This document shows, piece by piece, positions 1 through 64,000 of a DNA stretch of 64,000 bases; positions within the stretch are counted from its first letter, which is position 1, and each line of letters starts with the position of its first letter. Position numbers and translations under genes: made by a program. The stretch is from contig NZ_CP059066.1 in assembly GCF_017301615.1 (NCBI RefSeq), positions 1,781,001 through 1,845,000 of the forward strand, written 5' to 3'. The notes beneath the pieces were generated by a model. That model worked only from the letters and a program-made list of their open reading frames with translations, ran no database searches and was not told the origin of the DNA. This stretch comes from Koleobacter methoxysyntrophicus (GTDB taxonomy: Bacteria; Bacillota; Thermosediminibacteria; Koleobacterales; Koleobacteraceae).

Positions 1-52
1 TTTTTGAATAATATAAAATGTAATGTAAGAATTTCTATGGGAGGGGTTATTG

Positions 53-229
53 ATGCATTTAACCTTTGGGATCTTTTTAGATATTGCTATAATAATGGCA
101 TTAGGTCTGTTCGTAGCAGGGGTATTTATTATCGTCAAAAATGTGATAAATTTTTTTTCTAAAAAGATAATTTTCGTAAGGTTTTATAACAAAAGCAGTA
201 AAGAAGAACCGGAACTGCTTAACAGATAA
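53..229 (+). CDS. Small membrane protein, 58 aa, unknown function
   Basis: Short ORF starting with ATG at 53, preceded by a GAGGGG ribosome binding site about 6 bases upstream, ending TAA at 227-229. Residues about 3-30 form one strongly hydrophobic helix (isoleucine, valine, alanine and phenylalanine rich). The rest is a basic segment (KKIIFVRFYNKSSK) and an acidic tail. This suggests a single-pass inner-membrane protein with a cytosolic basic tail. A terminator follows about 20 bases after the stop, so it ends its transcription unit. I do not recognise the family. The good start signal and the terminator make a real gene likely. Confidence 0.6.
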   Translation: MHLTFGIFLDIAIIMALGLFVAGVFIIVKNVINFFSKKIIFVRFYNKSSKEEPELLNR

Positions 230-249
230 TATAGTTTATACTTACATAC

Positions 250-278
250 ACTACCCTCTAACAGGGTAGTATTTTTTA
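250..278 (+). terminator. Rho-independent terminator after the small membrane protein
   Basis: An 8-bp perfect stem (ACTACCCT at 250-257 with AGGGTAGT at 263-270) with a 5-nt loop is followed by ATTTTTTATA. It lies 20 bases after the small membrane protein gene and should end its transcript. Confidence 0.85.
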
Positions 279-350
279 TAACGGCTATATACTTTACTCA
301 GGATACGATAAGTTCAGTTTAAATAAATGGCAAACACATAAGCGACTGTT

Positions 351-388
351 AATTTGGCTCCTAGCCTGTGATGGCGGAGAGCCAAATT
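351..388. other. Unexplained 10-bp inverted repeat with structured loop
   Basis: AATTTGGCTC (351-360) and GAGCCAAATT (379-388) are perfect reverse complements around an 18-nt loop that itself contains GCC/GGC. No U-run follows, so it is not a standard terminator. It lies about 40 bases upstream of the -35 box of the DUF5320 gene. It could be a regulator site or part of a short RNA. I cannot assign it. Confidence 0.5.
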
Positions 389-424
389 CCAGAGTTCAGG
401 CCCTAAAATTTTTACAATTACTAA

Positions 425-453
425 TTGACATATGCCCAAAATGATTATATAAT
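425..453 (+). promoter_or_regulatory. SigmaA-type promoter of the DUF5320 gene with a repeated motif
   Basis: TTGACA (425-430), a 17-bp spacer and TATAAT (448-453) match the vegetative consensus exactly. The motif CATATGNCCAAAA occurs twice, overlapping the -35/spacer (about 429-441) and again just downstream (about 463-475). A repeated motif around a consensus promoter suggests a repressor operator; the regulator is unknown. Confidence 0.8.
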
Positions 454-501
454 TAAAATAAGCATATGACCAAAACAGAGCCTTTGAAAGGAGGGTTAAA
501 T

Positions 502-867
502 ATGCCGCGTGGTGATGGTACAGGCCCATGGGGTGCAGGTCCTATGACGGGCAGAGCTGCAGGTTATTGTGCAGGATTCGGAGTACCCGGCTTTGCAAAT
601 CCTATCGGCCTCAGAGCTTTCGGCGGTGGATGGGGCCGCGGCCGTGGCTGGAGGCGCATGTATTATGCTACGGGTATTCCCGGATGGGCAAGATTTCCAG
701 GTTGGGTACCTCCATATCCCGGGTGGGCAGTACCCTATGGGGTTCAATACGGGACGAATGAGGCCGACGTCCTCAAGGAAGAAGCTAAAGCCCTTGAGGA
801 GGAGTTAAGGGCAATAAAAGACAGATTGAAGGAATTAGAAGGAAAAAAAGATAGTGAAGGGAAGTAG
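502..867 (+). CDS. DUF5320-family small protein, 121 aa
   Basis: The true start is ATG 502, with GAAAGGAGG ending about 6 bases before it; an upstream in-frame ATG at 466 lacks such a site. The N-terminus MPRGDGTGPWGAGPMTGRAA carries the glycine, proline and methionine signature of DUF5320 proteins. The middle is rich in Gly, Trp, Arg, Tyr and Pro (residues about 35-85). The last 35 residues form a charged coiled coil (ADVLKEEAKALEEELRAIKD). DUF5320 proteins are common in anaerobic bacteria and archaea, often near dinitrogenase iron-molybdenum cofactor (NifX/NifB-like) proteins; their role is not established. None of those partners is next to it here. It is monocistronic, with its own consensus promoter and terminator. 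Confidence 0.85.
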   Translation: MPRGDGTGPWGAGPMTGRAAGYCAGFGVPGFANPIGLRAFGGGWGRGRGWRRMYYATGIPGWARFPGWVPPYPGWAVPYGVQYGTNEADVLKEEAKALEEELRAIKDRLKELEGKKDSEGK

Positions 868-877
868 CATGCTTCGG

Positions 878-900
878 CCCCGGAGAAATCCGGGGTTTTA
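878..900 (+). terminator. Terminator after the DUF5320 gene
   Basis: A 7-bp stem (CCCCGGA at 878-884 with TCCGGGG at 889-895) with a 4-nt loop is followed by TTTTAATCTTG. It separates the DUF5320 gene from the glycosylase gene. Confidence 0.8.
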
Positions 901-967
901 ATCTTGTCTTTTTAAAATTATTCTTATATACTTACAGGTGAAGGGTTTTTTAAGGTGGTGCGGCTGT

Positions 968-1873
968 GTGAAAGATATACACCGGGAAGTCAAGGATGGT
1001 GAGATATATATAAAGGGCCTAGAGGCCTTTAACCTGAGAGCAATGGTGGAATGCGGCCAGGCGTTTCGCTGGGAAACTGAAGGGGGAAAGGAATATACGG
1101 GCATAGTCAGGGGAATGGTAATAAAGGTCCGGCAGGAGGGCGATACCCTAATTTTCAGAACATCGGGAGGGCATGAATCTATATCCTTTTGGCTTGATTA
1201 TTTTGACATTGATAGGGACTATGCCGGGCTTGAACGGGAGCTTGTGAAGGATGAAACCGTTGCTCCTGCCGTAATTTTTAGTTCCGGGAACCGGATTATG
1301 AGGCAGGACCCGTGGGAGTGCATGATGTCCTTTATAATATCGGCCAACAACAGCATCCCTTTAATTAAAAGGGTGATTGAAAACCTGTCGAGAAAATACG
1401 GTAGACCTATTGATTTCGAAGGAGAGACCTATTACAGTTTCCCCGACAGCAAAACCCTTGCAGGTGTTCCCGTTGAAGGGCTTTCAGAATGCAGATGCGG
1501 ATATAGGGCAAAATACCTTAAAAGAACGGCTGAAATTGTAGCAGACATGGGAAACGGATTAGAATCTTTGAGGGAGCTGAATACGGAATCAGCACGGGAA
1601 GAACTGATGAAATTTCCCGGGGTCGGGCCCAAGGTTGCCAACTGCATCCTTCTCTTTTCACTGCAGAAGTATGATGCCTTTCCCGTTGATATATGGATAA
1701 AGAGGATAATGGAACACCTTTTTTTTGAGGGAAGAGAAACCCCTGTGAATAAAATTCAAAAGGCTGCCGGGCAGCGGTTTGGAAGCAGGGCCGGTTTTGT
1801 CCAGCAGTATTTATTTTATTATGCCAGGGAAAAATGGGATGAGATAAGATCAAAGGAACCGGGTAAAATATAA
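968..1873 (+). CDS. 8-oxoguanine DNA glycosylase/AP lyase (OGG1 type)
   Basis: Bifunctional base-excision repair enzyme that removes 8-oxoguanine and cleaves the abasic site. About 301 aa from GTG 968; AAGGTGG lies about 9 bases before it, and a GTG at 938 is a weaker alternative. The N-terminal half (VECGQAFRWETEGG) is the OGG_N domain. The helix-hairpin-helix/GPD region has FPGVGPKVANC followed by VDIW. By comparison with human OGG1, Lys of GPKVANC (about residue 222) is the Schiff-base lysine and Asp of PVDIW (about residue 241) the catalytic aspartate; both are present. No C-terminal Fe-S cluster is expected or seen. It is a single gene downstream of a terminator. Confidence 0.9.
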   Translation: MKDIHREVKDGEIYIKGLEAFNLRAMVECGQAFRWETEGGKEYTGIVRGMVIKVRQEGDTLIFRTSGGHESISFWLDYFDIDRDYAGLERELVKDETVAPAVIFSSGNRIMRQDPWECMMSFIISANNSIPLIKRVIENLSRKYGRPIDFEGETYYSFPDSKTLAGVPVEGLSECRCGYRAKYLKRTAEIVADMGNGLESLRELNTESAREELMKFPGVGPKVANCILLFSLQKYDAFPVDIWIKRIMEHLFFEGRETPVNKIQKAAGQRFGSRAGFVQQYLFYYAREKWDEIRSKEPGKI

Positions 1874-1950
1874 TTGTTGCAGCAGAAATATAATTTTAAA
1901 GCTAATATTAAAATATTAGGAAAACATCAGGATAGGAGGAGAAGGATTCC

Positions 1951-3024
1951 ATGACGAAAGGAAAGGTCTGCGTCGTGGGAGGAGGGCCGGCAGGGCTTTT
2001 TGCAGCTATTGAGGCCGCAAAGAGAGACTTTAGCGTTACCCTTTATGAGATGGGAGAAATCGGTGAAAACATCAAGTGTGCCGAAGGGTTTCTGGATTCC
2101 TTAAATATCCTCGGGGAGCCCGAGGCCGGCGTCAGATTTAAGGTCAGGGAGATGGTGGTTAGAGGAAAGGAAACCTATACCATCGATATGTCTCCTATAA
2201 ACCTGTGGATGATCGACAGAAAGGAATGGCAGAAATATCTTGGAGAAAAGGCCCAGCGGATGGGTGTAGAAATTTCCGAAAATCATCCGATATCACCCGA
2301 TGATCTGGAACGGATAAAAAGGGAGTTCCGGTGGATAATTGATGCCAGCGGTATCTTTTCAGTAACATCAAAGCTTTACGGTTTCAAACATTTCTATACA
2401 GCAAATTCAGGGGTAACCGTCCAGTATGTTATGGAAGGAGATTTCAGCTGTTTAAAGGAAAGGATACTTGCAGGTATAGAACCCCATTATACGGGGTATT
2501 ACTGGATATTCCCGAAAGGCCCTCAAATAGCGAATGTAGGTATGGGAGTGCTGCGGTACAAAAAAGGAATGGTTTTAAGGAATGAACTGGAGAGAATAGT
2601 TGAAAAAGAAGGGCTTAAAAGCTATAGAATTCTGCGTTCCTTTGGCGGTCTCTGCCCTATTGCAATCCCCGGACGGATAGTATATGACAATATCCTGCTG
2701 GCGGGAGACGCATGCGGCCTTACATCTCCCCTTCACTGCGGCGGTATAGACCTTGCCTGTATCAGCGGAATGACGGCAGCAGCCGTAATAGCGGAAGACC
2801 GTGTGTCCGGGTATAAGGATGAGCTGTGGAAGGTTATAGGGGACAAGATAACCCTTGAGAGGGAATTATTCGAATTCTGGGATTCCCGGGGGTATGACAC
2901 CGTTGATGCCCTGATCAGACGGTTTTCGAGGAAAAAGAAATTCCCCTATTTCCTGATGAATCCAACTAAATACTCCCGCCAGCTCATTTTACTGTTGAAA
3001 GCGTTGAAACTCAGCAGGGCTTAA
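1951..3024 (+). CDS. FAD-dependent oxidoreductase, geranylgeranyl reductase family
   Basis: 357-aa flavoprotein with an N-terminal Rossmann motif VVGGGPAGLFAA (residues about 8-19). The second family motif is LAGDACGLTSPLHCGGI near residue 250, which holds the FAD ribityl chain. The cysteine in IGENIKCAEGF near residue 45 is typical of the geranylgeranyl reductase-like group. Members reduce isoprenoid double bonds or act as electron-transfer flavoproteins; in a bacterium the substrate cannot be named from sequence. GGAGGAGAAGG precedes ATG 1951. It appears monocistronic. Confidence 0.8.
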   Translation: MTKGKVCVVGGGPAGLFAAIEAAKRDFSVTLYEMGEIGENIKCAEGFLDSLNILGEPEAGVRFKVREMVVRGKETYTIDMSPINLWMIDRKEWQKYLGEKAQRMGVEISENHPISPDDLERIKREFRWIIDASGIFSVTSKLYGFKHFYTANSGVTVQYVMEGDFSCLKERILAGIEPHYTGYYWIFPKGPQIANVGMGVLRYKKGMVLRNELERIVEKEGLKSYRILRSFGGLCPIAIPGRIVYDNILLAGDACGLTSPLHCGGIDLACISGMTAAAVIAEDRVSGYKDELWKVIGDKITLERELFEFWDSRGYDTVDALIRRFSRKKKFPYFLMNPTKYSRQLILLLKALKLSRA

Positions 3025-3161
3025 TATGTACTGAGCGGTTTATACAAGCAGTATAAAAATATGTAATGGATTTTATTTTTTATGGATATATCTTGAATGG
3101 ATAAAATGATTATAATATAATAGTGAGGCTGTATTTCGCAAAAGAATGGGGGCTGCACATT

Positions 3162-4082
3162 ATGCTAAAACGAGGAACTATAGCAGACCTTGCCCTGTTA
3201 TTGGTTGCAGTAGTATGGGGTTCAAATTTCGTTATTATGAAGGATGCCCTTGACCATATAACCCCCTTTGCATACCTGGGAATAAGATTTACCCTTTCTT
3301 TTTTAATCATGGTGGTTATTTTTTGGGAAAGGGTAAAGAAGATAAATGTTCAGGATATTATTGCAGGGAGCATTATCGGCTTCTTCCTATTTGCAGGCTT
3401 TGCTACCCAAACTATAGGTCTTCTTTACACCACACCGGGCAAATCCGGATTTATTACAGGTATAAACGTTATTATAGTTCCCTTTCTGTATTACATGGTG
3501 ACAAAGAAATTCCCTGGATGGTGGCCTTTAGTAGGTGGTATTTTTGCCGTAATAGGATTAGGATTTTTATCACTTAATGAAAGTTTTAACATTAATATAG
3601 GGGATTTATTAACCCTTATGTGTGCTTTTCTATTTGCCGGGCATATCGTTTCTATAGGGATTTTTGCCCCCCGAAGGGACCCGATAATATTAACCATAAT
3701 CCAGCTTGGGTTTACGGGCATAGTAAATAACCTGATAGCGTTGATGTGGGAGCCCCTGCCTGTTGGCATATCTCCGGGGATATGGGCTGCAATTCTCTAT
3801 GCTGTTGTCTTCTGCACTATAGGGGCTTTTGTTATACAGAATGTGGCCCAGAGGTATACGCCCTCCACCCATGCCGCACTGATCCTGTGCCTTGAAGCCG
3901 TATTTGCCGTTATCTTCTCTTATCTATTTTGGGGAGAAGAGCTTACCGTTCGGATGGTTATCGGATGTGTTTTTATCTTTGCAGGGGTGACTGTAACGGA
4001 ATTAAAGCCCGGATTACCTATGTTAGGTCCTCCACGTGTAAAAGAGAAAAGAGGTAAAATATTACCTAGGGAGACCGAATAA
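3162..4082 (+). CDS. EamA/DMT-superfamily transporter
   Basis: Integral membrane protein of about 306 aa with two EamA repeats and roughly ten hydrophobic helices. The first repeat starts LLLVAVVWGSNFVIMKDAL. The second contains ALILCLEAVFAVIFSYLFWGE, a hallmark of drug/metabolite exporters. I prefer ATG 3162 (after a GGGGG site) over the upstream GTG 3123, because it places the first helix close to the N-terminus. Substrates in this family vary (amino acids, metabolites) and cannot be inferred here. Confidence 0.85.
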   Translation: MLKRGTIADLALLLVAVVWGSNFVIMKDALDHITPFAYLGIRFTLSFLIMVVIFWERVKKINVQDIIAGSIIGFFLFAGFATQTIGLLYTTPGKSGFITGINVIIVPFLYYMVTKKFPGWWPLVGGIFAVIGLGFLSLNESFNINIGDLLTLMCAFLFAGHIVSIGIFAPRRDPIILTIIQLGFTGIVNNLIALMWEPLPVGISPGIWAAILYAVVFCTIGAFVIQNVAQRYTPSTHAALILCLEAVFAVIFSYLFWGEELTVRMVIGCVFIFAGVTVTELKPGLPMLGPPRVKEKRGKILPRETE

Positions 4083-4243
4083 TTAAGTTACGCTAAATAA
4101 GTACACAAATTTTCAAATATTGTTAGAAGAAAGATGAATGATAGATGTTAATTTGTCAGAGACTTTTGTTGATATTGATGGGCTTGCTAGACGAACATGG
4201 AAACATCTTTTAAGCTATCCCCTCTTCTCATGCGACAGAATTA

Positions 4244-5485
4244 TCAACCCGAGAAATTGAGTATTGTGTGAGCATATGGAAAAGGCTTCAGCGCTCTCTC
4301 TAAGATACCATGGACATAAGCTATCAGCACTCCGTAGTTGACGACGGGAATATTCTTTTCCTTGAGAACAGAGAGACGGTAGAGCATTTCCCTGCGGTTT
4401 AACATGCAGGCTCCACAGTGGACTACAAGCTTGAATTCATGCAGGTTTTCAGGGAAAGAAAAACCACTTGACCACTCGAAATAGAGATCTCCTCCCGCCA
4501 CCTGCCGTAGCCAGCGGGGAATTTTTACCGTGCCTATGTCGTCGGCCTGGCGGTGGTGAGTACATGCCTCGGATATCAAAACCCTGTCCCCAGGTTTCAG
4601 TTCTTCTACGGCCTTAATCCCAGCCACCAGCTGGGCTAAATCACCTTTGTGACGCGCAAACAGGATGGAAAAAGAAGTCATCAATACGTCTTTTGGCGTA
4701 TCGGCGGCCACTTTTAGAAATGCCTGAGAATCAGTAACCACGATCCTGGGTTTTTTCGAAAGATAGTCGAGGGCTTCTTTTAGTTCATGTTCTTTGGTAA
4801 CGACAGCTATTGCATCGTGATCAAGGATGTCCCGTATGGTTTGCTGCTGTGGAAGAATCAGCCTGCCCTTCGGCGCTGCCTTATCTATGGGTATTACCAG
4901 CACCACAAAATCGCCTGGATTTAATAAATCACTGATTATGGGAAGTTCGGAAAAATCGGCCGGGGCTTTATTGATTATCTCCCGTTTCAACTCTTCGATG
5001 CCCTGTTTCCTCAACGCTGAAACCTCTATAAGGTTTGTCCCCAGGAGGTTTTCCCATTTTTTCTTATCTTTCCCGGTGTAATTTGTAAGGTCTTTTTTAT
5101 TTATTACACCCACAAGGGGTATATTTCTTTCTTTTACTTTCTGGGCGATGTCCAGGTCATAATCCGTGATGCCGACCTGACCATCGACAATAATCACTGC
5201 TAGGTCGGTTTTATTTAATACCTGGTATGTTTTTTTAACCCGGAGCTCGCCAAGCTCTCCTACATCGTCTATGCCGGCGGTGTCAATAATGACCACCGGC
5301 CCCAGCGGCAAAAGCTCCATGGCCTTAAACACTGGATCGGTGGTGGTGCCGGCTACCGGGGATACCAGTGCTATATCCTGATTTGTAATAGCGTTTATCA
5401 AGCTCGACTTACCCGCGTTCCGGCGACCGAATATGGCGATATGTAGCCGGCTGGCGATGGGAGTGGTGTTCAAACTATTGTCCAT
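4244..5485 (-). CDS. hydF: [FeFe]-hydrogenase maturation GTPase HydF
   Basis: 413-aa scaffold on which HydE and HydG products are assembled into the 2Fe subcluster before delivery to HydA. The N-terminal GTPase domain has a P-loop (GRRNAGKSS), switch I (AGTTTDP), DTAG and NKKD. The C-terminal cluster-binding domain shows CTHH followed about 50 residues later by HCGAC, matching the HydF pattern CxH-x(46-53)-HCxxC. ATG 5485 follows AGAGGTGAT, better than the in-frame GTG at 5494. hydE and hydG are not in the window. The neighbour on the same strand is a broken aspA, a gene often found with hydEFG in Firmicutes, so this is probably what remains of a maturation cluster. The gene itself is intact. 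Confidence 0.95.
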   Translation of the reverse strand: MDNSLNTTPIASRLHIAIFGRRNAGKSSLINAITNQDIALVSPVAGTTTDPVFKAMELLPLGPVVIIDTAGIDDVGELGELRVKKTYQVLNKTDLAVIIVDGQVGITDYDLDIAQKVKERNIPLVGVINKKDLTNYTGKDKKKWENLLGTNLIEVSALRKQGIEELKREIINKAPADFSELPIISDLLNPGDFVVLVIPIDKAAPKGRLILPQQQTIRDILDHDAIAVVTKEHELKEALDYLSKKPRIVVTDSQAFLKVAADTPKDVLMTSFSILFARHKGDLAQLVAGIKAVEELKPGDRVLISEACTHHRQADDIGTVKIPRWLRQVAGGDLYFEWSSGFSFPENLHEFKLVVHCGACMLNRREMLYRLSVLKEKNIPVVNYGVLIAYVHGILERALKPFPYAHTILNFSG

Positions 5486-5568
5486 AAAGATCACCTCTTG
5501 AATTTTTATTTTAAGTATAATACCAGGCAGAATAGGATTAGAGCATCGTTAGGTGCAGTAAAAGGGTA

Positions 5569-5593
5569 TAAAAAAAGCTGTCATTGCCCAGCT
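5569..5593 (-). terminator. Possible terminator behind the aspA remnant
   Basis: Read on the minus strand, AGCTG and CAGCT pair around a short loop and run into seven T residues. The stem is only 5 bp and overlaps the last aspA codons, so it is a weak call. Confidence 0.45.
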
Positions 5594-6112
5594 ATACCAG
5601 GTTTTGTAAGTTCATAGGGGCGCAGCACCTTATCAAGCTTTTCTTCATCCATCAGCCCCAGTTTCAGGACAGCCTGCCGCACGGAAAGGCTTTCCAAAAG
5701 GGCCATACGGGCCACTTCTGTAGCGGCTTCATAGCCTATGTGAGGGGTCAATGCCGTCAACGTGGAAAAACTTTGTTCCAGGGGTTTTTTGCACTGTTCG
5801 CTGTTTGCCGTAATGCCCGATACACATCGGTCTATAAAGATATTGACAGTGCGTTCCATCAGCTCCAGGGATTCCAGAAGGTTATGGGCGATGAGCGGCA
5901 GCATGGCGTTCAACTCCAGCTGGCGTGACAAGGGCCATGATAAGTTTTCTGTGAATGGGCCGGCCGGTCAGGGGAAAGTTTTCCTTTGCCCTCATGGTAT
6001 GTATGCCGTAATAGGCGTCTTTGGGTATTTGCTTTTCACCAAGAAGATCGTATTCGACGCGGTACCTCAAAAATCTCACTTCCCGTATATTTTTTAATTT
6101 AGGCTTATTCAT
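5581..6112 (-). pseudogene. aspA: aspA remnant: aspartate ammonia-lyase with large internal deletion
   Basis: On the minus strand, ATG 6112 opens an N-terminus typical of aspartase (YRVEYDLLGEKQIPKDAYYG, then HTMRAKENFPLTG). About 50 residues in, the reading jumps to the far C-terminus in another frame (LELNAMLPLIAHNL and later YELTKPGIAG, the aspartase end). Intact aspartase is about 470 aa, so roughly 330 residues, including the fumarase-family SS-loop signature GSSxMPxKxN, are missing. The two parts are also out of frame with each other. No good ribosome binding site precedes 6112. It is a dead gene; it sits next to hydF in the usual order of hydrogenase maturation loci. Confidence 0.9.
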
Positions 6113-6128
6113 GTCTATTATATCACAA

Positions 6129-6293
6129 AATTGCCGTCGCGGTAATTTTACCATGTGCCGGACATTCAGGTCTACCCACTTAAAACCCGGAGGATTTGCA
6201 GAGTATTTTGTTGCATCGGCACTTCACGTTGAGCGTGATACCCTGATTCTGCCGGATGAAGTTTCATTTGAAATAGGGACATTAATTGAAATG
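6129..6293 (+). pseudogene. Fragment of a zinc-dependent alcohol/polyol dehydrogenase
   Basis: An open stretch in the frame of ATG 6111 reads NCRRGNFTMCRTFR, then PGGFAEYFVASALHVERD, LPDEVSFEIGTLIE. This matches the structural-zinc loop (CRRGxxxxC), the GGFAEY motif and the LPDxVSFExxxLIE segment of medium-chain zinc dehydrogenases such as sorbitol or threonine dehydrogenase. Only about 55 residues remain of about 340; the Rossmann domain is absent. It stops at TAG 6294 and abuts the BtpA fragment. Its left edge abuts the opposite-strand aspA remnant. Confidence 0.8.
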
Positions 6294-6295
6294 TA

Positions 6296-6466
6296 GAAAA
6301 TGTTGAGCAGCAGTTAACTGTTGCTGATGGTGCGATAGTAGGCACTGCGTTCAAATTCGATGGGATATTCCAAAATCGAGTTGATTTGAACCGTGTAAAG
6401 TTATTTATGGAACGGGTTAAGGATTTCCGGACCAACCTGAAAAATTCCGGTCATGAGAAACAGTAA
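6296..6466 (+). pseudogene. C-terminal fragment of a BtpA/SgcQ-family protein
   Basis: From 6296 the reading gives ENVEQQLTVADGAIVGTAFK, then VDLNRVKLFMERVKDFR, ending TAA 6464-6466. This is the conserved C-terminus of the BtpA/SgcQ TIM-barrel family (ENVxxxLxxADGxIVGTxFK ... VDxxRVxxFMxxVRxLR). About 56 residues remain of about 260. There is no start codon or ribosome binding site. It is joined directly to the dehydrogenase fragment. Confidence 0.75.
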
Positions 6467-6526
6467 CTGCTGACAGCAATTAGCCTTTATTAACGCTGAT
6501 TGCAGAAGACAAAGGAGGTATTCGCT

Positions 6527-6703
6527 TTGCTTGAAATTGTTCCATCACTTGCTTCTGCGAATCAATCTTGTTTAAAAGATGAAATAGAAAAACTAGGGAA
6601 AGACACTGTTAAAGAAATTCATTTAGATAAAGCGCATTGCCTGCAGGGTATCTGTTTTTCAGGGATTTTTTCATTGATGAAATTTAAACCTCGAATGTTA
6701 TAA
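6527..6703 (+). pseudogene. Truncated ribulose-phosphate 3-epimerase-like gene
   Basis: AAAGGAGGT (6511-6519) precedes TTG 6527. The first 34 residues (LEIVPSLASANQSCLKDEIE, then EIHLD) match the N-terminus of the ribulose-phosphate 3-epimerase family, including the first strand and the IHLD motif. After EIHLD the sequence (KAHCLQGICFSGIFSLMKFK) no longer resembles the family and stops at 58 aa; the enzyme is normally about 220 aa. The start signal survives but the body is lost. With the BtpA/SgcQ and dehydrogenase fragments it suggests one decayed sugar or polyol catabolic operon. Confidence 0.7.
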
Positions 6704-6812
6704 TTATATTATAAATTATTATAATTCGTGGTATAATTATTTAGAGGGTGGTGCGCCAGGGGCGTGGACGGCCTTCTCACATTCAACAATTCATTGAAAA
6801 GTGAGGTGGAAG

Positions 6813-6830
6813 TCGAGCGTCTACTCGACA
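6813..6830 (+). other. 6-bp hairpin just upstream of the DUF234 ATPase start
   Basis: GTCGAG (6813-6818) and CTCGAC (6825-6830) form a perfect stem with a 6-nt loop, 6 bases before ATG 6837. It occupies the place where a ribosome binding site should be. It may limit translation or simply be leader structure. Confidence 0.5.
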
Positions 6831-6836
6831 TATTTT

Positions 6837-8243
6837 ATGAATAATAAATTTGTTGATAGGGAAAAAGAATTAGAGTTTTTAAATAGTGAGTATTACAAAA
6901 AAGGCTCTTCTCTTATAGTAATTTATGGACGAAGAAGAATAGGTAAAACAGCATTGATAAAAAGGTTTATAAGTAATAAGCCTGCTTTGTATTTTCTTGC
7001 CTCTGAAGAGATGGAAAGGGAAAATTTAAATAACTTTAAGAATTTAATAGCCGGGTTCACAAATAATGAACTTTTAAAAAAAGGTTTTGATTTTTCCTGG
7101 GACGATTTATTTGCCGTACTGAAAGACTACAAAAAAGAGGTAAAAAAGGTCATTGTTATAGATGAGTTTCAATATCTGGGAAAGGCTAATAATGCATTTC
7201 CATCTATATTACAGAGGATTTGGGATACTATGCTGAAAGATGAAAATATTATGGTTATTTTATGCGGTTCATTAATTAATATGATGGAAAGTCAGACCCT
7301 TTCATATTCAAGCCCTTTATACGGCAGGAGAACAGGTCAGATTAAGCTGAAACAAATAAGTTTTTTGGATTATGGAGATTTTTTTGAAAATAAAAGTGAA
7401 GATGAACTTATCCAATTTTATGCTGTAACTGGAGGTGTGCCTAAGTATATTGAAGCTTTTAAAGAGGAACGGGAGATATTTGAGGGTATCAGAAAAAAAA
7501 TTTTAAATAGACAAAGTTTCTTATATGAAGAACCTGTATTTTTGCTGGAAAAAGAAGTTGCAGATATCGGAAGTTATTTTTCGATAATAAAAACAATTGC
7601 ACATGGAAACCATAAACTGGGCAAACTAGCTGCTGCCCTTGGAGTGAATCAAACAGGATTAACCAAATATTTACGCACCATGATCGATCTAGATTTAATT
7701 GAAAGGCAGGTGCCTATAACAGAAAGCAATCCAGAGAAGAGTAAAAGAGGCCTGTATTTTATAAAAGATAATTTCATTGAGTTTTGGTTTAAATTTATAT
7801 ATCCGTATAGAAGTTATATAGAGATGGAAGATACAGGATTTGTCATGGGTAAGATAAAAGATAGTTTTATAGACTACCATGTAAGTTTTGTTTATAAAAA
7901 GATATGTATGGAAAAAATGTGGGCAATGAACAGAGAAAATAAATTCAGTTTCAAAATTTTGAAACTGGGCAGGTGGTGGAATAACTCGCAGGAAATAGAT
8001 ATAGTTGGGTTGAATGAAGAAACCGGAGATATAATTTTTGGAGAATGCAAATATTTAAATACAAAAGTAGACCTTAATGTGTTTTACAGCTTACTTCAAA
8101 AATCGAAAGAGGTAAACTGGAAAAAAGGAAATCGAAGAGAGCACTTTATTATTTTTAGCAGGTCAGGGTTTTCACCCCATTTAATAGAGCTATCAAAAAA
8201 GAGGACTGATTTGATATTGATAAATCGGCTGGATTCGAAATGA
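6837..8243 (+). CDS. AAA-type ATPase with C-terminal DUF234 nuclease-like domain
   Basis: About 468 aa. The N-terminal ATPase (archaeal-ATPase family, PF01637 type) begins FVDREKELEFLN with Walker A YGRRRIGKTAL and Walker B VIVIDEFQYLG. A winged-helix region follows (LAAALGVNQTGLTKYLRTM). The C-terminal DUF234 domain has EIDIVGLNEETGDIIFGECK, a PD-(D/E)XK nuclease-like pattern (E/D ... ECK). The family is widespread in archaea and anaerobic bacteria, often in mobile or defence contexts; the function is not known. ATG 6837 is the first codon that fits the family N-terminus, but it lacks a clear ribosome binding site; GTG 6801 is the alternative. It is AT-richer than the neighbours, suggesting acquisition. 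Confidence 0.85.
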   Translation: MNNKFVDREKELEFLNSEYYKKGSSLIVIYGRRRIGKTALIKRFISNKPALYFLASEEMERENLNNFKNLIAGFTNNELLKKGFDFSWDDLFAVLKDYKKEVKKVIVIDEFQYLGKANNAFPSILQRIWDTMLKDENIMVILCGSLINMMESQTLSYSSPLYGRRTGQIKLKQISFLDYGDFFENKSEDELIQFYAVTGGVPKYIEAFKEEREIFEGIRKKILNRQSFLYEEPVFLLEKEVADIGSYFSIIKTIAHGNHKLGKLAAALGVNQTGLTKYLRTMIDLDLIERQVPITESNPEKSKRGLYFIKDNFIEFWFKFIYPYRSYIEMEDTGFVMGKIKDSFIDYHVSFVYKKICMEKMWAMNRENKFSFKILKLGRWWNNSQEIDIVGLNEETGDIIFGECKYLNTKVDLNVFYSLLQKSKEVNWKKGNRREHFIIFSRSGFSPHLIELSKKRTDLILINRLDSK

Positions 8244-8266
8244 TTGTCTGAAAATTCTGAGCAATC

Positions 8267-9550
8267 CTATTCATCATCTGCCCGATCCTTCAAAAACGTG
8301 GAAAGGAAGGTCCCGATAGAAATGAGGATAGCCGTAAACAAAAAAACGTAGACATAGGAAAAGTGTTGGATAATGAACCCTCCCAAGAGGGGGAAAAAGG
8401 TTGCAGGGGTGCCCATTGTATTGTAAAGGCCTACATAAACTGCCCTGTTTTCGTCTCCGGTAATCTCCAGGAGATAATTATTATACCCCGTCCACATGCC
8501 GGTTATCGTGAAACCTATGCTTATATACAGTAAAAGGTATATCGGAATAAGCAGGGAATCTATTCCCAGGTTGAAGCCTGCAGCAGCGATAAGGGCAAGA
8601 CAAGGAGTGGCTGCAGCCGAAACCCCTGTAAGGGTTATCACCCTCTTGTTACTGAGATTATCGCTCAAATATCCCCATATATGGCTTGATATAAGGTAAC
8701 CTATCATCTGAGCAGATACAAAATAGCCTACAATATCCTGAGGAAACATCAGAACATTTCGGGCAAAAATAACGTAAAAGGGAAGGGAAAGGAACATAGC
8801 CCTTGTCATAAAGCTGACCCCTATAACCCTGGCGAAATTCCTGTCCTTTGAAAATATATCCAGTATCCACCGAAAATATTCTTTATAGCCCATCTTCCTG
8901 CCGTTAATCCTTGAAGGGGGTTCCTTTACGAGGCTGAAGGAGACAAAGGATACCATAAGGGCAGTAAAACCCGTAAGAAATATGATACCGTAATTGATAG
9001 GAAAGGTTAGTTTCGGGCTTTCCAGAATTCCCTTTATGAAAAAGCCTGCCCCAAAGGCAAGACCGCCTCCTATAAACTGGGAAGTTGCCAGGAGGCGCCC
9101 CCTTTGTCCCGGCGGTATTGTTTTACCCATAATATCTACCCATGGAACACCGCTAAAGCCGTCGGCAAAGGAGAAAACGATATAAAACAAATAAAAGATA
9201 AGAAGAGCTGCTGAAGGATGCTTTCCGGCCAGTAAAAAGGCCGTAATGGCCAGAGCCCCGGCTGAAAAACGCATTAAAGCAAAACAGATAATGCCCAGGG
9301 GTTTTTTTCTTACCATACCCTGAACGTAATTTGCCACAAATAATTGGGGCAAAAACCAGCCGCAGTTCCTTATTGTTGACGATAAACCGATAAGGATGTT
9401 GCTGTCGGTAAGCTGGCTGAGGAAAGCGGGGATTATTGAGTTGGGTTCAAAGAAAGCATTCCCGACATTGAAGAAAATACAGTCAGCGGCATAACAATTG
9501 TAATTATGCCTGCGGTCCTTTTCTGTCAACGGTTTTTCCATATGTTCCAT
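8267..9550 (-). CDS. MFS transporter
   Basis: 427-aa major facilitator with about twelve hydrophobic helices. ATG 9550 follows AAAAGGAGAA; the in-frame ATG at 9580 lacks such a site. Features include a cytosolic N-terminus (MEHMEKPLTEKDRRHNYNCY), a cytosolic loop KTIPPGQRGRLLATSQ after helix 4 typical of MFS proteins of unknown substrate, and a second-half repeat beginning near residue 245. It converges on the DUF234 gene with a 23-bp gap. The substrate cannot be stated. Confidence 0.85.
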   Translation of the reverse strand: MEHMEKPLTEKDRRHNYNCYAADCIFFNVGNAFFEPNSIIPAFLSQLTDSNILIGLSSTIRNCGWFLPQLFVANYVQGMVRKKPLGIICFALMRFSAGALAITAFLLAGKHPSAALLIFYLFYIVFSFADGFSGVPWVDIMGKTIPPGQRGRLLATSQFIGGGLAFGAGFFIKGILESPKLTFPINYGIIFLTGFTALMVSFVSFSLVKEPPSRINGRKMGYKEYFRWILDIFSKDRNFARVIGVSFMTRAMFLSLPFYVIFARNVLMFPQDIVGYFVSAQMIGYLISSHIWGYLSDNLSNKRVITLTGVSAAATPCLALIAAAGFNLGIDSLLIPIYLLLYISIGFTITGMWTGYNNYLLEITGDENRAVYVGLYNTMGTPATFFPLLGGFIIQHFSYVYVFLFTAILISIGTFLSTFLKDRADDE

Positions 9551-9722
9551 AGCTATTCTCCTTTTTAATACATCATTCATTATTTATAATCTTAAAGTTT
9601 CTACATGAATAGCAAAAACCCTTTTCCATTGAAAAAGAAGGAATATTTGAATATATACCGAATACTTATTATAAAATATAATATGAATTTGGCAATTGTA
9701 ATTGGCATATTTAAAAATCGTC

Positions 9723-9823
9723 ATTTCTCCGAACCAGAGGACTAAGGGAAATAATTCCTATGAAATCTGGTCGCCAGGGTGTATCTGGAAACGGATATGC
9801 CTCCCTTATCGGAAAGGAGAAAT
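9723..9823 (+). ncRNA. Moco riboswitch aptamer
   Basis: A molybdenum-cofactor RNA motif heading the Moco operon. P1 is an 8-bp perfect helix, ATTTCTCC (9723-9730) with GGAGAAAT (9816-9823). Inside, ACCAGA (9733-9738) pairs with TCTGGT (9766-9771). The conserved core GCCAGGG, then GGATATGCCTCCC, then TATCGGAAAGG closely follows the E. coli moaA leader, which has CCAGGG ... GCCTCCC ... TATCTGGAAAGG. Everything downstream for 6.5 kb makes or uses Moco, which supports the call. Whether it senses Moco or tungsten cofactor cannot be told. Confidence 0.92.
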
Positions 9824-9874
9824 TTAATCAAATTTCCCGGCTGTTCCGATAAGGGGCAGTCGGTTAATTTATTT
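9803..9874 (+). promoter_or_regulatory. Predicted expression platform of the Moco riboswitch
   Basis: CCCTTATCGGAA (9803-9814), part of the aptamer core and P1 neck, is perfectly complementary over 12 nt to TTCCGATAAGGG (9844-9855). The latter lies in the loop of a second hairpin, CCGGCTG (9837-9843) with CAGTCGG (9857-9863), followed by TTAATTTATTT. The two pairings exclude each other. Inference: with ligand the aptamer folds and the downstream hairpin, a weak terminator, forms; without ligand the 12-bp helix replaces both. Confidence 0.65.
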
Positions 9875-9946
9875 AAGTCTGCTTTAAGCCAGCAACTGAT
9901 GCAGATTTCTGAATTACCTCATTTAAAGAGCAAGGAGGGAGCATTG

Positions 9947-10123
9947 ATGGAATTGAAAAGGGAGATAATAGAAAGGATTGCAATGAAATGCCCGGATGGG
10001 GAAATTACCTGCCGAAAGGCATTCCAGCTTGCAGATGAACTGGGAATCACTTTGAGGCAGATGGGGGAGGCCCTGAATCAGTTGAAGATAAAGATTACGG
10101 GCTGTCAGTTAGGATGTTTCTAG
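9947..10123 (+). CDS. Small conserved protein of the Moco operon, 58 aa
   Basis: ATG 9947 follows AAGGAGGGA at 9932-9940, the best start in this frame; the longer open frame upstream runs through the riboswitch and is not coding. The protein looks like a small winged-helix or helical fold: residues 3-13 helical, then CPDGEITCRKAFQLADELGI and a recognition-like helix RQMGEALNQLK. It ends in ITGCQLGCF, a C-x3-C pair. As first gene after the Moco riboswitch it may be a Mo/W-related regulator or metal-binding accessory. I do not recognise a named family. Confidence 0.75.
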   Translation: MELKREIIERIAMKCPDGEITCRKAFQLADELGITLRQMGEALNQLKIKITGCQLGCF

Positions 10124-10149
10124 AAAATATGAGAACAGGGGGTTTTTTT

Positions 10150-10827
10150 ATGGATAGATCCGGGGAACTTAAAGATAAAATCCTGGAATGGGGCGGGAGC
10201 GATGTGGGGTTTTCCAGGGTAGAGGATTTTCTGCCACAGGCACATAAGCATCTAAAATGGGCTGTTACCGTTGTTTTTCGCCTTTCGGACCAGATTATCA
10301 ACGATATTTCTGAAGGTCCAACCCATACCTATTTTCACCATTACAGGCATGTAAATGCACTGCTTGACCAAATAACCCTGAGAGCCTCTTCCCTCATTCA
10401 GGAATGGGGGCATCTTGCTATGGCTGTTCCCGCATCCCAGACCGTTGACAGGGAAGGTTTTAGAGGCTTTTTCCAGCACAAAACGGCAGCAACCAGGGCG
10501 GGTCTGGGGTGGATCGGAAAGAATGCCCTGCTGATTACCGGGAAGTACGGGCCGAGGGTAAGGCTTGCAACTATATTGACGGATATGCCCCTTCCTGAAG
10601 GGGTGCCTGTTGAAGAAAGCGGATGCGGTAACTGCAGGGAATGTGTTTTGAGGTGTCCCGCTCTGGCCCTGAGGGGGGAAAACTGGGCCCCCGGTAAGGA
10701 AAGAAGCCTCCTGGTTGATGCCCTGGCGTGCAGCACATATATGAAGGAACATTTCGGTCATATAGGCAGGGGTTCAGTATGCGGAATGTGTATTGAAGCC
10801 TGTCCCAGGGGTAGGGGTAACCGTTAA
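10150..10827 (+). CDS. QueG-like 4Fe-4S double-cluster protein
   Basis: 225-aa protein beginning ATG 10150 after AACAGGGGG. The middle (AATRAGLGWIGKNALLITGKYG) is the core of the epoxyqueuosine-reductase-like family. Two cysteine groups follow: CGNCRECVLRCP (a complete C-x2-C-x2-3-C-x3-CP ferredoxin motif) and CGMCIEACPRG near the C-terminus, implying two [4Fe-4S] clusters. QueG is about 310-380 aa, has a cobalamin-binding N-terminal domain and acts on tRNA; this protein is shorter and sits in a Moco operon, so an electron-transfer or reductase role linked to the cofactor is more likely than queuosine synthesis. The extreme C-terminus and stop codon lie in a duplicated 17-bp sequence. Confidence 0.75.
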   Translation: MDRSGELKDKILEWGGSDVGFSRVEDFLPQAHKHLKWAVTVVFRLSDQIINDISEGPTHTYFHHYRHVNALLDQITLRASSLIQEWGHLAMAVPASQTVDREGFRGFFQHKTAATRAGLGWIGKNALLITGKYGPRVRLATILTDMPLPEGVPVEESGCGNCRECVLRCPALALRGENWAPGKERSLLVDALACSTYMKEHFGHIGRGSVCGMCIEACPRGRGNR

Positions 10828-10917
10828 AGCAAAGCAGCAGCAGCACTGCTTAAAATGGGAAGCAATACTGCTTAAAATGGGAATAGATAAAAAGTGAAGT
10901 TAACCGTTAAAGCAAAG
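10818..10917 (+). repeat. Nested short direct repeats between the QueG-like gene and moeA
   Basis: TAACCGTTAAAGCAAAG occurs at 10818-10834 and again at 10901-10917. ACTGCTTAAAATGGGAA occurs at 10845-10861 and 10867-10883, a 22-base period. The first copy of the 17-mer supplies the last codons and TAA of the QueG-like gene; the second runs into the moeA ribosome binding site. This looks like a recent local duplication. Confidence 0.85.
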
Positions 10918-10927
10918 GGGTGAAGAG

Positions 10928-12157
10928 ATGCCGGAATTCTTTAAAGTTATGTCAGTGGATGAAGTTAAGGAAAAGATACGGGAATGGTTCGGCCACTTAA
11001 AGCCTGAAGGGGAAAGGGTACCTATTGAAGACGGCCTTGACAGGGTGCTGTTTGAGGATGTAATATCCCCTGAAAACCTGCCCGGCTTTGACAGGTCCGC
11101 GGTGGATGGATATGCCCTGAAAGCGGAGGATACCTTCGGGGCATCGGAAGCAATGCCGGCACTCCTCGAAGTCATAGGGGAGATAGGGATGGGCCAGGTG
11201 CCTGCCATGTGTTTGGGTTCCGGACAGGCTGCGGGAATATCTACCGGAGGCATGCTGCCCGAAGGGGCCGACAGCGTTGTGATGATTGAAGATACCGATT
11301 TACTAGGAGATAAAACCCTTAACATATATAAAGCCGTATCCCCTGGGGAGAATGTAATAAGACGGGATGAAGATATAAAAAAAGGAGAAACCCTATTAAA
11401 GAAGGGCCACCGCCTCAGGCCCCAGGATATAGGTGCACTGGCCGGGGTGGGAATTACCCGGGTTGACGTTTCTAGGAGGCCCAGGGTAGTTATTATATCT
11501 ACGGGGGATGAGCTGGTAGAACCCGCTGCAGTACCCCGTATAGGGCAGATAAGAGATATTAATTCATATACCCTTTCGGGCCTTGTCCAGCAGTACGGAG
11601 GAGAACCGCTCAGGTTCGGCATAATACAGGATACCTATAATGCCCTCTTTGAAGCAGTCGAAAAGGGCATTGCAGAAGGCGACATGGTGGTAATATCGGG
11701 CGGAAGTTCAGTGGGGACCAGGGATGTAACGGGAAGGGTTATCGGGGATTTAGGAAGCCCCGGTGTCCTTGTCCACGGTGTATCGGTAAAACCCGGAAAA
11801 CCCACGATTATAGCCTCCGCGGGCGGAAAACCCGTATTGGGGTTACCCGGGCACCCCGTATCTGCCATGGTCATATTCGGAATCTTCGGAAGGGAAATTA
11901 TCAACCTAAAACTGGGTTACAGGGGTGGCAGCCTGAAGGTAAAAGCGGTAATGGGCAGGAATATAGCCTCTTCTGCCGGGAGGGAGGATTATATCAGGAT
12001 TTCACTGATAGAAAATCACGGACAGCTGACAGCCATCCCGGTTCTAGGGAAATCGGGGCTGATTTCCACTATGGTTAAGGCCCGCGGCACGGTGAAAATT
12101 CCTGCCTGTAAGGAAGGGATACGGGAAGGGGAGCCGGTGGATGTGGAGATTTTTTAA
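10928..12157 (+). CDS. moeA: Molybdopterin molybdenumtransferase MoeA
   Basis: 409-aa enzyme inserting molybdate (or tungstate) into adenylated molybdopterin. It has the four-domain MoeA layout: DRSAVDGYAL near residue 57, then TGGMLPEGADSVVMIED, the MogA-like catalytic domain with STGDEL and SGGSSVGTRD, GLPGHPVSA, and a C-terminal beta domain. ATG 10928 follows AAGGGGTGAAGAG. It is followed after 20 bases by a second, fused moeA. Confidence 0.95.
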   Translation: MPEFFKVMSVDEVKEKIREWFGHLKPEGERVPIEDGLDRVLFEDVISPENLPGFDRSAVDGYALKAEDTFGASEAMPALLEVIGEIGMGQVPAMCLGSGQAAGISTGGMLPEGADSVVMIEDTDLLGDKTLNIYKAVSPGENVIRRDEDIKKGETLLKKGHRLRPQDIGALAGVGITRVDVSRRPRVVIISTGDELVEPAAVPRIGQIRDINSYTLSGLVQQYGGEPLRFGIIQDTYNALFEAVEKGIAEGDMVVISGGSSVGTRDVTGRVIGDLGSPGVLVHGVSVKPGKPTIIASAGGKPVLGLPGHPVSAMVIFGIFGREIINLKLGYRGGSLKVKAVMGRNIASSAGREDYIRISLIENHGQLTAIPVLGKSGLISTMVKARGTVKIPACKEGIREGEPVDVEIF

Positions 12158-12177
12158 ATGGGAATGGGGTGAAATAA

Positions 12178-14106
12178 TTGAAAAGAAGAGATATATATCT
12201 GGATAACCTTCCGGTTGATGAAGCAAAACGGAGATTTATGGAGCGCCTTGAAGAGCTCGGTGCCCTTAGGCCCCTTAACGGAGAGAAGATCCCCGTTTCC
12301 TCTTCCCTGGGAAGGGTTACGGCAGGGGCTGTGTACGCTAAAATTTCTTCTCCCCATTACAACTCTGCAGCTGTGGACGGTATTGCCGTGAGGGCACGGG
12401 ATACCTTTGGGGCCTCTGAAACGAACCCTGTCAGGCTTACGAAAGAGCAGTGCAGATACGTGGATACGGGTGATCCCCTTCCGGATGGATTCGATGCCGT
12501 TGTCATGGTCGAAGATATTCAGCCCCTTGAAAACGGTGAGGTGGAACTGATTTCAGCCGTATACCCGTGGCAGCACGTAAGGCCTATAGGGGAAGACATA
12601 GTAGCTGCCGAAATGATACTTCCCGAAAATCACAGGATCAGGCCGCAGGATATAGGTGCTATGCTGGCGGGGGGCGTCCTGGAGGTTGAGGTCAGGAGGA
12701 GGCCCGTAGTCTCCATAATACCTACGGGCACAGAACTGGTCAAACCCGGTTCGCCTTTAAATCCCGGTGATATCACTGAATACAATTCAGAGGTCCTTAA
12801 GGGCTTTGTCCTTGAATGGGGAGGAACCGCAAATATATCGGATATTAAGGCAGATGATTATTCCCTCATCAGGGATGAAATCCTTAAGGCCCTGAGTACT
12901 TCGGATATCGTTATTGTAAATGCCGGTTCTTCGGCCGGTTCCGAGGACTATACTTCTTCGATAGTGGAAGAAATTGGGGAACTGCTGGTCCACGGTATTG
13001 CATCCAAACCGGGGAAACCGGTAATTCTCGGCATTGCAGGGGGAAAACCGGTAATAGGGATACCCGGATATCCCGTTTCTGCTGTCCTGGCCTTTGACCT
13101 TTTTGTAAAACCCCTGGTTTTCAGGCTTCAGGGGACTCTTCCACCGGAACGGACCAGGATAAAGGCCACAGCTGCCAGGAAGATACCTTCAAAAATCGGG
13201 GTCGAAGAATACCTGAGGGTGAAGCTGGGTGATGTGGGAGGCAGGATGATAGCAACCCCTCTGGCAAGGGGTGCAGGGGTTATTACTTCCCTTGTAAGGG
13301 CTGACGGTATCCTAAAGATTCCGGCTCCCCTTGAGGGCTTTCATGCAGGTGAAGAAATCGAGGTAGAGCTCTTGAGGGAAAAGAGGGATATCGAAAACAC
13401 GGTAGTCGTTATAGGCAGCCACGATTTAGCCCTGGACATCCTGGGTGACCATATCAGGAGGAGATACCCCCATATTTCCCTTTCTTCTGCCCATGTGGGC
13501 AGCATGGGAGGTATAATGGCCTTGAAAAAGGGGGAAACCCACGGGGCCGGTATTCACCTTTTGGACCCCGAAACAGGGGAGTACAACATACCCTATCTCG
13601 AGAAATACCTACCCGGCAAGGAGATTGTCCTTGTAAATCTGGCCTATAGAGACCAGGGGATTATGGTTAAGAAAGGGAATCCGAAGAATATAAAGAATGT
13701 GGGCGACCTTGCCAGAGAAGGGATTACCTTCGTAAACCGTCAGAAGGGGGCAGGGACCAGGCTTCTCCTCGATTATGAACTTAAGAAGCTCGGAATATCA
13801 CCTGAAAGAATAATGGGCTATGAGAGGGAAGAGTATACCCATATGGCGGTAGCGGCTGCTGTAGCCGGAGGTTCGGCAGATGCAGGTCTTGGAATACTGG
13901 CTGCAGCTAATTCCCTTGGCCTTGACTTCATACCCGTTGCCCGGGAAAGATACGACCTGGCTATACCGGCAGAATTCATGGGACTTGAAAGGGTTAAGGC
14001 TATGCTGGAAACAATAAATACCCCGCAGTTCAAAAAGGCCCTGGAGGCCTTAGGGGGATATCATACTGAAAAGACAGGGGAGGTCTTAAAGGAGGGACGG
14101 GTATGA
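12178..14106 (+). CDS. MoeA fused to a periplasmic-binding-protein-like domain
   Basis: 642 aa from TTG 12178 (GGGGTGAAA upstream). Residues 1-405 are a complete MoeA paralog: YNSAAVDGIAVRARDTFGAS, DAVVMVED, PTGTELVKPG, NAGSSAGSEDYT, GIPGYPVSAVL. Residues about 410-640 are a PBP-like domain (PF12727 type): VVIGSHDLALDILGDHI, then VNRQKGAGTRLLLDYELKKL and a segment for ligand closure. Such domains bind molybdate or tungstate in ModA/TupA relatives. Note GSEDYT replaces the GTRDVT form of the first MoeA. Two MoeA copies often split Mo and W duties in anaerobes; which does what is not visible. Its TGA overlaps the moaA start by 4 bases. Confidence 0.9.
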   Translation: MKRRDIYLDNLPVDEAKRRFMERLEELGALRPLNGEKIPVSSSLGRVTAGAVYAKISSPHYNSAAVDGIAVRARDTFGASETNPVRLTKEQCRYVDTGDPLPDGFDAVVMVEDIQPLENGEVELISAVYPWQHVRPIGEDIVAAEMILPENHRIRPQDIGAMLAGGVLEVEVRRRPVVSIIPTGTELVKPGSPLNPGDITEYNSEVLKGFVLEWGGTANISDIKADDYSLIRDEILKALSTSDIVIVNAGSSAGSEDYTSSIVEEIGELLVHGIASKPGKPVILGIAGGKPVIGIPGYPVSAVLAFDLFVKPLVFRLQGTLPPERTRIKATAARKIPSKIGVEEYLRVKLGDVGGRMIATPLARGAGVITSLVRADGILKIPAPLEGFHAGEEIEVELLREKRDIENTVVVIGSHDLALDILGDHIRRRYPHISLSSAHVGSMGGIMALKKGETHGAGIHLLDPETGEYNIPYLEKYLPGKEIVLVNLAYRDQGIMVKKGNPKNIKNVGDLAREGITFVNRQKGAGTRLLLDYELKKLGISPERIMGYEREEYTHMAVAAAVAGGSADAGLGILAAANSLGLDFIPVARERYDLAIPAEFMGLERVKAMLETINTPQFKKALEALGGYHTEKTGEVLKEGRV

Positions 14107-15074
14107 AGGACAGATACGGAAGGGAAATAGAGTATTTAAGGATATCAGTAACGGACAGGTGCAATTTCCGGTGCCGGTACTGTATGCCTGAAGATGGGGT
14201 AATCCCCAAGAGTCACGATGACATCCTGACCTTTGAAGAGATGGTAGATATAGTAAAAGTCGGCATTGCTGCAGGGATAAATAAGATAAGGGTAACAGGG
14301 GGAGAACCCCTTGTCAGAAAGGGGACTGTTGATTTTATTGCCAAACTCAAACGAGTCAGCGGTATAAAGGATATATCCATGACCACCAACGGTTCCCTTC
14401 TGGCCGAGATGGCTGTTCCTCTGAAAAAAGCGGGCCTTGACAGGGTAAATATCAGCCTCGATACATTACAGCCCGACAGATTCAAGTGGATAACCAGAAC
14501 GGGCTGCCTTGCCGAGGTCTTAGAAGGAATGGAAAAGGCTCTGGATGCAGGCCTTTCCCCCGTTAAGGTTAATTGTGTCATCTCAAAGGGGTTCAATGAT
14601 GACGAACTAGAAGATTTTATTTATCTGACACACCATTATCCCGTTCATGTTCGTTTTATCGAACTAATGCCCTTGGGAGATGACGAATGGTCCAGAAACG
14701 GTTATATCCCTAACGGTGAGTTGATTAAAAGAATCAAGCAGACCCTTAAGCCCGTTGAAGGGGTAAGGGGTAATGGCCCTGCCGTATATTACAGGGCACA
14801 GGGAGCGATTGGAACCATAGGCTTTATAAGCCCGTTAAGCCAGCACTTCTGTGGAAGGTGCAACCGCTTGAGGCTTACCGCCGACGGCAAGTTGAAGCCC
14901 TGCCTCGAATCCGATGTGGAGTTTGACATTAAAGGTGTTATAAGACACGGAGGCGGTGAAGAAGATATCAAAAGGGTTTTCAGAATGGCCGTCGAAGCAA
15001 AACCCCTCCACCACAACATGGTTCAGGGGGAATACAGGGCAAGGAACCGAAAAATGTCCCAGATTGGAGGGTAG
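14103..15074 (+). CDS. moaA: GTP 3',8-cyclase MoaA
   Basis: 323-aa radical SAM enzyme for the first step of molybdopterin synthesis (GTP to 3',8-cyclo-7,8-dihydro-GTP). The N-terminal radical SAM motif is CNFRCRYC (residues about 18-25), with GGEPLVRKG for SAM binding. The C-terminal auxiliary cluster is present: CGRCNRLRLTADGKLKPC. The protein ends in Gly-Gly (SQIGG), which reaches into the active site. ATGA overlap with the upstream gene implies translational coupling. Confidence 0.97.
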   Translation: MKDRYGREIEYLRISVTDRCNFRCRYCMPEDGVIPKSHDDILTFEEMVDIVKVGIAAGINKIRVTGGEPLVRKGTVDFIAKLKRVSGIKDISMTTNGSLLAEMAVPLKKAGLDRVNISLDTLQPDRFKWITRTGCLAEVLEGMEKALDAGLSPVKVNCVISKGFNDDELEDFIYLTHHYPVHVRFIELMPLGDDEWSRNGYIPNGELIKRIKQTLKPVEGVRGNGPAVYYRAQGAIGTIGFISPLSQHFCGRCNRLRLTADGKLKPCLESDVEFDIKGVIRHGGGEEDIKRVFRMAVEAKPLHHNMVQGEYRARNRKMSQIGG

Positions 15075-15078
15075 GTAT

Positions 15079-15561
15079 ATGGAATTTACCCATTTTAATG
15101 AAAACGGCAGAGCAAAAATGGTGGATGTATCCGAAAAACCCGATACCCTCAGGGAAGCCGCTGCAGCCGGAAGAGTATTTATGAAGGCGGAAACCCTTAA
15201 ATTGATTGAACAGGGCGCTGTTAAAAAGGGCGATGTGCTGGCAGTAGCCCAGGTAGCCGGAGTAATGGCTGCTAAAAAAACGGGTCACCTGATCCCCATG
15301 TGCCATCCCCTGTTTCTTACGGGTATAGACCTGAACTTCAATATTGACAGGGAACGGTTCTGTATCGAAGTCGAAGCGGTGGTCAGGACCCTGGGTAAAA
15401 CGGGCGTTGAGATGGAGGCGCTGACGGCAGTATCGGCGGCATGTTTAACCATATATGATATGTGTAAGTCGGTTGACAGGGAGATGGTTATCTCTGATAT
15501 CCGGCTGATGAAAAAAAGCGGGGGAAAGAGCGGGGAATTTGTTCGGGTAGAAAGTAAATGA
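15079..15561 (+). CDS. moaC: Cyclic pyranopterin monophosphate synthase MoaC
   Basis: 160-aa partner of MoaA that rearranges cyclo-dihydro-GTP to cPMP. It opens with THFNENGRAKMVDVSEKPDT and carries the family motifs KKTGHLIPMCHPLFLTG and GKTGVEMEALTAVSAACLTI. The catalytic lysine and aspartate region (MCKSVDREMVI) is intact. ATG 15079 follows GGAGGGTAGG; a longer in-frame opening overlaps moaA and is not used. Confidence 0.97.
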   Translation: MEFTHFNENGRAKMVDVSEKPDTLREAAAAGRVFMKAETLKLIEQGAVKKGDVLAVAQVAGVMAAKKTGHLIPMCHPLFLTGIDLNFNIDRERFCIEVEAVVRTLGKTGVEMEALTAVSAACLTIYDMCKSVDREMVISDIRLMKKSGGKSGEFVRVESK

Positions 15562-15594
15562 TAATCTCTAAATGTTGAGAAGGGAGATGAAACT

Positions 15595-16032
15595 GTGAAG
15601 GGTAAGGTAGTTGCGGTATGCACCAGCGAGAAAAAGGGAATGAGGAAGAAAGATATCGGGAAGGGAGAGCTGATAGAGGGCTTCGGCCTGAAAGGAGATG
15701 CCCACGGAGGGGACTGGCACAGACAGGTATCCTTACTTGCTGTGGAGAGCATTGAAAAGATGCAGAAAAAAGGCCTGAAAGTAGGCCCGGGAGATTTTGC
15801 CGAAAATATAACCACAAAGGGGCTTGATCTGGTTAACCTGCCCGTTGGGACCCGCTTAAGGGTAAATGGTGCTTTGATGGAGGTTACCCAGATCGGCAAG
15901 GAATGCCATTCCAGGTGTGCTATATATTATCAGGCCGGAGACTGTGTTATGCCGAGAGAAGGCATCTTCGTGAGGGTGTTAAAGAGCGGCCCGGTACAGG
16001 TGGGGGATATTGTAGAGGTGGTTTCAGAGTGA
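15595..16032 (+). CDS. MOSC-domain protein
   Basis: 145-aa stand-alone MOSC (molybdenum cofactor sulfurase C-terminal) domain. It starts at GTG 15595 after AAGGGAGATG. It contains GDAHGGDWHRQVSLLAVESI and GPGDFAENITTKG, and a conserved cysteine in KECHSRCAIYY that is thought to carry sulfur or bind the cofactor. Members act as Moco sulfur carriers or cofactor-binding reductase modules. GTGA overlap with mogA. Confidence 0.93.
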   Translation: MKGKVVAVCTSEKKGMRKKDIGKGELIEGFGLKGDAHGGDWHRQVSLLAVESIEKMQKKGLKVGPGDFAENITTKGLDLVNLPVGTRLRVNGALMEVTQIGKECHSRCAIYYQAGDCVMPREGIFVRVLKSGPVQVGDIVEVVSE

Positions 16033-16520
16033 TAAGGGTAGGTATCCTTACAGCAAGTGATAAGGGTTATAGAGGTGAAAGGGAGGATTTGAGCGCCGGT
16101 GTCATAAAAGAGCTTGTGGCAAAGATCGACGGCAGGGTTGAGAGTTACTGCATTGTACCCGATGATAAAGAAACTATAAAACAAAAACTGCTGGATATGT
16201 GCGGGCATGGAATGGATCTCATCATCACCACCGGCGGAACGGGATTAAGCCCCAGGGATAACACCCCTGATGCCACCCTTGAGGTAATAGAAAAGGAGGT
16301 TCCGGGTCTTTCGGAAGCTATGAGGGCAGAAGGATATAAAAAAACCCCCCATGCCCTTCTTTCAAGAGGTGTATGCGGGATAAAGGGGTCAACCCTTATT
16401 ATAAACCTTCCGGGCAGCCCCAAAGGGGTTAGAGAAAACCTGGAGGTTATCCTTCCTGCCATTCCCCACGGCATCCAGGTCCTGAAGGGAAAGATATCCG
16501 ACTGCGGTTCGGGAGAATGA
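16029..16520 (+). CDS. mogA: Molybdopterin adenylyltransferase MogA
   Basis: 163-aa enzyme that adenylates molybdopterin before MoeA acts. GTG 16029 overlaps the MOSC stop by 3 bases. It shows VGILTASDKGYRGEREDLS, the binding loop TTGGTGLSPRDNTPDATLEV and LPGSPKGVRENLEVILP, all typical of MogA/MoaB. With moaA, moaC and moeA this gives most of the pathway; moaD/moaE (molybdopterin synthase) and a MoeB-like activator are not in the window. Confidence 0.93.
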   Translation: MIRVGILTASDKGYRGEREDLSAGVIKELVAKIDGRVESYCIVPDDKETIKQKLLDMCGHGMDLIITTGGTGLSPRDNTPDATLEVIEKEVPGLSEAMRAEGYKKTPHALLSRGVCGIKGSTLIINLPGSPKGVRENLEVILPAIPHGIQVLKGKISDCGSGE

Positions 16521-16552
16521 GGTCCAATAATATATAATATAAATTTCTTGAG

Positions 16553-17344
16553 ATGAAACAAAAAACGGTGGTGATGGTTTTGAACAATTCTGATGAAAAG
16601 CTTTTTGAAGCACGGATAAAGGACTTGATAAACATAGCCCAAAAAAATGCAGTAAAGAGGGCGAGCAATTTCCTTGATCCGGGAGAACAGCAGATGGCCG
16701 AATATATTGCCGGAAAGTTTCCCGGAATAGGATTTTATTTTGAAGGGGGTTACCCTGAAGCCGAAAGGAGGATAATGATAGTGTTTCCCGATTACCTAGA
16801 AGAACAGCCTTTTGTACCTCCTCTTGGAGCCCTAAGGGTTACTCCCACCGGTGACCATAAACACCCCGGGCACAGGGATTATCTGGGAGCAATCCTCGGG
16901 CTGGGTATTGCCCGGGAAAAGACGGGAGACCTGCTGGTGGGCAGGGAGCACTGCGATGTAATCCTTAAAGAAGAAGTCCTGGAATATATAGGCCTTAACC
17001 TCGCAAGGGTAGGCAGTGTTCCGGTATCGGTAGAAGAGATTTCCATAAGAGAAATTTCACGGCCTAATGCAGCCTTTAAGGAGGTAAAAGGCACCGTTGC
17101 TTCTATGCGGCTGGATGCTGTTGCCAGCCTTGCCTTCGGCATATCACGATCGAAAATAGCACCTTATATAAAAGGCGAAAATTTAAGGGTTAATTTTAAA
17201 ACCGTAAAAGACCCTTCAACACCGGTTAAGGAGGGGGATGTGATTTCAGCTGCCCGCCTCGGAAGGATCAAAGTGATTGAAGTGGGAGGGCAGAGCAAAA
17301 AAGGGAGGACTTTTATTAAAATCCATAAATATGCGTCAAAATAA
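16553..17344 (+). CDS. YlmH-family S4-domain RNA-binding protein
   Basis: About 263 aa. The N-terminal two-thirds match the YlmH domain (FLDPGEQQMAEYI, GDHKHPGHRDYLGAILGLGI, then GDLLV). The last 80 residues are an S4 RNA-binding domain (MRLDAVASLAFGISRSK, then GENLRVNFK). YlmH in Bacillus lies in the division/ylm cluster and has been linked to ribosome rescue; here it follows mogA by 32 bases and may be an operon passenger. The start is uncertain: ATG 16553 has little ribosome binding site, whereas TTG 16580 follows GGTGGTG. The 3' end overlaps the convergent glycosylase gene by 9 bp. Confidence 0.88.
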   Translation: MKQKTVVMVLNNSDEKLFEARIKDLINIAQKNAVKRASNFLDPGEQQMAEYIAGKFPGIGFYFEGGYPEAERRIMIVFPDYLEEQPFVPPLGALRVTPTGDHKHPGHRDYLGAILGLGIAREKTGDLLVGREHCDVILKEEVLEYIGLNLARVGSVPVSVEEISIREISRPNAAFKEVKGTVASMRLDAVASLAFGISRSKIAPYIKGENLRVNFKTVKDPSTPVKEGDVISAARLGRIKVIEVGGQSKKGRTFIKIHKYASK

Positions 17345-17983
17345 GTTTCCGCTTCTTAAAGGGCATCCGGAACAATTCGGCTTTGTTTTCCTGCAGTAAT
17401 CCTTGCCAAGGGCTACAATAAGGGCATGGTATTCATTAAAGAGGCAAGGGTCAGGGGGAAGATTATCCATAAAAAGCCTCTGAATTTGTCCGTAAGTGGT
17501 TTCTTCTCCGAAGAACCCCAGCCTGGAAAAGATCCTTCTGGTATATGCGTCAACAACAAAAACGGGCAGATTGCCGGCATAAAGCAGAATGGAATCGGCT
17601 GTCTCCTCCCCGATGCCGTATATGCTGAGAAGTTCCTTTCGCAGAAGGGCCGTGGGTGTTTTGAACATTTCATCAAGGTCCCCTGAAAAACGGTTAAATA
17701 GGAAATTTACAAAGGCCTTTAATTTTTTTGCTTTCATGTTATAGTATCCGGAAGGCCGTATAATTTCGGCAAGGCTTTGTTCTTCTGCTTTATAAAGGGC
17801 TTCAGGGGTCATGAGGCCCTTTTTTTTCATGTTTTGAACAGCCTTTTCGACGTTTTTCCAGCTGGTTGACTGAGTAAGGATGGCTCCGATTATTACTTCA
17901 AAGGGGGAATCGGCGGGCCACCAGTTCTGGGGACCGAATTCCGAATACAGCCTGTTATATATCTGTAAGAGACGCTTTTTCAC
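17336..17983 (-). CDS. Endonuclease III-like HhH-GPD DNA glycosylase
   Basis: 215 aa from GTG 17983, which follows GGGGTGAT on the minus strand; the longer open frame upstream is AT-rich noncoding sequence. The helix-hairpin-helix/GPD region is IYGIGEETADSILLYAG followed by VVDAYTRR. The catalytic aspartate of VVDAYT is present, but the Nth lysine (GVGRKTA in E. coli) is replaced by Glu in GIGEETA, so a lyase-free glycosylase such as a 3-methyladenine or mismatch glycosylase is more likely than true Nth. The C-terminal Fe-S motif reads C-x6-C-x2-C and then Asn where the fourth cysteine should be (CPLRSGN), four residues before the stop. Confidence 0.85.
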   Translation of the reverse strand: MKKRLLQIYNRLYSEFGPQNWWPADSPFEVIIGAILTQSTSWKNVEKAVQNMKKKGLMTPEALYKAEEQSLAEIIRPSGYYNMKAKKLKAFVNFLFNRFSGDLDEMFKTPTALLRKELLSIYGIGEETADSILLYAGNLPVFVVDAYTRRIFSRLGFFGEETTYGQIQRLFMDNLPPDPCLFNEYHALIVALGKDYCRKTKPNCSGCPLRSGNLF

Positions 17984-18283
17984 TAATATCACCCCATGAT
18001 AGAGATTATACCATAAAGGGTTGACGATGAAAACGTTATTACAATAATAGGAAATCTGCAAATCATAAAACAAATTAAAAATTAATGGAAATGAATAAAA
18101 TATCCGGGTTGTGGGTAATATAGTAATGTTTGGAAAAGCACCAATTCGAATGGGAAATAAAGAAATTACAAGATATAATAAGAAAAAGTGATATATTATG
18201 GGTTTGATCAAAAATAATGGTCTGTATTATATAAAAAAAGAAGTTGATTTAAAAAAACCTTTTTATTAAGATTATATTTGGAA

Positions 18284-18310
18284 TTAGCACTCAATTGAAG
18301 TGAGTGCTAA
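18284..18310 (+). promoter_or_regulatory. CIRCE operator (HrcA-binding)
   Basis: TTAGCACTC, a 9-bp spacer and GAGTGCTAA match the CIRCE inverted repeat exactly. It lies 36 bases before groES and should give HrcA-controlled heat induction of groESL. hrcA is not in the window. Confidence 0.97.
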
Positions 18311-18345
18311 CAAATAAATAAAATATTACATAAGGGAGGGTTACT

Positions 18346-18630
18346 ATGAACATCAAACCTTTAGGAGATCGCGTAGTGATCAAGGTACTGGAGAGTGAAG
18401 AAAAAACAAAGAGCGGGATCGTTATTCCCGATACAGCAAAAGAGAAACCACAGGAAGGAAAAGTTGTTGCAGTCGGATCAGGCGAAGTAGTTGACGGTAA
18501 GAAGATTCCCCTTGAAGTTAAGGTAGGAGACAGGGTTATTTACTCTAAGTATGCCGGGACAGAAGTTAAGCTTGACGGGGAAGAGTACCTTATCCTTCGC
18601 CAGAATGATATCCTTGCAATAGTTGAATAA
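18346..18630 (+). CDS. groES: Co-chaperonin GroES
   Basis: 94-aa GroES that caps GroEL. It has [20 protein letters not shown], the mobile loop [15 protein letters not shown] and the terminal DILAIVE. Strong AAGGGAGGG before ATG 18346. CIRCE is directly upstream and groEL follows after 40 bases. Confidence 0.98.
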
Positions 18631-18670
18631 ATAACTATTATAAATTAGAATTAGAGGAGGTCGAGAGTAA

Positions 18671-20290
<1,620 letters not shown>

Positions 20291-20306
20291 TAAATTGATG
20301 TATCTT

Positions 20307-20340
20307 AAAGCCCCTATGTGAATTCACATAGGGGCTTTAA
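20307..20340. terminator. Bidirectional terminator between groEL and the LysM gene
   Basis: AAAGCCCCTATGTGAA (20307-20322) and TTCACATAGGGGCTTT (20323-20338) are a 16-bp perfect palindrome, giving a stem with A-rich and T-rich flanks on both sides. It sits between convergent genes and can serve both strands. Confidence 0.9.
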
Positions 20341-20357
20341 ACATATTGCTGTTGTCA

Positions 20358-21230
20358 TTATTTGTCAGGAGGTAATTCGTAAAAGGACGCCTTTTTTACC
20401 ATAGCCTGATGCTGTGGATCTACTTTCCCGGTTTTATGAACAGCACTTCCCAAAAAGTGCACACATATCATCCCCGGAAAGTTATTATCCGTGATACTCT
20501 GACTTCCATGAGGCATCCCGATCAGAGAAGCCGCAATTTTTTTGCCGTTAATTATTGCTACAACGGCCCTTCTTTCCCAGCTCCATTCACCGTATATTCG
20601 TTTCAATATCTCCGTGTCTTTAGGTGTCCGGGGTTCAACATCAGAATGAAGGGTTCCGAAACGGTGAACGACATTAAACATAAGGTTCGTATCAACATCT
20701 ATAAGTGTATAGGTCATTTTCGGTTTTAAGAGTTTTTTTACTTCTTTCCAGGGCATCAACAGGACCCCTTCACCTTCGATGGATTTCGGTTTTTGTTCAA
20801 TTGAAGTTGTCCTTACGGGTGGGTTTATAACCCGGATAGTTTCGCCGTTTTTTTGTTTGATTTGACCATTCGGGGGTTGAAGTTTTGGTTTTTGTTCAGG
20901 TTCAGGTTCGGGTACTATAAGGGCTTGATTTATATAGATTAAGTTGATATTATTTATATTATTAACAGATGCTAATTCCGAAATGGTAACCCCGAATCTT
21001 TTCGAAAGGCTGTAAAGAGTATCACCCTTTTTTACGATGTATATTTTACCTTTGGTTTTACCGGCATAATGTTCTTGTGCTGCTGCTTTCTCTCTTAATT
21101 CTTCCTTGGCCGAAAAAATTATTTCCCTCGGGGGAGAAACGCACAGGAAAACGGATGGCGGATATAGAAATATTACACATAAAAGGCTTAACAAGGTTAT
21201 GCAGATAAGAAGAATAGGAGATTTAACCAT
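20358..21230 (-). CDS. LysM-domain cell-wall-associated protein
   Basis: 290-aa secreted or membrane-anchored protein. Residues 5-33 are a hydrophobic signal/anchor segment. A LysM repeat (IYIVKKGDTLYSLSKRFGVT, then LASVNNI) at about 63-107 binds peptidoglycan. After a linker rich in Pro and Gln, the C-terminal 130 residues form a separate domain with many conserved polar residues (GEWSWERRAVVAIINGKKIA, GMPHGS, then HFLGSAVHKTGKVDPQHQ). The His, Asp and Glu pattern suggests an enzyme or metal site, and the same domain type occurs in other Clostridia LysM proteins, but I know no assigned activity. It converges on groEL. Confidence 0.8.
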   Translation of the reverse strand: MVKSPILLICITLLSLLCVIFLYPPSVFLCVSPPREIIFSAKEELREKAAAQEHYAGKTKGKIYIVKKGDTLYSLSKRFGVTISELASVNNINNINLIYINQALIVPEPEPEQKPKLQPPNGQIKQKNGETIRVINPPVRTTSIEQKPKSIEGEGVLLMPWKEVKKLLKPKMTYTLIDVDTNLMFNVVHRFGTLHSDVEPRTPKDTEILKRIYGEWSWERRAVVAIINGKKIAASLIGMPHGSQSITDNNFPGMICVHFLGSAVHKTGKVDPQHQAMVKKASFYELPPDK

Positions 21231-21413
21231 ATTTTAAGTCCTCCTGTTTTATCCTGTTCCTTATACCTTTCAACAAGCAAGTTGATAGAATTCCGTTAAC
21301 CGAAAACTATCCTTTGCGTGATATTGCCAATTCCCTCCTATACCCGATACGTTCATTGATAGTTTTTGTTCAATTCAGGGTAATTATACTTTTTGCCACA
21401 GCGGGGTGATTAT

Positions 21414-22127
21414 TTGAAAACACTGTATTTAGATTGTTTTTGCGGCATAAGCGGTGACAAGATGCTGGGCTTGCTGGTGGATTTAGGGGTAAATTTAGAT
21501 GTAATAATAGAGGGTATTAACAAAATGGGGGTTTCCGGTTTCCTGATAAAGGCTGAAAGGAAGAAATCCGGTTTTATAGAAGGCACGAATGTGTGGGTTA
21601 ATGTTTATGAAGAACAGCCCTATAGAAATCTAAAGGATATTATTCAAATGATAGAATCCAGCACATTGGCAGAAAATATAAAGGGCATGTCAAAGCAAAT
21701 GTTTTATAACCTGGCCAGGGGAGAGGCAAAAGCCCACGGTCAGGACGAGATGGAATTGCTCTTCCATGAAAAGGGTGCCGTAGATACGATAGTCGATATC
21801 GTCGGCACGGCAATAGGAATACACGAACTGGGATTTGACAGGGTTTATTCATCCCCCCTGCATCTGGGCTCCGGTTTCTTGAAAATGGGAGAAAAAAGGA
21901 TTCCCATACCCAGCCCTGCGGCAATAGAGATATTGAAGAGTGTTCCCGTATATTCCAGCGGCATTCCTGCAGAGCTGGTAACACCGACGGGAGCTGCCAT
22001 TGTTGTTACCCTTGCCGAGGAATTCAGGGCATTACCCCCTATGGCTATAGTTAAGGTGGGTTATGGGTGCGGTAAGCGGGAACTGGAGATTCCCGATATG
22101 CTCAGGGGAGTTGTTATGAAGGCTTAA
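21414..22127 (+). CDS. LarC N-terminal half (LarC1-like), nickel-pincer cofactor family
   Basis: 237 aa from TTG 21414 (GCGGGGTGAT upstream). LYLDCFCGISGDKMLGLLVD and FHEKGAVDTIVDIVGTA match the start of LarC, which inserts nickel into the lactate-racemase pincer nucleotide. It also has TPTGAAIVVTLAEEF and ends GYGCGKRELEIPDMLRGVV. Full LarC is about 400 aa, or two ORFs (LarC1 and LarC2) joined by frameshifting in Lactobacillus. Here no LarC2 sequence follows; guaA begins 43 bases later. The His-rich linker usually at the LarC1/LarC2 border is also missing. No larA, larB or larE is nearby. Confidence 0.8.
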   Translation: MKTLYLDCFCGISGDKMLGLLVDLGVNLDVIIEGINKMGVSGFLIKAERKKSGFIEGTNVWVNVYEEQPYRNLKDIIQMIESSTLAENIKGMSKQMFYNLARGEAKAHGQDEMELLFHEKGAVDTIVDIVGTAIGIHELGFDRVYSSPLHLGSGFLKMGEKRIPIPSPAAIEILKSVPVYSSGIPAELVTPTGAAIVVTLAEEFRALPPMAIVKVGYGCGKRELEIPDMLRGVVMKA

Positions 22128-22170
22128 AAAGTGAACATCTCTAAATAAAGCTAAAAGGAGGAAAAGGATT

Positions 22171-23706
22171 TTGTTTGGTAGTGAATTGATTCTTATTCTC
22201 GACTTCGGAGGCCAGTACAGCCAGTTAATAGCCCGTAGAGTCAGGGAAGCCAGTGTATATTGTGAGATCAAGCCCTACAGGATTTCACTCGAGGAGATCA
22301 TGCGGTTAAATCCCAAAGGGATAATCATGTCCGGCGGGCCGGCCAGCGTTTATGCAGAAAATGCCCCTAGAATCGAGCCGGGTCTGTTCGAACTGGGGAT
22401 ACCCGTGCTGGGGATCTGTTACGGCATGCAGCTTATGGCCCTAACTCTGGGAGGAGTTGTTAAGAGGGCCGAAAGGAAGGAATACGGTATAACCCCCCTC
22501 TTTATAGATAGGCCTGAGGGGATACTGCAGGGGTTTTCAGGGGAAACTCAGGCATTAATGAGCCATGGTGACTCCATAGAAAAGCCGCCGGCAGGATTTA
22601 AAGTACTTGCCCACACCGAAAACACCCCTATTGCTGCGATGGGCAACCCCGAAAAAAACCTCTTCGGTGTCCAGTTTCACCCTGAAGTGCACCACACCCC
22701 CGGAGGCCAGGAGATTATCAGGAATTTCCTCTTCAACATCTGTGAATGCTCCGGTGACTGGACGGTTGAATCCTTTGTTGATAATACCGTAAGGGGAATA
22801 AAGGAACGGGTAGGAGACAGGAAGGTATTATGTGCCCTGAGCGGAGGTATCGATTCGTCCGTCGCAGCGGTCCTGGTTCACAGGGCGGTTGGAGATAACC
22901 TGACCTGTATTTTTGTGGACCACGGTCTCCTGCGAAAGGACGAAGGGGCCAAAGTTGAGCGGATATTTAGGGAGACCTTTGACGTGAACCTCATAAAGGT
23001 TGAAGCAGGGGAACGGTTTTTGGGAAAATTAAAGGGTATAACCGACCCTGAAAGAAAGCGGAAAATAATAGGTGAAGAATTCATAAGGGTTTTTGAAGAA
23101 GAAGCCAAAAAACTGGGGAAAATAGACTTCCTCGTCCAGGGAACCCTTTACCCCGATGTGATAGAGAGCGGCACCGACACGGCAGCAGTAATCAAGAGTC
23201 ACCACAATGTGGGCGGGCTCCCGGAAGATATGGACTTCGAACTGATAGAACCTTTAAGGGACCTTTTCAAAGACGAGGTAAGGAAGGTGGCTGCAGAAAT
23301 CGGCCTCCCCGATGAGATAGTCTGGAGACAGCCCTTCCCGGGACCGGGCCTTGCCGTAAGGGTTTTAGGGGAAATAACGGAAGAAAAGCTTGCCATCCTG
23401 AGGGAAGCCGATGCTGTAGTTGAGGAAGAAATCAAGAAGGCGGGCCTTTATAAGGAAATATGGCAGGCCTTTGCCGTCCTCCCCAATATGAAGAGTGTGG
23501 GTGTAATGGGGGATGACAGGACATATGCCTATGCCGTAATAATACGGGCCGTAAACAGTTCCGACGGAATGACTGCCGATTGGGTGAGGTTACCTTATGA
23601 GGTCCTTGAACGGATATCCAGCAGGATAGTAAACGAGGTAAGGGGCGTCAACCGGGTTGTATATGACATAACATCTAAACCTCCCGGGACTATCGAGTGG
23701 GAGTAG
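22171..23706 (+). CDS. guaA: GMP synthase (glutamine-hydrolysing) GuaA
   Basis: 511-aa enzyme converting XMP to GMP with ATP and glutamine. The N-terminal class I amidotransferase has [10 protein letters not shown] (nucleophile Cys) and [11 protein letters not shown]. The ATP-pyrophosphatase domain has [17 protein letters not shown], and the C-terminus is the dimerisation domain ending [16 protein letters not shown] 22171 follows AAAAGGAGGAAAAGG. Complete and typical. Confidence 0.98.
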
Positions 23707-23765
23707 GGAAATATCAGCAGGTTTTAAATTTTCAGGGATGGGCTTATAGGAGGGGGTATGATTTG

Positions 23766-24203
23766 ATGGATCTAATAAAACTGAAGGTTAAAACGGTTGT
23801 TTTATCTTCTCAGGGTTTGTGTTCGCTTTTGCTGACCGATGAAGGAGAAAAAAAGGTGCTGCCTATTACGATCGGTTTTTTCGAGGCCCAGGCTATAGCA
23901 TTCCCCCTGGAAGGGAAAACCCCTCCCAGACCTTTAACTCACGATTTACTCAAAACCATATGCCAGAAACTAAATGGGGAATTGGAAAAGGTGGTCATAA
24001 CAGATATAAAAGATGATACTTACTATTCAGAGATATACCTGCGGCGCAACGGTGATATAATGCAGATAGATGCCCGACCCAGTGATGCTATTGCCCTAGC
24101 GTTGCGTTATGATGCTCCTATTTATATGGCTCCGAGGTTGGTTGAATTTACCTATGATTACTCGGATATTTTTAAAGATTACGTGGATGGAGACATAGAT
24201 TAA
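23766..24203 (+). CDS. Bifunctional nuclease (BFN)-domain family protein
   Basis: 145 aa from ATG 23766 after AGGAGGGGG. It shows LPITIGFFEAQAIAFPLEG, RPLTHDLLKTI and DARPSDAIALALRYDAPIY, the three landmark motifs of the DUF151/BFN family. Plant members have RNase/DNase activity; bacterial ones are uncharacterised. A longer in-frame opening overlaps the guaA end and lacks a ribosome binding site. Confidence 0.9.
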   Translation: MDLIKLKVKTVVLSSQGLCSLLLTDEGEKKVLPITIGFFEAQAIAFPLEGKTPPRPLTHDLLKTICQKLNGELEKVVITDIKDDTYYSEIYLRRNGDIMQIDARPSDAIALALRYDAPIYMAPRLVEFTYDYSDIFKDYVDGDID

Positions 24204-24259
24204 TTTTAACTTAGGGAATCTGCTAAACAACATAACTTCAAAGACCAGCGAAATAACAG

Positions 24260-24910
24260 TTAAGGCTGGCTCTGGTTATCTGCCTTGAGCCGGTCTATTA
24301 TATCGCCAAAGTCACCGAAGGGTACAACCTGAATATTGTCACTCCTGCAGTAATCTAAAAGAAAACCCTTTGCGAATACCAGATCAGCTTCCCTGCTTAC
24401 ACATATATCGGAATAACCGTCTCCGATGTATATGACCTGACGGTTTTCTTTTTTTAAGGATTTCAAGATATTTTTCTTGCAGGTGCCGCACTGGCCGCAG
24501 GCCGGGTTTATGTTTGGACATTTTATTGAATAACGGTTATTGTTAATAATCAGGCGATTTGCAAAAAAGGGGAGATATGAAAGGCCGTATTTATTTAGAA
24601 TGTATTCAATCATTAAATCATAACCATCGCTCAGGATATATACCTCATAACCTTCTTGCTGACATAATTCAATAAACGGTTTAAAAAAATCGTCTATTTC
24701 AATGGTATCCAGCACCCTATACAGGTCGTCTTCCGCTGCATTGAAGAGCTTAAAGGTCTGTCGCGCACATTCTTCCGTTGAAATTTCTCCCCGTTCCCAT
24801 TTATCGTTTATTTCCTTCCAGCCTTCCCTGCAGAAGTTTTCCACCATTACAAGGCAGACGTCTTCCTTGGTTACCGTTCCATCAAAGTCAATAAAAAACA
24901 TTTTTTTCAT
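24260..24910 (-). CDS. HAD-IB phosphatase, MtnX-like, in the thiamine operon
   Basis: 216 aa. HAD motif I is FIDFDGTVTKED, motif II the serine in ILSDGYD, motif III a lysine of the CKK region and motif IV YIGDGYSDICVS. The cap region carries a cysteine group CPNINPACGQCGTC, typical of the MtnX-like subgroup. MtnX acts in methionine salvage, but no mtn genes are present here. Position as last gene of the TPP-riboswitch operon, 2 bases after thiE, points to a thiamine-monophosphate phosphatase. That would feed thiamine to the pyrophosphokinase at 51149-51790. Inference only. Confidence 0.8.
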   Translation of the reverse strand: MKKMFFIDFDGTVTKEDVCLVMVENFCREGWKEINDKWERGEISTEECARQTFKLFNAAEDDLYRVLDTIEIDDFFKPFIELCQQEGYEVYILSDGYDLMIEYILNKYGLSYLPFFANRLIINNNRYSIKCPNINPACGQCGTCKKNILKSLKKENRQVIYIGDGYSDICVSREADLVFAKGFLLDYCRSDNIQVVPFGDFGDIIDRLKADNQSQP

Positions 24911-24912
24911 CT

Positions 24913-25554
24913 CTAATTACCCTTCCATAAAGAAATTAGCTGCCGGCTTATAGCCCCGGTATTCTGCTTGCCCAAAATAGCCGAAACCAGAGCAATTCCG
25001 TCTACACCGGTTTGCTTTACTTCCGCTGCATTTGTCTCATTTATTCCACCGATAGCAACCACAGGAATTTTAACACTGTCCTTTATTCTCTTTAATTCTT
25101 CGAGCCCGATGGGCTTACCCGCATCGGATTTTGTGCCCGTATAATAAACGGGTCCAGCGCCCAGGTAATCTGCACCTAAAGCTTTTCCCTGCTTGGCTTC
25201 ATCGAGGTTTGATACGGAATAACCCAGTATTTTATCTGCCCCTATGATTTTTCTCGCCGCCTGTAAAGGCAGGTCTTCCTGTCCTATATGAAGGCCTTCG
25301 GCATCGACGGCAAGCATGATATCCAGCCTGTCGTTTATAATTAAGGGAATACCGTAATGAGAGGTTAATTGTTTCATTTTAAGGGCTGTATTATAGAACT
25401 CCTTCGAAGATACTTCTTTTTCCCTTAACTGAACCAAAGTAACCCCGCCGAGGATAGCTTCTTCTACGGCCGCAAACAGGTCACGGCCTTTCAAAATGTT
25501 GCGATCGGTAACAAGGTAAAGAGAGTAATCGACAGAATCTTTTTTTATTCCCAT
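24913..25554 (-). CDS. thiE: Thiamine phosphate synthase ThiE
   Basis: 213-aa TIM-barrel enzyme joining HMP-PP and thiazole phosphate to thiamine monophosphate. Motifs: LVTDRNILKGRDLFAAVEEA, VQLREKEVSSKEFY, LIINDRLDIMLAVDAEGLHI, DYLGAGPVYYTGTKSDA and VAIGGINETNAAEV. All phosphate-binding and pyrophosphate-binding positions look normal. Overlaps the thiM stop by about 10 bases. Confidence 0.97.
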   Translation of the reverse strand: MGIKKDSVDYSLYLVTDRNILKGRDLFAAVEEAILGGVTLVQLREKEVSSKEFYNTALKMKQLTSHYGIPLIINDRLDIMLAVDAEGLHIGQEDLPLQAARKIIGADKILGYSVSNLDEAKQGKALGADYLGAGPVYYTGTKSDAGKPIGLEELKRIKDSVKIPVVAIGGINETNAAEVKQTGVDGIALVSAILGKQNTGAISRQLISLWKGN

Positions 25555-26351
25555 TCTATCTTACTCCTTTTTACAAATTTGTCTTCAGTTAAAGAATAGA
25601 TATTATCAAAAAGCTTGACTCTGTAAGTGCCAGGGGCTGGATTCTCCTCTATCTCTTCAGCAGCAATATCACCGGCAATTCCCATGCTGAGCACGGCAGA
25701 TGCCGCCGCTTTCAAAAAATCGTTTTCAACTGCAGCAGCAGCTGCAGCTATCGCCCCGACCATGCACCCGACACCGGTCACCATAGTAAGCATTGGGCTC
25801 CCGTTTTTAATCCGAATTGTTCTATTTCCGTCACTTATAATGTCGGTTTTTCCTGTTGCGGCAGCAACGGTGTTGAATTTTTTTGCCAGGGCTTTACACG
25901 CATCAACCGCATCCGGGCCATCATCCATGGAATCAACACCTTTTACATTGGCATCCATACCGGCAAGGCTTTTAATCTCCCCCGAGTTTCCTTTTATAAT
26001 GGAAATTTCGTATTCCTCTAAAAGCTTCAGTATAAAGGTTTTTCTCGTATATAATGCTCCCACACCTACCGGGTCGATAACAACGGGTTTTTTTAACCGG
26101 CTTGCTTTTTTAACGGCGAGGCATATGGCTTCTTTTTGTTCCCGTGTTAGGGTTCCTATGTTGATATAAAGTGAATCAGCTAATTCAATAAAGTCCTCAA
26201 CTTCATCTTTAGCTTCACACATGGCCGGTGATGCCCCGATCCCCAGCAGGATATTGGCACAATCATTAATGGTAACATAATTTGTTATAGCCTGAATTAG
26301 AGGCTTCCGGGTACGGATTTTCTTTATGATTCCCCACAGCTCTTTTGTCAT
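25545..26351 (-). CDS. thiM: Hydroxyethylthiazole kinase ThiM
   Basis: 268-aa salvage kinase. ATG 26351 follows GAAAGGAGAA; the open frame further upstream has no start signal. Key segments are PLIQAITNYVTINDCANILL, VVIDPVGVGA, IIKGNSGEI and MVTGVGCMVGAIAAA, where Cys of GVGC is the catalytic cysteine of the family. First gene after the TPP riboswitch, in an operon with thiE and the HAD phosphatase. Together they make TMP from salvaged thiazole; thiC/thiD are not in the window. Confidence 0.96.
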   Translation of the reverse strand: MTKELWGIIKKIRTRKPLIQAITNYVTINDCANILLGIGASPAMCEAKDEVEDFIELADSLYINIGTLTREQKEAICLAVKKASRLKKPVVIDPVGVGALYTRKTFILKLLEEYEISIIKGNSGEIKSLAGMDANVKGVDSMDDGPDAVDACKALAKKFNTVAAATGKTDIISDGNRTIRIKNGSPMLTMVTGVGCMVGAIAAAAAAVENDFLKAAASAVLSMGIAGDIAAEEIEENPAPGTYRVKLFDNIYSLTEDKFVKRSKIEWE

Positions 26352-26400
26352 TTTTTTTCTCCTTTCTATAATTGCAAAAAGGGCGGATATAAGCAGATAT

Positions 26401-26438
26401 AAAAAGACTGTCCCCACCTAAAAAGGGTAAAGACAGTC
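26401..26438 (-). terminator. Riboswitch-linked terminator before thiM
   Basis: On the minus strand GACTGTC (from 26438) pairs with GACAGTC (to 26406), extended by GGG/CCC, and is followed by TTTTTATA. It lies between the TPP aptamer and thiM, so TPP binding probably promotes this terminator. Confidence 0.85.
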
Positions 26439-26465
26439 GTACAATTTTTTTTATTCCCGTTAAAT

Positions 26466-26556
26466 CAAATCCCTACGCTGGCATTACCCAGATCAGGTTA
26501 GAGGGTCTGAACCTTTGGTTCACTCTCAGCCGGCCTAACCAGCTCCCCTTTTTGCA
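26466..26556 (-). ncRNA. TPP riboswitch
   Basis: On the minus strand the THI-box sequences are all present: GGGGAGC at the 5' side, GGCTGAGAG, ACCCTCTAACCTGATCTGG and TAATGCCAGCGTAGGGA. It senses thiamine pyrophosphate and controls thiM-thiE-phosphatase through the terminator that follows. Confidence 0.98.
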
Positions 26557-26732
26557 GTATTTTATTTTTTACTTCAGTTAGATTATACAATCTTTTTTTT
26601 GGATGGTCAATACACCAAATACAAAAAATTCTGCAATAACCCGGAGGTTAATTAACAACTATTACCTTGGCAATTTTCAAAAAAAGATGTTAGAATAAAG
26701 TTGTTAAGTTACTGCAAAAAGGAGGCATACAT

Positions 26733-28160
26733 ATGCAGCGAAAGAAGAATTCAGTTTTGTCCCTTGTTTTTGTTGTTATCCTGCTGACGGTCATGATTTC
26801 ACCCCGGGTTTCCTTTGCTCAGGGAAACGGGGAAGTTAAGGTGGTTCTCAACGGTCAAAAGCTCAACTTTGATGTCAAACCGATGATTATAAATGGGCGA
26901 ACTATGGTTCCTTTTAGGAAGATCGGGGAGTCTATGGGTGTAGTAGTCGGCTGGAACGAAAGAGACAGGACCATCCACGGCCGAAAGGGATCGATTTATG
27001 TAAAACTTCAGCTGGACAATGATACAGCCCTGGTAAACGGGAGGGAAATCAAGCTTGATGTTCCTGCCACATTAAAACAGAACAGGACTCTGGTTCCCCT
27101 GAGGTTTTTTTCTGAGGTCTTTGGTGCAAATGTCTACTGGGACCAGAATACCTTTACGGTTACCATAACGACCGGTCTCGTTCCAAAACACATACTGGGT
27201 TACTATTATTCAAAATCATTTGGTGATTTCCAGAGAAGTTTGGGAAACCTTTCAAGCGCTGCTTTCAAATGGTATACCCTGGATTCTTCGGGGAACCTCA
27301 TTTCTAATGATGTATCAAGGAGCATATTTGTGCCTGAAGGATATGAAGAGGCCCTAAAACTGGCCCGCGAAAACGGTGTACATACCTATGCCCTTATATT
27401 TGAGAGCAGTTCCGAAAGGCTGCATAACATCCTTTCTGACAGCGTTAAAAGAAAGGCATTAATACAGCAGATAATAAAATTGACAGAAGATGAAGGATAC
27501 GATGGTGTGAATATAGATTTTGAATTCCTCAGGGAGGGAGATAGGGAATACCTTAATTCCTTTATGAGGGAACTGCATAAGGAAATGTCAGATAAATCTA
27601 AAATTTTGAGCATATCGCTGCACGCTAAAACAGAGAAGGTTGACTGGTTTAAAGGGTATGACTATGAAACCCTAGGAAAGTATTCCGATTTTGTCGTCCT
27701 TATGGCCTATGACAAGAGCCCATCGACGCCGGGGCCCCAGGCGCCGATTCAGTGGGTTGAGGAGGTTGTAGATTATACTGTTAAACGGATACCCGCAGAT
27801 AAGGTTATGTTAGGAATAGGGGTATATGGGTACGGATGGACTGAAGCCGGCAGCAGGACTACCTGGCTTCTTACACGAAATGAAGTCGATTACAGGATAA
27901 GGTTTATAAATGAAGCAATAGAGGAATACAACATAGAACCCTCCTGGAATGAAACGGCCCAAATGCCTTATTTCAGCTTTACTGATAGTGAAGGGGTTAA
28001 GCATACAGTGTGGTATGAGAATGAGAGCAGCATATGGGCAAAACTAGATCTGGTAAGGAGAAAAAACCTTAAGGGCATTGCCTTCTGGAGGCTTGGATAT
28101 ACTACACCGGGGGTATGGAATGTGGTTAACCAGCTGTTCAGACCTATCAAGTATTATTAA
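26733..28160 (+). CDS. Secreted GH18-family protein with copper-amine-oxidase N-like domain
   Basis: 475 aa. Residues 1-30 are a Sec signal peptide ending near FAQG. Residues about 35-145 form a copper-amine-oxidase-N/stalk domain (VKVVLNGQKLNFDVKPMIIN, GRTMVPFRKIGESMG, then RTLVPLRFFSEVFGA). From about 150 it is a glycoside hydrolase 18 barrel with the catalytic DGVNIDFEF (DxxDxDxE family signature, Glu present) and VVLMAYD. Close relatives are spore cortex or peptidoglycan hydrolases (YaaH/YdhD/SleL group). Strong AAAAAGGAGGC before ATG 26733. Monocistronic with its own terminator. Confidence 0.9.
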   Translation: MQRKKNSVLSLVFVVILLTVMISPRVSFAQGNGEVKVVLNGQKLNFDVKPMIINGRTMVPFRKIGESMGVVVGWNERDRTIHGRKGSIYVKLQLDNDTALVNGREIKLDVPATLKQNRTLVPLRFFSEVFGANVYWDQNTFTVTITTGLVPKHILGYYYSKSFGDFQRSLGNLSSAAFKWYTLDSSGNLISNDVSRSIFVPEGYEEALKLARENGVHTYALIFESSSERLHNILSDSVKRKALIQQIIKLTEDEGYDGVNIDFEFLREGDREYLNSFMRELHKEMSDKSKILSISLHAKTEKVDWFKGYDYETLGKYSDFVVLMAYDKSPSTPGPQAPIQWVEEVVDYTVKRIPADKVMLGIGVYGYGWTEAGSRTTWLLTRNEVDYRIRFINEAIEEYNIEPSWNETAQMPYFSFTDSEGVKHTVWYENESSIWAKLDLVRRKNLKGIAFWRLGYTTPGVWNVVNQLFRPIKYY

Positions 28161-28168
28161 GATTATCA

Positions 28169-28195
28169 CCCTGGAAATACTCCAGGGTTTTTTTA
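28169..28195 (+). terminator. Terminator after the GH18 gene
   Basis: CCCTGGA (28169-28175) pairs with TCCAGGG (28181-28187) around AATAC, followed by seven T residues. Confidence 0.9.
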
Positions 28196-28260
28196 TAAAA
28201 CTCACTACCTTGTAAAAGAAACGGAAAAAGAATATAATGGGAGGGAAAGGAGGTATATCT

Positions 28261-29814
28261 GTGAGAGCTAAGGCTATTATGATACAGGGGACGGGATCCC
28301 ATGTCGGCAAGAGCGTCCTTACTGCTGCCCTTTGCAGGATATTTAAACAGGACGGACACAGGGTTTCTCCCTTTAAATCGCAAAATATGGCCCTGAATTC
28401 CTTTGTGACCAGAGACGGCGGAGAAATGGGCAGAGCCCAGGTGGTCCAGGCCCAGGCAGCAGGAATAGAGCCTTCCGTAGATATGAATCCCATTTTATTG
28501 AAACCTACCGGTGATATGAAATCCCAGGTTATAGTTATGGGGAAGCCCCTGGAAAACATGACTGCCCGTGAATACCATGATGATTATGTTGTAGAAGCTA
28601 TGAAGGTAGTTCAGGCTGCATATAACAGATTATCTCAAGCGTATGATATAATCGTTATAGAGGGGGCTGGAAGCCCGGTGGAAATAAACCTGAAAGACAC
28701 GGAAATAGTCAATATGAGAATCGCTAAAATGGCTGATGCCCCGGTAATACTCGTGACTGACATTGATAAGGGAGGTGCCCTGGCCTGGGTGGTGGGGACG
28801 CTGGAACTCCTTGACCCCGATGAGAGGGAAAGGGTGAAGGGGATTGTTATAAATAAGTTCAGAGGTGACAGGGAGCTATTGAATCCCGCTATCGACTTCC
28901 TTGAACAAAAAACCGGGAAACCTGTTTTAGGGGTAATCCCTTATTTTAAAGGTTTTTCAATCCCTGAAGAAGATTCCGTTCCTGAAGTAAAGGTATTAAA
29001 AAGCAGGGTAAGGGATCTGCCTGAGAAACTGGATGTGGCGGTAATATATCTGCCCCATATCTCTAACTTTACAGATTTCGACCCTATTGACGAAGAACCC
29101 GACGTAGATTTGAGATATATCAAGAGGAGAAGGGATCTAGGCAACCCCGACCTGATAATCCTGCCCGGGACCAAGAATACCATTGATGACCTTATATCTT
29201 TAAAGGAGACGGGTATGGCGGAAGACATAATCAAGCTGGCAAATCAGGGAACCCCGGTTATGGGGATATGCGGCGGATTTCAGATGCTGGGCAAAAAGCT
29301 GTATGACCCCCATCATACCGAAAGCCAGCGAGAAGAGGCTTCCGGCTTGGGCCTGCTGGATATAGAGACGACATTTTATCCTGAAAAAACCACCAGACAG
29401 GTCTGGGGTCAGGTAATGGGAAGAGGGCTGTTCTTTGATGGATTGAGAGGGGAAAGGGTGCGTGGCTATGAGATCCATATGGGCAAGACCCGATTGGGGG
29501 CGGGGGTGGTGCCGGCCTTTAAAATAACAAGAGACCCTTACGGTGAAATAAATATCGATGATGGGGCCGTTAAGGATAATGGATTGATTTTCGGTACATA
29601 TATTCACGGCATCTTTGATAACGACCTTTTCAGAAGGTCTTTTATTAATAAGCTCAGGGTTAGAAGGGGATGGGACCCACTTGAAGTTGAAGCGGAATAC
29701 TGTTATGACAAGGCCCTTGAACGGGACTTCAATATGCTGGCAGATACGGTAAGGGCCAACATGGACATGGGGGAAATTTACAAGATTATGGGTTTAAAGG
29801 AAAAATGTTTATAG
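28261..29814 (+). CDS. cbiP: Cobyric acid synthase CbiP/CobQ
   Basis: 517-aa amidotransferase adding four amide groups to adenosylcobyrinic diamide. GTG 28261 follows AAAGGAGGTATATCT. The N-terminal DTB-synthetase-like ATPase has MIQGTGSHVGKSVLTAALCR and PFKSQNMALNSFVT. The C-terminal glutaminase triad region has MGICGGFQMLG (nucleophile Cys) and YIHGIFDN. It lies 12 kb from the cbi operon and has no riboswitch of its own that I can see. Confidence 0.96.
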   Translation: MRAKAIMIQGTGSHVGKSVLTAALCRIFKQDGHRVSPFKSQNMALNSFVTRDGGEMGRAQVVQAQAAGIEPSVDMNPILLKPTGDMKSQVIVMGKPLENMTAREYHDDYVVEAMKVVQAAYNRLSQAYDIIVIEGAGSPVEINLKDTEIVNMRIAKMADAPVILVTDIDKGGALAWVVGTLELLDPDERERVKGIVINKFRGDRELLNPAIDFLEQKTGKPVLGVIPYFKGFSIPEEDSVPEVKVLKSRVRDLPEKLDVAVIYLPHISNFTDFDPIDEEPDVDLRYIKRRRDLGNPDLIILPGTKNTIDDLISLKETGMAEDIIKLANQGTPVMGICGGFQMLGKKLYDPHHTESQREEASGLGLLDIETTFYPEKTTRQVWGQVMGRGLFFDGLRGERVRGYEIHMGKTRLGAGVVPAFKITRDPYGEINIDDGAVKDNGLIFGTYIHGIFDNDLFRRSFINKLRVRRGWDPLEVEAEYCYDKALERDFNMLADTVRANMDMGEIYKIMGLKEKCL

Positions 29815-29830
29815 GAGGCAGGGAAAAGGT

Positions 29831-31222
29831 ATGGCCTTAAACATCATCCGGCTGCAGGGGGACCTGCTGTTACCCCGGCTGAACGATAAGAATGATGAGT
29901 TAAAGCCCGGAGATATCCTTAAGGTTAAGGTGGTTGAAATCCTTAACGATAAGGTAATCCTTGACCTGAAAGGTAAACTTATTCCTGCAAAAACTGATAT
30001 AACCTTAAGGGAAGGGGAAGAATTATTCCTCAAATTCCAGGGATTTTCGGAAGGTCAGCTAACTTTAAGGAAGATTGACAGTGAACCTTCTTTAAAAACA
30101 GATATACTTCAAACGGACCTTGAAAGGGTATTCAAAGAACTGGGACTCTTTCCTACGGAAAGGAATCTGCTTATAGGAAGAAAGCTTATGGAATTCCACC
30201 TACCGGTAAATAGGGAGACAATTCAGATTGTAAACCAGCTTTTGTCCAGGCTGGCCGGGCCTTTAGATAACCGCATCAATGCCGTTCTCCATCTAATTAA
30301 AGGAGATATTCCTATATCTGAAGGGATACTGGAAACTGTATACAGTTATATACAGGGCCGACCCTCCCTGGGTAATGATATTTCAGAAATAGAAAGAAGC
30401 CTCCAACGACTGGAAGAATGCCTTCAGGAAGCTGCCGGAGAGCGAAAGGGCAGTGAGGCCATGCCAGAACGCAAACAGCTCATTGAGTTTATAGAGAAAA
30501 TGAGGGATTCCCTTATGAGGATGAAAATAGAGCTGAATGAGGGGGCAGCTGTTAAAGACCTTCAGGGAAAATTAAAGGCCTTTCTGGAAGGCAAACATCT
30601 TGAGAGGTTTATGAAGCTTATGGATGAGCCGGCAATGAAAAACAACAAACCTGCATCCGGCATGGTACCCGTATCCGGGGGAGAAGAATTTGAAGGGATC
30701 GGGTCTTCAAAGGGCAGTTCAAACGGGGAAGCGGCATTATCCCGGGTAAAAGATGCTCTTGTAAGGCTCGTGAAGAACCTGTCAGCGGAAAGTTTTATTA
30801 ACAGCAGCCGGGAAACGGGAGAGGAAAACAGAACTATATATTTTCAAGTCCCTCTGAGCAGGGACGGAAAGTGGTATACCTCGAGGATAAAGATATCAAG
30901 TAACGGTCGGGGGAAGACAAAAGGATTTAATCCCCAAAAGCTCAGGATAAGCTTCAATATTGAAACAAAAAATATGGCCCGGGTTTCAGTTGAACTGGAT
31001 ATTAAGGATAACAGGTTAAAAGGGATTATAGGAGTTGAGAGGGAAGAAATAAGGGATTTCCTGCACAAAAATTTACCCCTGCTGAAAACGGCTTTCGAAG
31101 ATTTGAGATACCTTTTCGAAGGCATAGAATGCACCGTAATAGAACCCGAATCAACGGCAGAACCTTTGATAGGGAAGCGTTTCCTAACTGAAAAAATAAA
31201 CAGGGTGGACATAAAGATTTAG
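29831..31222 (+). CDS. FliK C-terminal-domain-like protein (YlqG position)
   Basis: 463 aa. The first 60 residues look like a small beta domain (LKPGDILKVKVVEILNDKVI). The middle is helical and polar. The last 120 residues (IYFQVPLSRDGKWYTSRIKI, later MARVSVELDIKDNRLKGIIG) resemble the hook-length control FliK C-terminal domain. The next gene is an FlhB C-terminal homolog, the same pairing as ylqG-ylqH of Bacillus. No flagellar structural genes are nearby, so the pair probably has a non-flagellar or regulatory role. Assignment rests on domain likeness and gene order. Confidence 0.6.
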   Translation: MALNIIRLQGDLLLPRLNDKNDELKPGDILKVKVVEILNDKVILDLKGKLIPAKTDITLREGEELFLKFQGFSEGQLTLRKIDSEPSLKTDILQTDLERVFKELGLFPTERNLLIGRKLMEFHLPVNRETIQIVNQLLSRLAGPLDNRINAVLHLIKGDIPISEGILETVYSYIQGRPSLGNDISEIERSLQRLEECLQEAAGERKGSEAMPERKQLIEFIEKMRDSLMRMKIELNEGAAVKDLQGKLKAFLEGKHLERFMKLMDEPAMKNNKPASGMVPVSGGEEFEGIGSSKGSSNGEAALSRVKDALVRLVKNLSAESFINSSRETGEENRTIYFQVPLSRDGKWYTSRIKISSNGRGKTKGFNPQKLRISFNIETKNMARVSVELDIKDNRLKGIIGVEREEIRDFLHKNLPLLKTAFEDLRYLFEGIECTVIEPESTAEPLIGKRFLTEKINRVDIKI

Positions 31223-31241
31223 GACTGGAGGGGGGATTCTG

Positions 31242-31547
31242 ATGACCGGTTCAGAAAAAGGGGAGAGAAAGGAAACAAAAAAGGCAGTGGCCCTCAGTTA
31301 TAAGCCCGGCCGGGATAATGCCCCCAAGGTGGTGGCATCGGGCAGGGGGATTGTTGCTGAAAAGATAATGGAAATAGCCAGAGAAAATGATATTCCCTTT
31401 TACAGCGACCCCCAGCTGGTGGAAACCCTTATTAAACTGGATCTGTCCCAGGAAATACCCCCGGAACTTTACAGGGTCATAGCTGAGGTCCTGGTTTTTG
31501 TGTATCAAATGGACAGGTCATTTTTAGATCAGGACAGGGGTAATTAA
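31242..31547 (+). CDS. FlhB C-terminal-domain homolog (YlqH/FlhX-like)
   Basis: 101 aa. AVALSYKPGRDNAPKVVASG, then AEKIMEIARENDIPFYSDPQ and LIKLDLSQEIPPELYRVIAE match the cytosolic domain of FlhB that interacts with export substrates. The autocleavage NPTH motif is absent from the retained part, and there are no membrane helices. Stand-alone versions can partly replace the FlhB tail in some bacteria. Follows the FliK-like gene by 19 bases with GGAGGGGGG upstream. Confidence 0.88.
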   Translation: MTGSEKGERKETKKAVALSYKPGRDNAPKVVASGRGIVAEKIMEIARENDIPFYSDPQLVETLIKLDLSQEIPPELYRVIAEVLVFVYQMDRSFLDQDRGN

Positions 31548-31725
31548 ATTATTAAACAGAAAAGGATATTTTAATCAAATTCCGAATAAATATTATTGTA
31601 AGCATTTTCCCCGTTTATATAGATAACAAATATATTAAAAATATAAAAATATATTAAATATTTAAATAAAAAATATTAATTTACCCTCCGAATTTGTATT
31701 ATAATATATCACAGGAGGGGTAAGT

Positions 31726-32312
31726 ATGAAAGCTAAAGAAGTATTACAATTATTAAGAATTTCAAGACCAACCTTAACTAAATATGTTAAAGAAGGAAGA
31801 ATAAGGGTAACTGTTTTACCCAATAGCTTATACGATTACAATGAGGAGGATGTCTATAAGATTTTTTTGAAGGGAGTAGAAAGGAAAACATATATTTATG
31901 CAAGAGTTTCTGCTCCTAAACAAAAGAAAGATTTAGAGAATCAAATAGAGATACTGAAACAATTTTGTTTTAGTAATGGCTATAAAATTCATGGTATTTT
32001 TTCTGACATAGCAAGTGGTATTAGTTTTGAAAAAAGAAAAGATTTTTTGCTATGTTAGATGATATTTTAACAGGTAAAGTAGAAAGAGTTGTTATAACTT
32101 ATAAAGATAGACTTAGCAGGGTTGGTTTTGAATTGTTTAAGTATTTATTTAAAAAGTTCAATACTGAAATTGTAGTAATGTCTGAAGTAGGTAATAGTAA
32201 ACTGGATGCACAAGAAATCTTTGAGGAAATAGTAAGCCTGTTACATTGTTATAGTATGAAACTTTATAGTAAGCGTAAAGTCCAAAAGCTAAAAGAATTA
32301 CTTACAAGTTAA
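31726..32312 (+). pseudogene. tnpA: IS607 serine recombinase TnpA with a frame change
   Basis: The first part (31726-32058) has a MerR-like helix-turn-helix (AKEVLQLLRISRPTLTKYVK) and the resolvase start TYIYARVSAPKQKKDLENQ, with the catalytic serine in ARVS. It runs into TAG after RKDFLLC. The rest continues in the -1 frame from about 32049: AMLDDILTGKVERVVITYKD, then RLSRVGFELF, ending TAA 32310-32312. Joined, it gives about 195 aa, normal for IS607 TnpA. The switch point is T_TTT_TTG at about 32043-32049, a heptamer fit for -1 slippage, so either a one-base insertion in the T run or programmed frameshifting is possible. Confidence 0.85.
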
Positions 32313-32322
32313 GTGAGTGAGT

Positions 32323-33513
32323 ATGAAGAAAATTAGAACAGAACAAATTCAAATTAAGAAAAATCATGAATTGTGGGCTTATTGTGATGATATTTGTTTT
32401 AAAGCTAAAAACTTGTATAATTATGCCAATTACACCATAAGGCAAGAATTTATTAACAACAATAGATGGATTAGATACTATGAGTTAAACACCTTGTTAA
32501 AAAAGCATGAAGTTTATAAAAATCTACCTGCACAGACTGCACAACAAATACTAAAATTACTAGATAGAAATTGGAGATCTTTCTTTAAAGTTATAAAGGA
32601 TTGGAGTAAAAACAAAGACAAATATTTGGGTAGACCGAGATTGCCAAAGTATAAAAAGAAAGACGGTAGAGCAATTGCAATTTTCACAAATCAGCAATGT
32701 AAAATCAAATCAGGTTATTTGGTTTTTCCTAAAACGAAAGTAAAACTTAAGACAAGGATACAAGATGATTTGCGAGAAGTTCGTATTATTCCTAAAAACT
32801 CTATATATGTAGTTGAATTAGTCTATGAAAAAGCAGTAGTTACTGAGACACGAGAACCAAAAAGAATTGCAGGGATAGATTTAGGACTTGATAATTTTGT
32901 AACTTTAGTAAACAACATAGGAATTAAGCCTATTGTTGTTAATGGCAAAGTTATCAAGTCCATAAATCAATACTACAATAAGAAAAGAGCTGAGCTGATG
33001 AGTTTTGTCGGCGACAGAGGGAACAGCAGAAGGATTGAAAAGTTGACTTTAAAAAGAAATAACAAAATTAAAGATTATACGCATAAAGTCAGTAGCTTTA
33101 TAGTTAATTGGTGCAAAGAACACAATATAGATACTATTGTTATCGGCTATAATGCAGGATGGAAACAGGAAATTAACATAGGTAAAGCAAACAATCAAAA
33201 CTTTGTAAGTATTCCCTGCTATCAATTTATTAATAAGCTCAAATATAAGTGTGAAGAAGCGGGTATAAATCTATTACTTGTTGATGAGAGTTATACAAGT
33301 GGTTGTAGTTTTCTTGATAAAGAAGTAATTTGCAAAGAAAATTATAATAAGCAAAGAAGGATAAAAAGAGGTTTATTTAGGAGCAATACAGGCATTTTAA
33401 TCAATGCCGATGTAAATGGAGCATATAACATAATTAAAAAAGTATTCCCCAACGCTTTTGCCGAGGGGATAGAGGGTGTAGGGTTACACCCAGTTAGGTT
33501 TAACATAGCCTAA
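32323..33513 (+). CDS. tnpB: TnpB RNA-guided nuclease (IS607-associated)
   Basis: 396-aa Cas12-ancestor nuclease with an N-terminal helix-turn-helix/OrfB region, a RuvC-like core and C-terminal segment. RuvC-I is RIAGIDLGLDNFVTL (Asp). The strand that usually carries the RuvC-II Glu reads TIVIGYNAGWKQEINIG with no Glu in the canonical place. RuvC-III is INADVNGAYNI (Asp). The zinc-finger region is reduced: TSGCSFLDKEVICK with only two cysteines. This pattern fits the TnpB group described as having a rearranged catalytic site, where another Glu, perhaps in FLDKE, takes over. ATG 32323 is 10 bases after the tnpA stop. The gene looks intact. Confidence 0.9.
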   Translation: MKKIRTEQIQIKKNHELWAYCDDICFKAKNLYNYANYTIRQEFINNNRWIRYYELNTLLKKHEVYKNLPAQTAQQILKLLDRNWRSFFKVIKDWSKNKDKYLGRPRLPKYKKKDGRAIAIFTNQQCKIKSGYLVFPKTKVKLKTRIQDDLREVRIIPKNSIYVVELVYEKAVVTETREPKRIAGIDLGLDNFVTLVNNIGIKPIVVNGKVIKSINQYYNKKRAELMSFVGDRGNSRRIEKLTLKRNNKIKDYTHKVSSFIVNWCKEHNIDTIVIGYNAGWKQEINIGKANNQNFVSIPCYQFINKLKYKCEEAGINLLLVDESYTSGCSFLDKEVICKENYNKQRRIKRGLFRSNTGILINADVNGAYNIIKKVFPNAFAEGIEGVGLHPVRFNIA

Positions 33514-33515
33514 AA
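33400..33515 (+). ncRNA. Candidate TnpB guide (omega/right-end) RNA region
   Basis: TnpB guide RNAs usually overlap the tnpB 3' end and run to the element end. Here the last codons include a stable hairpin, GGGTGTA (33474-33480) with TACACCC (33485-33491), a 7-bp stem with a 4-nt loop. The codons look GC-richer than the rest of the element, as expected if RNA structure is under selection. The exact RNA ends and the guide are not visible. Confidence 0.4.
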
Positions 33516-33517
33516 AG

Positions 33518-33567
33518 AATAATGTTTAATAAGATCTTGAACAATTTTTAATTTATTAAACATTATT
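33518..33567. repeat. 15-bp perfect inverted repeat at the right end of the IS607 element
   Basis: AATAATGTTTAATAA (33518-33532) and TTATTAAACATTATT (33553-33567) are perfect reverse complements with a 20-nt spacer containing GATCTTGAAC. It follows the tnpB stop by 4 bases. It may be the transposon right end or a terminator-like structure. Confidence 0.8.
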
Positions 33568-33809
33568 CATAACCTGATTGGATGTATTATACTTAAAAAA
33601 ATAGTAAAAACAAACAGAAATTCAAGAACAACAGAAGATAATAAACCCTTTAAGAGTTTGCGTTTGTTTAACAGAAATGTTAATCTACTATAGAAAGACA
33701 ATAATACATATAGGATGGACATATCTATTATAAAGAAGGGGGTGCGGGTAGATCGGTTTTTTTGTTTTTATTTGTAAGGCAGAAAAAATAAAAAAAGGGG
33801 GAATTTAAA

Positions 33810-34979
33810 GTGTTTAAAAGGTTTTCGCTTATCGCTATGGCAGTAGTTCTGATGGCAGCTTTAGCCCTTGCAGGGTGCGGCCAGAAGGAGGCGCAGAAAA
33901 CCACTGAAGAATCCGATGTTATAAAGATAGGTGTATATGAGCCAATGACGGGGGCGAGTGCAGCAGGCGGTCAGATGACGGTCGAGGGCATTGAACTGGC
34001 AAATGAAATGTATCCCGAGGTCCTCGGCAAGAAAATCCAGTTAGTTATTGTGGACAACAAAACAGATAAAACGGAGGCAGCAAACGCCGTAGCCCGTTTG
34101 ATTGAAAAGGACAAAGTAAGTGTTATTATCGGGTCTTATGGGAGCTCATTATCCATGTCCGGCGGACAGGTGGCCAAAGATGCGGGAGTTCCCGTAGTAG
34201 GATGTTCGCCTACCAATCCCCTGGTAACTCTTGATAACGACTATTATTTCAGGGTATGTTTTATCGATCCTTTCCAGGGTAAGGTTATGGCCAAGTACGC
34301 ATATGAGACTTTAAAGGCCAAAACGGCGGCTATTATCATGGACATCTCTAATGACTATTCTGTAGGTTTGAGCAACTTCTTCAAAAAGGCCTTTATCGAG
34401 TATACCGGTGATGAGAAGAGCATAGTTGCCGAAATGAATTACAAAACCGGCGATCAGGACTTCACAGCACAGCTTACCACCATTAAGGAACTGAAACCCG
34501 ATGTGGTATTTGCTCCCGGGAACTACGGCGAGTCAGCCCTTCTTATCAAGCAGGCCAGAGAACTGGGTATAGATTCTAAATTCCTCGGCGGAGATACCTG
34601 GGAAGCTCCTGAATTTATTGAAATAGGCGGTGATGCGGTAGAAGGTGTAGCTTTCAGTACCCACTATACGGAAGAAGCTCCGGTAACTGAGGTTTCAGAA
34701 GAATTCCTGAATGCGTACAAAAATAAATATGGAGGTAAAGAAGCTAATGCCTTTGCAGCGCTCGGATTTGATGCATATTTAGTGGCAAGGGACGCCATTG
34801 AAAGGGCAGGTTCTGCCGACCCCAAAGCTATAAGGGATGCCCTGTCCCAGACCAAGGACTTTAAGGGAGCGACGGGTATTATTACCCTTGATGAAAACGG
34901 TGATGCCAATAAGAGTGCCGTAATTAAAAAAGTTGAAGGCGGTAAGTTCGTGTTTGTAAGTGTGGTCGAACCTGAATAA
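33810..34979 (+). CDS. livK: Branched-chain amino acid ABC transporter, substrate-binding lipoprotein LivK
   Basis: 389-aa type I periplasmic-binding protein. GTG 33810 follows AAAAGGGGGAA. The signal peptide ends in a lipobox LALAGCGQ, so the mature protein is anchored at Cys 23 or so. The core opens VIKIGVYEPMTGASAAGGQM and has GSYGSSLSMSGGQVAKDAGV, typical of LivJ/LivK binding clefts. It binds Leu/Ile/Val or related amino acids. First gene of livKHMGF, separated from livH by a strong hairpin that probably lowers expression of the rest. Confidence 0.95.
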   Translation: MFKRFSLIAMAVVLMAALALAGCGQKEAQKTTEESDVIKIGVYEPMTGASAAGGQMTVEGIELANEMYPEVLGKKIQLVIVDNKTDKTEAANAVARLIEKDKVSVIIGSYGSSLSMSGGQVAKDAGVPVVGCSPTNPLVTLDNDYYFRVCFIDPFQGKVMAKYAYETLKAKTAAIIMDISNDYSVGLSNFFKKAFIEYTGDEKSIVAEMNYKTGDQDFTAQLTTIKELKPDVVFAPGNYGESALLIKQARELGIDSKFLGGDTWEAPEFIEIGGDAVEGVAFSTHYTEEAPVTEVSEEFLNAYKNKYGGKEANAFAALGFDAYLVARDAIERAGSADPKAIRDALSQTKDFKGATGIITLDENGDANKSAVIKKVEGGKFVFVSVVEPE

Positions 34980-35007
34980 ATTTGAATTATAGATATTCAA
35001 TGTTTCA

Positions 35008-35056
35008 CCTCCCCTCCGGGGTAACTTGAGGTTAACCTCGAGGGGAGGGGTTTTTT
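35008..35056 (+). terminator. Terminator/attenuator between livK and livH
   Basis: CCTCCCCT (35008-35015) pairs with AGGGGAGG (35041-35048) and six T residues follow at 35051-35056. The loop contains a second palindrome, GAGGTTAACCTC. Placed after the binding-protein gene, it likely acts as a leaky terminator giving more LivK than permease. Confidence 0.88.
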
Positions 35057-35069
35057 AGGGGGAATTTTA

Positions 35070-35963
35070 ATGACCTTTCAATTGTTTCTACAGCATTTAG
35101 TCAACGGGATTTCTCTTGGAAGTCTTTACGCCCTTATAGCTATAGGTTATACTATGGTTTACGGCATTTTAAGGCTTATTAATTTTGCCCATGGTGATAT
35201 CATTATGCTGGCAACCTATATCGTCTTTTTCGGAATATTGATATTTTCCCTGCCCTGGTGGCTGGCTTTCATAATATCCATTATATTAACAACAATAATA
35301 GGGGTAACCGTTGAAAGGGCGGCATACAGGCCGTTGAGGAATGCGCCCAGGATTTCCATTTTGATATCGGCAATCGGTGTTTCATTCTTAATAGAGAATC
35401 TGAGCCTTGTTATTTTCGGGGGCAGGGCAAAATCCTTTTACCAACCGCACATTTTCACAAAGATAATAAATTTTGGCGGTGTTTCTTTAATGAGCCTTAC
35501 CTTTATTATTCCCGTTACGGCGGGCATACTCCTGTACTGCCTGACATATCTTGTCAATCACACCAAAACGGGAATGGCCATGAGGGCTACGGCCAGGGAC
35601 TTTGAGACGGCCAGGCTTATGGGTATAGATATTAATGCAATAATCAGCCTTACCTTTGCAATCGGTTCTGCCCTGGCTGCTGTGGGCGGTATTATGTGGG
35701 GGCTGAGATACCCGCAAATTCATCCGTTTATAGGTATTATGCCGGGCCTTAAATGCTTCATAGCTGCCGTTGTTGGAGGTATAGGCAATATCCCCGGGGC
35801 AATGTTAGGGGGATTTATCCTGGGATTAGGGGAAATTATGCTGGTAGCCTTACTGCCGACCCTTACGGGATACAGGGATGCTTTTGCCTTCATCCTGTTG
35901 ATAATTATCCTCCTGGTAAGACCTACGGGAATCCTGGGAGAAAAAATCGCGGAGAAGGTGTAA
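35070..35963 (+). CDS. livH: Branched-chain amino acid permease LivH
   Basis: 297-aa inner-membrane permease with about eight helices. It starts FLQHLVNGISLGSLYALIAI and contains GYTMVYGILRLINFAHGDII, the family signature, and GSALAAVGGIMWGLRYPQ and MPGLKCFIAAVVGGIGNIPG near the coupling loop. ATG 35070 follows AGGGGGA. Forms the transmembrane pair with LivM. Confidence 0.96.
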   Translation: MTFQLFLQHLVNGISLGSLYALIAIGYTMVYGILRLINFAHGDIIMLATYIVFFGILIFSLPWWLAFIISIILTTIIGVTVERAAYRPLRNAPRISILISAIGVSFLIENLSLVIFGGRAKSFYQPHIFTKIINFGGVSLMSLTFIIPVTAGILLYCLTYLVNHTKTGMAMRATARDFETARLMGIDINAIISLTFAIGSALAAVGGIMWGLRYPQIHPFIGIMPGLKCFIAAVVGGIGNIPGAMLGGFILGLGEIMLVALLPTLTGYRDAFAFILLIIILLVRPTGILGEKIAEKV

Positions 35964-35966
35964 GAT

Positions 35967-37013
35967 ATGGCGGACAGAAAGAAGTTTTATACAGGTATAA
36001 GCCTTTTGCTGTTCATTTTATTCATATACTGGGCCGATTCAAGCTGGGACGGATATAAGCTCAGGATATTTAACCTATGCGGGATCTATATTATCCTGGC
36101 TTTGAGCCTTAATCTTGTAAACGGATTTACGGGCCTCTTTTCCCTGGGTACCGCAGGGTTTATGGCTGTGGGTGCATATACAAGCGCATTACTTACAATG
36201 TCTCCCCAAATGAAGGAAATGACCTTTTTCCTAAAACCTCTAATATGGCCGCTAAACCAGATTCAGATACCCTTTTTCCCCGCCCTCATTATTGCGGGTA
36301 TCCTTTCCGGTCTTGTAGGCTTTTTAATCGGTTTTCCGGTCCTGAGGCTGAGGGGAGATTACCTGGCCATCGCTACCTTGGGGTTCGGTGAGATCCTCAG
36401 GGTTATTATAATAAATGCCCAGGGTTTAACTAACGGTGCCCTGGGTTTAAAAGGTATCCCTAAATACACGACGGTATGGTGGAGCTGGGGTCTTGCCCTG
36501 CTGACCATTTTTTTGATGGTCAATATAGTGAAATCCAGCTATGGTCGGGCATTAAAGGCTATAAGGGAAGATGAAATAGCCGCCCAGGCTATGGGTATAA
36601 ATCTGTTTTACCATAAAATTACCGCCTTTACACTCAGTGCTTTTTTTGCCGGGATAGGAGGGGCCCTGCTGGGTAATCTGATTACCACCGTTGACCCTAC
36701 CATGTTTGTATTCCAGCTGACCTTCCAGATACTCCTTATCGTGGTACTGGGAGGCATGGGCAGCATAACCGGTTCGGTGATTGCTGCGGTAGTAGTAACG
36801 ATTCTGATGGAAGCCCTGAGGGCGGTAGAATCGCCCATGACCATAGGTTCCCTTTATATACCCGGAATCCCGGGGATGCGTATGGTTATATTTTCTGTAC
36901 TGCTGATGGTAGTTATACTCTTCTACCGTCAGGGCTTTATGGGTCAGAGGGAGTTTGCGTGGGAATGGTTTAGCAGGAAGGGGAGAAGACATGAACAATC
37001 TGCTGGAAGTTAA
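35967..37013 (+). CDS. livM: Branched-chain amino acid permease LivM
   Basis: 348-aa permease partner of LivH. Family motifs are LSLNLVNGFTGLFSLGTAGF, RLRGDYLAIATLGFGEILRV, AIREDEIAAQAMGINLFYHK (the EAA-like coupling region) and VVLGGMGSITGSVI. Starts 3 bases after livH. The 3' end overlaps livG by 23 bases. Confidence 0.96.
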   Translation: MADRKKFYTGISLLLFILFIYWADSSWDGYKLRIFNLCGIYIILALSLNLVNGFTGLFSLGTAGFMAVGAYTSALLTMSPQMKEMTFFLKPLIWPLNQIQIPFFPALIIAGILSGLVGFLIGFPVLRLRGDYLAIATLGFGEILRVIIINAQGLTNGALGLKGIPKYTTVWWSWGLALLTIFLMVNIVKSSYGRALKAIREDEIAAQAMGINLFYHKITAFTLSAFFAGIGGALLGNLITTVDPTMFVFQLTFQILLIVVLGGMGSITGSVIAAVVVTILMEALRAVESPMTIGSLYIPGIPGMRMVIFSVLLMVVILFYRQGFMGQREFAWEWFSRKGRRHEQSAGS

Positions 37014-37764
37014 GGATATAACCATGAAATTCGGAGGGCTGACGGCAGTTTACAGATTCTCTTTAGAATTAAAACCCGGAGAAATAGTAGGCCTTATAGG
37101 GCCAAACGGTGCAGGGAAGACCACAGCTTTTAATATGATAACCGGAATATATAAACCGACAGAGGGAAAGATATATTTCAAAGGCGTTGACATTACAACC
37201 TATCGTCCGGACCGGATAACCCTTATGGGTATGGCCAGGACCTTCCAAAATATAAGATTGTTTTCCGAGTTGCCCGTTATTGATAATGTGCTGGTGGGTC
37301 AGCACCTCAGGATAAGAGCATCCTGGCTTCAGGCAGCATTAAATCTGCCGCCGTACAGGAAGGAAGAAAAGGAGATGAGGGAAAGGGCCTTAGTGCTCCT
37401 GGAAGATGTGGGCCTGTATAATGTAAGAAATGAAAGGGCAGGGTCACTCCCCTACGGGCAGCAGCGCCGGCTTGAAATTGCCAGAGCTCTGGCAACAAAT
37501 CCCCAGCTTCTCCTGCTGGATGAGCCGGCAGCAGGTATGAATCCACAGGAATCCCTTGAACTTATGAAATTTATCCTGGAAATCAGGGAAAAATTTAATT
37601 TAACGGTTTTTATGATAGAACACCACATGCAGGTGGTTATGGGTATATGTGAAAGGATTAAGGTCCTGGACCACGGGATAACCATTGCCCACGGTACACC
37701 GAAAGAGATTCAAAACGATCAGAAGGTGATAGAGGCATATCTGGGGGTGGATATAGATGCTTAG
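36991..37764 (+). CDS. livG: Branched-chain amino acid ABC ATPase LivG
   Basis: 257 aa from ATG 36991 (GGAAGGGGAGAAG upstream), within the livM end. Walker A GPNGAGKTTAFNMITGIYKP, signature SLPYGQQRRLEIARAL, Walker B LLLDEPAAGMNP and switch His in MIEHHM are intact. The Q-loop region ARTFQNIRLFSELPVIDNV is typical of LivG. Confidence 0.96.
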   Translation: MNNLLEVKDITMKFGGLTAVYRFSLELKPGEIVGLIGPNGAGKTTAFNMITGIYKPTEGKIYFKGVDITTYRPDRITLMGMARTFQNIRLFSELPVIDNVLVGQHLRIRASWLQAALNLPPYRKEEKEMRERALVLLEDVGLYNVRNERAGSLPYGQQRRLEIARALATNPQLLLLDEPAAGMNPQESLELMKFILEIREKFNLTVFMIEHHMQVVMGICERIKVLDHGITIAHGTPKEIQNDQKVIEAYLGVDIDA

Positions 37765-38464
37765 GGTAAAGGATTTAAATATCCGGTACGGCGGAATACA
37801 TGCGGTTAAAGGAATTTCCTTCGATGTGCCTCAGGGGGAAATCATAACTATGGTAGGGGCTAATGGTGCAGGAAAGAGTTCCACCCTGAGGGCTATATGC
37901 GGTCTCGTCAAGCCCGACAGGGGAAGTGTTATTACCTTTATGGACAGGGACCTTACTTCTTTAGATACGGCGGAAATAGTAAGGCAGGGCATCACCATGG
38001 TTCCTGAAGGGCGGAGGGTTTTTCCCGATCTCACCGTAAGGGAAAATTTAATTCTGGGTGCTTATTTTAGAAAGGATGATAAGGAGGTTGAAAAGGACAT
38101 AGAATGGGTCTATGAGCTGTTTCCCAGACTGAGGGAGCGTAAAGAACAGCTTGCAGGTACCCTGTCAGGGGGAGAACAGCAGATGCTGGCAGTAGGCAGG
38201 GCATTAATGTCAAGACCCAAACTCCTGATGATGGATGAACCGTCCCTGGGGCTTGCTCCCCTTTTAGTTAAGGAGATATTTGAAATAATAAAGGATATCC
38301 ACCGTCAGGGTGTAACGATACTCCTCATCGAGCAGAATGCAAGGATGGCCCTGCAGATTGCCCATTACGGTTATGTCCTGGAGACGGGGTCTATAGTCCT
38401 TGAAGGTACAGGGGAAGAACTTGCAGGCAGTGAAATGGTTAAAAAGGCATATTTAGGGGAATAA
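37757..38464 (+). CDS. livF: Branched-chain amino acid ABC ATPase LivF
   Basis: 235 aa. Walker A GANGAGKSSTLRAICGL, Q-loop MVPEGRRVFPDLTVRENL, signature LSGGEQQMLAVGRALMSRP, Walker B LLMMDEPSLGLAPLL and switch His replaced by Gln in LLIEQNA, as usual in LivF. Overlaps livG by 8 bases. Last gene of the transporter operon. Confidence 0.96.
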   Translation: MLRVKDLNIRYGGIHAVKGISFDVPQGEIITMVGANGAGKSSTLRAICGLVKPDRGSVITFMDRDLTSLDTAEIVRQGITMVPEGRRVFPDLTVRENLILGAYFRKDDKEVEKDIEWVYELFPRLRERKEQLAGTLSGGEQQMLAVGRALMSRPKLLMMDEPSLGLAPLLVKEIFEIIKDIHRQGVTILLIEQNARMALQIAHYGYVLETGSIVLEGTGEELAGSEMVKKAYLGE

Positions 38465-38611
38465 CCGATTTTTTGGGACACGGGGTCAGGGATGCCGTTT
38501 AACTCCTTCTGAGCTAAGGGGACAGTCATATTTTAAAATAAAAAAGGATTTTGTTCGATAATGTCAAATTATTAAAGAATAAATACAGGCTGTCCAAAGG
38601 GGGTTTAAGAG

Positions 38612-40624
38612 TTGAAAGATGATAATATTAAAACGAAGAAAGCAACAGGAACAAAAGGCAGAAGCATGAAGATACGGATTATCATTCTGTTTATAGTAAT
38701 TTCTATTATACCTTTATCTGTGAGTGCTTTGATTAATTCAACACAAATTGAAAAACATGTAAAGCAGAAGATTATGGAAGACAGTCAACTGCTGGTAAAG
38801 AGTTATGCTGAAAGGATCACCTATGATATCTATAATACAGGGAAGTATATGGAGGATATATCAGAACAGCTGAACCGTGAGGAAAGTATTGACCGGGATA
38901 CAGCTCAAAGGGTCGCTCAAAAGACATTGAAGATACGGGGTGATATAGAATTTCTTTATATCATTGATAGAAGCATGAACATGATATATTCAAGCAATGA
39001 GAATATTTCAAGTTTTTCTGATGAAGAGTGGTTAACAGAAGCAGCCTTGATAGCCCTTAACGGTCTGGTATATAAGAGTGATATAAGATATTCACAGGCA
39101 AACGACCGCATGTTAATGACTTTTGCGCAACCTGTTGTATATAATGCAGATGTAATCGGGGCAGTAATAGCGGAAATAAATGTTGATAACTTTCAAGTGA
39201 TGGCTGAAAAATTCAGAATGGGGAAAACAGGAACCATGTATATTGTGAATAAAGACGGTCAGGTAATTGTTCACCCCGACAGAACAATAGTGCAGTCGCG
39301 ATACGACCTCTCAGGAGAAGAGTACATAAAAAAAGTGTTAAACGGTGATTCGGGCGCAGCTGAGTTTACGAATGAATGGGGGCACGTCTTTGGTGCATAT
39401 GCACCCGTTGCTTTAACAGGATGGGGTGTTGTTATAACACAAGATGTTGGTGAAGCCCTACATATTTTGTATAAGATAAAAGAAATAATAAGATATATTT
39501 TAATTGGAAGTATTTTAATTGCAGCAATCGGTGGATGGATGTCAGCTTCTGCAATTATTAAGCCCATAAAGAAACTGGTTGAAATAACTTCAAGGATTTC
39601 GAGAGGCGATTTAACAGGTGATATAGAATCTAAATCTAAGGACGAAATTGGGGAGCTTGCATCGGCTTTTAAAATCATGCTAGAAAATTTAAAAAACCTC
39701 GTAATTAAGCTTCATGAGGCATCCTCAACCCTTTCGACATCTGCAGAAGAAATGGCAGCTTCATCAGAACAGGCATCTAATTCGACTCAACAGGTAGCAG
39801 AATCCATTAACCAGATTTCAGAAGGTGCTTTTAACCAATCAGAGAGTACGCAAAAAAGCGCAGAAAAGATGAATCAGATACTTAAAGCATCGGAGAATAT
39901 GGAGGAACGAAGCCGAAATTCAGCGGAAAAGGCCTTTGAAATCGAAAACCTTGTAGAGGAGAGCTATCAGATAGTGTCGATGCAGCAGGAGAAGATGAAG
40001 GAAAGCAGCCGAGCGTCGAGAAATGTGGCTGCTGCAATTAAAGAACTGGATGAAAAGGCAGACCAAATCGGCAAAATAGTTAATATGATTAACGAAATAT
40101 CAGACCAGACAAATCTCCTTGCTTTGAATGCAGCTATAGAAGCGGCCAGGGCAGGTGAACACGGGCGCGGTTTTGCAGTTGTAGCTGAGGAAGTACGAAA
40201 ACTTGCAGAGGATGCAGGGGGGGCAACAAAAGATATTTCTAGACTGGTTTCAGAGATACAGCAGGGAGTGCAAAATGCCGTAGGGGAAATGAATAAGGCG
40301 GAAGATGTAATAAAGCTTCAAAGCGAAATAGTAGAACAAACTGCAGAGAAATTTGATAAAATAGGGTATTCTATAAAGGATATAGCATCGCAAATACGAG
40401 AAATTTCAAAGGCGGCAAAAGAAGTTACTGAGAGCGCAAAGGATGTAGCAGAAGAAATCCAAAATCTAGCAAGCATTTCCCAGGAAAATGCTGCCACTTC
40501 TCAGGAGGTTGCTGCAGCTTCAGAAGAGCAATCGGCAGCTATTGAGCAGATATCTTCTGCTGCTCAGGAACTTTCAAATATGGCTGAACAGCTGCAGGAG
40601 TTAGTAAAAGAGTTTAAGATATAA
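38612..40624 (+). CDS. Methyl-accepting chemotaxis protein with Cache sensor
   Basis: 670 aa from TTG 38612 (AAAGGGGGTTTAAGAG upstream). TM1 is at residues about 22-42. The extracellular region to about 285 is a double-Cache sensor ([20 protein letters not shown] is the membrane-distal/proximal Cache signature). TM2 at about 290-312 is followed by HAMP ([19 protein letters not shown]) and a methyl-accepting domain with the hairpin tip [21 protein letters not shown] pentapeptide tether for CheR is absent. The gene follows livF by about 150 bases; Cache receptors often bind amino acids, so sensing LivK substrates is possible but unproven. Confidence 0.93.
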
Positions 40625-40767
40625 AATTTCTAGAAAACCTTATCTGGATTTAAATCAACTCTATATAGCCCCATTCCTGTTTGGAAGGTAGTGTCATCAG
40701 TCAGAGAAGGATTAACTTGCAAAATCCCCGATAAAATGGTAGTATAAAAGCATAAAAAACTTTGAAT

Positions 40768-40945
40768 ACAACAGGCTGTGGTACCGTTTCGGTTTAAAAG
40801 TGAAAGCGGTGAGAATCCGCTACAGCCCCCGCTACTGTGAGTGAGGACGAAACCCACTGCCGCTACTTGGCGGTAAAAGCCACTGGATTCGTTCCGGGAA
40901 GGTGTGGGAAGTAGGAGGAATCACGAGTCAGGAGACCTGCCGCAG
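40768..40945 (+). ncRNA. Cobalamin (B12) riboswitch
   Basis: The leader shows GTGAGAATCCGCTACAG, CCCCCGCTACTGTGA, the B12 box AAAAGCCACTGG, GGGAAGGTGTGG and GAGTCAGGAGACCTGCC, in the normal order. It senses adenosylcobalamin and heads the cbi operon. A terminator lies 45 bases downstream. Confidence 0.98.
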
Positions 40946-40988
40946 TTAAAAAGACCTTCGGGTGGAAGGCATTAATAATAAGCAAAAG

Positions 40989-41014
40989 TCCCGACTTGAA
41001 GGTCGGGATTTTTT
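40989..41014 (+). terminator. Riboswitch-controlled terminator before cbiA
   Basis: TCCCGAC (40989-40995) pairs with GTCGGGA (41002-41008), followed by TTTTTTAT. The upstream AGACCTTCGGGTGGAAGG could act as anti-terminator because CTTCGGG competes for the same bases. Gives transcriptional control by B12. Confidence 0.9.
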
Positions 41015-41031
41015 ATATTGAGGTGAAACAC

Positions 41032-42423
41032 ATGAAATCCATTGTTATAGCAGGAACTCACAGTGGGGTGGGTAAAACCACTATAACCCTTGGAATACTT
41101 TCGGCCTTAAAAAAAAGAGGCATCAGAACCCAGCCCTTTAAGGTAGGGCCTGATTACATAGATACAGCATACCATAGCTTTATTGCTGGCCGGAAATCAA
41201 GAAACCTGGATGGATGGATGCTGGATGAGGAAACCATAAAATATCTTTTTGTGAAAAACAGCCAGGATGTAGATATATCAGTCATTGAAGGGGTTATGGG
41301 CATGTTTGACGGCCTGGATTCCAGAAGCTTTACAGGGAGCACAGCTCATATCGCAAAAACAATCAGGTCTCCTCTAATTCTGGTGGTTGATGGGAGCGGG
41401 ATAGGGGCCAGTGTGGCAGCGGCAGTTCTGGGGTATAAAAAGTTTGATGAGGATGTAAACCTGGCTGGAGTTATATTCAACAATCTGGGAGGGGAAGGTC
41501 ATTACCAGCTTTTAAAGGATGCTGTAGAAAACTCTCTGGGGGTTAAGGTTTTGGGTTATCTTCCGAGAAAACTTGATTTTCAGCTGCCTGAACGGCATCT
41601 GGGCCTTCTTCCCATTTACGAACTCGACAGTGTAAAGCGAAATTTTTCAAAACTGTGTGAACTGATAGAGAAACATATTGATCTGGATGCTGTTTTGGGG
41701 ATAGCCGATATTCCGGAGATAGAGACCCGGCGGGTGCCACTTAGCATCAAACCCCTGGGCAGTGCAAAAGTAGCTGTGGCAATGGACAAAGCCTTTAATT
41801 TTTATTACTGGGACAACCTGGATCTTTTAAAGGAACTGGGGGCAGAGCTTGAGTATTTTAGTCCCCTGGAGGATAAAGCCCTGCCTGATGATGTATCAGG
41901 GATATACATCGGAGGAGGTTTTCCGGAAGTTTTTGCATCTGAATTAGAATCAAATGAAAAAATCAGAGGGGAAATTAAAAAGGCCTGTCAGTTAGGCCTG
42001 CCCGTATATGCCGAATGTGGAGGTCTGATGTACCTTATGGAAGAAATCCTTGACATAAAAGGCAGACCATACAGGGGTGTGGGGATTTTTAAGGGTAGAA
42101 CCAGAATGACTGACAGCCTGCAGCGTTTTGGATACATTAATCTGGAGTTTCTCCAGAACACACCCATTGGAAGAAAGGGAGAACAAACCAGGGCCCATGA
42201 ATTTCACCATTCGGTGTTAGATGTGGATGAGGAGATTAGTTATGGATATGTTGCTCGAAAAGCGGGCAGGCGAGATGAAGGAAAAAGCTGGCCGGGTGGT
42301 TTGGTCAAGCACAATACCCTTGCCGGGTATGCTCATATTCATTTTTACAGCAATCCTCAAATAGCTGTAAATTTTATTAAGAGCTGTCTTGACTATAAAA
42401 CGAAAATGAGGAGGCTAAGGTGA
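41032..42423 (+). CDS. cbiA: Cobyrinic acid a,c-diamide synthase CbiA
   Basis: 463-aa amidotransferase. ATG 41032 follows GAGGTGAAAC. ATPase domain: VIAGTHSGVGKTTITLGILS and PFKVGPDYIDTAYHS. Glutaminase domain: IYIGGGFPEVFASELESN, YAECGGLMYLMEEI (nucleophile Cys) and AGYAHIHFYSN. First gene after the B12 riboswitch. Full length. Confidence 0.97.
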   Translation: MKSIVIAGTHSGVGKTTITLGILSALKKRGIRTQPFKVGPDYIDTAYHSFIAGRKSRNLDGWMLDEETIKYLFVKNSQDVDISVIEGVMGMFDGLDSRSFTGSTAHIAKTIRSPLILVVDGSGIGASVAAAVLGYKKFDEDVNLAGVIFNNLGGEGHYQLLKDAVENSLGVKVLGYLPRKLDFQLPERHLGLLPIYELDSVKRNFSKLCELIEKHIDLDAVLGIADIPEIETRRVPLSIKPLGSAKVAVAMDKAFNFYYWDNLDLLKELGAELEYFSPLEDKALPDDVSGIYIGGGFPEVFASELESNEKIRGEIKKACQLGLPVYAECGGLMYLMEEILDIKGRPYRGVGIFKGRTRMTDSLQRFGYINLEFLQNTPIGRKGEQTRAHEFHHSVLDVDEEISYGYVARKAGRRDEGKSWPGGLVKHNTLAGYAHIHFYSNPQIAVNFIKSCLDYKTKMRRLR

Positions 42424-42492
42424 AGACATGCAATATAATATAATGGTGCGAGCAGCTGGATTATCTATAGCTAAAGTAGGGAGGTTGGGATA

Positions 42493-42685
42493 ATGAAACA
42501 GGGGTTTTTAATTTTAGCCCACGGAAGCCGGGCAAAGGAAGCGGAGGCAACATGATATACCCCGGCTTATTCAAGAAGCCGAGGAAAAATTTCCACAAAT
42601 TGATATCAGGATGGCAAGACACATCGATGCCGATGACAGATTAGTTCAAATCCTGGTGGACAGAGCCAGGGAGGTGTTGAATTGA
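42493..42685 (+). pseudogene. cbiX: cbiX remnant: sirohydrochlorin cobaltochelatase with internal deletion
   Basis: ATG 42493 opens MKQGFLILAHGSRAKEAEAT and stops at once. From 42551 another frame continues HDIPRLIQEAEEKFPQ, then IRMARHIDADDRLVQILVDR and ends TGA 42683-42685. These are the N-terminal metal-site start (LAHGSR) and the C-terminal tail of short CbiX proteins (about 125 aa). About 60-70 central residues, including the second metal-site part, are missing and the halves are out of frame. The ribosome binding site (GGGAGGTTGGG) is still present. Confidence 0.85.
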
Positions 42686-42712
42686 TGGAATTTTTTCTTC
42701 GAAAACATTCAG

Positions 42713-42858
42713 GAAGTTTTCAACAGCTTTTGTGAAGCTGTGGTAAGGCGTCTAAGGACAAAGTTTGAACTGGGGTGTATCGCGTTTTTGATGAAACATG
42801 GCCTTTTTAGGTTTAAGTTTTAGGTAATAAGGAAATGCTGGAGGAGCTTAAAAAATGA
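42713..42858 (+). pseudogene. cbiD: Probable 3' remnant of cbiD
   Basis: The reading EVFNSFCEAVVRRLRTKFEL, then GCIAFLMKHGLF runs from 42713 to about 42814. A frame shift at TTTTAGGTTTAAG, repeated in part, leads to LGNKEMLEELKK ending TGA 42856-42858. If one T and the 13-base duplication are removed the text becomes KHGLLGNKEMLEELKK, like the end of CbiD (cobalt-precorrin-5B C1-methyltransferase), whose gene normally sits right before cbiE. The TGA overlaps the cbiE ATG as ATGA, as in the rest of the operon. Identity is tentative. Confidence 0.45.
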
Positions 42859-43490
42859 GCAGGGTTGTAATAGTTGGAATGGGGCCGGGCGACCTAAAAT
42901 ACCTTCCCCCAATAGCCTTTGAAGCAATTGAAAAATGTAAGGTTGTAATTGGGGGAAAGAGGCACCTTTCTCAATTAGACATAAAGGATAAAGAAGTTTA
43001 TCCTATAACAGGTGATCTGAAAAGGGTTGTTGAGGTCATAAAACACCATACAGGGCAAAAAGTTGATATTTGCGTGCTGGCTTCTGGAGACCCGGGTCTC
43101 TTTGGAGTTATGCAATATCTTTTAAAACACCTTTCAAAACAAAAAATAGAAGTAATCCCCGGTATCAGTTCGATGCAGTACATGTTTGCCAGGATGAAAA
43201 TCCCATGGCATGATGTATACATAACAAGCTTTCATGGTCGGGAAACAGATTTAAAAAGGCTTTTAAAACACCACAGCAAAATAGCTTTATTTACTGATAC
43301 AAAAAATTCTCCCAATAAAATTGCCCGGGAACTGGTGAAACTGGGTCTGGAAAATGTAAAAATTTGTGTAGGAGAAAACCTATCCTATCCGAATGAGCGG
43401 ATTGTGGAAGGTTATCCCCGGGAAATAGCTGAAATGGACGACTTTAAAATGAGTGTGATGGTGATACAAAATGAAACAAAAAATTTTTGA
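42855..43490 (+). CDS. cbiE: Cobalt-precorrin-7 C5-methyltransferase CbiE
   Basis: 211-aa SAM-dependent tetrapyrrole methylase. Begins SRVVIVGMGPGDLKYLPPIA with the glycine-rich loop, then VLASGDPGLFGVMQYLL and VIPGISSMQYMFARMKIPWH. Works with CbiT on C5/C15 methylation and decarboxylation; CobL is the fused equivalent. ATGA overlap upstream; the 3' end overlaps cbiT by 20 bases. Confidence 0.95.
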   Translation: MSRVVIVGMGPGDLKYLPPIAFEAIEKCKVVIGGKRHLSQLDIKDKEVYPITGDLKRVVEVIKHHTGQKVDICVLASGDPGLFGVMQYLLKHLSKQKIEVIPGISSMQYMFARMKIPWHDVYITSFHGRETDLKRLLKHHSKIALFTDTKNSPNKIARELVKLGLENVKICVGENLSYPNERIVEGYPREIAEMDDFKMSVMVIQNETKNF

Positions 43491-44073
43491 GGTTCCCGGA
43501 ATTCCTGATGAATGTTTTGATCGTGGAAACCTGCCCATGACTAAGGAAGAGGTAAGGTGTATAACGATATCAAAATTGAGATTAAGCCAGGATAGCATCG
43601 TGTATGATGTTGGTGCAGGAACGGGAACAGTTTCCATTGAAGCAGGCCTTATTGTGCAAAAAGGTAAAGTTTATTCTATTGAGAAAACTGAAGAGGGCTG
43701 TGAGCTGATTCAAAAAAATACACGGAAATTCAGGCTGCATAACATCGAAGTCATAAAGGGAGAGGCACCTGAAGTTTTAAAGCCCCTTCCTGCTCCCCAT
43801 CGAGTGTTTATAGGAGGAAGCGGTGGCAGGCTGAAAGAAATCCTTAAAGTATGCCATCAAAAGCTTAGAAAAAATGGCATCATAGTAATTAACTGCATTA
43901 CCATTGAGACATTAACAACGGGTGTTCAGGTATTAAAGGAAAAAGGATATTCAGTAGAAATAGTAAACATTATCGTTTCCAAAGGAGAAAAAGCTGGAAA
44001 GGTAACAATGATGAAAAGTTTAAATCCTGTCTTTATCATCAGCGCACGAAAGGGCGGTATAAATAATGACTAA
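43471..44073 (+). CDS. cbiT: Cobalt-precorrin-6B C15-methyltransferase (decarboxylating) CbiT
   Basis: 200-aa class I SAM methyltransferase. It has PMTKEEVRCITISKLRLSQD, the SAM-binding motif VYDVGAGTGTVSIEAGL and acidic strand-2 residue in SIEKTEE. RVFIGGSGGRLKEIL is typical of CbiT. The gene overlaps both neighbours, so translation is coupled. Confidence 0.95.
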   Translation: MKQKIFEVPGIPDECFDRGNLPMTKEEVRCITISKLRLSQDSIVYDVGAGTGTVSIEAGLIVQKGKVYSIEKTEEGCELIQKNTRKFRLHNIEVIKGEAPEVLKPLPAPHRVFIGGSGGRLKEILKVCHQKLRKNGIIVINCITIETLTTGVQVLKEKGYSVEIVNIIVSKGEKAGKVTMMKSLNPVFIISARKGGINND

Positions 44074-44764
44074 ATTTTACGGAATTGGAGTTGGGCCGGG
44101 AGATCCAGAACTCCTCACTCTAAAGGCAGCAGAAACCTTAAGAAAGCTGGATGTGGTAATAGCCCCTGAAAAATCCAAAGGCAGGGGTAGTGCAGCATTA
44201 AAAATAGCTAAAAGATACCTGAAACCTGATGCAAAAGTTTTGAGAATGGTCTTCCCTATGGTTGAAGACCGGGTATTGCTTAAAAAAAGCTGGAAAAAGT
44301 GTGTTGAGACCATTGAGCTTGAAATTCAAAAAGGGAATTATGTCGGTTTTATTACTCTGGGTGATCCCATGATTTACAGCACTTATACGTATGTATTTAG
44401 AATGCTTCAAGAAAAAGGAATAAGCATAGAGACTATCCCGGGGGTGCCTTCTTTTTGCGCCTGTGCTGCAAAGGCCGGGAAACCCCTTGCTCAGGGCCGG
44501 GAAAACCTGGTTGTTATTCCAGGGGTAAAGAATAAGGAAGAACTTGAAAATCTGCTGGATAATTTTAAAAATGTGGTAGTGATGAAAGCAGGTTCCCATC
44601 TTGATAAAACCATTGAGCTTCTTGAAGCAAAAGGCTTTTCACATTTAACACTGGTAAGCCAGTGTGGTTTTGATGAGGAAAAGGTTTATCATGATTTAAG
44701 AGATTTACAAAACAAAAAAATCCACTATCTTTCCATGATAATCGCTAAAAAGGGTGATGAATAA
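44066..44764 (+). CDS. cbiL: Cobalt-precorrin-2 C20-methyltransferase CbiL
   Basis: 232-aa tetrapyrrole methylase. Begins FYGIGVGPGDPELLTLKAAE and includes FITLGDPMIYSTYTYVFRML and ETIPGVPSFCACAAKAGKPL, the C20-specific pattern (family CobI/CbiL). Needed early in the anaerobic branch. Ends with a TAA inside the start region of cbiF. Confidence 0.95.
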   Translation: MTKFYGIGVGPGDPELLTLKAAETLRKLDVVIAPEKSKGRGSAALKIAKRYLKPDAKVLRMVFPMVEDRVLLKKSWKKCVETIELEIQKGNYVGFITLGDPMIYSTYTYVFRMLQEKGISIETIPGVPSFCACAAKAGKPLAQGRENLVVIPGVKNKEELENLLDNFKNVVVMKAGSHLDKTIELLEAKGFSHLTLVSQCGFDEEKVYHDLRDLQNKKIHYLSMIIAKKGDE

Positions 44765-44765
44765 C

Positions 44766-45521
44766 ATGAGGGTATACTTTGTAGGAGCAGGCCCTGGAGA
44801 TGTAGAGCTTATCACAGTAAAAGGGAAAAAACTCCTTGAAAAAGCCGATGTGGTTGTGTATGCGGGTTCCCTTGTCAATAGAGAATTACTGAGGTTTTGT
44901 AAAGAGGATGTCGAAATTTACGACAGCTCGAGAATGCACCTGGATGAAATTATCAAAACAATGGTTGAAGCATCAAAAAAGGGTAAAAAAGTGGTCAGGC
45001 TTCATACAGGAGACCCAACTATATATGGAGCAATCAGAGAGCAGATTGACAGGCTGCACAGAGAAAACATTCAATGTGAAATCGTTCCAGGGGTCAGTTC
45101 TTTTACCGCAGCAGCTGCCGCGTTGGAGAAGGAATTTACACTGCCTGATGTTTCTCAAACGGTGATTCTGACAAGGATTGAAGGACGAACCCCGGTACCG
45201 GAAAGGGAGAGGCTGCATAAACTCGCCCAACACAAAGCATCTATGGCCATTTTCCTCTCTGTGCACAAAATTGAGGAAGTTGTAGAAGAACTAAAGAAGG
45301 GATATAGTGAAGATACTCCCGTTGTCGTGGTCCAGAATGCTTCATGGAAGGAAGAAGTTGTTGTACCGGGCAGCTTAAAAGACATCTCAAAAAAAGTGAA
45401 GGAAAAGAACATTACCAAAACGGCAATCATTCTGGTTGGTGATTTTTTGGGAAATAAATATAGTTTTTCAAAGCTTTATAATAAAAACTTTTCCCACGGA
45501 TTTCGGGAGGCACAAAAATGA
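44766..45521 (+). CDS. cbiF: Cobalt-precorrin-4 C11-methyltransferase CbiF
   Basis: 251 aa. Starts MRVYFVGAGPGDVELITVKG; ATG 44766 sits 8-10 bases after AAGGGTGATG, though GTG 44754 and ATG 44757 are in frame. Motifs VVRLHTGDPTIYGAIREQID and EIVPGVSSFTAAAAALEKEF with ILTRIEGRTPVPERE, unique to CbiF/CobM. Overlaps cbiG by 4 bases. Confidence 0.96.
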   Translation: MRVYFVGAGPGDVELITVKGKKLLEKADVVVYAGSLVNRELLRFCKEDVEIYDSSRMHLDEIIKTMVEASKKGKKVVRLHTGDPTIYGAIREQIDRLHRENIQCEIVPGVSSFTAAAAALEKEFTLPDVSQTVILTRIEGRTPVPERERLHKLAQHKASMAIFLSVHKIEEVVEELKKGYSEDTPVVVVQNASWKEEVVVPGSLKDISKKVKEKNITKTAIILVGDFLGNKYSFSKLYNKNFSHGFREAQK

Positions 45522-46567
45522 AGCTGGCTATTCTAGCCCTGACCAGGGGAGGTAAAAACCTCGGTGTTAAGCTTGTTCAAAACCTCCCCTATAAAAATGC
45601 AGATCTGTTTGTGTTGGAGAGATTTAAAACTGAAGAAAAAGAAAAGATTATCAAAGGAAGGTTCATGGAATTTGTCAGGAGAATTTTTTATAAATACGAT
45701 GGATTTATTTTTATAATGGCAGCAGGAATAGTAGTCAGGGCGATTTCACCTTTAATACGGGATAAAAGGACTGACCCTGCAGTCGTTGTTGTAGATGAGA
45801 AGGGAAAACATGCCATAAGCCTTCTCGGCGGTCATCTGGGTGGGGCAAATACCCTGGCAGAGATGGTGGCCGAATCAACGGGAGGAGAAGCTGTAATCAC
45901 AACGGCTACCGATGTAAACAATACTATGGCTGTGGATGTTTTGGCTAAAGAGCTGGGGTTAAGCATTGAAGACTTTGAAAACGTTAAACATATAAACAGT
46001 GCCATTGTAAATGGGGATCTGATCGGCCTTTACACAGAGATAAACATAAACCGTAAGCTTCCTCCAAATATAAAACTCATTGGACTAAAGGATGAGCTAA
46101 AACAATCTACAGGGCTGGTTCTCATATCAAATAGAACCGATCTGCCGTGTTATAACCTGCCGTCTGTTGTCCTCAGGCCCAAAAATTTAATAGCTGGAGT
46201 TGGCTGCAGAAAAGGTAAAGGGAAGGATGAAATTATCGGGGCAATAAAACAAGTGCTTGCTTTAAACAACTTAAGCAATAAAAGCCTGAAAGCCATAGCA
46301 ACCATTGATATTAAAAAGGACGAGGCAGGAATAATTGAAGCTTCACGTTTTTTTAATGTTCCTCTCAAATTTTTTTCGAAACAAAATATCAGGGAAATAG
46401 AGGGAAACTTTAATGGTTCTTCTTTTGTAAAACAAAAGCTGGGTATAAGCTGTGTAGCGGAACCCTGTGCTTTTTTAGCTGCGGCAAAACCAGTGAAAAT
46501 TTACAATAAGCAGAAGTTCGATGGAATCACCGTTGCCCTTGCTGTAGATGGGAGTGAAAATGGATGA
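45518..46567 (+). CDS. cbiG: Cobalt-precorrin-5A hydrolase CbiG
   Basis: 349 aa that opens the delta-lactone and releases acetaldehyde (C2 unit). N-terminal domain has KYDGFIFIMAAGIVVRAISP and SLLGGHLGGANTLAEMVAES. The C-terminal domain has LIAGVGCRKGKGKDEIIGAI and GISCVAEPCAFLAA, both CbiG hallmarks. ATGA overlap at each end. Confidence 0.95.
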   Translation: MKLAILALTRGGKNLGVKLVQNLPYKNADLFVLERFKTEEKEKIIKGRFMEFVRRIFYKYDGFIFIMAAGIVVRAISPLIRDKRTDPAVVVVDEKGKHAISLLGGHLGGANTLAEMVAESTGGEAVITTATDVNNTMAVDVLAKELGLSIEDFENVKHINSAIVNGDLIGLYTEININRKLPPNIKLIGLKDELKQSTGLVLISNRTDLPCYNLPSVVLRPKNLIAGVGCRKGKGKDEIIGAIKQVLALNNLSNKSLKAIATIDIKKDEAGIIEASRFFNVPLKFFSKQNIREIEGNFNGSSFVKQKLGISCVAEPCAFLAAAKPVKIYNKQKFDGITVALAVDGSENG

Positions 46568-47298
46568 AAGGAAAGTTATATATTGTAGGTCTTGGTCCTG
46601 GAGGCAAAGGGGATATGACTTTAAGGGCAGTTAAAGCCATTGAGGATTCAGATATAATAGTAGGATATACAACTTATGTCAATCTGATAAGGGAGATGAT
46701 TCGGGACAAAAGAGTGATTACTACAGGAATGAGGCGGGAAAGAGAAAGGTGTGAAAAAGCTGTTTTTTGTGCAGAGAGAGGTAACAGGGTTTGTATTGTT
46801 TCCAGTGGTGATCCGGGAGTTTACGGTATGGCCGGACTGGTATTGGAAATAATTGCAAAACAGAATTCTAAAATTGAAGTTGAAATCATTCCTGGAGTAA
46901 CCTCTGCTACGGCCGGAGGAGCACTGCTGGGAGCACCCCTTATAAACGATTTTGCGGTGATAAGCTTAAGTGATCTCCTGACACCTTGGGATGTAATACA
47001 GCAACGAATACGGGCAGCTGCCCGGAGCGATTTTGTAATTGTTTTATACAACCCCATGAGCAAAAAGAGAAGAAAACACATCGAAAAGGCACGGGAAATA
47101 ATATTGAACTGCAGAAAACCCGAAACCCCCGTTGGAATCGTAAAAAATATAGGAAGGGAAGGGGAGACGGTGATTGTGACAGACCTGCAGCACATGTTGG
47201 AATATCAGATCGATATGGTCACAACAGTTATCATTGGAAACAGTTCGACATTTGCAGAAAATGATAGAATGATTACACCAAGGGGTTATGAGGTATGA
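46564..47298 (+). CDS. cbiH: Cobalt-precorrin-3 C17-methyltransferase CbiH
   Basis: 244-aa ring-contracting methylase (CobJ family). Opens KLYIVGLGPGGKGDMTLRAV; has IVSSGDPGVYGMAGLVLEII and IIPGVTSATAGGALLGAPLI, then FAVISLSDLLTPWDVI, all diagnostic. No fused Fe-S domain. Overlaps cbiG and cbiJ by 4 bases. Confidence 0.96.
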   Translation: MKGKLYIVGLGPGGKGDMTLRAVKAIEDSDIIVGYTTYVNLIREMIRDKRVITTGMRRERERCEKAVFCAERGNRVCIVSSGDPGVYGMAGLVLEIIAKQNSKIEVEIIPGVTSATAGGALLGAPLINDFAVISLSDLLTPWDVIQQRIRAAARSDFVIVLYNPMSKKRRKHIEKAREIILNCRKPETPVGIVKNIGREGETVIVTDLQHMLEYQIDMVTTVIIGNSSTFAENDRMITPRGYEV

Positions 47299-47987
47299 TT
47301 TTCGTGCTTGCCGGAACCACTGAAGGGAGAAAAATAGTAAAAAGCCTGGTTGAAAAGGGAATCAGGGTTATCGCCTCTACAGCAACACCTTATGGAGGAG
47401 AACTGTTGGATAGCCGGTGTGAAGTAATCACTAGACCCCTTAATACCGATGATATGATACAAGTCATAAAAAACCGGGGTGTAGTAGAACTTATTGATGC
47501 AACCCATCCCTTTGCAAGGAAGGTTTCCGAAAATGCAAAAAAAGCAGCGAAGTTAACAGGGATCAGCTACAAAAGGATAAACAGAGAAGAGGTAGAGGTT
47601 GGCTACGACAAAGTGATTTATGTAGATGGTTTTCAGGAGGCTGCACAGTTGGCCAAAAGGTTTAATGGGACCGTTTTCCTTACCGTTGGCAGTAAAAACC
47701 TTGAAGCCTTTGCAATGCAGAGGAAACATTATGACAGGCTGGTTGCCCGCATACTGCCAATAAATGAATCTGTAGAAAAAGCCCGTAATCTAGGGTTTAA
47801 ACCTGCAGATATTATAGCCCTTCAGGGGCCTTTTAGTGTAGAATTAAATAAAACCCTTTTTAAAGAATATGATGCAGGAGTAGTGATAACAAAGGACAGT
47901 GGTTATACAGGAGGATTGCACACCAAAATAGAGGCAGCAAAACACCTGAATATTCCTGTAATCATTATTAACAAACCCAAAATTTAA
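47295..47987 (+). CDS. cbiJ: Cobalt-precorrin-6A reductase CbiJ
   Basis: 230-aa NADH-dependent reductase. MIFVLAGTTEGRKIVKSLVE, IDATHPFARKVSENAKKAA and ITKDSGYTGGLHTKIEAAKH are the family landmarks (CobK/CbiJ). Last gene of the operon. cbiC, cbiB and intact cbiX/cbiD are not in the window, so the ring pathway is incomplete here. Confidence 0.95.
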   Translation: MIFVLAGTTEGRKIVKSLVEKGIRVIASTATPYGGELLDSRCEVITRPLNTDDMIQVIKNRGVVELIDATHPFARKVSENAKKAAKLTGISYKRINREEVEVGYDKVIYVDGFQEAAQLAKRFNGTVFLTVGSKNLEAFAMQRKHYDRLVARILPINESVEKARNLGFKPADIIALQGPFSVELNKTLFKEYDAGVVITKDSGYTGGLHTKIEAAKHLNIPVIIINKPKI

Positions 47988-48071
47988 AGTTTTTTCTTTT
48001 GATACTCCCTGGGGTGAGCACTGCCATTGTGATTAAATCCACCGGAACGGTTTTTAAATGGATTGTTCTTA

Positions 48072-50960
48072 TCAAGGTGTAATACTTTCTATCTGATAAG
48101 TTACTTTATTGTCCTTAACAGTAAACAAAATGTATTGAGGTGCATCCTTACTGACTCCCGGTACCCCTGCATAGTAAACCCCGTTACGGCGGTATATTTC
48201 AGGCTCGTCTACATTTCCGTAAAAAAACCATACCTCTGCATCATGTTCTTCCCTGTATTTAGTAAGAATATCCTCCAGGAGCTGTTTTTCATATTTATCA
48301 CTGAAGTTCTCAGGGGACAGATTTGTTATTATGAAAATATTATCCCCACCGGCATCCCTCAATTCTTTTTGAAGGAATATCCACTGCTCGGGGTTGGTCG
48401 GGCGCAATCCTCCTCTTGATGAATCCAGGAAAATAAACCTGTTTTTCCCTTTTTCCTGGGAATATGGCTGATCACCTACCGGGTAAACGGGTTTCGGCGA
48501 TATTGACAGCCATGTCCGACTTGCTTCCCACGGTGTTATCTCCGAATTACCTGTAAAATTCCCGGAAAACAGGATAAAGTCGATGGAGCTTTTTCTAGAT
48601 ACGTCTACAACAGCAGATAGATGTTCATAGTATACAGGGTTATAGTCCCTGGCAATAAGGGCATCACCGAATAGGATGAACTGAAAGCCCTTGCTTTTTT
48701 TATTTGTTTTCAATTCAACCTCTGTATTCTTGGGGTCAAAATATTCTTTCTCCGATACCATTGACAGGAAAGAGTAATCGAAATCAGGGGGTGAAAAAAC
48801 TGTAAGGCCTTCGAAGTAGATGGCACCCGAATCCATTTTATCCATCTCGGTTTCAGCAAGGTAGATCCTCCGCAGTTTTATAGGCTGAATTAAATCATCC
48901 GGGATTTCACCTTCAACCTTTCTCCAGCCGCACCAGTTAACATTCCTGGCAAGGGTTATATAGGCGTCTTTTCCTGAGGAATCAGTAACAAGGGCCCTCA
49001 GCCAGTGATTGTTGCCGCCATTACCGAAAACCCACAGGCCCAGCTTCTTTGTGCCTTCAGGCAATTCCCTTCCACCTTCAAACACCGCATAGGAAGCCTG
49101 GGGAGAGGAAGAACCTGAAAAATTGTATTCCAGTTTTCCTACCTTTTGACTGAATAGCAGTTCGGGAGAGGGAGAAATCTCGAAATTTGCCCCTACATCC
49201 TGGGGGTATGCTAAGGCTTTCATTCCGGTAATATCCTGAAAATCTTCGATTAATCTTTCCGTTTTCCCAATACTGATAAGACAGACGGCGGAAAGGTTTT
49301 CATAACGGGCAATTACTGCCCCTGTTGCTGATGGTGATGAAGATGAAGCAGTGAACCGACCATCTTCTACTGTGCCTATATCGCCCATTACTTCCCATTC
49401 TACGTCGGCTGGGTTTAATACAGCCCTGTAACCCTCGGTATCTTCGATATATGCTGTGATATCCCTGGCCTGTCCGGGTTCCAGGGTTATCCGGGAAGGA
49501 TGAAGTTCAATCCGTATCCCTTCCTCTAATACATGAATGGGAAGTTCTTCCTTGATTCTCCCTATCCTTGCAGTAATGTATCCCCTGCCCGATTTTTGGG
49601 CATGGAAGGTGGAGCCTTTAAATTTGCCGAGGTTGTTCGAAACAGACCATGTTACTTTTTTGGGATCAACAGCTACGGGATTGTAATTCCGGTCATATCC
49701 TAAAACCTCGAACTCTAGCGTTCCACCTAAAGGAATTTTCGAAACGGGGGCTTTAATCCTCAAACCTTTGAGTTTATCTGTTTTCCCCGTATAGAATATC
49801 CCTATACCGTTGGGGACCCTCCGTTCAAACCCGTTTGCTATTGTGCTGATAGGGGTTACTTCGTTTTCCCCCAGAGGCCTTACAGCCATAACTGATGAAC
49901 CGCCGCCGTCCAGATTCAGGGCATTATATGCCCCTACCGACAGAAGGAATTCGGCCAGTTCTTTTTGATCCATGCCCGTACTTAAGGGGTGTCTTCCCTC
50001 TACTACCACCAAAAACATCGTTTCCTGGTCTCTTGAGATTCCGATAGCTGTTCGGGGATGCCTTCCAGTGATATTATGTTCGAAGTCGGGAATTTTTCCA
50101 TCTTTTATCAGAATTCCTCCACCGCCGACAGCAGCATATATCTCCCTCCAATCCGGCAGCGTTGAGAGTTCGACTTCAAGGGTATCACCCGGTTTCAATT
50201 TATCTTTTAAGAGCGTGCTTCTCATACCGCAAGCTGCGAGAACATAGCCGTTTTCCGGAATAGCCGCAGGGGGTAATCCTTCCCTTATCTCTACTACCTT
50301 ATTCCCTTCGACTACTACTTCAACATATTCGGTTTTATTAGTACAACCGGGGCTGTGTTCGGACCAGTAACGTGTATACATTAATATACTTTCGGCATTG
50401 CCGGCAGATTTATTAACGGCATTAATGGAAGCCCTGGTCCCGTCAGGAAACACCAGATTCCCTTTCCATAGCCATTTTTCGATAAAGGGTACTTTATCGC
50501 GGGTAATGGAAAATACGGCCATATCATTTCTGTATGTAGGGCTTGAGATCAGTTCTCCTGATTTTATAACGGGTCCGATTGTATATGTATCATTCCCCAT
50601 ATTAAAGAAATCGCCGTTAATTGCAGATACTGCACCTTCTCGTAATGCCATTTTACTTATAGGTTCGGGGAAAGATAAGCCTTTTTCCGGAAGCAGTGTA
50701 TTTATTTCGATATTTCTGTCAGATATATCTACCGTTAAAAGGTGAATTGTAAGCCATCCTCCGGTGGTGTATTTGATAATCCTTTCGTAATCAACCCCTT
50801 TTGAAACATGTTCCGAATATCTTTCTTCATACAAAAGGGTATCGGTTTTTTCTGCTTCTGCTGTGGGAACAATAATGTTCAGAATTAGAATTGCGGTTAA
50901 AAGAAACGGTATCCAGAATCCGATAAATTTCCTATGCAGCAGCTGGATTAACGTGTACAT
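48072..50960 (-). CDS. Large secreted phosphodiester-glycosidase-domain protein
   Basis: 962 aa with a signal/anchor helix at residues 12-35. Residues about 60-395 are a phosphodiester glycosidase (NAGPA-like, PF09992) domain: AINGDFFNMG, GRHPRTAIGISRDQETMFLV and NLDGGGSSVMAVRPLGENE, with the Asp and Gly-rich loop present. Two bacterial Ig-like stretches follow (about 400-570: LKGLRIKAPVSKIPLGGTLE, IRIELHPSRITLEPGQARD). Next is a carbohydrate-binding-like beta domain (about 580-735). The last 210 residues resemble a calcineurin-type phosphoesterase (FILFGDALI, DFILFSGNFTGNSE, FFYGNVDEP) but with several metal ligands altered. Likely acts on cell-wall polymers or exopolysaccharide outside the cell. 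ATG 50960 follows AGGGGG. Confidence 0.85.
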   Translation of the reverse strand: MYTLIQLLHRKFIGFWIPFLLTAILILNIIVPTAEAEKTDTLLYEERYSEHVSKGVDYERIIKYTTGGWLTIHLLTVDISDRNIEINTLLPEKGLSFPEPISKMALREGAVSAINGDFFNMGNDTYTIGPVIKSGELISSPTYRNDMAVFSITRDKVPFIEKWLWKGNLVFPDGTRASINAVNKSAGNAESILMYTRYWSEHSPGCTNKTEYVEVVVEGNKVVEIREGLPPAAIPENGYVLAACGMRSTLLKDKLKPGDTLEVELSTLPDWREIYAAVGGGGILIKDGKIPDFEHNITGRHPRTAIGISRDQETMFLVVVEGRHPLSTGMDQKELAEFLLSVGAYNALNLDGGGSSVMAVRPLGENEVTPISTIANGFERRVPNGIGIFYTGKTDKLKGLRIKAPVSKIPLGGTLEFEVLGYDRNYNPVAVDPKKVTWSVSNNLGKFKGSTFHAQKSGRGYITARIGRIKEELPIHVLEEGIRIELHPSRITLEPGQARDITAYIEDTEGYRAVLNPADVEWEVMGDIGTVEDGRFTASSSSPSATGAVIARYENLSAVCLISIGKTERLIEDFQDITGMKALAYPQDVGANFEISPSPELLFSQKVGKLEYNFSGSSSPQASYAVFEGGRELPEGTKKLGLWVFGNGGNNHWLRALVTDSSGKDAYITLARNVNWCGWRKVEGEIPDDLIQPIKLRRIYLAETEMDKMDSGAIYFEGLTVFSPPDFDYSFLSMVSEKEYFDPKNTEVELKTNKKSKGFQFILFGDALIARDYNPVYYEHLSAVVDVSRKSSIDFILFSGNFTGNSEITPWEASRTWLSISPKPVYPVGDQPYSQEKGKNRFIFLDSSRGGLRPTNPEQWIFLQKELRDAGGDNIFIITNLSPENFSDKYEKQLLEDILTKYREEHDAEVWFFYGNVDEPEIYRRNGVYYAGVPGVSKDAPQYILFTVKDNKVTYQIESITP

Positions 50961-51148
50961 ATTTATTACCCCCTATTTAACCTCAAATTTAGTTTTTGAC
51001 TTTGTGACTATGCTGTTAACTTGCAGCGGTATCCCTTCGCTTGCTCCTGGCCTTGAACCAGAACTCTAAATTCAATGGTAAATCTACTGCTAAAACTTTA
51101 GACCGAAAAGTCTGCAGTTATGTTCCGAAAGATTTAGTTAAAATTTTT

Positions 51149-51790
51149 TCAATCTCTGGCCTTTATTACCAAAAGGACCCCATCCTGAATCTTTACCCAT
51201 CCATTTTCAGCTGTAAGACGATTGCTTAAAGAAAGGCTGCTCCCGAATTCCAGGTCAGCATTTTTTAGCCTGTAAAATAGGCCATGGGTCGTAACACCGA
51301 TTACTTTCGAAGTAATTGGAATCAGTGAAATGTAATCACCCTCTTTACCGGTAATCTTTACCTCATCCAGACATACCTGAAGGTCATTCTTTTCATCGAT
51401 GGCCCTTACCTTAAAACCCTTAAGGGATAAGGAAATTAATAACATTATATTTGCCAGGGAATGATCCATCCTGTCCCCAAACCCCCCTATCAGGAGAAGC
51501 TCTTTATATCCATTTTCTACAGCATAATCTAGTGCCAGTTCTGTATCGCTTTTATCTTTGTTTGCGGGATAGCGTATTATAGGGATGCCCTTTTGCTTAA
51601 AAAGTGTTAGTGTTTCAGGGGCAGCAGAATCAAAGTCCCCTATTATGGCATGGGGGTCAATACCGGCTTTCAATGCGTGCTTTATTCCCCCGTCGGCACA
51701 GATTATGAAATCTTGATTCTCATCGATTAAATCCTTGATAAATGAATAATCATTAATTGTTCCGTTGGTGATAATAACAGCTTTCGACAT
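51149..51790 (-). CDS. thiN: Thiamine pyrophosphokinase
   Basis: 213 aa. FIICADGGIKHALKAGIDPH, IGDFDS (metal/ATP-binding Asp), YPANKDKSDTELALDYAVEN and GGFGDRMDHSLANIMLL are the family motifs, and the C-terminal beta sandwich is present (GVTTHGLFYRLKNADL). Converts thiamine directly to TPP. ATG 51790 follows AAGGGAGGC. An organism with this enzyme and thiE needs a TMP phosphatase, which the HAD protein at 24260-24910 could be. No riboswitch was seen upstream. Confidence 0.95.
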   Translation of the reverse strand: MSKAVIITNGTINDYSFIKDLIDENQDFIICADGGIKHALKAGIDPHAIIGDFDSAAPETLTLFKQKGIPIIRYPANKDKSDTELALDYAVENGYKELLLIGGFGDRMDHSLANIMLLISLSLKGFKVRAIDEKNDLQVCLDEVKITGKEGDYISLIPITSKVIGVTTHGLFYRLKNADLEFGSSLSLSNRLTAENGWVKIQDGVLLVIKARD

Positions 51791-52151
51791 AATATGCCTC
51801 CCTTATTTTATTCTGGGTGAGATAGAGCATTGTAAAGTTATTTGTTAAAACAGGTTATATTGAACAGTTTAGCTGTTTTATAAACATATATACTATTTAG
51901 ATTTGGATATGCGTATTGCTGCCGCGGGTAAGTTTAGGGCTTTATTGAGTATATTATACTTCAAAATGCTTCAACTGACTATACACTTTGCTCGGGAAGC
52001 GTCAAGCCTTATTATTGAATTAATGCCAAATCTCGGGGCGCTATTTATAGCTTACAAAATAAAGAGCTCGAAATTTTGAATTTATAGTCCAAAAATGCAG
52101 GGATAATGTTATAATCTTATTGAAAATAGCTGATGGGAGGTTTTTGTAATT
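51791..52151. other. 361-base intergenic region
   Basis: Divergent spacer between thiN and the DUF2225 gene. Only the start signals are clear: a TATAAT at about 52109-52114 and GATGGGAGG before ATG 52152. I found no ORF with a ribosome binding site, no strong hairpin with a T run and no riboswitch core in the rest. Confidence 0.5.
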
Positions 52152-52847
52152 ATGGTTGATGTTTTATACAGGAAAGAAGTTCTGTGTCCTGTTTGCAGTA
52201 GTACATTTGAAACGTCAAAGGTTCGGCTGTCCCAACGTAAGGTAGAAAAAAGGGATGAGGATTTTTGCATCTACTATAAGGGTGAAAACCCAATTTATTA
52301 TGAGGTCTGGGTCTGCCCCGAATGTGGTTATGCAGCAATGGAAGCCTATTTTCAGGATATTGATGAATGGGGCAAGGACAAGGTTAGAAAGAATATATCG
52401 GTAAAATGGAGAAAAAGGAGTTATGGAGGTCAGAGAGGTATAGATGAGGCCATAAACTGCTATAAACTTGCTTTATACTGCAGCAGGGTTATAGAAGCCA
52501 AGGCAAGTACTACAGCATCTCTTTGTCTGCGGTTGGCATGGCTGTACAGAATGCAGCAGGACCCCCGTGAAAAGGAGTTTCTGAAACATGCTTTAAATTT
52601 TTATATGGAGGCTTTTAGCAAGGAACGGTTTCCTATAGGCAAAATGAATGAGATAACTATGATGTATCTGATAGGGGAACTGCACAGACGCCTCGGTAAC
52701 TACGAAGAAGCTGTTAAATGGTTTAACAGGGTTGTATCCCATCCTTCAAGGCACAGCAATCCGGCAATAGAAAAGATGGCAAGAGATCAATGGCACCTGG
52801 CAGCCCAGCAGCGAAAACAGCCTGATGAAGAAATTGTGGAGGGTTGA
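52152..52847 (+). CDS. DUF2225-family zinc-ribbon protein
   Basis: 231 aa. Two CxxC pairs near the N-terminus (VLCPVCSSTFETSKV and WVCPECGYAAMEAYF) make a zinc ribbon. After this the protein is all-helical with TPR-like repeats (INCYKLALYCSRVI, SLCLRLAWLYRMQ, LIGELHRRLGNYEEAVKWFN). DUF2225 proteins are common in Clostridia; no function is known, but Zn ribbon plus TPR suggests a protein-binding adaptor. It ends just before the first 30-bp repeat copy. Confidence 0.9.
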   Translation: MVDVLYRKEVLCPVCSSTFETSKVRLSQRKVEKRDEDFCIYYKGENPIYYEVWVCPECGYAAMEAYFQDIDEWGKDKVRKNISVKWRKRSYGGQRGIDEAINCYKLALYCSRVIEAKASTTASLCLRLAWLYRMQQDPREKEFLKHALNFYMEAFSKERFPIGKMNEITMMYLIGELHRRLGNYEEAVKWFNRVVSHPSRHSNPAIEKMARDQWHLAAQQRKQPDEEIVEG

Positions 52848-52877
52848 ACTGACGGGCACAAAGTGCCCGAAAGTTGG
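52848..52877 (+). repeat. 30-bp direct repeat, copy 1 (left of the toxin-antitoxin pair)
   Basis: ACTGACGGGCACAAAGTGCC begins the unit, which ends AAGTTGG. It holds a 7-bp hairpin, CGGGCAC/GTGCCCG with an AAA loop. The copy at 53636-53665 differs at one base. Confidence 0.9.
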
Positions 52878-52910
52878 CAGTGTAAAATACGGACTTTATC
52901 GAAGTTTTTC

Positions 52911-52939
52911 TTGACGTACGTTTTTATGTACGCTATAAT
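52911..52939 (+). promoter_or_regulatory. Promoter and probable operator of the yefM/yoeB pair
   Basis: TTGACG (52911-52916), 17-bp spacer and TATAAT (52934-52939). The spacer carries CGTAC and GTACG as inverted repeats, and TGTAC lies next to the -10. YefM-type antitoxins are known to bind operators built on TGTACA, so this is a likely autorepression site. Confidence 0.8.
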
Positions 52940-52959
52940 TATCTTCAGAGGTGATTTAA

Positions 52960-53217
52960 ATGAAAACAATACCTGTAACAAAGGTAAGAGAGAACATATA
53001 TAAAATAATTGAGCAAACAAGGAAGAACAGCGAACCAATCCAAATAACTTCCAGAAAAGGCAATGCAATTTTGATCTCTGAAGAAGACTGGAATGCAATT
53101 CAAGAAACACTGTATTTGCTGTCAATACCTAACTTAAAAGAAAGTATTATGGATGCAGATAAAACTCCATTAGATGAATGGAAGGATGAGGAAGACTTAG
53201 GATGGGATATAAGCTGA
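52960..53217 (+). CDS. Phd/YefM-family antitoxin
   Basis: 85 aa. MKTIPVTKVRENIYKIIEQT and EPIQITSRKGNAILISEEDW are the conserved Phd/YefM DNA-binding fold; the C-terminal acidic tail (DEWKDEEDLGWDIS) should wrap the toxin. ATG 52960 follows AGAGGTGAT. Its end overlaps the toxin start by 16 bases, the usual arrangement. Confidence 0.95.
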   Translation: MKTIPVTKVRENIYKIIEQTRKNSEPIQITSRKGNAILISEEDWNAIQETLYLLSIPNLKESIMDADKTPLDEWKDEEDLGWDIS

Positions 53218-53465
53218 AGTTTTCAAAGTATGCTTTAAAAGATGCAAAAAGGCTGGAAGAGTGCGGATTAGACAAAAAAGCAAAAGAAATTTTAAAAATA
53301 TTAAAAGAAAATCCTTATCAAAATCCCCCTCCTTATGAGAAATTAAAAGGAAATTTGCAGGGAAAATTTTCAAGAAGAATAAACATACAGCACAGAATAA
53401 TATACGAAGTTTTAGAAGAAGAAAAAATTGTAAAGATTTATAGAATGTGGACGCATTATGAATAA
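53202..53465 (+). CDS. Txe/YoeB-family mRNA-cleaving toxin
   Basis: 87 aa of the RelE fold. KLKFSKYALKDAKRLEECGL and YEKLKGNLQGKFSRRINIQH, ending YRMWTHYE. YoeB needs Glu46, Arg65, His83 and Tyr84: the Glu of PYEKLKG, Arg of QHRIIYE and terminal HY are all in place. Cuts mRNA at the ribosome when the antitoxin is lost. Intact. Confidence 0.95.
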   Translation: MGYKLKFSKYALKDAKRLEECGLDKKAKEILKILKENPYQNPPPYEKLKGNLQGKFSRRINIQHRIIYEVLEEEKIVKIYRMWTHYE

Positions 53466-53486
53466 AATCTAACAATGCAAGAACAG

Positions 53487-53509
53487 ACAGGCTCAAAGCC
53501 TGTTTTTTT
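53487..53509 (+). terminator. Terminator after the toxin gene
   Basis: ACAGGCT (53487-53493) pairs with AGCCTGT (53497-53503) around CAA, followed by seven T residues. Confidence 0.9.
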
Positions 53510-53810
53510 ATTGCGGCTCCTTGTCAATTAGTTGGGGTAGGTATTTATCTATGCTCTTTTGTCAAAGCTCTATATAATATCCTTCTCATGATTTAGTATA
53601 ATTACCTCTCCTTTACCCTGGGCTCATCTGCTCGGACTGACGGGCACAAAGTGCCCGCAAGTTGGATTTATTTTAAATTTATTATTAAATGTTGAAGGAT
53701 TTTGTTATCAATGGTCGAATATTTACTAAAAATTGAATTTTTTGCTATGGCTGAAATCCGAATTGGCTGTGATAAACTGCCGGAAGCCGTCTCGCCTGGA
53801 GGAACGGAGT
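53510..53810. other. Leader region of the pilus operon
   Basis: About 300 bases between the toxin terminator and pilB. It contains the second 30-bp repeat copy (53636-53665) and an AT-rich stretch after it. No c-di-GMP riboswitch core could be recognised, although such switches are common before pilus operons. The pilB ribosome binding site CTGGAGGAACGG is at its end. Confidence 0.5.
53636..53665 (+). repeat. 30-bp direct repeat, copy 2 (right of the toxin-antitoxin pair)
   Basis: Identical to 52848-52877 except one base (C for A after GTGCCCG). The hairpin CGGGCAC/GTGCCCG is preserved. Together the copies bracket the toxin-antitoxin module with its promoter and terminator. Confidence 0.9.
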
Positions 53811-55493
53811 ATGCCCAATTTAAAAAAGAGGCTGGGGAATGTCCTGGTAGAAGCAGGTTTTATTACCCCGAATGAACTGAACAAGGCCCTCATTGAACAG
53901 ATGAAAACGGGAAAACGCCTTGAGAAAATCCTTGTTGAGCTCGGGGTTATCGGGGAAAAGGACATTGTTGATGTGCTGGAATTTCAACTGGGTATTCCCC
54001 GGATTGACTTCAAGAAAGAACATATCGACCCCGAAACGGCGAAGATAGTGCCCGAGCACATTGCGAGGAGCCATTGTTTAATACCCGTGAAAAGACAGAA
54101 TGGAAAACTAGTAGTGGCTATGGCTAACCCTTTGAATGACACAGCTGCAGATGATATAAAAATGGCTGTAGGATTAGATGTAGAGCCCGTAATCGCAGGA
54201 GAAGCTGAAATAAATGAACAGATCGAAATCTATCATTTCAAAGGTTCGGCGGGAGGTTTGGAGGAAGGGCCTCATTTAGAGACGGTAGAGGCATTAAAGG
54301 AATCAGACGTTTCTGAAGGGGCGGAGGGCGTAGCGGACACACCTGCTGTTAGGCTTGTGGATTCTCTTATTGGGCACGGTATAAATGAAAATGCAAGCGA
54401 CATACATATAGAACCGGGTGAAAGGGATGTAATTGTCCTTTTCAGAATAGATGGGTTCCTACAGGAAATAATGAGCTATCCCTTAGACCTTCATAATGCT
54501 GTTGTTGCAAGGATAAAGATCCTTGCGGGAATGAACATAACCCAGAAAAGGCTGCCTCAAGATGGAAGGATCAAGATGCGGTTGAAAGAGATAAGGGTTG
54601 ACCTGAGGGTTTCAACCCTTCCTACTATTTACGGTGAAAGGGTAGCATTGAGGATACTAAATCAGAGCAGATTCCTGCTTGATATAAATGAGCTGGGCTT
54701 TTATCCTGATTCCCTTGAGGATTTAAAAAGCATAATCCAGCGACCTTACGGAATGATCCTTGTAACAGGCCCTACAGGAAGCGGAAAAACTACAACACTT
54801 TACTCTTTTTTAAAACTGCTAAACACACCTGAAAAGAATATCATAACCCTTGAAGACCCGGTTGAAGCTGTAATACCAGGGGTTAATCAGGTGCAGATAA
54901 ATCCAGGGACCGGTCTGACCTTTGCTAAAGGCCTGAGGGCAATATTGAGACAAGATCCGAACATAATAATGGTTGGTGAAATAAGGGACGCAGAAACCGC
55001 AGATATAGCTGTAAGGGCAGCCCTTACAGGCCATCTCGTTTTATCGACCCTTCATACTAACAACTCTGCCGGCGCTGTTACACGGCTTATCGATATGGGG
55101 GTAGAACCCTTTTTGGTAGCTTCTTCGGTGGTATGCGTAATAGCCCAGAGACTTGTAAGAAGGCTCTGTAAACACTGCAAACATTCCTACAAGCCTTCCG
55201 AGAGGGAACGATTTCTGCTGAATTGGAAATCAGATATAATGGCTCTGCATAAGGGACGAGGATGCCCCCAGTGCAGAGAAACAGGTTTTAAAGGCAGGAC
55301 TGTAGTCTACGAGATAATGAAGGTTACACAAAAACACAGGGAATTAATAAATGCCAAGGTTTCTACTGATGTCCTTATGACTGCAGCAAAGAAACAGGGG
55401 ATGGAAACCCTGAGGGAAAATGCACTGAAGAAGGTTATTCAAGGCATAACATCATTCGATGAGGCTGTAAGGGTTGCTTTTACCGAAGAGTGA
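53811..55493 (+). CDS. pilB: Type IV pilus extension ATPase PilB (GspE family)
   Basis: 560 aa from ATG 53811 (CTGGAGGAACGG upstream). N-terminal GSPII_E/MshEN domain (LGNVLVEAGFITPNELNKAL, later QLGIPRIDFK), which in relatives can bind c-di-GMP. ATPase core: GPTGSGKTTTLYSFL (Walker A), ASDIHIEP Asp box, IIMVGEIRDAETADIAVRAA (Walker B) and His box LVLSTLHTN. C-terminal zinc cysteines CKHCKH ... CPQC are complete. Powers pilus assembly. First gene of a 9-kb operon. Confidence 0.96.
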   Translation: MPNLKKRLGNVLVEAGFITPNELNKALIEQMKTGKRLEKILVELGVIGEKDIVDVLEFQLGIPRIDFKKEHIDPETAKIVPEHIARSHCLIPVKRQNGKLVVAMANPLNDTAADDIKMAVGLDVEPVIAGEAEINEQIEIYHFKGSAGGLEEGPHLETVEALKESDVSEGAEGVADTPAVRLVDSLIGHGINENASDIHIEPGERDVIVLFRIDGFLQEIMSYPLDLHNAVVARIKILAGMNITQKRLPQDGRIKMRLKEIRVDLRVSTLPTIYGERVALRILNQSRFLLDINELGFYPDSLEDLKSIIQRPYGMILVTGPTGSGKTTTLYSFLKLLNTPEKNIITLEDPVEAVIPGVNQVQINPGTGLTFAKGLRAILRQDPNIIMVGEIRDAETADIAVRAALTGHLVLSTLHTNNSAGAVTRLIDMGVEPFLVASSVVCVIAQRLVRRLCKHCKHSYKPSERERFLLNWKSDIMALHKGRGCPQCRETGFKGRTVVYEIMKVTQKHRELINAKVSTDVLMTAAKKQGMETLRENALKKVIQGITSFDEAVRVAFTEE

Positions 55494-55511
55494 GGACGAG
55501 GGGGGGAATGA

Positions 55512-56723
55512 GTGGCTGCTTATCGCTATAAAGGGATAAACAGTTTCGGAAAGGGTATTACAGGTGTAACAGAAGCTCTCGATGAAAAAAACGTTGCCGA
55601 TATGCTGAAGGCAAGGGGTTATTATCCCGTCCTGATCAGGCCTGTAAATGATGCACATATAATTAGGCGGATGAGAGACAGGATGCACAGAATAAGGGCA
55701 GGGGATTTAGGGGCTTTTTCCCGACAGCTGGCATCTCTCCTTGAAGCAGGTATTCCCATAATAGATTCGTTTTATATTCTATCAGGTCAGCAGGAACACC
55801 CTAAATTTAAAAGGGTTCTGAATGAAATTATAGGTGACTTAAAAAAGGGCTTCGGGATAACAAGGGCTGTTGCTAAACATAAAGGAATTTTTCCCGAACT
55901 CTTTATAAATATGGTGGAAGCAGGAGAAGTCAGCGGAAACCTGAATGATATCCTCTTAAAGCTTGCCGAGCATTATGAAAGGGAAGATGCCCTGGAGAAT
56001 AAGCTGAAATCTGCCATAGCCTATCCTACACTTTTAAGCGCTGTGACCTTTGGGGTTTTAGTATTTCTGGTGACAGTTGTCATACCAATTTTTGCCGATC
56101 TTTATGAAAGCATGGGGGCTCCCCTTCCCCTTCCCACAAGGTTAATATTGGATGCAGGGAGCTTTCTTGCAAAATTTTGGGCGGTCGCAATCCTGATGAT
56201 GGGTGGGACAGCTTTAGCTTTATGGAATATCTTCCGTGGGGAAAAAGGAAGGTATACATGGGACAGATGGCTGCTGAAATTGCCAGTAGTGGGGGAACTC
56301 CAGCGCAGGCTTATGTTTTCCCGGTTCAGCCGTACCATGTCTATTCTTCTCTGCAGCGGGGTTAATATCCTTGAGGCATTTAATACTGCCAACAAGACCG
56401 TTAATAACTCAATTTTGTTCAAGGAACTGAACAAAATTGCTGAAAACGTTCGGAACGGAAACAGGATTTGCGATGCTTTAATGGATAATAGATTTTTTCC
56501 TCCTGTTTTTAAACAGATGGTTTCCATAGGAGAAGAGGTAGGGAATCTAGAAATGATGCTTGCAAGGGCTGCCGATTTCTACGACAGAGAAGCGAACGCC
56601 TTGCTATCCCGGATTTCGGGTCTCATCGAACCGGTTATAATAACCGTAATCGGGGTCATAATAGGGTTCATAGTGATAACCGCAGTCCTGCCTATGTTTG
56701 ATATATTCAATATGTTTGTTTAA
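55512..56723 (+). CDS. pilC: Type IV pilus inner-membrane platform protein PilC (GspF family)
   Basis: 403 aa from GTG 55512. Two GspF repeats, each with FSRQLASLLEAGIPIIDSFY- or FSRTMSILLCSGVNILEAFN-type starts, and three membrane segments (SAVTFGVLVFLVTVVIPIFA, FWAVAILMMGGTALALW and a terminal VIITVIGVIIGFIVITAVLP). Contains FINMVEAGEVSGNL, the platform signature. Works with PilB. Confidence 0.96.
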   Translation: MAAYRYKGINSFGKGITGVTEALDEKNVADMLKARGYYPVLIRPVNDAHIIRRMRDRMHRIRAGDLGAFSRQLASLLEAGIPIIDSFYILSGQQEHPKFKRVLNEIIGDLKKGFGITRAVAKHKGIFPELFINMVEAGEVSGNLNDILLKLAEHYEREDALENKLKSAIAYPTLLSAVTFGVLVFLVTVVIPIFADLYESMGAPLPLPTRLILDAGSFLAKFWAVAILMMGGTALALWNIFRGEKGRYTWDRWLLKLPVVGELQRRLMFSRFSRTMSILLCSGVNILEAFNTANKTVNNSILFKELNKIAENVRNGNRICDALMDNRFFPPVFKQMVSIGEEVGNLEMMLARAADFYDREANALLSRISGLIEPVIITVIGVIIGFIVITAVLPMFDIFNMFV

Positions 56724-56856
56724 GGAAAGCCGGCGGGGATGTGGTTGGACACCCCGGTTGCACCCTGATGGGATTTTCAACATGGTTTCATTGGAAGCAC
56801 GAAGCTCGCCAATTCATTGGCGATGTAGTTCACAAGGAAAGGCGGTTTGCAAGAAG

Positions 56857-57168
56857 ATGAGTGAATTGGACAATAAAAACCGAAGAGGGTTTACATTGAT
56901 AGAATTAATAATAGTCATTGCGATTTTAGGGGTGCTTGCCACCCTCGTAATACCAAGGGTAATAGGGGTAAAAGAGGGGGCTGAAACCACGGCGAGTGAC
57001 ACCAATAAAATCATCATTGAAAATGCCCTTGAGCGGTATTATGCTAAAGAGGGGGAATATCCCGAAGAATTAAAGAAACTGGAGGAAGATGGCTACATAA
57101 AGCAGGTCCCGGATGATTTAGCAAAGAGCTATAAGCGCACAGATAAAGACAAATATGAGTGGCAATGA
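56857..57168 (+). CDS. Major-pilin-like type IV prepilin (GspG type)
   Basis: 103 aa. The true start is ATG 56857: a short charged leader MSELDNKNRRG precedes the class III cleavage site RRG|FTLIELIIVIAILGVLAT with Glu5. The rest is a short globular domain (ETTASDTNKIIIENALERYY, AKEGEYPEELKKLEEDGYIK) like GspG minor/major pilins. A longer open frame upstream to 56698 overlaps pilC and is not coding. Confidence 0.93.
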   Translation: MSELDNKNRRGFTLIELIIVIAILGVLATLVIPRVIGVKEGAETTASDTNKIIIENALERYYAKEGEYPEELKKLEEDGYIKQVPDDLAKSYKRTDKDKYEWQ

Positions 57169-57231
57169 AATATCCAATCTGTTTAAAACAGCCGAATTCA
57201 CTGGGTTTTAATCTGCATGGAGGCCTGATAT

Positions 57232-57978
57232 ATGACCCTTATACTGCTTTTCGTTTTGGGAACCGTAATAGGCAGCTTTATAAATGTATGCATATACAGA
57301 ATCCCCAGGAATAAGTCAGTCGTATCCATGCCTTCTTTTTGCCCTGAATGCGGTAAACGGCTTAAACCTTATGAATTGATTCCCATTATCAGTTATATTA
57401 TCCAGGGAGGAAAATGCAGGGGGTGCGGAAAGACTATATCTGTAAGGTATCCGTTGGTTGAACTCTCGTGTGGAGCGCTTCCATTTTTGCTCCTTTTAAA
57501 GTTCCCGCCGGGGGCTAATTTCTTTATTATTACAGCCCTTCTATACCTTATGGTTGTGGTAACTTTTATAGATATGGAGTTTATGATTATTCCCGATTCT
57601 TTAATCCTAGTCGGGCTGCTCTTAGGAGGATTATATACTATATTTGTATGGCGGTCCCCTATCCAGCCCCTTTTAGGGATGGTGACAGGAAGCGGTCTTT
57701 TGTTTTCGATTGCTATTCTCTGGAAGGGAGGAATGGGGGAAGGGGATGTGAAGTATATGGGGGTTTTAGGTATTTATCTTGGTTTTAAGCTGACCATCCT
57801 CAGCCTGTTTTTATCTTTTTTATTGGGGGCTGTTATAGGGATCGTATTAATCCTATCAGGCAAAAAGGGGAGGAGGGATATGATTCCCTTTGGGCCTTTT
57901 TTGTCAGCAGCAGCATTTATATCCATATTATGGGGTGAGGGGATTTCAAATTGGTACCTGGACTTTTTAGTGATGTAA
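57232..57978 (+). CDS. pilD: Prepilin peptidase PilD (A24 family)
   Basis: 248-aa membrane aspartyl protease and N-methylase. N-terminal zinc cysteines CPECGKRLKPYELIP and GKCRGCGKTISVRYPLVE are present. Catalytic aspartates occur in VTFIDMEFMIIPDSL and GMGEGDVKYMG (GxGD). Six or more helices. Cleaves the five prepilins of this operon. Confidence 0.95.
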   Translation: MTLILLFVLGTVIGSFINVCIYRIPRNKSVVSMPSFCPECGKRLKPYELIPIISYIIQGGKCRGCGKTISVRYPLVELSCGALPFLLLLKFPPGANFFIITALLYLMVVVTFIDMEFMIIPDSLILVGLLLGGLYTIFVWRSPIQPLLGMVTGSGLLFSIAILWKGGMGEGDVKYMGVLGIYLGFKLTILSLFLSFLLGAVIGIVLILSGKKGRRDMIPFGPFLSAAAFISILWGEGISNWYLDFLVM

Positions 57979-57995
57979 AAAGCTATGGGAGCAAT

Positions 57996-58448
57996 ATGAA
58001 AACCCAACCGGGTTTTACCCTGATAGAGCTGGTATTAACTATATGCATATTGGGGTTCCTTGTTTCTATTGTTATCCCTAACTTTAAAGGAACCCTTGAA
58101 GATTATCGACTGAGAAATGCGGCGATGGAAATTGCTTCAGAAATTCGTCTCATCCAGCAGAGGGCCATTTCAGAAGGGGATATTTTTAAAATCATATTTG
58201 ATTTGAACAATAGAGACCGCTATCACGTTGCCCGGGGAACCAGGATTCTAAAAACTGCATACCTACCTGACGGAGTTATCCTGGAAGGAACCAGCCTGGG
58301 CGGCGGACATCAGATGGTCTTTACCGAATCGGGGGCTCCGATCCCTGCAGGGAGCATTACTCTCAAGAACAAAAGAGGGGAAAGGCGATATGTCATTGTG
58401 GCTGTGGCAACAGGAAGGGTAAGAATAAGTAAAAACCCACCTGATTAG
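57996..58448 (+). CDS. Minor prepilin, GspH/FimT-like
   Basis: 150 aa from ATG 57996. Leader MKTQPG then FTLIELVLTICILGFLVSIV with Glu5. The body (DYRLRNAAMEIASEIRLIQQ, AISEGDIFKIIFDLNNRDRY, then KNKRGERRYVIVAVATGRVR) is the pseudopilin GspH fold. The GGGAGCAAT upstream supports this start. Confidence 0.93.
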   Translation: MKTQPGFTLIELVLTICILGFLVSIVIPNFKGTLEDYRLRNAAMEIASEIRLIQQRAISEGDIFKIIFDLNNRDRYHVARGTRILKTAYLPDGVILEGTSLGGGHQMVFTESGAPIPAGSITLKNKRGERRYVIVAVATGRVRISKNPPD

Positions 58449-58472
58449 GGGAAAATTGAAGGGTGATTTCGG

Positions 58473-58838
58473 ATGAAATTTCCCGACTGGAAAAACGGTT
58501 TTACCCTGGTAGAAATAATTGTATGTGTAGCCCTTTTGGGGATTATTGCAGCACCCTTACTGGGCCTCCTTTCATATACCCTCGGTTCTTTATCCTATGC
58601 AAGGGAAGAGACCACTGCCGTTAACCTGGCCAGGGAGTTGATGGAAGATATTAAAGGGAAGCCCTTCAGCACCATTATTAACTATGACAATTATAGGGAA
58701 GATCCGGTTCATGGTTTTTCAGATTTTTCCAGGAAAGTTAATATAAGGGAGTTGAAAGCCGACCTGCTGGAGATAACAATAACGGTGTCATGGAAACAGC
58801 ATAAGGTTGAACTGGTATCCTTAAGGGGTAATTTATGA
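58473..58838 (+). CDS. Minor prepilin, GspI/PilV-like
   Basis: 121 aa. Leader MKFPDWKNG then FTLVEIIVCVALLGIIAAPL. Short body with AVNLARELMEDIKGKPFSTI, a common pattern in PilV/GspI minor pilins. Overlaps the next gene by 4 bases. Confidence 0.92.
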   Translation: MKFPDWKNGFTLVEIIVCVALLGIIAAPLLGLLSYTLGSLSYAREETTAVNLARELMEDIKGKPFSTIINYDNYREDPVHGFSDFSRKVNIRELKADLLEITITVSWKQHKVELVSLRGNL

Positions 58839-59347
58839 TGACGGCAAACGGGACAAGATGTAATCGTGGAAATAATAGGAGATGCGTGTTAACGGGCTTT
58901 TCTTTTAAAACGGGACAGAAAGGTGTCACCCTGATTGAACTGGTGCTGACAGTAGGCTTGATGTCCCTGATTACAGCCCTCCTATTTTTCGTGTATTCAG
59001 CAGGTGTCAAAACGTGGGAATTAGGGGATGCTCAATCGGAAATGGTACAAAATGCACGGATAGCAATGGAACGGCTCATCTCGGCAATAAGAAAGGGAAG
59101 GTACGTTGAAGTAGTATCACCCAGTGAGATAAAGATTACTATGCCATTTGGGGATGAGATAACCTATTATCTTCTAGGAGATCAGCTTATAAGAAAAAGG
59201 GCCGGGGGTGCAAACCCCGTAGCCGGTAAGATTACGGAGCTGAAATTTTCCCGGGACGAAAGCGGACTGATTCAGGTATATCTTAAAGTAGAAAACCGGG
59301 GGACTTCAGCCGTTCTAAGGTCAAAAGCAAAACCCAGAGGATTGTGA
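58835..59347 (+). CDS. Minor prepilin, GspJ/PilW-like
   Basis: 170 aa. Unusually long basic leader of about 30 residues (TRCNRGNNRRC ... KTGQKG) before VTLIELVLTVGLMSLITALL; the cleavage site is G|VTLIE with Glu5. Body has MVQNARIAMERLISAIRKGR, as in GspJ/PilW. The long leader may mean a later start, for example in the region after FKTGQKG, but none has a ribosome binding site. Confidence 0.9.
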   Translation: MMTANGTRCNRGNNRRCVLTGFSFKTGQKGVTLIELVLTVGLMSLITALLFFVYSAGVKTWELGDAQSEMVQNARIAMERLISAIRKGRYVEVVSPSEIKITMPFGDEITYYLLGDQLIRKRAGGANPVAGKITELKFSRDESGLIQVYLKVENRGTSAVLRSKAKPRGL

Positions 59348-59365
59348 TAGCCGGTGGAGGAAAAT

Positions 59366-60439
59366 ATGAAAACCTTAAAAAATGAAGAAGGTTCTGTCCT
59401 GCTGATTCTCGTTTTTATTGTTGTAATAATTTCCCTTTTAGGATTAACGGCGGCAGCCCTTTCCGTAAACGAGCTGAAAATGGTTTCTGCCCAGAGGGAT
59501 GCGGTGAAAGCATTATATGCATCAGAAGGAGGCATCGAAAGGGCCCTAGTAGATTTGAAACAACACCCTTTCCTGTGGGACAGCTACTGGCAGGGAGTTG
59601 CTGGAAAGGAACAATCTCTGGGAGATGGGGCGTACATTTTAGAATTGAATTCATTAGGAAGCGGCTTAATTGAAGTCATCTCTACCGGGAGAGTAAGAAA
59701 GGCGAAAAAGATTATAAAGGCTGTCGTTCGGGTATCTACCGTAAATCCGGTTTTTGAATACGCCCTTTTCTGTGATAATTCCTTTACCGCAGAAGGTTTT
59801 TTCTCGGCAGAGGGGAACATTCACATTAACGGTTCTGTAGATGCGGAAGGTCATAGAGGCGTTATAAGAGGTGATCTGCATTATACGGGAGAGCTGATGC
59901 ATGGGGATGATTTAAATATAACCGGTGGGGTTTTTACTTCAGAAAAAATTGTATTACCGGTTCCTGATAAAACCTTTTATCGGGAAATGGCCTTAAATGA
60001 AGGGGAATTAATTGAAGGCAGTATCTTCTGGGAACAGGGGAAGACGATAAACGGATTTGTATATATAACAGGCAGCCTTAAAGCAAGCCGGTTTATTTCG
60101 GGAAGCGGGGTGATTTTTGCCGAGGGAGACATTGAATTAACAGGTGATGTCCTCGGAAGCGATAACAGCCCCATAGTCATAATAGCAGAAGGGAATATTG
60201 AGATAAAGGGTGAGCATGATATAACGGGAATCGTATATTCCCGTTCAAAGTTTTCTGTTTCTTCGAAAACTTCTGTTAGGGGCAGTCTTGTTATGAGAGA
60301 GCATGAAAGGAATGAAGAATTGCAGTTTACAGTACTCCATAGGGGAGAGATGGTCCAGAAGGCAGCAGCCTATTTGCCCGGTTCAGGGGAAACAAGGGTT
60401 ATCCTGCTTTCATGGGAGGAAATGGGCGGTTTTTATTAG
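59366..60439 (+). CDS. PilX/GspK-like pilus protein with a beta-rich repeat domain
   Basis: 357 aa from ATG 59366 (GGTGGAGGAAAAT upstream). N-terminus EEGSVLLILVFIVVIISLLG is a PilX-type segment without the Glu5 consensus of normal pilins. SAQRDAVKALYASEGGIERA is typical of PilX/GspK. From about residue 140 it has parallel-beta-like repeats of small and polar residues (GNIHINGSVDAEGHRGVIRG, GVIFAEGDIELTGDVLGSDN, IIAEGNIEIKGEHDITGIVY), like polymer-forming or adhesin-type beta helices. Possibly the pilus-tip adhesin. Confidence 0.8.
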   Translation: MKTLKNEEGSVLLILVFIVVIISLLGLTAAALSVNELKMVSAQRDAVKALYASEGGIERALVDLKQHPFLWDSYWQGVAGKEQSLGDGAYILELNSLGSGLIEVISTGRVRKAKKIIKAVVRVSTVNPVFEYALFCDNSFTAEGFFSAEGNIHINGSVDAEGHRGVIRGDLHYTGELMHGDDLNITGGVFTSEKIVLPVPDKTFYREMALNEGELIEGSIFWEQGKTINGFVYITGSLKASRFISGSGVIFAEGDIELTGDVLGSDNSPIVIIAEGNIEIKGEHDITGIVYSRSKFSVSSKTSVRGSLVMREHERNEELQFTVLHRGEMVQKAAAYLPGSGETRVILLSWEEMGGFY

Positions 60440-60458
60440 GAAGAGGAGGTATGCATTA

Positions 60459-60734
60459 ATGGAACTTAAAAATTATATGGAAGACCTGGTGCTTATGAAA
60501 ATCGATGAAGTCCTAAAAGACCAGAAGGTGTGCAGATGTGAAAGGTGCAGAATGGATATTGCTGCAATAGCCTTAAACAACCTGCCGCCGAAATATTATG
60601 TAACCCGCAGGGGTGAAGTATATTCAAGGGCTACTTCATTTAATGTACAGTTTGAAGCCGATGTGGTTGCCGCTATTCTTAAAGCAGTAAAGCAGGTTTC
60701 CGGCAGACCCCATCACGACCGAATAGATGACTAG
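60459..60734 (+). CDS. ComFB-domain protein within the pilus operon
   Basis: 91 aa. MELKNYMEDLVLMKIDEVLK, CRCERCRMDIAAIALNNLPP and VQFEADVVAAILKAVKQVSG match the late competence protein ComFB family. The cysteines of VCRCERC may bind a metal. Recent work ties some ComFB-domain proteins to c-di-GMP sensing for pili and motility in cyanobacteria; that would fit its place here, but is inference. AGAGGAGGT before ATG 60459. Confidence 0.9.
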   Translation: MELKNYMEDLVLMKIDEVLKDQKVCRCERCRMDIAAIALNNLPPKYYVTRRGEVYSRATSFNVQFEADVVAAILKAVKQVSGRPHHDRIDD

Positions 60735-60758
60735 CAGTATATATTGGGGGTTTTAAAA

Positions 60759-61691
60759 GTGTGGTGGAGGTCTTCGATAGGTCTGGACATAGATATAAAG
60801 TATATTAAGGCCCTTCAGCTGGAACGGAAGAAAGGAAAGAATTTTGTAAGATATGGGATTACACCAACACCGCCCGGTGCAATAATAGAGGGAAAGGCAT
60901 GTAACATAGCACTGCTGTCAGAGGCCATTAAGAATTTAATAAAGGATAATAAATTTAAGGGTAAAAAGGTTATTGCATCTCTTCCCGACAATGCCGTTAC
61001 ATTAAGGTATATTTACCTCCCTGTGATGACGGAAAAGGAACTGGCAGAAGCCGTAAAATGGGAATCAATGGATTATTTTCCGGAATCTAAAGGAAATATA
61101 TCCCTGGATTATAAGGTACTTGAATTCATCCAGAGGGGATACGTCTCCAACGTAGAACGGGAGATGAGGGTTCTTTTGGCTGCTGTAGAAGAGGATTTAG
61201 TAATGGGATATATTGAAGCATTACAGAATTCGGGGCTTTACCCCGTTGCCATTGAACCATCTCCCGTCAGCATATGGCGAGGTACGGGACGGTATCTAAA
61301 AAAGCCGACAGCTGTCATAGATATGGAGGGCGGAATAGTAAATGTTACCCTCATAAAAGAAGGCTTCCTTCACTCCAGCAGGCTGATTCCCGGAATATTT
61401 AGCGGTATGGACGACATAGGCTATATAACCCGGGAAATCGGCAGGTTTCTCGATTTCTACAGGTCCCAAAATAGAGGTAGGGGAATTGAAGACATAGTGC
61501 TGGCAGGAGAAGCTTCCTGTTTACCGGCTTTTTCCCATGCCGTTACGGAATTGACGGGGTTAAAGGTCCTTGATCCAGATATTCTAAGGGATTTTAATAC
61601 TGCAGAGGGAAATCCCGGGGATTTTAAGACCGATCGTTCTTTTTTATTTACGACCTTCGGCCTTTCCCTTAGAAGGAGGGGGTCTTCCTGA
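60759..61691 (+). CDS. pilM: Type IV pilus assembly protein PilM
   Basis: 310-aa actin-like cytoplasmic protein. SIGLDIDIKYIKALQLERKK, IASLPDNAVTLRYIYLPVMT, and EAVKWESMDYFPESKG are PilM signatures; AVIDMEGGIVNVTLIKEGFL is the second phosphate-binding loop. GTG 60759 is favoured since GGGGG lies 8 bases before it. It binds the N-terminus of PilN. Confidence 0.93.
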   Translation: MWWRSSIGLDIDIKYIKALQLERKKGKNFVRYGITPTPPGAIIEGKACNIALLSEAIKNLIKDNKFKGKKVIASLPDNAVTLRYIYLPVMTEKELAEAVKWESMDYFPESKGNISLDYKVLEFIQRGYVSNVEREMRVLLAAVEEDLVMGYIEALQNSGLYPVAIEPSPVSIWRGTGRYLKKPTAVIDMEGGIVNVTLIKEGFLHSSRLIPGIFSGMDDIGYITREIGRFLDFYRSQNRGRGIEDIVLAGEASCLPAFSHAVTELTGLKVLDPDILRDFNTAEGNPGDFKTDRSFLFTTFGLSLRRRGSS

Positions 61692-62287
61692 GATTCAGAC
61701 GAGAGCTTAAACACGACAAAATAATAGCATCCCATATTAAAAAAGAGATTAACCTGATTCCCCGGAAGGTAATTAATGAGCGGAAAAACAGGAGAAAATT
61801 AGCTTTTTTAGGCGTTATTACGGTAATAATTGCAGGGATAATGATACAGGGGGTTCTAATGCTTGAATCAGAGATTTCAGTGAGATTAAGGGTGTTACAG
61901 GACTTAAATGAGCAGGCCGGTGTTTTTATTTCCTTTTTAGAGGAAGAAAAGGAAATCAGCCGATCTATTGGGGAAATAGAAAAAGAGATTTCACTGATTC
62001 TAACCCTTAAGGACCAGGGCATCCAGGGGAGCAGGATTATGAAGGAAATATCAGCTGTCGTCCCATCAGATGTTAAATTGACCCAACTGTCTGTCAGCGA
62101 AGAAAAGGGTCTGGTTATTTCGGGAATAACGGAGTCTAATTCATCCATAGCACAGTTTATGGTAAACTTAGAAAACTCCCGTTATTTTGAGGAAATCAGG
62201 CTCAGCTATATCAAAAGGGAAGATAATAAAGGAGAAACCGATACCCTTTTATTTGAGCTAGCGGGGGAACTGGAAGGAAGGGATTGA
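61688..62287 (+). CDS. pilN: Type IV pilus assembly protein PilN, apparent CTG start
   Basis: About 199 aa. The conserved PilM-binding motif INLIPRK (in KKEINLIPRKVINERKNRRK) lies upstream of the first ATG (61841), and that ATG falls inside the single membrane helix, so the start must be further 5'. The open frame is closed by TAG at 61670-61672, and between that stop and the motif there is no ATG, GTG or TTG. CTG 61688 is the only near-cognate codon placed correctly: AAGGAGGGGG (61672-61681) ends 6 bases before it, and it overlaps the pilM stop as CTGA. After TM (FLGVITVIIAGIMIQGVLML) come a coiled coil and a ferredoxin-like domain. Confidence 0.88.
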   Translation: MRFRRELKHDKIIASHIKKEINLIPRKVINERKNRRKLAFLGVITVIIAGIMIQGVLMLESEISVRLRVLQDLNEQAGVFISFLEEEKEISRSIGEIEKEISLILTLKDQGIQGSRIMKEISAVVPSDVKLTQLSVSEEKGLVISGITESNSSIAQFMVNLENSRYFEEIRLSYIKREDNKGETDTLLFELAGELEGRD

Positions 62288-62288
62288 G

Positions 62289-62915
62289 TTGAAGGTCAAA
62301 CTAAAGGGTAGAGAAAGAAACCTTGTAATATTTCTGGCTGCTGTTATGCTGTTTTTTTCCTATTATTCCTTCCTCATACGACCCCGGTTGAGCAAAATAC
62401 AGGAACTGGATAGAGAGATATTACAGGTAAAAACTGAGCTGCAGCAGGGGCAGAAGGCTAAAGAGGCAGTTATTTTCAAGAAACAGGAATTTTCTATAAA
62501 AAAAGAAAATCTGGAGCATCTAAAGGATGCCGTCTCTGAAAACTTGGGGATACCGGAAATTATTGCCGATATAGAACAAACTATGAATAATTGTAGAATT
62601 GTTGAAGATTACCTCATTCCCGGAACCGTTAGTTATGATGAGTCAACAGCCTGTTATTCCATCCCTATAAGACTGGGGTTCACAGGTGAATACCGGGATA
62701 TGACCTCATTTTTAGAAGCCCTGGAGGGGAAGCGGAGATTAATAAATATTAAGGAAGTTCATATTAAAAGGGACGAACAGGTATTTACCCCTAGCAAACC
62801 CCTGAAGGGTGAGGTGGTAATGCTGATATATGCCTATACAGATAGGGAAAATCCTTCGAATATGCCGGAACCTTTTTTAAAGGGTAGTTTTGGTAAAGAG
62901 GCCCCTTTTAGGTAA
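62289..62915 (+). CDS. pilO: Type IV pilus assembly protein PilO
   Basis: 208 aa from TTG 62289, 1 base after pilN. Membrane helix at residues 11-28 (LVIFLAAVMLFFSYYSFLI), coiled coil about 30-85 (KIQELDREILQVKTELQQGQ), and a ferredoxin-like domain (YSIPIRLGFTGEYRDMTSFL). Forms the PilM-N-O alignment complex. pilQ is absent, as expected in a Gram-positive. Confidence 0.9.
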   Translation: MKVKLKGRERNLVIFLAAVMLFFSYYSFLIRPRLSKIQELDREILQVKTELQQGQKAKEAVIFKKQEFSIKKENLEHLKDAVSENLGIPEIIADIEQTMNNCRIVEDYLIPGTVSYDESTACYSIPIRLGFTGEYRDMTSFLEALEGKRRLINIKEVHIKRDEQVFTPSKPLKGEVVMLIYAYTDRENPSNMPEPFLKGSFGKEAPFR

Positions 62916-62963
62916 AGCAGTAAAAAGATGCTTGGGATATGATTTTTAAGTAGGTGGTTATCT

Positions 62964-63476
62964 ATGAAAAATAAAAACATAGTGTTAACGGGATTCATGG
63001 GGACGGGGAAGACAACGGCAGGAAAGATTATAGCAGGGGAACTTTCTATGGAATTCATTGATACGGATAAAGAGATCGAGAAACGGGCAGAAGAGAGCAT
63101 TCAGGAGCTCTTCGAACATTACGGGGAGGAATATTTCAGGGATTTAGAAGAAGAAATTGTAGAGGCGGTATCCAGCAGAGAGAATGCTGTTATAGCAACT
63201 GGGGGCGGAGTCATCCTCAGGGATAAAAATGTTAAGCATCTCAAAAAAAACGGTGTTATCTTCCTGCTTACGGCCGATTTTCAGGAAATCCTCAAAAGGC
63301 TGGATAATTGCAATACAAGACCGCTTTTAAAGAAGGGAAAGGATGAATTATTGAAACTTATGGAGATGAGGAATGAACGCTATATTAAAACTGCTGATTT
63401 TATCGTGGAAACCACGGGCAAAACACCTTTTTATGTAGCCCGGGAAATAATCGACATTTTTAAAAGAATAGTATAG
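62964..63476 (+). CDS. aroK: Shikimate kinase AroK
   Basis: 170 aa. P-loop GFMGTGKTTAGKIIAGEL, shikimate-binding DTDKEIEKRAEESIQELF and FRDLEEEIVEAVSS, and ATGGGVILRDKN; adenine-binding lid NTRPLLKK. Phosphorylates shikimate in aromatic amino acid synthesis. Follows pilO by about 50 bases, with TAGGTGG upstream; the same order (pilus genes then aro genes) is common in Clostridia. Confidence 0.96.
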   Translation: MKNKNIVLTGFMGTGKTTAGKIIAGELSMEFIDTDKEIEKRAEESIQELFEHYGEEYFRDLEEEIVEAVSSRENAVIATGGGVILRDKNVKHLKKNGVIFLLTADFQEILKRLDNCNTRPLLKKGKDELLKLMEMRNERYIKTADFIVETTGKTPFYVAREIIDIFKRIV

Positions 63477-63477
63477 T

Positions 63478-63497
63478 GCCGCATCCTGTGATGCGGC
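63478..63497. terminator. Hairpin between convergent aroK and the hypothetical gene
   Basis: GCCGCATC (63478-63485) and GATGCGGC (63490-63497) form an 8-bp perfect stem with CTGT as loop, 2 bases after aroK. No T run follows on either side, so termination is likely but weak. Confidence 0.55.
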
Positions 63498-63558
63498 TGG
63501 AAAGTTTCGAAAAATTATATATTGAACTAAGTGTCTATATGGAATTGGCATCCATGGA

Positions 63559-63918
63559 TTATTCGACCTCTTTATCAGTTTCCGGCACTTTATCAGTTTC
63601 CGGGCTGCCGTCGGGTTTATATTTCGGTTTTAAAAAATTATTCATAATTGTCTCTATGAAATTAACTATGTCTTCTGCGGAAGGTTGTTTGCTGTAAGAT
63701 TCTTCAAACAGAGCACTGACCTCACTGTTATCTCTGGCATTTATCAGGTTGAAAAGTTTTTCAACAGCATTAGGATTTACCGCTTTGCCCGGCGGGGCAT
63801 TAAAGACATCGATAAATGTTAGAAAGGTTTCAATAAGTACCCGATTGTCTGGAGTGGCAAAAGGTATAAAAGCCTTTAAAAGGGAAATACTTTTTTCATC
63901 GATGCCCATATCTATCAT
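63559..63918 (-). CDS. Hypothetical helical protein with PETDK repeats
   Basis: 119 aa from ATG 63918, which follows GGATTGGAGGGAT; an in-frame TTG further upstream lacks the site. Predicted mostly helical: SISLLKAFIPFATPDNRVLI, NAVEKLFNLINARDNSEVSA, DIVNFIETIMNNFLKPKYKP. The end carries the tandem PETDKVPETDKEVE, encoded by a TTTATCAGTTTCCGG repeat on the plus strand. No family recognised. Confidence 0.75.
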   Translation of the reverse strand: MIDMGIDEKSISLLKAFIPFATPDNRVLIETFLTFIDVFNAPPGKAVNPNAVEKLFNLINARDNSEVSALFEESYSKQPSAEDIVNFIETIMNNFLKPKYKPDGSPETDKVPETDKEVE

Positions 63919-64000
63919 ATTATCCCTCCAATCCAAAAGGAATTTTTGTTTTCCCTTATTTTCTTGTTATATAGTATGCTTTTAGATTAAAAATTGCTAA

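Follow-up and report, generated by a model that had tools for sequence, protein, structure and literature searches.

The first gene behind a Moco riboswitch of Koleobacter methoxysyntrophicus encodes a 58-aa protein, called SMALL in the following, which, judged by its sequence, is a member of a real and so far undescribed family. We propose, with a probability of roughly 45%, that SMALL is an accessory protein dedicated to the metal-insertion step in Mo/W cofactor synthesis, probably biased towards tungsten, and that the gene for a QueG-like Fe-S protein next to it is an insertion. The first-pass annotation had ascribed accessory roles in Mo/W cofactor handling, or in feeding electrons to a molybdoenzyme, to both proteins; this interpretation is partly supported, in that it holds for SMALL and fails for the Fe-S protein. 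SMALL, as a possible missing component of Mo/W insertion with a mechanism that we infer, merits the attention of specialists.

The window, i.e. the whole stretch of 64,000 nucleotides that was analysed, is part of a complete 3.10-Mb genome. The riboswitch, the 58-aa ORF with a C-x3-C tail and the 225-aa ORF with two [4Fe-4S] motifs are all present as first described, and the gene order 3' of the switch is SMALL, the 225-aa Fe-S gene, moeA, moeA-PBP, moaA, moaC, MOSC and mogA. The features are as follows:

9715..9835, + strand: Moco/Tuco riboswitch aptamer RF01055 (cmscan 66 bits, gathering 36)
9837..9863, + strand: candidate intrinsic terminator (putative expression platform), an 11-pair stem followed by TTAATTTATT
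9947..10123, + strand: ORF of SMALL (58 aa, undescribed family) with GGAGG as ribosome-binding site
10010..10012, + strand: codon of SMALL Cys22, a residue found in 72 of 72 phylum sequences
10103..10120, + strand: C-terminal tail CQLGCF of SMALL (C53, C57, F58), where conservation in the family is highest
10150..10827, + strand: 225-aa double-[4Fe-4S] protein, probable compact QueG/reductive dehalogenase relative; outside the conserved operon
10818..10834, + strand: 17-nt perfect direct repeat TAACCGTTAAAGCAAAG, copy 1, in which the Fe-S gene has its stop codon
10839-10882: AGCAGCACTGCTTAAAATGGGA, a 22-nt unit repeated in tandem (91%) in the gap separating the Fe-S gene from moeA
10901..10917, + strand: 17-nt direct repeat, copy 2, just 5' of moeA
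10928..12157, + strand: moeA (MoeA_N, MoCF_biosynth, MoeA_C)
12178..14106, + strand: moeA with a C-terminal PBP-like domain (NF011068 811 bits, cut-off 534; PF12727)
14103..15074, + strand: moaA (TIGR02666 380 bits, cut-off 284)
15079..15561, + strand: moaC, ORF
15595..16032, + strand: MOSC-domain protein, ORF
16029..16520, + strand: mogA/moaB-type molybdopterin adenylyltransferase, ORF

The families of the last three ORFs were assigned from sequence alone. Directly 3' of mogA, the window encodes a YlmH/Sll1252-like S4 RNA-binding protein (16553-17344; TIGR03069 143 bits, cut-off 201.6).

With 66 bits the window switch clears the Rfam gathering threshold of 36 for RF01055, a membership that does not need P3, the hairpin proposed as the mark of the Mo-sensing type. 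Based on the RF01055 alignment, the window aptamer has no P3-equivalent internal hairpin, the consensus hairpin GUGGCAAUUUGCCAC being deleted. According to Regulski et al., P3-less RNAs go with users of the tungsten cofactor and were proposed to be its sensors (PMC2408646); the window switch is of this P3-less class, the proposed tungsten type. The hairpin at 9837-9863 may serve as the expression platform of the switch; in the centroid fold its loop can pair alternatively with aptamer sequence on the 3' side (CCCUUAUCGGA/UCCGAUAAGGG).

Relatives of SMALL are encoded in 14 of 61 related genomes at E <= 0.01, and an independent scan of a collection of 84,980 species genomes yielded 143 loci with confirmed relatives, distributed over Bacillota, Deltaproteobacteria, Nitrospirota, Actinomycetota, Chloroflexota and other phyla, demonstrating that the 58-aa frame is not a chance ORF. 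As the first family alignment was too variable for the collection scan, a sub-alignment with the pattern IKI[TIA]xCQLG was used. The pattern residues are therefore conserved by construction in the scan-derived alignment, and tail conservation was re-measured on 72 distinct sequences from the window's phylum, none of which had been selected by the tail motif. The C-terminus of SMALL reads ...GCQLGCF, i.e. C53-x3-C57-F58. The tail C-x-L-G-x-F is found in all 72 sequences and C57 in 70, while the final F58, or one residue past it, is the end of the protein in 71. C57 is replaced by Leu, Ile or Ala in tandem-domain members and in some single-domain ones, which leaves C22 and C53 as the most constant cysteine pair. 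The tandem two-domain proteins, with tails CQLGLF and CQLGAF, are encoded at L056 2689-3123, L083 9974-10330, L091 4322-4600 and L099 3536-3922.

SMALL is small enough for annotation to have skipped it, and no model scores above its cut-off, either from Pfam or NCBIfam for the window protein or from Pfam for 74 family members. DUF7645 (PF24655) reaches 15.6 bits for the window protein, with a gathering cut-off of 27, and matches 11 of the 74 members at E <= 0.05; it is possibly a distant relative, at most. A sequence profile run against the PDB returned only designed alpha-toroids and chance matches, CQLGCF was not found in the literature searched, and titles and abstracts on switch-linked Moco genes and small proteins contained no switch-linked small protein of this kind. 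The 2008 riboswitch paper lists 'genes of unknown function' in an operon of Syntrophomonas wolfei.

In the window's phylum SMALL is closely associated with the Moco pathway. A profile search finds it in 91 of 239 genomes, and MoaA is present in 90 of these 91 genomes compared to 80 of the 148 without SMALL (Fisher p 1e-16). As 80 MoaA-positive genomes lack SMALL, the pathway as such can do without it. Neighbourhoods were counted at 73 phylum loci, with the window's own locus additional. At 70 of the 73 a Moco gene follows on the same strand within 2.5 kb, the next sizeable gene is moeA at 60 and moaA at 6, and the median gap between SMALL and the next Moco gene is 14 nt. Since Moco genes are located upstream at only 2 loci, it is SMALL that opens the operon. 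A Moco-type switch is found 39-461 nt upstream at 42 of the 73 loci, and both P3-containing and P3-less switches head SMALL operons. Thus, within this phylum SMALL co-occurs with moeA, moaA and Moco riboswitches, and the Moco-linked accessory role first suggested for the 58-aa protein is supported by these counts and by the MobB-like fusion described below. At several loci a gene resembling 5-formyl-tetrahydrofolate cyclo-ligase or fdhE lies just 5' of SMALL (L021, L123, L135, L138, L139, L170; L128, L133, L144).

A possible partner of SMALL is a MobB-like P-loop NTPase of 201-217 aa, of which SMALL forms the C-terminal part in three genomes (G104, G221 and G245):

L199 298-952, + strand: fusion of a MobB-like P-loop NTPase with SMALL
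L200 5989-6625, - strand: fusion of the same kind
L201 6926-7532, - strand: fusion of the same kind

In two of the three genomes (L199 and L200) moeA directly follows the fusion gene. All three fusions are without C57, so that the full tail is not needed in them. The fused NTPase matches the MobB model TIGR00176 with E-values of 2e-7 to 6e-7 and 21.7-31.2 bits, below the cut-off of 76.2, and is best described as MobB-like rather than as MobB. A profile of this NTPase has strong matches in only four phylum genomes, namely the three with fusions and G067, where the NTPase gene lies directly 5' of SMALL; hence all four strong matches adjoin SMALL or are fused to it, while the weaker matches in the phylum look like the expected MobB background. 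At 11 of 15 Nitrospirota loci this NTPase gene is likewise near SMALL, usually touching or overlapping it. Among known systems, MobB (TIGR00176 / PF03205) compares as the partner in a MoeA-MobB platform: the NTPase fused or adjacent to SMALL resembles it, and in Methylorubrum MobB works with MoeA, the MoeA1-MobB platform being indispensable for inserting tungsten; fusions of MoeA with MobB are known as well (PMC13197769). In contrast, SMALL is a protein other than MobB, the fused NTPase stays below the family cut-off, and the window genome has a separate true MobB (C1:2035708, 144 bits).

The AF2 model of SMALL (pLDDT 81) comprises helix 5-14, strand 19-21, helix 22-32, helix 36-45 and strand 49-51 in a helix-turn-helix (HTH) arrangement. 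Fold comparison ranks DNA-binding domains of the homeodomain-like kind highest, with Z 5.8-6.7 over 44-47 residues; as such values are commonplace among small helical folds, this match says little about function, and Foldseek matches have E-values of 0.56 or worse. Based on the three-helix HTH and its homeodomain-like matches, SMALL might be a transcription regulator of its own operon, i.e. a minimal HTH protein with cysteines as sensors of metal or redox state. We consider this unlikely, given not only the common Z range and the Foldseek values but also that the fusion partner is an NTPase and not a regulator and that the riboswitch already controls the operon. Furthermore, the putative recognition helix is not basic: its mean net charge is negative, and this slightly acidic character argues against DNA binding.

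FeoC, the small winged-helix protein that partners the FeoB GTPase, has not been shown to bind DNA (PMC7762939). The likeness to SMALL is that of a very small HTH or winged-helix-like protein paired with a P-loop NTPase for the handling of metals. The SMALL model is HTH-like with two short strands, FeoC lies outside the listed fold matches, and the Pfam profile of FeoC matches none of the 74 SMALL members (E <= 0.05) nor the window protein (E <= 1). FeoC belongs to another pathway, and while it has cysteines of its own, the conserved cysteines of SMALL are located at the extreme C-terminus. A conserved cysteine in a C-terminal tail is also a feature of DsrC/TusE-type proteins. The tail cysteine of SMALL could likewise reach into a partner; the C-x3-C spacing is different and no sequence relation is seen.

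Considering the NTPase fusion and adjacency together with the MoeA1-MobB precedent (PMC13197769), the simplest joint reading is that SMALL acts as a docking and thiol accessory of the insertion step. Its HTH core would be a docking module on MoeA and the MobB-type NTPase, and not a DNA-binding domain, while the tail C-x3-C-F and Cys22 would act at the active site of the partner, either as a thiol or metal site or as a swinging arm. An ample supply of cofactor would make the switch turn off SMALL along with moeA.

A preference for tungsten is suggested by the distribution of AOR-type genes, of which the window genome has six. Among 170 MoaA-positive phylum genomes they occur in 83 of 90 with SMALL compared to 45 of 80 without (p 4e-8), and after collapsing 77 families by majority in 38 of 41 compared to 16 of 36 (p 4e-6). 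The association supports a tungsten link without proving one, as AOR also marks strict anaerobes and a shared anaerobic lifestyle could explain it. Because SMALL operons also run under P3-containing switches, tungsten specificity would be a tendency only. For the choice between tungsten and molybdenum at the insertion step SMALL would be an obvious candidate for a missing component, since it heads the Moco operon in over a third of the phylum's genomes, precedes moeA, tracks tungsten enzymes and can be part of a MobB-like NTPase. It may even be the missing tungsten-selectivity factor of anaerobes, a docking protein with three cysteines that, together with the MobB-type NTPase, controls the choice of the metal put into the pterin by MoeA. 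We regard this far-reaching version as quite improbable; if true, the presence of SMALL would predict the use of tungsten.

The location of SMALL away from Moco genes in Deltaproteobacteria and most Nitrospirota counts against an exclusive Moco function. Moco genes are near SMALL at 0 of 24 deltaproteobacterial loci (6 kb), at 1 of 15 in Nitrospirota, 1 of 6 in Chloroflexota and 0 of 10 in other groups, while at Actinomycetota loci fdhD and mobA are found beside SMALL in 4 of 4, moaD in three and AOR in two. Either the family has a wider role outside the window's phylum or the SMALL genes are unlinked to their partner genes there. These non-Moco contexts, the three conserved cysteines, and the genes for CoA activase, RACo and radical SAM proteins beside SMALL in Deltaproteobacteria could all be accommodated if SMALL served the activation of metalloenzymes in anaerobes generally, as a thiol/Fe-S or redox module without Moco specificity; Bacillota and Actinomycetota would have recruited it to the Moco operon, other phyla to CoA-activase/radical SAM and heme operons. 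We consider such a generic function doubtful, albeit conceivable: in the window's phylum the Moco link is nearly exclusive (70 of 73 loci), and the Nitrospirota NTPase partner is MobB-like, so that this context, too, leads back to the handling of the cofactor.

The deltaproteobacterial gene order is (TetR), SMALL, radical SAM protein (310 aa), CoA activase (1390 aa, BcrAD + DUF2229); genes for RACo and an FMN reductase are frequently close by (L029, L031, L033, L035, L037, L040, L043, L045, L052). This unit looks like another activation system that uses SMALL. A compact unit of Nitrospirota has the order topA, MobB-like NTPase, SMALL, ccsA/hemX and hemA with touching or overlapping frames (L054, L063, L081, L092 and others); the presence of this Moco-type pair of NTPase and SMALL within a heme operon is unexplained.

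The 225-aa Fe-S protein is probably a compact member of the QueG/reductive-dehalogenase cobalamin superfamily, in which the cobalamin-binding fold appears to be retained in compact form. It matches Fer4_16 (34.7 bits, cut-off 30) and, partially, QueG TIGR00276 with 57.3 bits, far below the cut-off of 200, while the window genome encodes a true QueG elsewhere (305 bits); it therefore does not group with true QueG. With QueG and the reductive dehalogenases it shares both [4Fe-4S] motifs (CxxCxxxCP and C...CGxCxxxCP), the AGLGWIGKN segment and the best fold matches, which for the AF2 model (two sequences, pLDDT 52.5) are QueG (Foldseek E 4.5e-6), reductive dehalogenases and further B12 proteins such as CblD and MMACHC; at this model confidence the matches serve as a hint only. 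It differs from QueG, besides the low score, by a missing insert, by ending after the second Fe-S motif without the C-terminal HEAT-like repeat domain, and by the QueG VD-S/T-G loop, which is replaced by PASQ...HK. This is the loop of the catalytic Asp (Asp134 of B. subtilis QueG), and a nearby Asp of the window protein is not kept in orthologues. The first-pass annotation had described the protein as lacking the full N-terminal domain of QueG; according to the low-confidence model the missing parts are rather the insert and the C-terminal domain.

The Fe-S protein is found at 0 of the 73 other SMALL loci in the phylum, and its relatives in none of the other Moco operons examined. Close orthologues (46-74% identity) are encoded in 10 genomes among unrelated genes. 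MoaA is present in 7 of the 11 genomes with a close orthologue compared to 163 of 228 others, i.e. there is no enrichment, and SMALL in 1 of the 11, the window's own (p 0.06). The neighbourhood survey thus places homologues of the Fe-S protein mostly away from Moco genes, and the Moco accessory role that had been suggested for it is not supported. In the window genome the two genes are adjacent, co-directional and under one switch, as would be expected if SMALL and the QueG-like protein acted jointly in Mo/W cofactor handling or electron supply. With the Fe-S protein absent from the other SMALL loci and its orthologues elsewhere, a function as a pair is unlikely; the survey largely refutes joint action, which we now regard as extremely improbable. 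Instead, the Fe-S gene looks like a lineage-specific local insertion between SMALL and moeA, and the repeats between it and moeA fit a recent local rearrangement.

Two apparent connections of the Fe-S protein were rejected. The 605/612-aa neighbours of its orthologues had been considered as tungsten AORs; their sequences look like a lipoprotein and polysaccharide pyruvyl-transferase-like. A relative near SMALL in L084 is 33% identical and lies 5.5 kb upstream among unrelated genes. Distant paralogues of the Fe-S protein recur 5' of a 465-500-aa and a 316-330-aa gene (L186-L189, L191, L195). In L186 the gene of the 316-330-aa class looks like selD and is followed by a TusA-like gene, suggesting a role near selenium or sulfur metabolism.

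Elsewhere in the window, immediately 5' of guaA, a LarC-like nickel-pincer-cofactor protein of only 244 aa is encoded (21393-22127), which appears to be the N-terminal half; the C-terminal half is not seen downstream. Further riboswitches in the window are a cobalamin switch at 40762-40958 (+) and a TPP switch at 26453-26559 (-).

What the first reader, a model, noticed from the sequence alone, without database searches (positions are those of the whole stretch)
61670..61850. pilN appears to start at CTG
The PilM-binding motif INLIPRK is encoded upstream of the first ATG, and no ATG/GTG/TTG lies between the preceding in-frame stop (61670-61672) and the motif. CTG 61688 has an AAGGAGGGGG site 6 bases before it and overlaps the pilM stop as CTGA. 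Natural CTG starts are rare in bacteria. It could set a low PilN level tied to PilM translation.
Basis: partly seen in the sequence, partly recalled or inferred. Interest (0 to 1): 0.55.

Follow-up and report, generated by a model that had tools for sequence, protein, structure and literature searches.

The report
Probable CTG start of pilN
A pilus-assembly gene in a Bacillota bacterium lacks any ordinary start codon and most likely begins at the very rare codon CTG, placed by a strong ribosome-binding site where the neighbouring gene ends; it is a rare but not unheard-of oddity that still needs proof from protein or read data.

Summary
pilN (Pfam PilN) has no ATG/GTG/TTG between its upstream stop and INLIPRK, nor in any other forward frame there; the first ATG (61841) would remove the cytoplasmic tail. 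CTG 61688 lies 8 nt after GGAGG, the commonest spacing in a 464-kb sample of this genome, behind an unusually strong Shine-Dalgarno site (6 of 357 sampled starts as strong), and overlaps the pilM stop as CTGA. Of 57 pilM-pilN junctions read elsewhere, all 57 have an ordinary start near the motif, and 24 offer one at the same -4 overlap: only the first base is odd here. pilN is the sole credible SD-CTG start in the sample; the one other candidate is a broken murQ-like gene. ATT has no ribosome-binding site (-0.3 against -16.6 kcal/mol). A miscalled base cannot be excluded: two other conserved genes in the sample look broken. Best reading: true CTG start, coupled to pilM termination (0.6). The 'low PilN level' idea is plausible but untested.

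The parts
60759..61691 (+). pilM (GTG 60759; TTG 60744 also possible), stop TGA 61689-61691
   Evidence: Pfam PilM_2 E 3e-23; PDB PilM 3jc8, 2ych, 5eou
61670..61672 (+). in-frame TAG upstream of pilN
61673..61682 (+). Shine-Dalgarno site AAGGAGGGGG inside the end of pilM; duplex -16.6 kcal/mol; GGAGG ends 8 nt before CTG
61688..61690 (+). proposed start codon CTG, overlapping the pilM stop as CTGA (-4)
61688..62287 (+). pilN, 199 residues from CTG
   Evidence: Pfam PilN E 7.6e-15 over residues 117-182; no NCBIfam match
61688..61735 (+). 16-codon N-terminal extension relative to orthologs; coding score neutral
61736..61738 (+). ATT at the orthologous start position (rival start); no SD (-0.3 kcal/mol)
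61748..61768 (+). INLIPRK motif
61841..61843 (+). first in-frame ATG, too far downstream to be the main start
62289..62915 (+). pilO, TTG start 1 nt after the pilN stop
   Evidence: Pfam PilO E 8e-10

Best explanation
pilN is initiated at CTG 61688 with fMet. The SD at the end of pilM holds ribosomes that finish pilM at TGA 61689-61691 (or fresh 30S subunits) with CUG in or beside the P site, so initiation tolerates the C-U mismatch. The ancestral junction was probably an ordinary NTGA overlap whose first base became C, and about 48 nt now lie between start and motif that relatives lack. PilN yield is probably lower than from ATG/GTG/TTG and depends on pilM translation. Shown: the sequence anatomy, the normality of the junction apart from one base, and the absence of ordinary starts. 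Inferred: actual initiation, coupling, yield and evolutionary order.
For: No ordinary start in any forward frame of the leader. A spacing of 8 nt is the mode among sampled starts with GGAGG (42 of 139), and only 6 of 357 sampled starts have an SD duplex as strong. A -4 overlap is on offer in 24 of 57 other pilM-pilN junctions (9 of 28; 15 of 31, of which L118 and L119 repeat two of the 28 and are not -4). The PilM tail ends normally (FGLSLR..., relatives IGLALRG and the like). Under similar tests 98 ordinary starts and 2 CTG starts passed in 464 kb, the other CTG being in a broken murQ-like gene. infC of the same genome shows the same anatomy with an ATT start (GGAGG, 9 nt, ATT), so the anatomy marks a real non-ordinary start there. 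The ATPase, platform, prepilin peptidase, pilin-like, pilM and pilO frames around it are open and match their families.
Against: CUG is 0.024% of bacterial starts and 0.86% as strong as AUG in E. coli (PMC11497404, passages). The extension has no counterpart in 7 aligned orthologs and its coding score is neutral (-0.0006; 87% of in-frame and 12-18% of out-of-frame 16-codon windows reach it). 0 of 57 other pilN junctions needs CTG. Both initiator tRNA matches have the normal three G-C pairs, so no relaxed initiator is seen. An SD-CUG can form an initiation complex in vitro without being used in vivo (PMC8443254). No read or protein data.
Confidence: 0.6

Rival explanations
1. The assembly is wrong at 61688: the organism has TTG, ATG or GTG there and the gene is ordinary.
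For: The junction is normal apart from this one base. The sample holds other suspicious conserved genes: a murQ-like gene switching frame (L068) and the only full-length galU with no usable in-frame start (L062), so the assembly may hold errors.
Against: Those are frame or stop problems and may be real. A substitution at one given base of a closed 3.1-Mb genome is, by my estimate, rarer (about 1e-5 to 1e-6) than a real CUG start (about 1e-4). No reads could be checked.
Confidence: 0.15
2. pilN starts at ATT 61736, giving MKKEINLIPRK, the length of its relatives; the SD-CTG is incidental or only parks the ribosome.
For: ATT aligns exactly with the start codon of two relatives (L006, L019) and within one residue of the other five. 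ATT starts exist, as infC in this genome.
Against: No SD before it (-0.3 kcal/mol). It lies 44 nt beyond the pilM stop, whereas 56 of 57 other junctions offer an ordinary start no more than 12 nt beyond the stop (the exception is L120, +70). ATT is about 0.3% as efficient as ATG (PMC10666635 quoting Hecht 2017).
Confidence: 0.15
3. A -1 slip on GGGGG (61678-61682) at the end of pilM makes a PilM-PilN fusion, GspL-like (the GspL likeness is recalled).
For: pilN is in the -1 frame and open from TAG 61670; a solved entry is named PilM,PilN (5eou), so a chimera can be made.
Against: No fused pilMN among the 57 junctions; no significant RNA structure (z 0.51); PilM ends where relatives end.
Confidence: 0.04
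4. pilN has lost its start and is decaying.
For: No ordinary start.
Against: The 199-codon frame is open, scores as coding (31.9) and matches Pfam PilN; neighbours are open and match their families.
Confidence: 0.04

Closest known systems
Rare CUG-initiated bacterial genes
   Same: NTG codon with C in first position; reported as 0.024% of bacterial starts (PMC11497404).
   Different: Here unproven; in a -4 operon overlap with a strong SD.
infC (IF3) with AUU start
   Same: Non-ordinary start behind a good SD; present in this genome.
   Different: infC's start is conserved and autoregulatory (recalled); the pilN CTG is seen in no relative examined.
ATGA/GTGA/TTGA-coupled gene pairs
   Same: -4 overlap, the commonest overlap in prokaryotes (PMC10666635 section 9).
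   Different: First base C.

Membership tests
PilN of type IV pili | PilN domain | tested here: met
   PF05137 E 7.6e-15, above cut-off
PilN of type IV pili | INLLP-like motif ahead of the membrane segment and pilM-pilN-pilO order | tested here: met
   (membrane segment read by eye)
PilN of type IV pili | motif within about 8 codons of the start (my own criterion, from the junctions read) | tested here: not met
   20 codons from CTG, 4 from ATT 61736; 57 of 57 others have an ordinary start within 8 codons
CUG-initiated gene | no ordinary start can serve | tested here: met
CUG-initiated gene | SD at proper spacing | tested here: met
   8 nt, -16.6 kcal/mol
CUG-initiated gene | protein N terminus or initiating ribosomes at the codon | not testable with these tools
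   no proteomic or profiling data
Translationally coupled pair | stop and start overlap or lie within a few nt | tested here: met
   CTGA
Translationally coupled pair | downstream translation depends on upstream translation | not testable with these tools
   needs a reporter

The most novel reading that the evidence does not exclude
PilN is made essentially only by ribosomes that have just ended pilM and re-initiate on CUG, under IF3 control as infC is, so PilN (and PilO behind it) is held at a level set by pilM translation and initiation fidelity, and PilN carries a new basic cytoplasmic extension ahead of its PilM-binding motif.
Probability: 0.12. Interest if true: 0.5.

Novelty: new member of a known kind. 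Interest (0 to 1): 0.3.

Why it matters
Confirmed natural CUG starts in conserved bacterial genes are few. This one, in a coupled junction that is otherwise textbook, would test whether termination-reinitiation relaxes start-codon choice, and would show that gene callers limited to ATG/GTG/TTG cut PilN off inside its membrane segment.

Tried and rejected
Single-base frame error that would bring an existing ordinary start into frame: rejected, because no ATG/GTG/TTG lies in any forward frame of 61670-61747. Genome with generally relaxed starts: not supported; under similar tests 98 ordinary starts against 2 CTG in the sample, one of them in a broken gene, and the initiator tRNAs look normal. 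Duplication as the source of the 48-nt stretch: no second copy, other hits E 0.67 or worse. RNA structure at the junction: no better than shuffles. Papers: passages of PMC5622118, PMC11497404 (Discussion part 1 of 2), PMC10666635 (section 9), PMC8443254, PMC9845219 and PMC3724824; the rest as listings only. The listings of my searches for CTG/CUG starts and for PilN with start codon showed me no report of a CTG start in pilN.

Limits of counts: 35 of 61 genomes had a PilN hit; 30 loci were fetched; besides our own, 28 gave a readable junction (L030 dropped). In one search, 47 loci were examined, 31 counted, 16 dropped (14 no motif within 250 nt, 1 contig end, 1 false motif, L130). One search listed about 100 of 193 sites and about 100 of 116; 30 loci of each were tested (60 loci, 127 SD-CTG sites, none passed). 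The gene caller is my own and simple. In one search, 16 of 358 genes preferred a CTG when no start-codon penalty was set; besides pilN and the murQ-like gene, the other 14 were not pursued one by one: most have an ordinary start of comparable score, a few only a weak one.

Full report
What is there. The region is a type IV pilus operon: T2SSE ATPase, T2SSF, pilin-like genes, prepilin peptidase, PilX_N-like protein, ComFB, pilM, pilN, pilO, then a shikimate kinase gene. pilN is read in the -1 frame relative to pilM. The leader from TAG 61670 to INLIPRK 61748 holds no ATG, GTG or TTG in any forward frame. The first in-frame ATG, 61841, lies within what I read by eye as the membrane segment, so starting there would remove the tail that carries the motif.

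The CTG candidate. CTG 61688 follows AAGGAGGGGG. In 358 genes that I called in 464 kb (the window plus 20 stretches of 20 kb), 357 offer some ordinary start to the caller (255 ATG, 51 GTG, 51 TTG; pilN itself is counted there through a far-downstream ATG); the one 'none' was not printed by name. The gap of 8 nt from GGAGG is the commonest (42 of 139 with GGAGG), and only 6 of 357 starts have an SD duplex of -16.6 kcal/mol or better. Under one test (SD, open coding frame of 60 or more codons, no ordinary start upstream, next ordinary start at least 8 codons away), 2 of 113 CTG sites pass; the other is in a murQ-like gene that switches frame. 98 ordinary starts pass a similar test without the last condition (67 ATG, 17 GTG, 14 TTG).

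Comparison with relatives. In 28 junctions from unnamed relatives and 29 further ones from named genomes (31, two repeating G001/G002), pilN has an ordinary start available in every case, 57 of 57, within 8 codons of the motif. 24 of 57 offer one as a -4 overlap. The candidates mostly lie within -17 to +12 nt of the pilM stop; exceptions are L021 (-29) and L120 (+70). So the pilM end, the SD and the overlap of our gene are typical, and the start codon's first base is the sole oddity on that side. On the protein side it is not typical: relatives begin MKEINLLP, MKNEINLLP, LKKEINLLP or MHKLNLIP, whereas CTG gives LRFRRELKHDKIIASHIKKEINLIP. About 48 nt, in frame, lie between junction and motif beyond what relatives have. 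They have no second copy in the genome, and their codon score cannot tell coding from non-coding.

Choosing between CTG and ATT. ATT 61736 keeps the ancestral protein length but has no SD and lies 44 nt beyond the pilM stop. CTG keeps the ancestral junction. The same genome's infC has GGAGG, 9 nt, ATT, which shows that a non-ordinary start here can come with a proper SD; ATT 61736 lacks one. I therefore prefer CTG. A PilM-PilN chimera is among solved structures (5eou, entry name only); if the PilN part follows PilM, as the name order suggests, residues ahead of the motif need not stop PilM binding. That is an inference.

Reliability of the base. The contig is a single 3.1-Mb genome contig. Two conserved genes in the sample look broken (galU, the only full-length copy; murQ-like), so errors or recent mutations exist. 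I leave 0.15 for a miscalled base.

Mechanism and level. Initiation on CUG is weak in E. coli (0.86% of AUG, PMC11497404), which its authors link to the weak C-U first pair (Discussion). In a -4 overlap, ribosomes ending pilM are delivered to the site, the arrangement that PMC10666635 finds most common and reads as coupling. Low, pilM-dependent PilN synthesis follows if these results carry over; it was not tested. pilO begins with TTG 1 nt after the pilN stop, so the effect would likely reach PilO too.

Verdict. A real and well-framed observation, probably a true rare CTG start: a new member of a known kind, of modest interest until reads and an N terminus are shown.

Noticed in passing
L062:18266-19192 (-), own genome 268266-269192: The only full-length galU has no usable in-frame start: a stop codon stands just before DESAKAIIPAAG, and the next in-frame ATG lies past the conserved N-terminal motif. 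Assembly error or real lesion.
   Followed up: partly
L068:7214-8008 (-), own genome 1157214-1158008: A murQ-like gene (named from its sequence by recall) switches reading frame near its start and again near its end, where a PTS-like segment follows.
   Followed up: partly
L168, upstream of position 1501: infC starts at ATT behind GGAGG with a 9-nt gap, the classical non-ordinary start.
   Followed up: yes
window 60459-60734: A ComFB gene sits between a PilX_N-like gene and pilM in the pilus operon.
   Followed up: no
window 9715-9835 (+), 26453-26559 (-), 40762-40958 (+): Moco, TPP and cobalamin riboswitches (Rfam).
   Followed up: no
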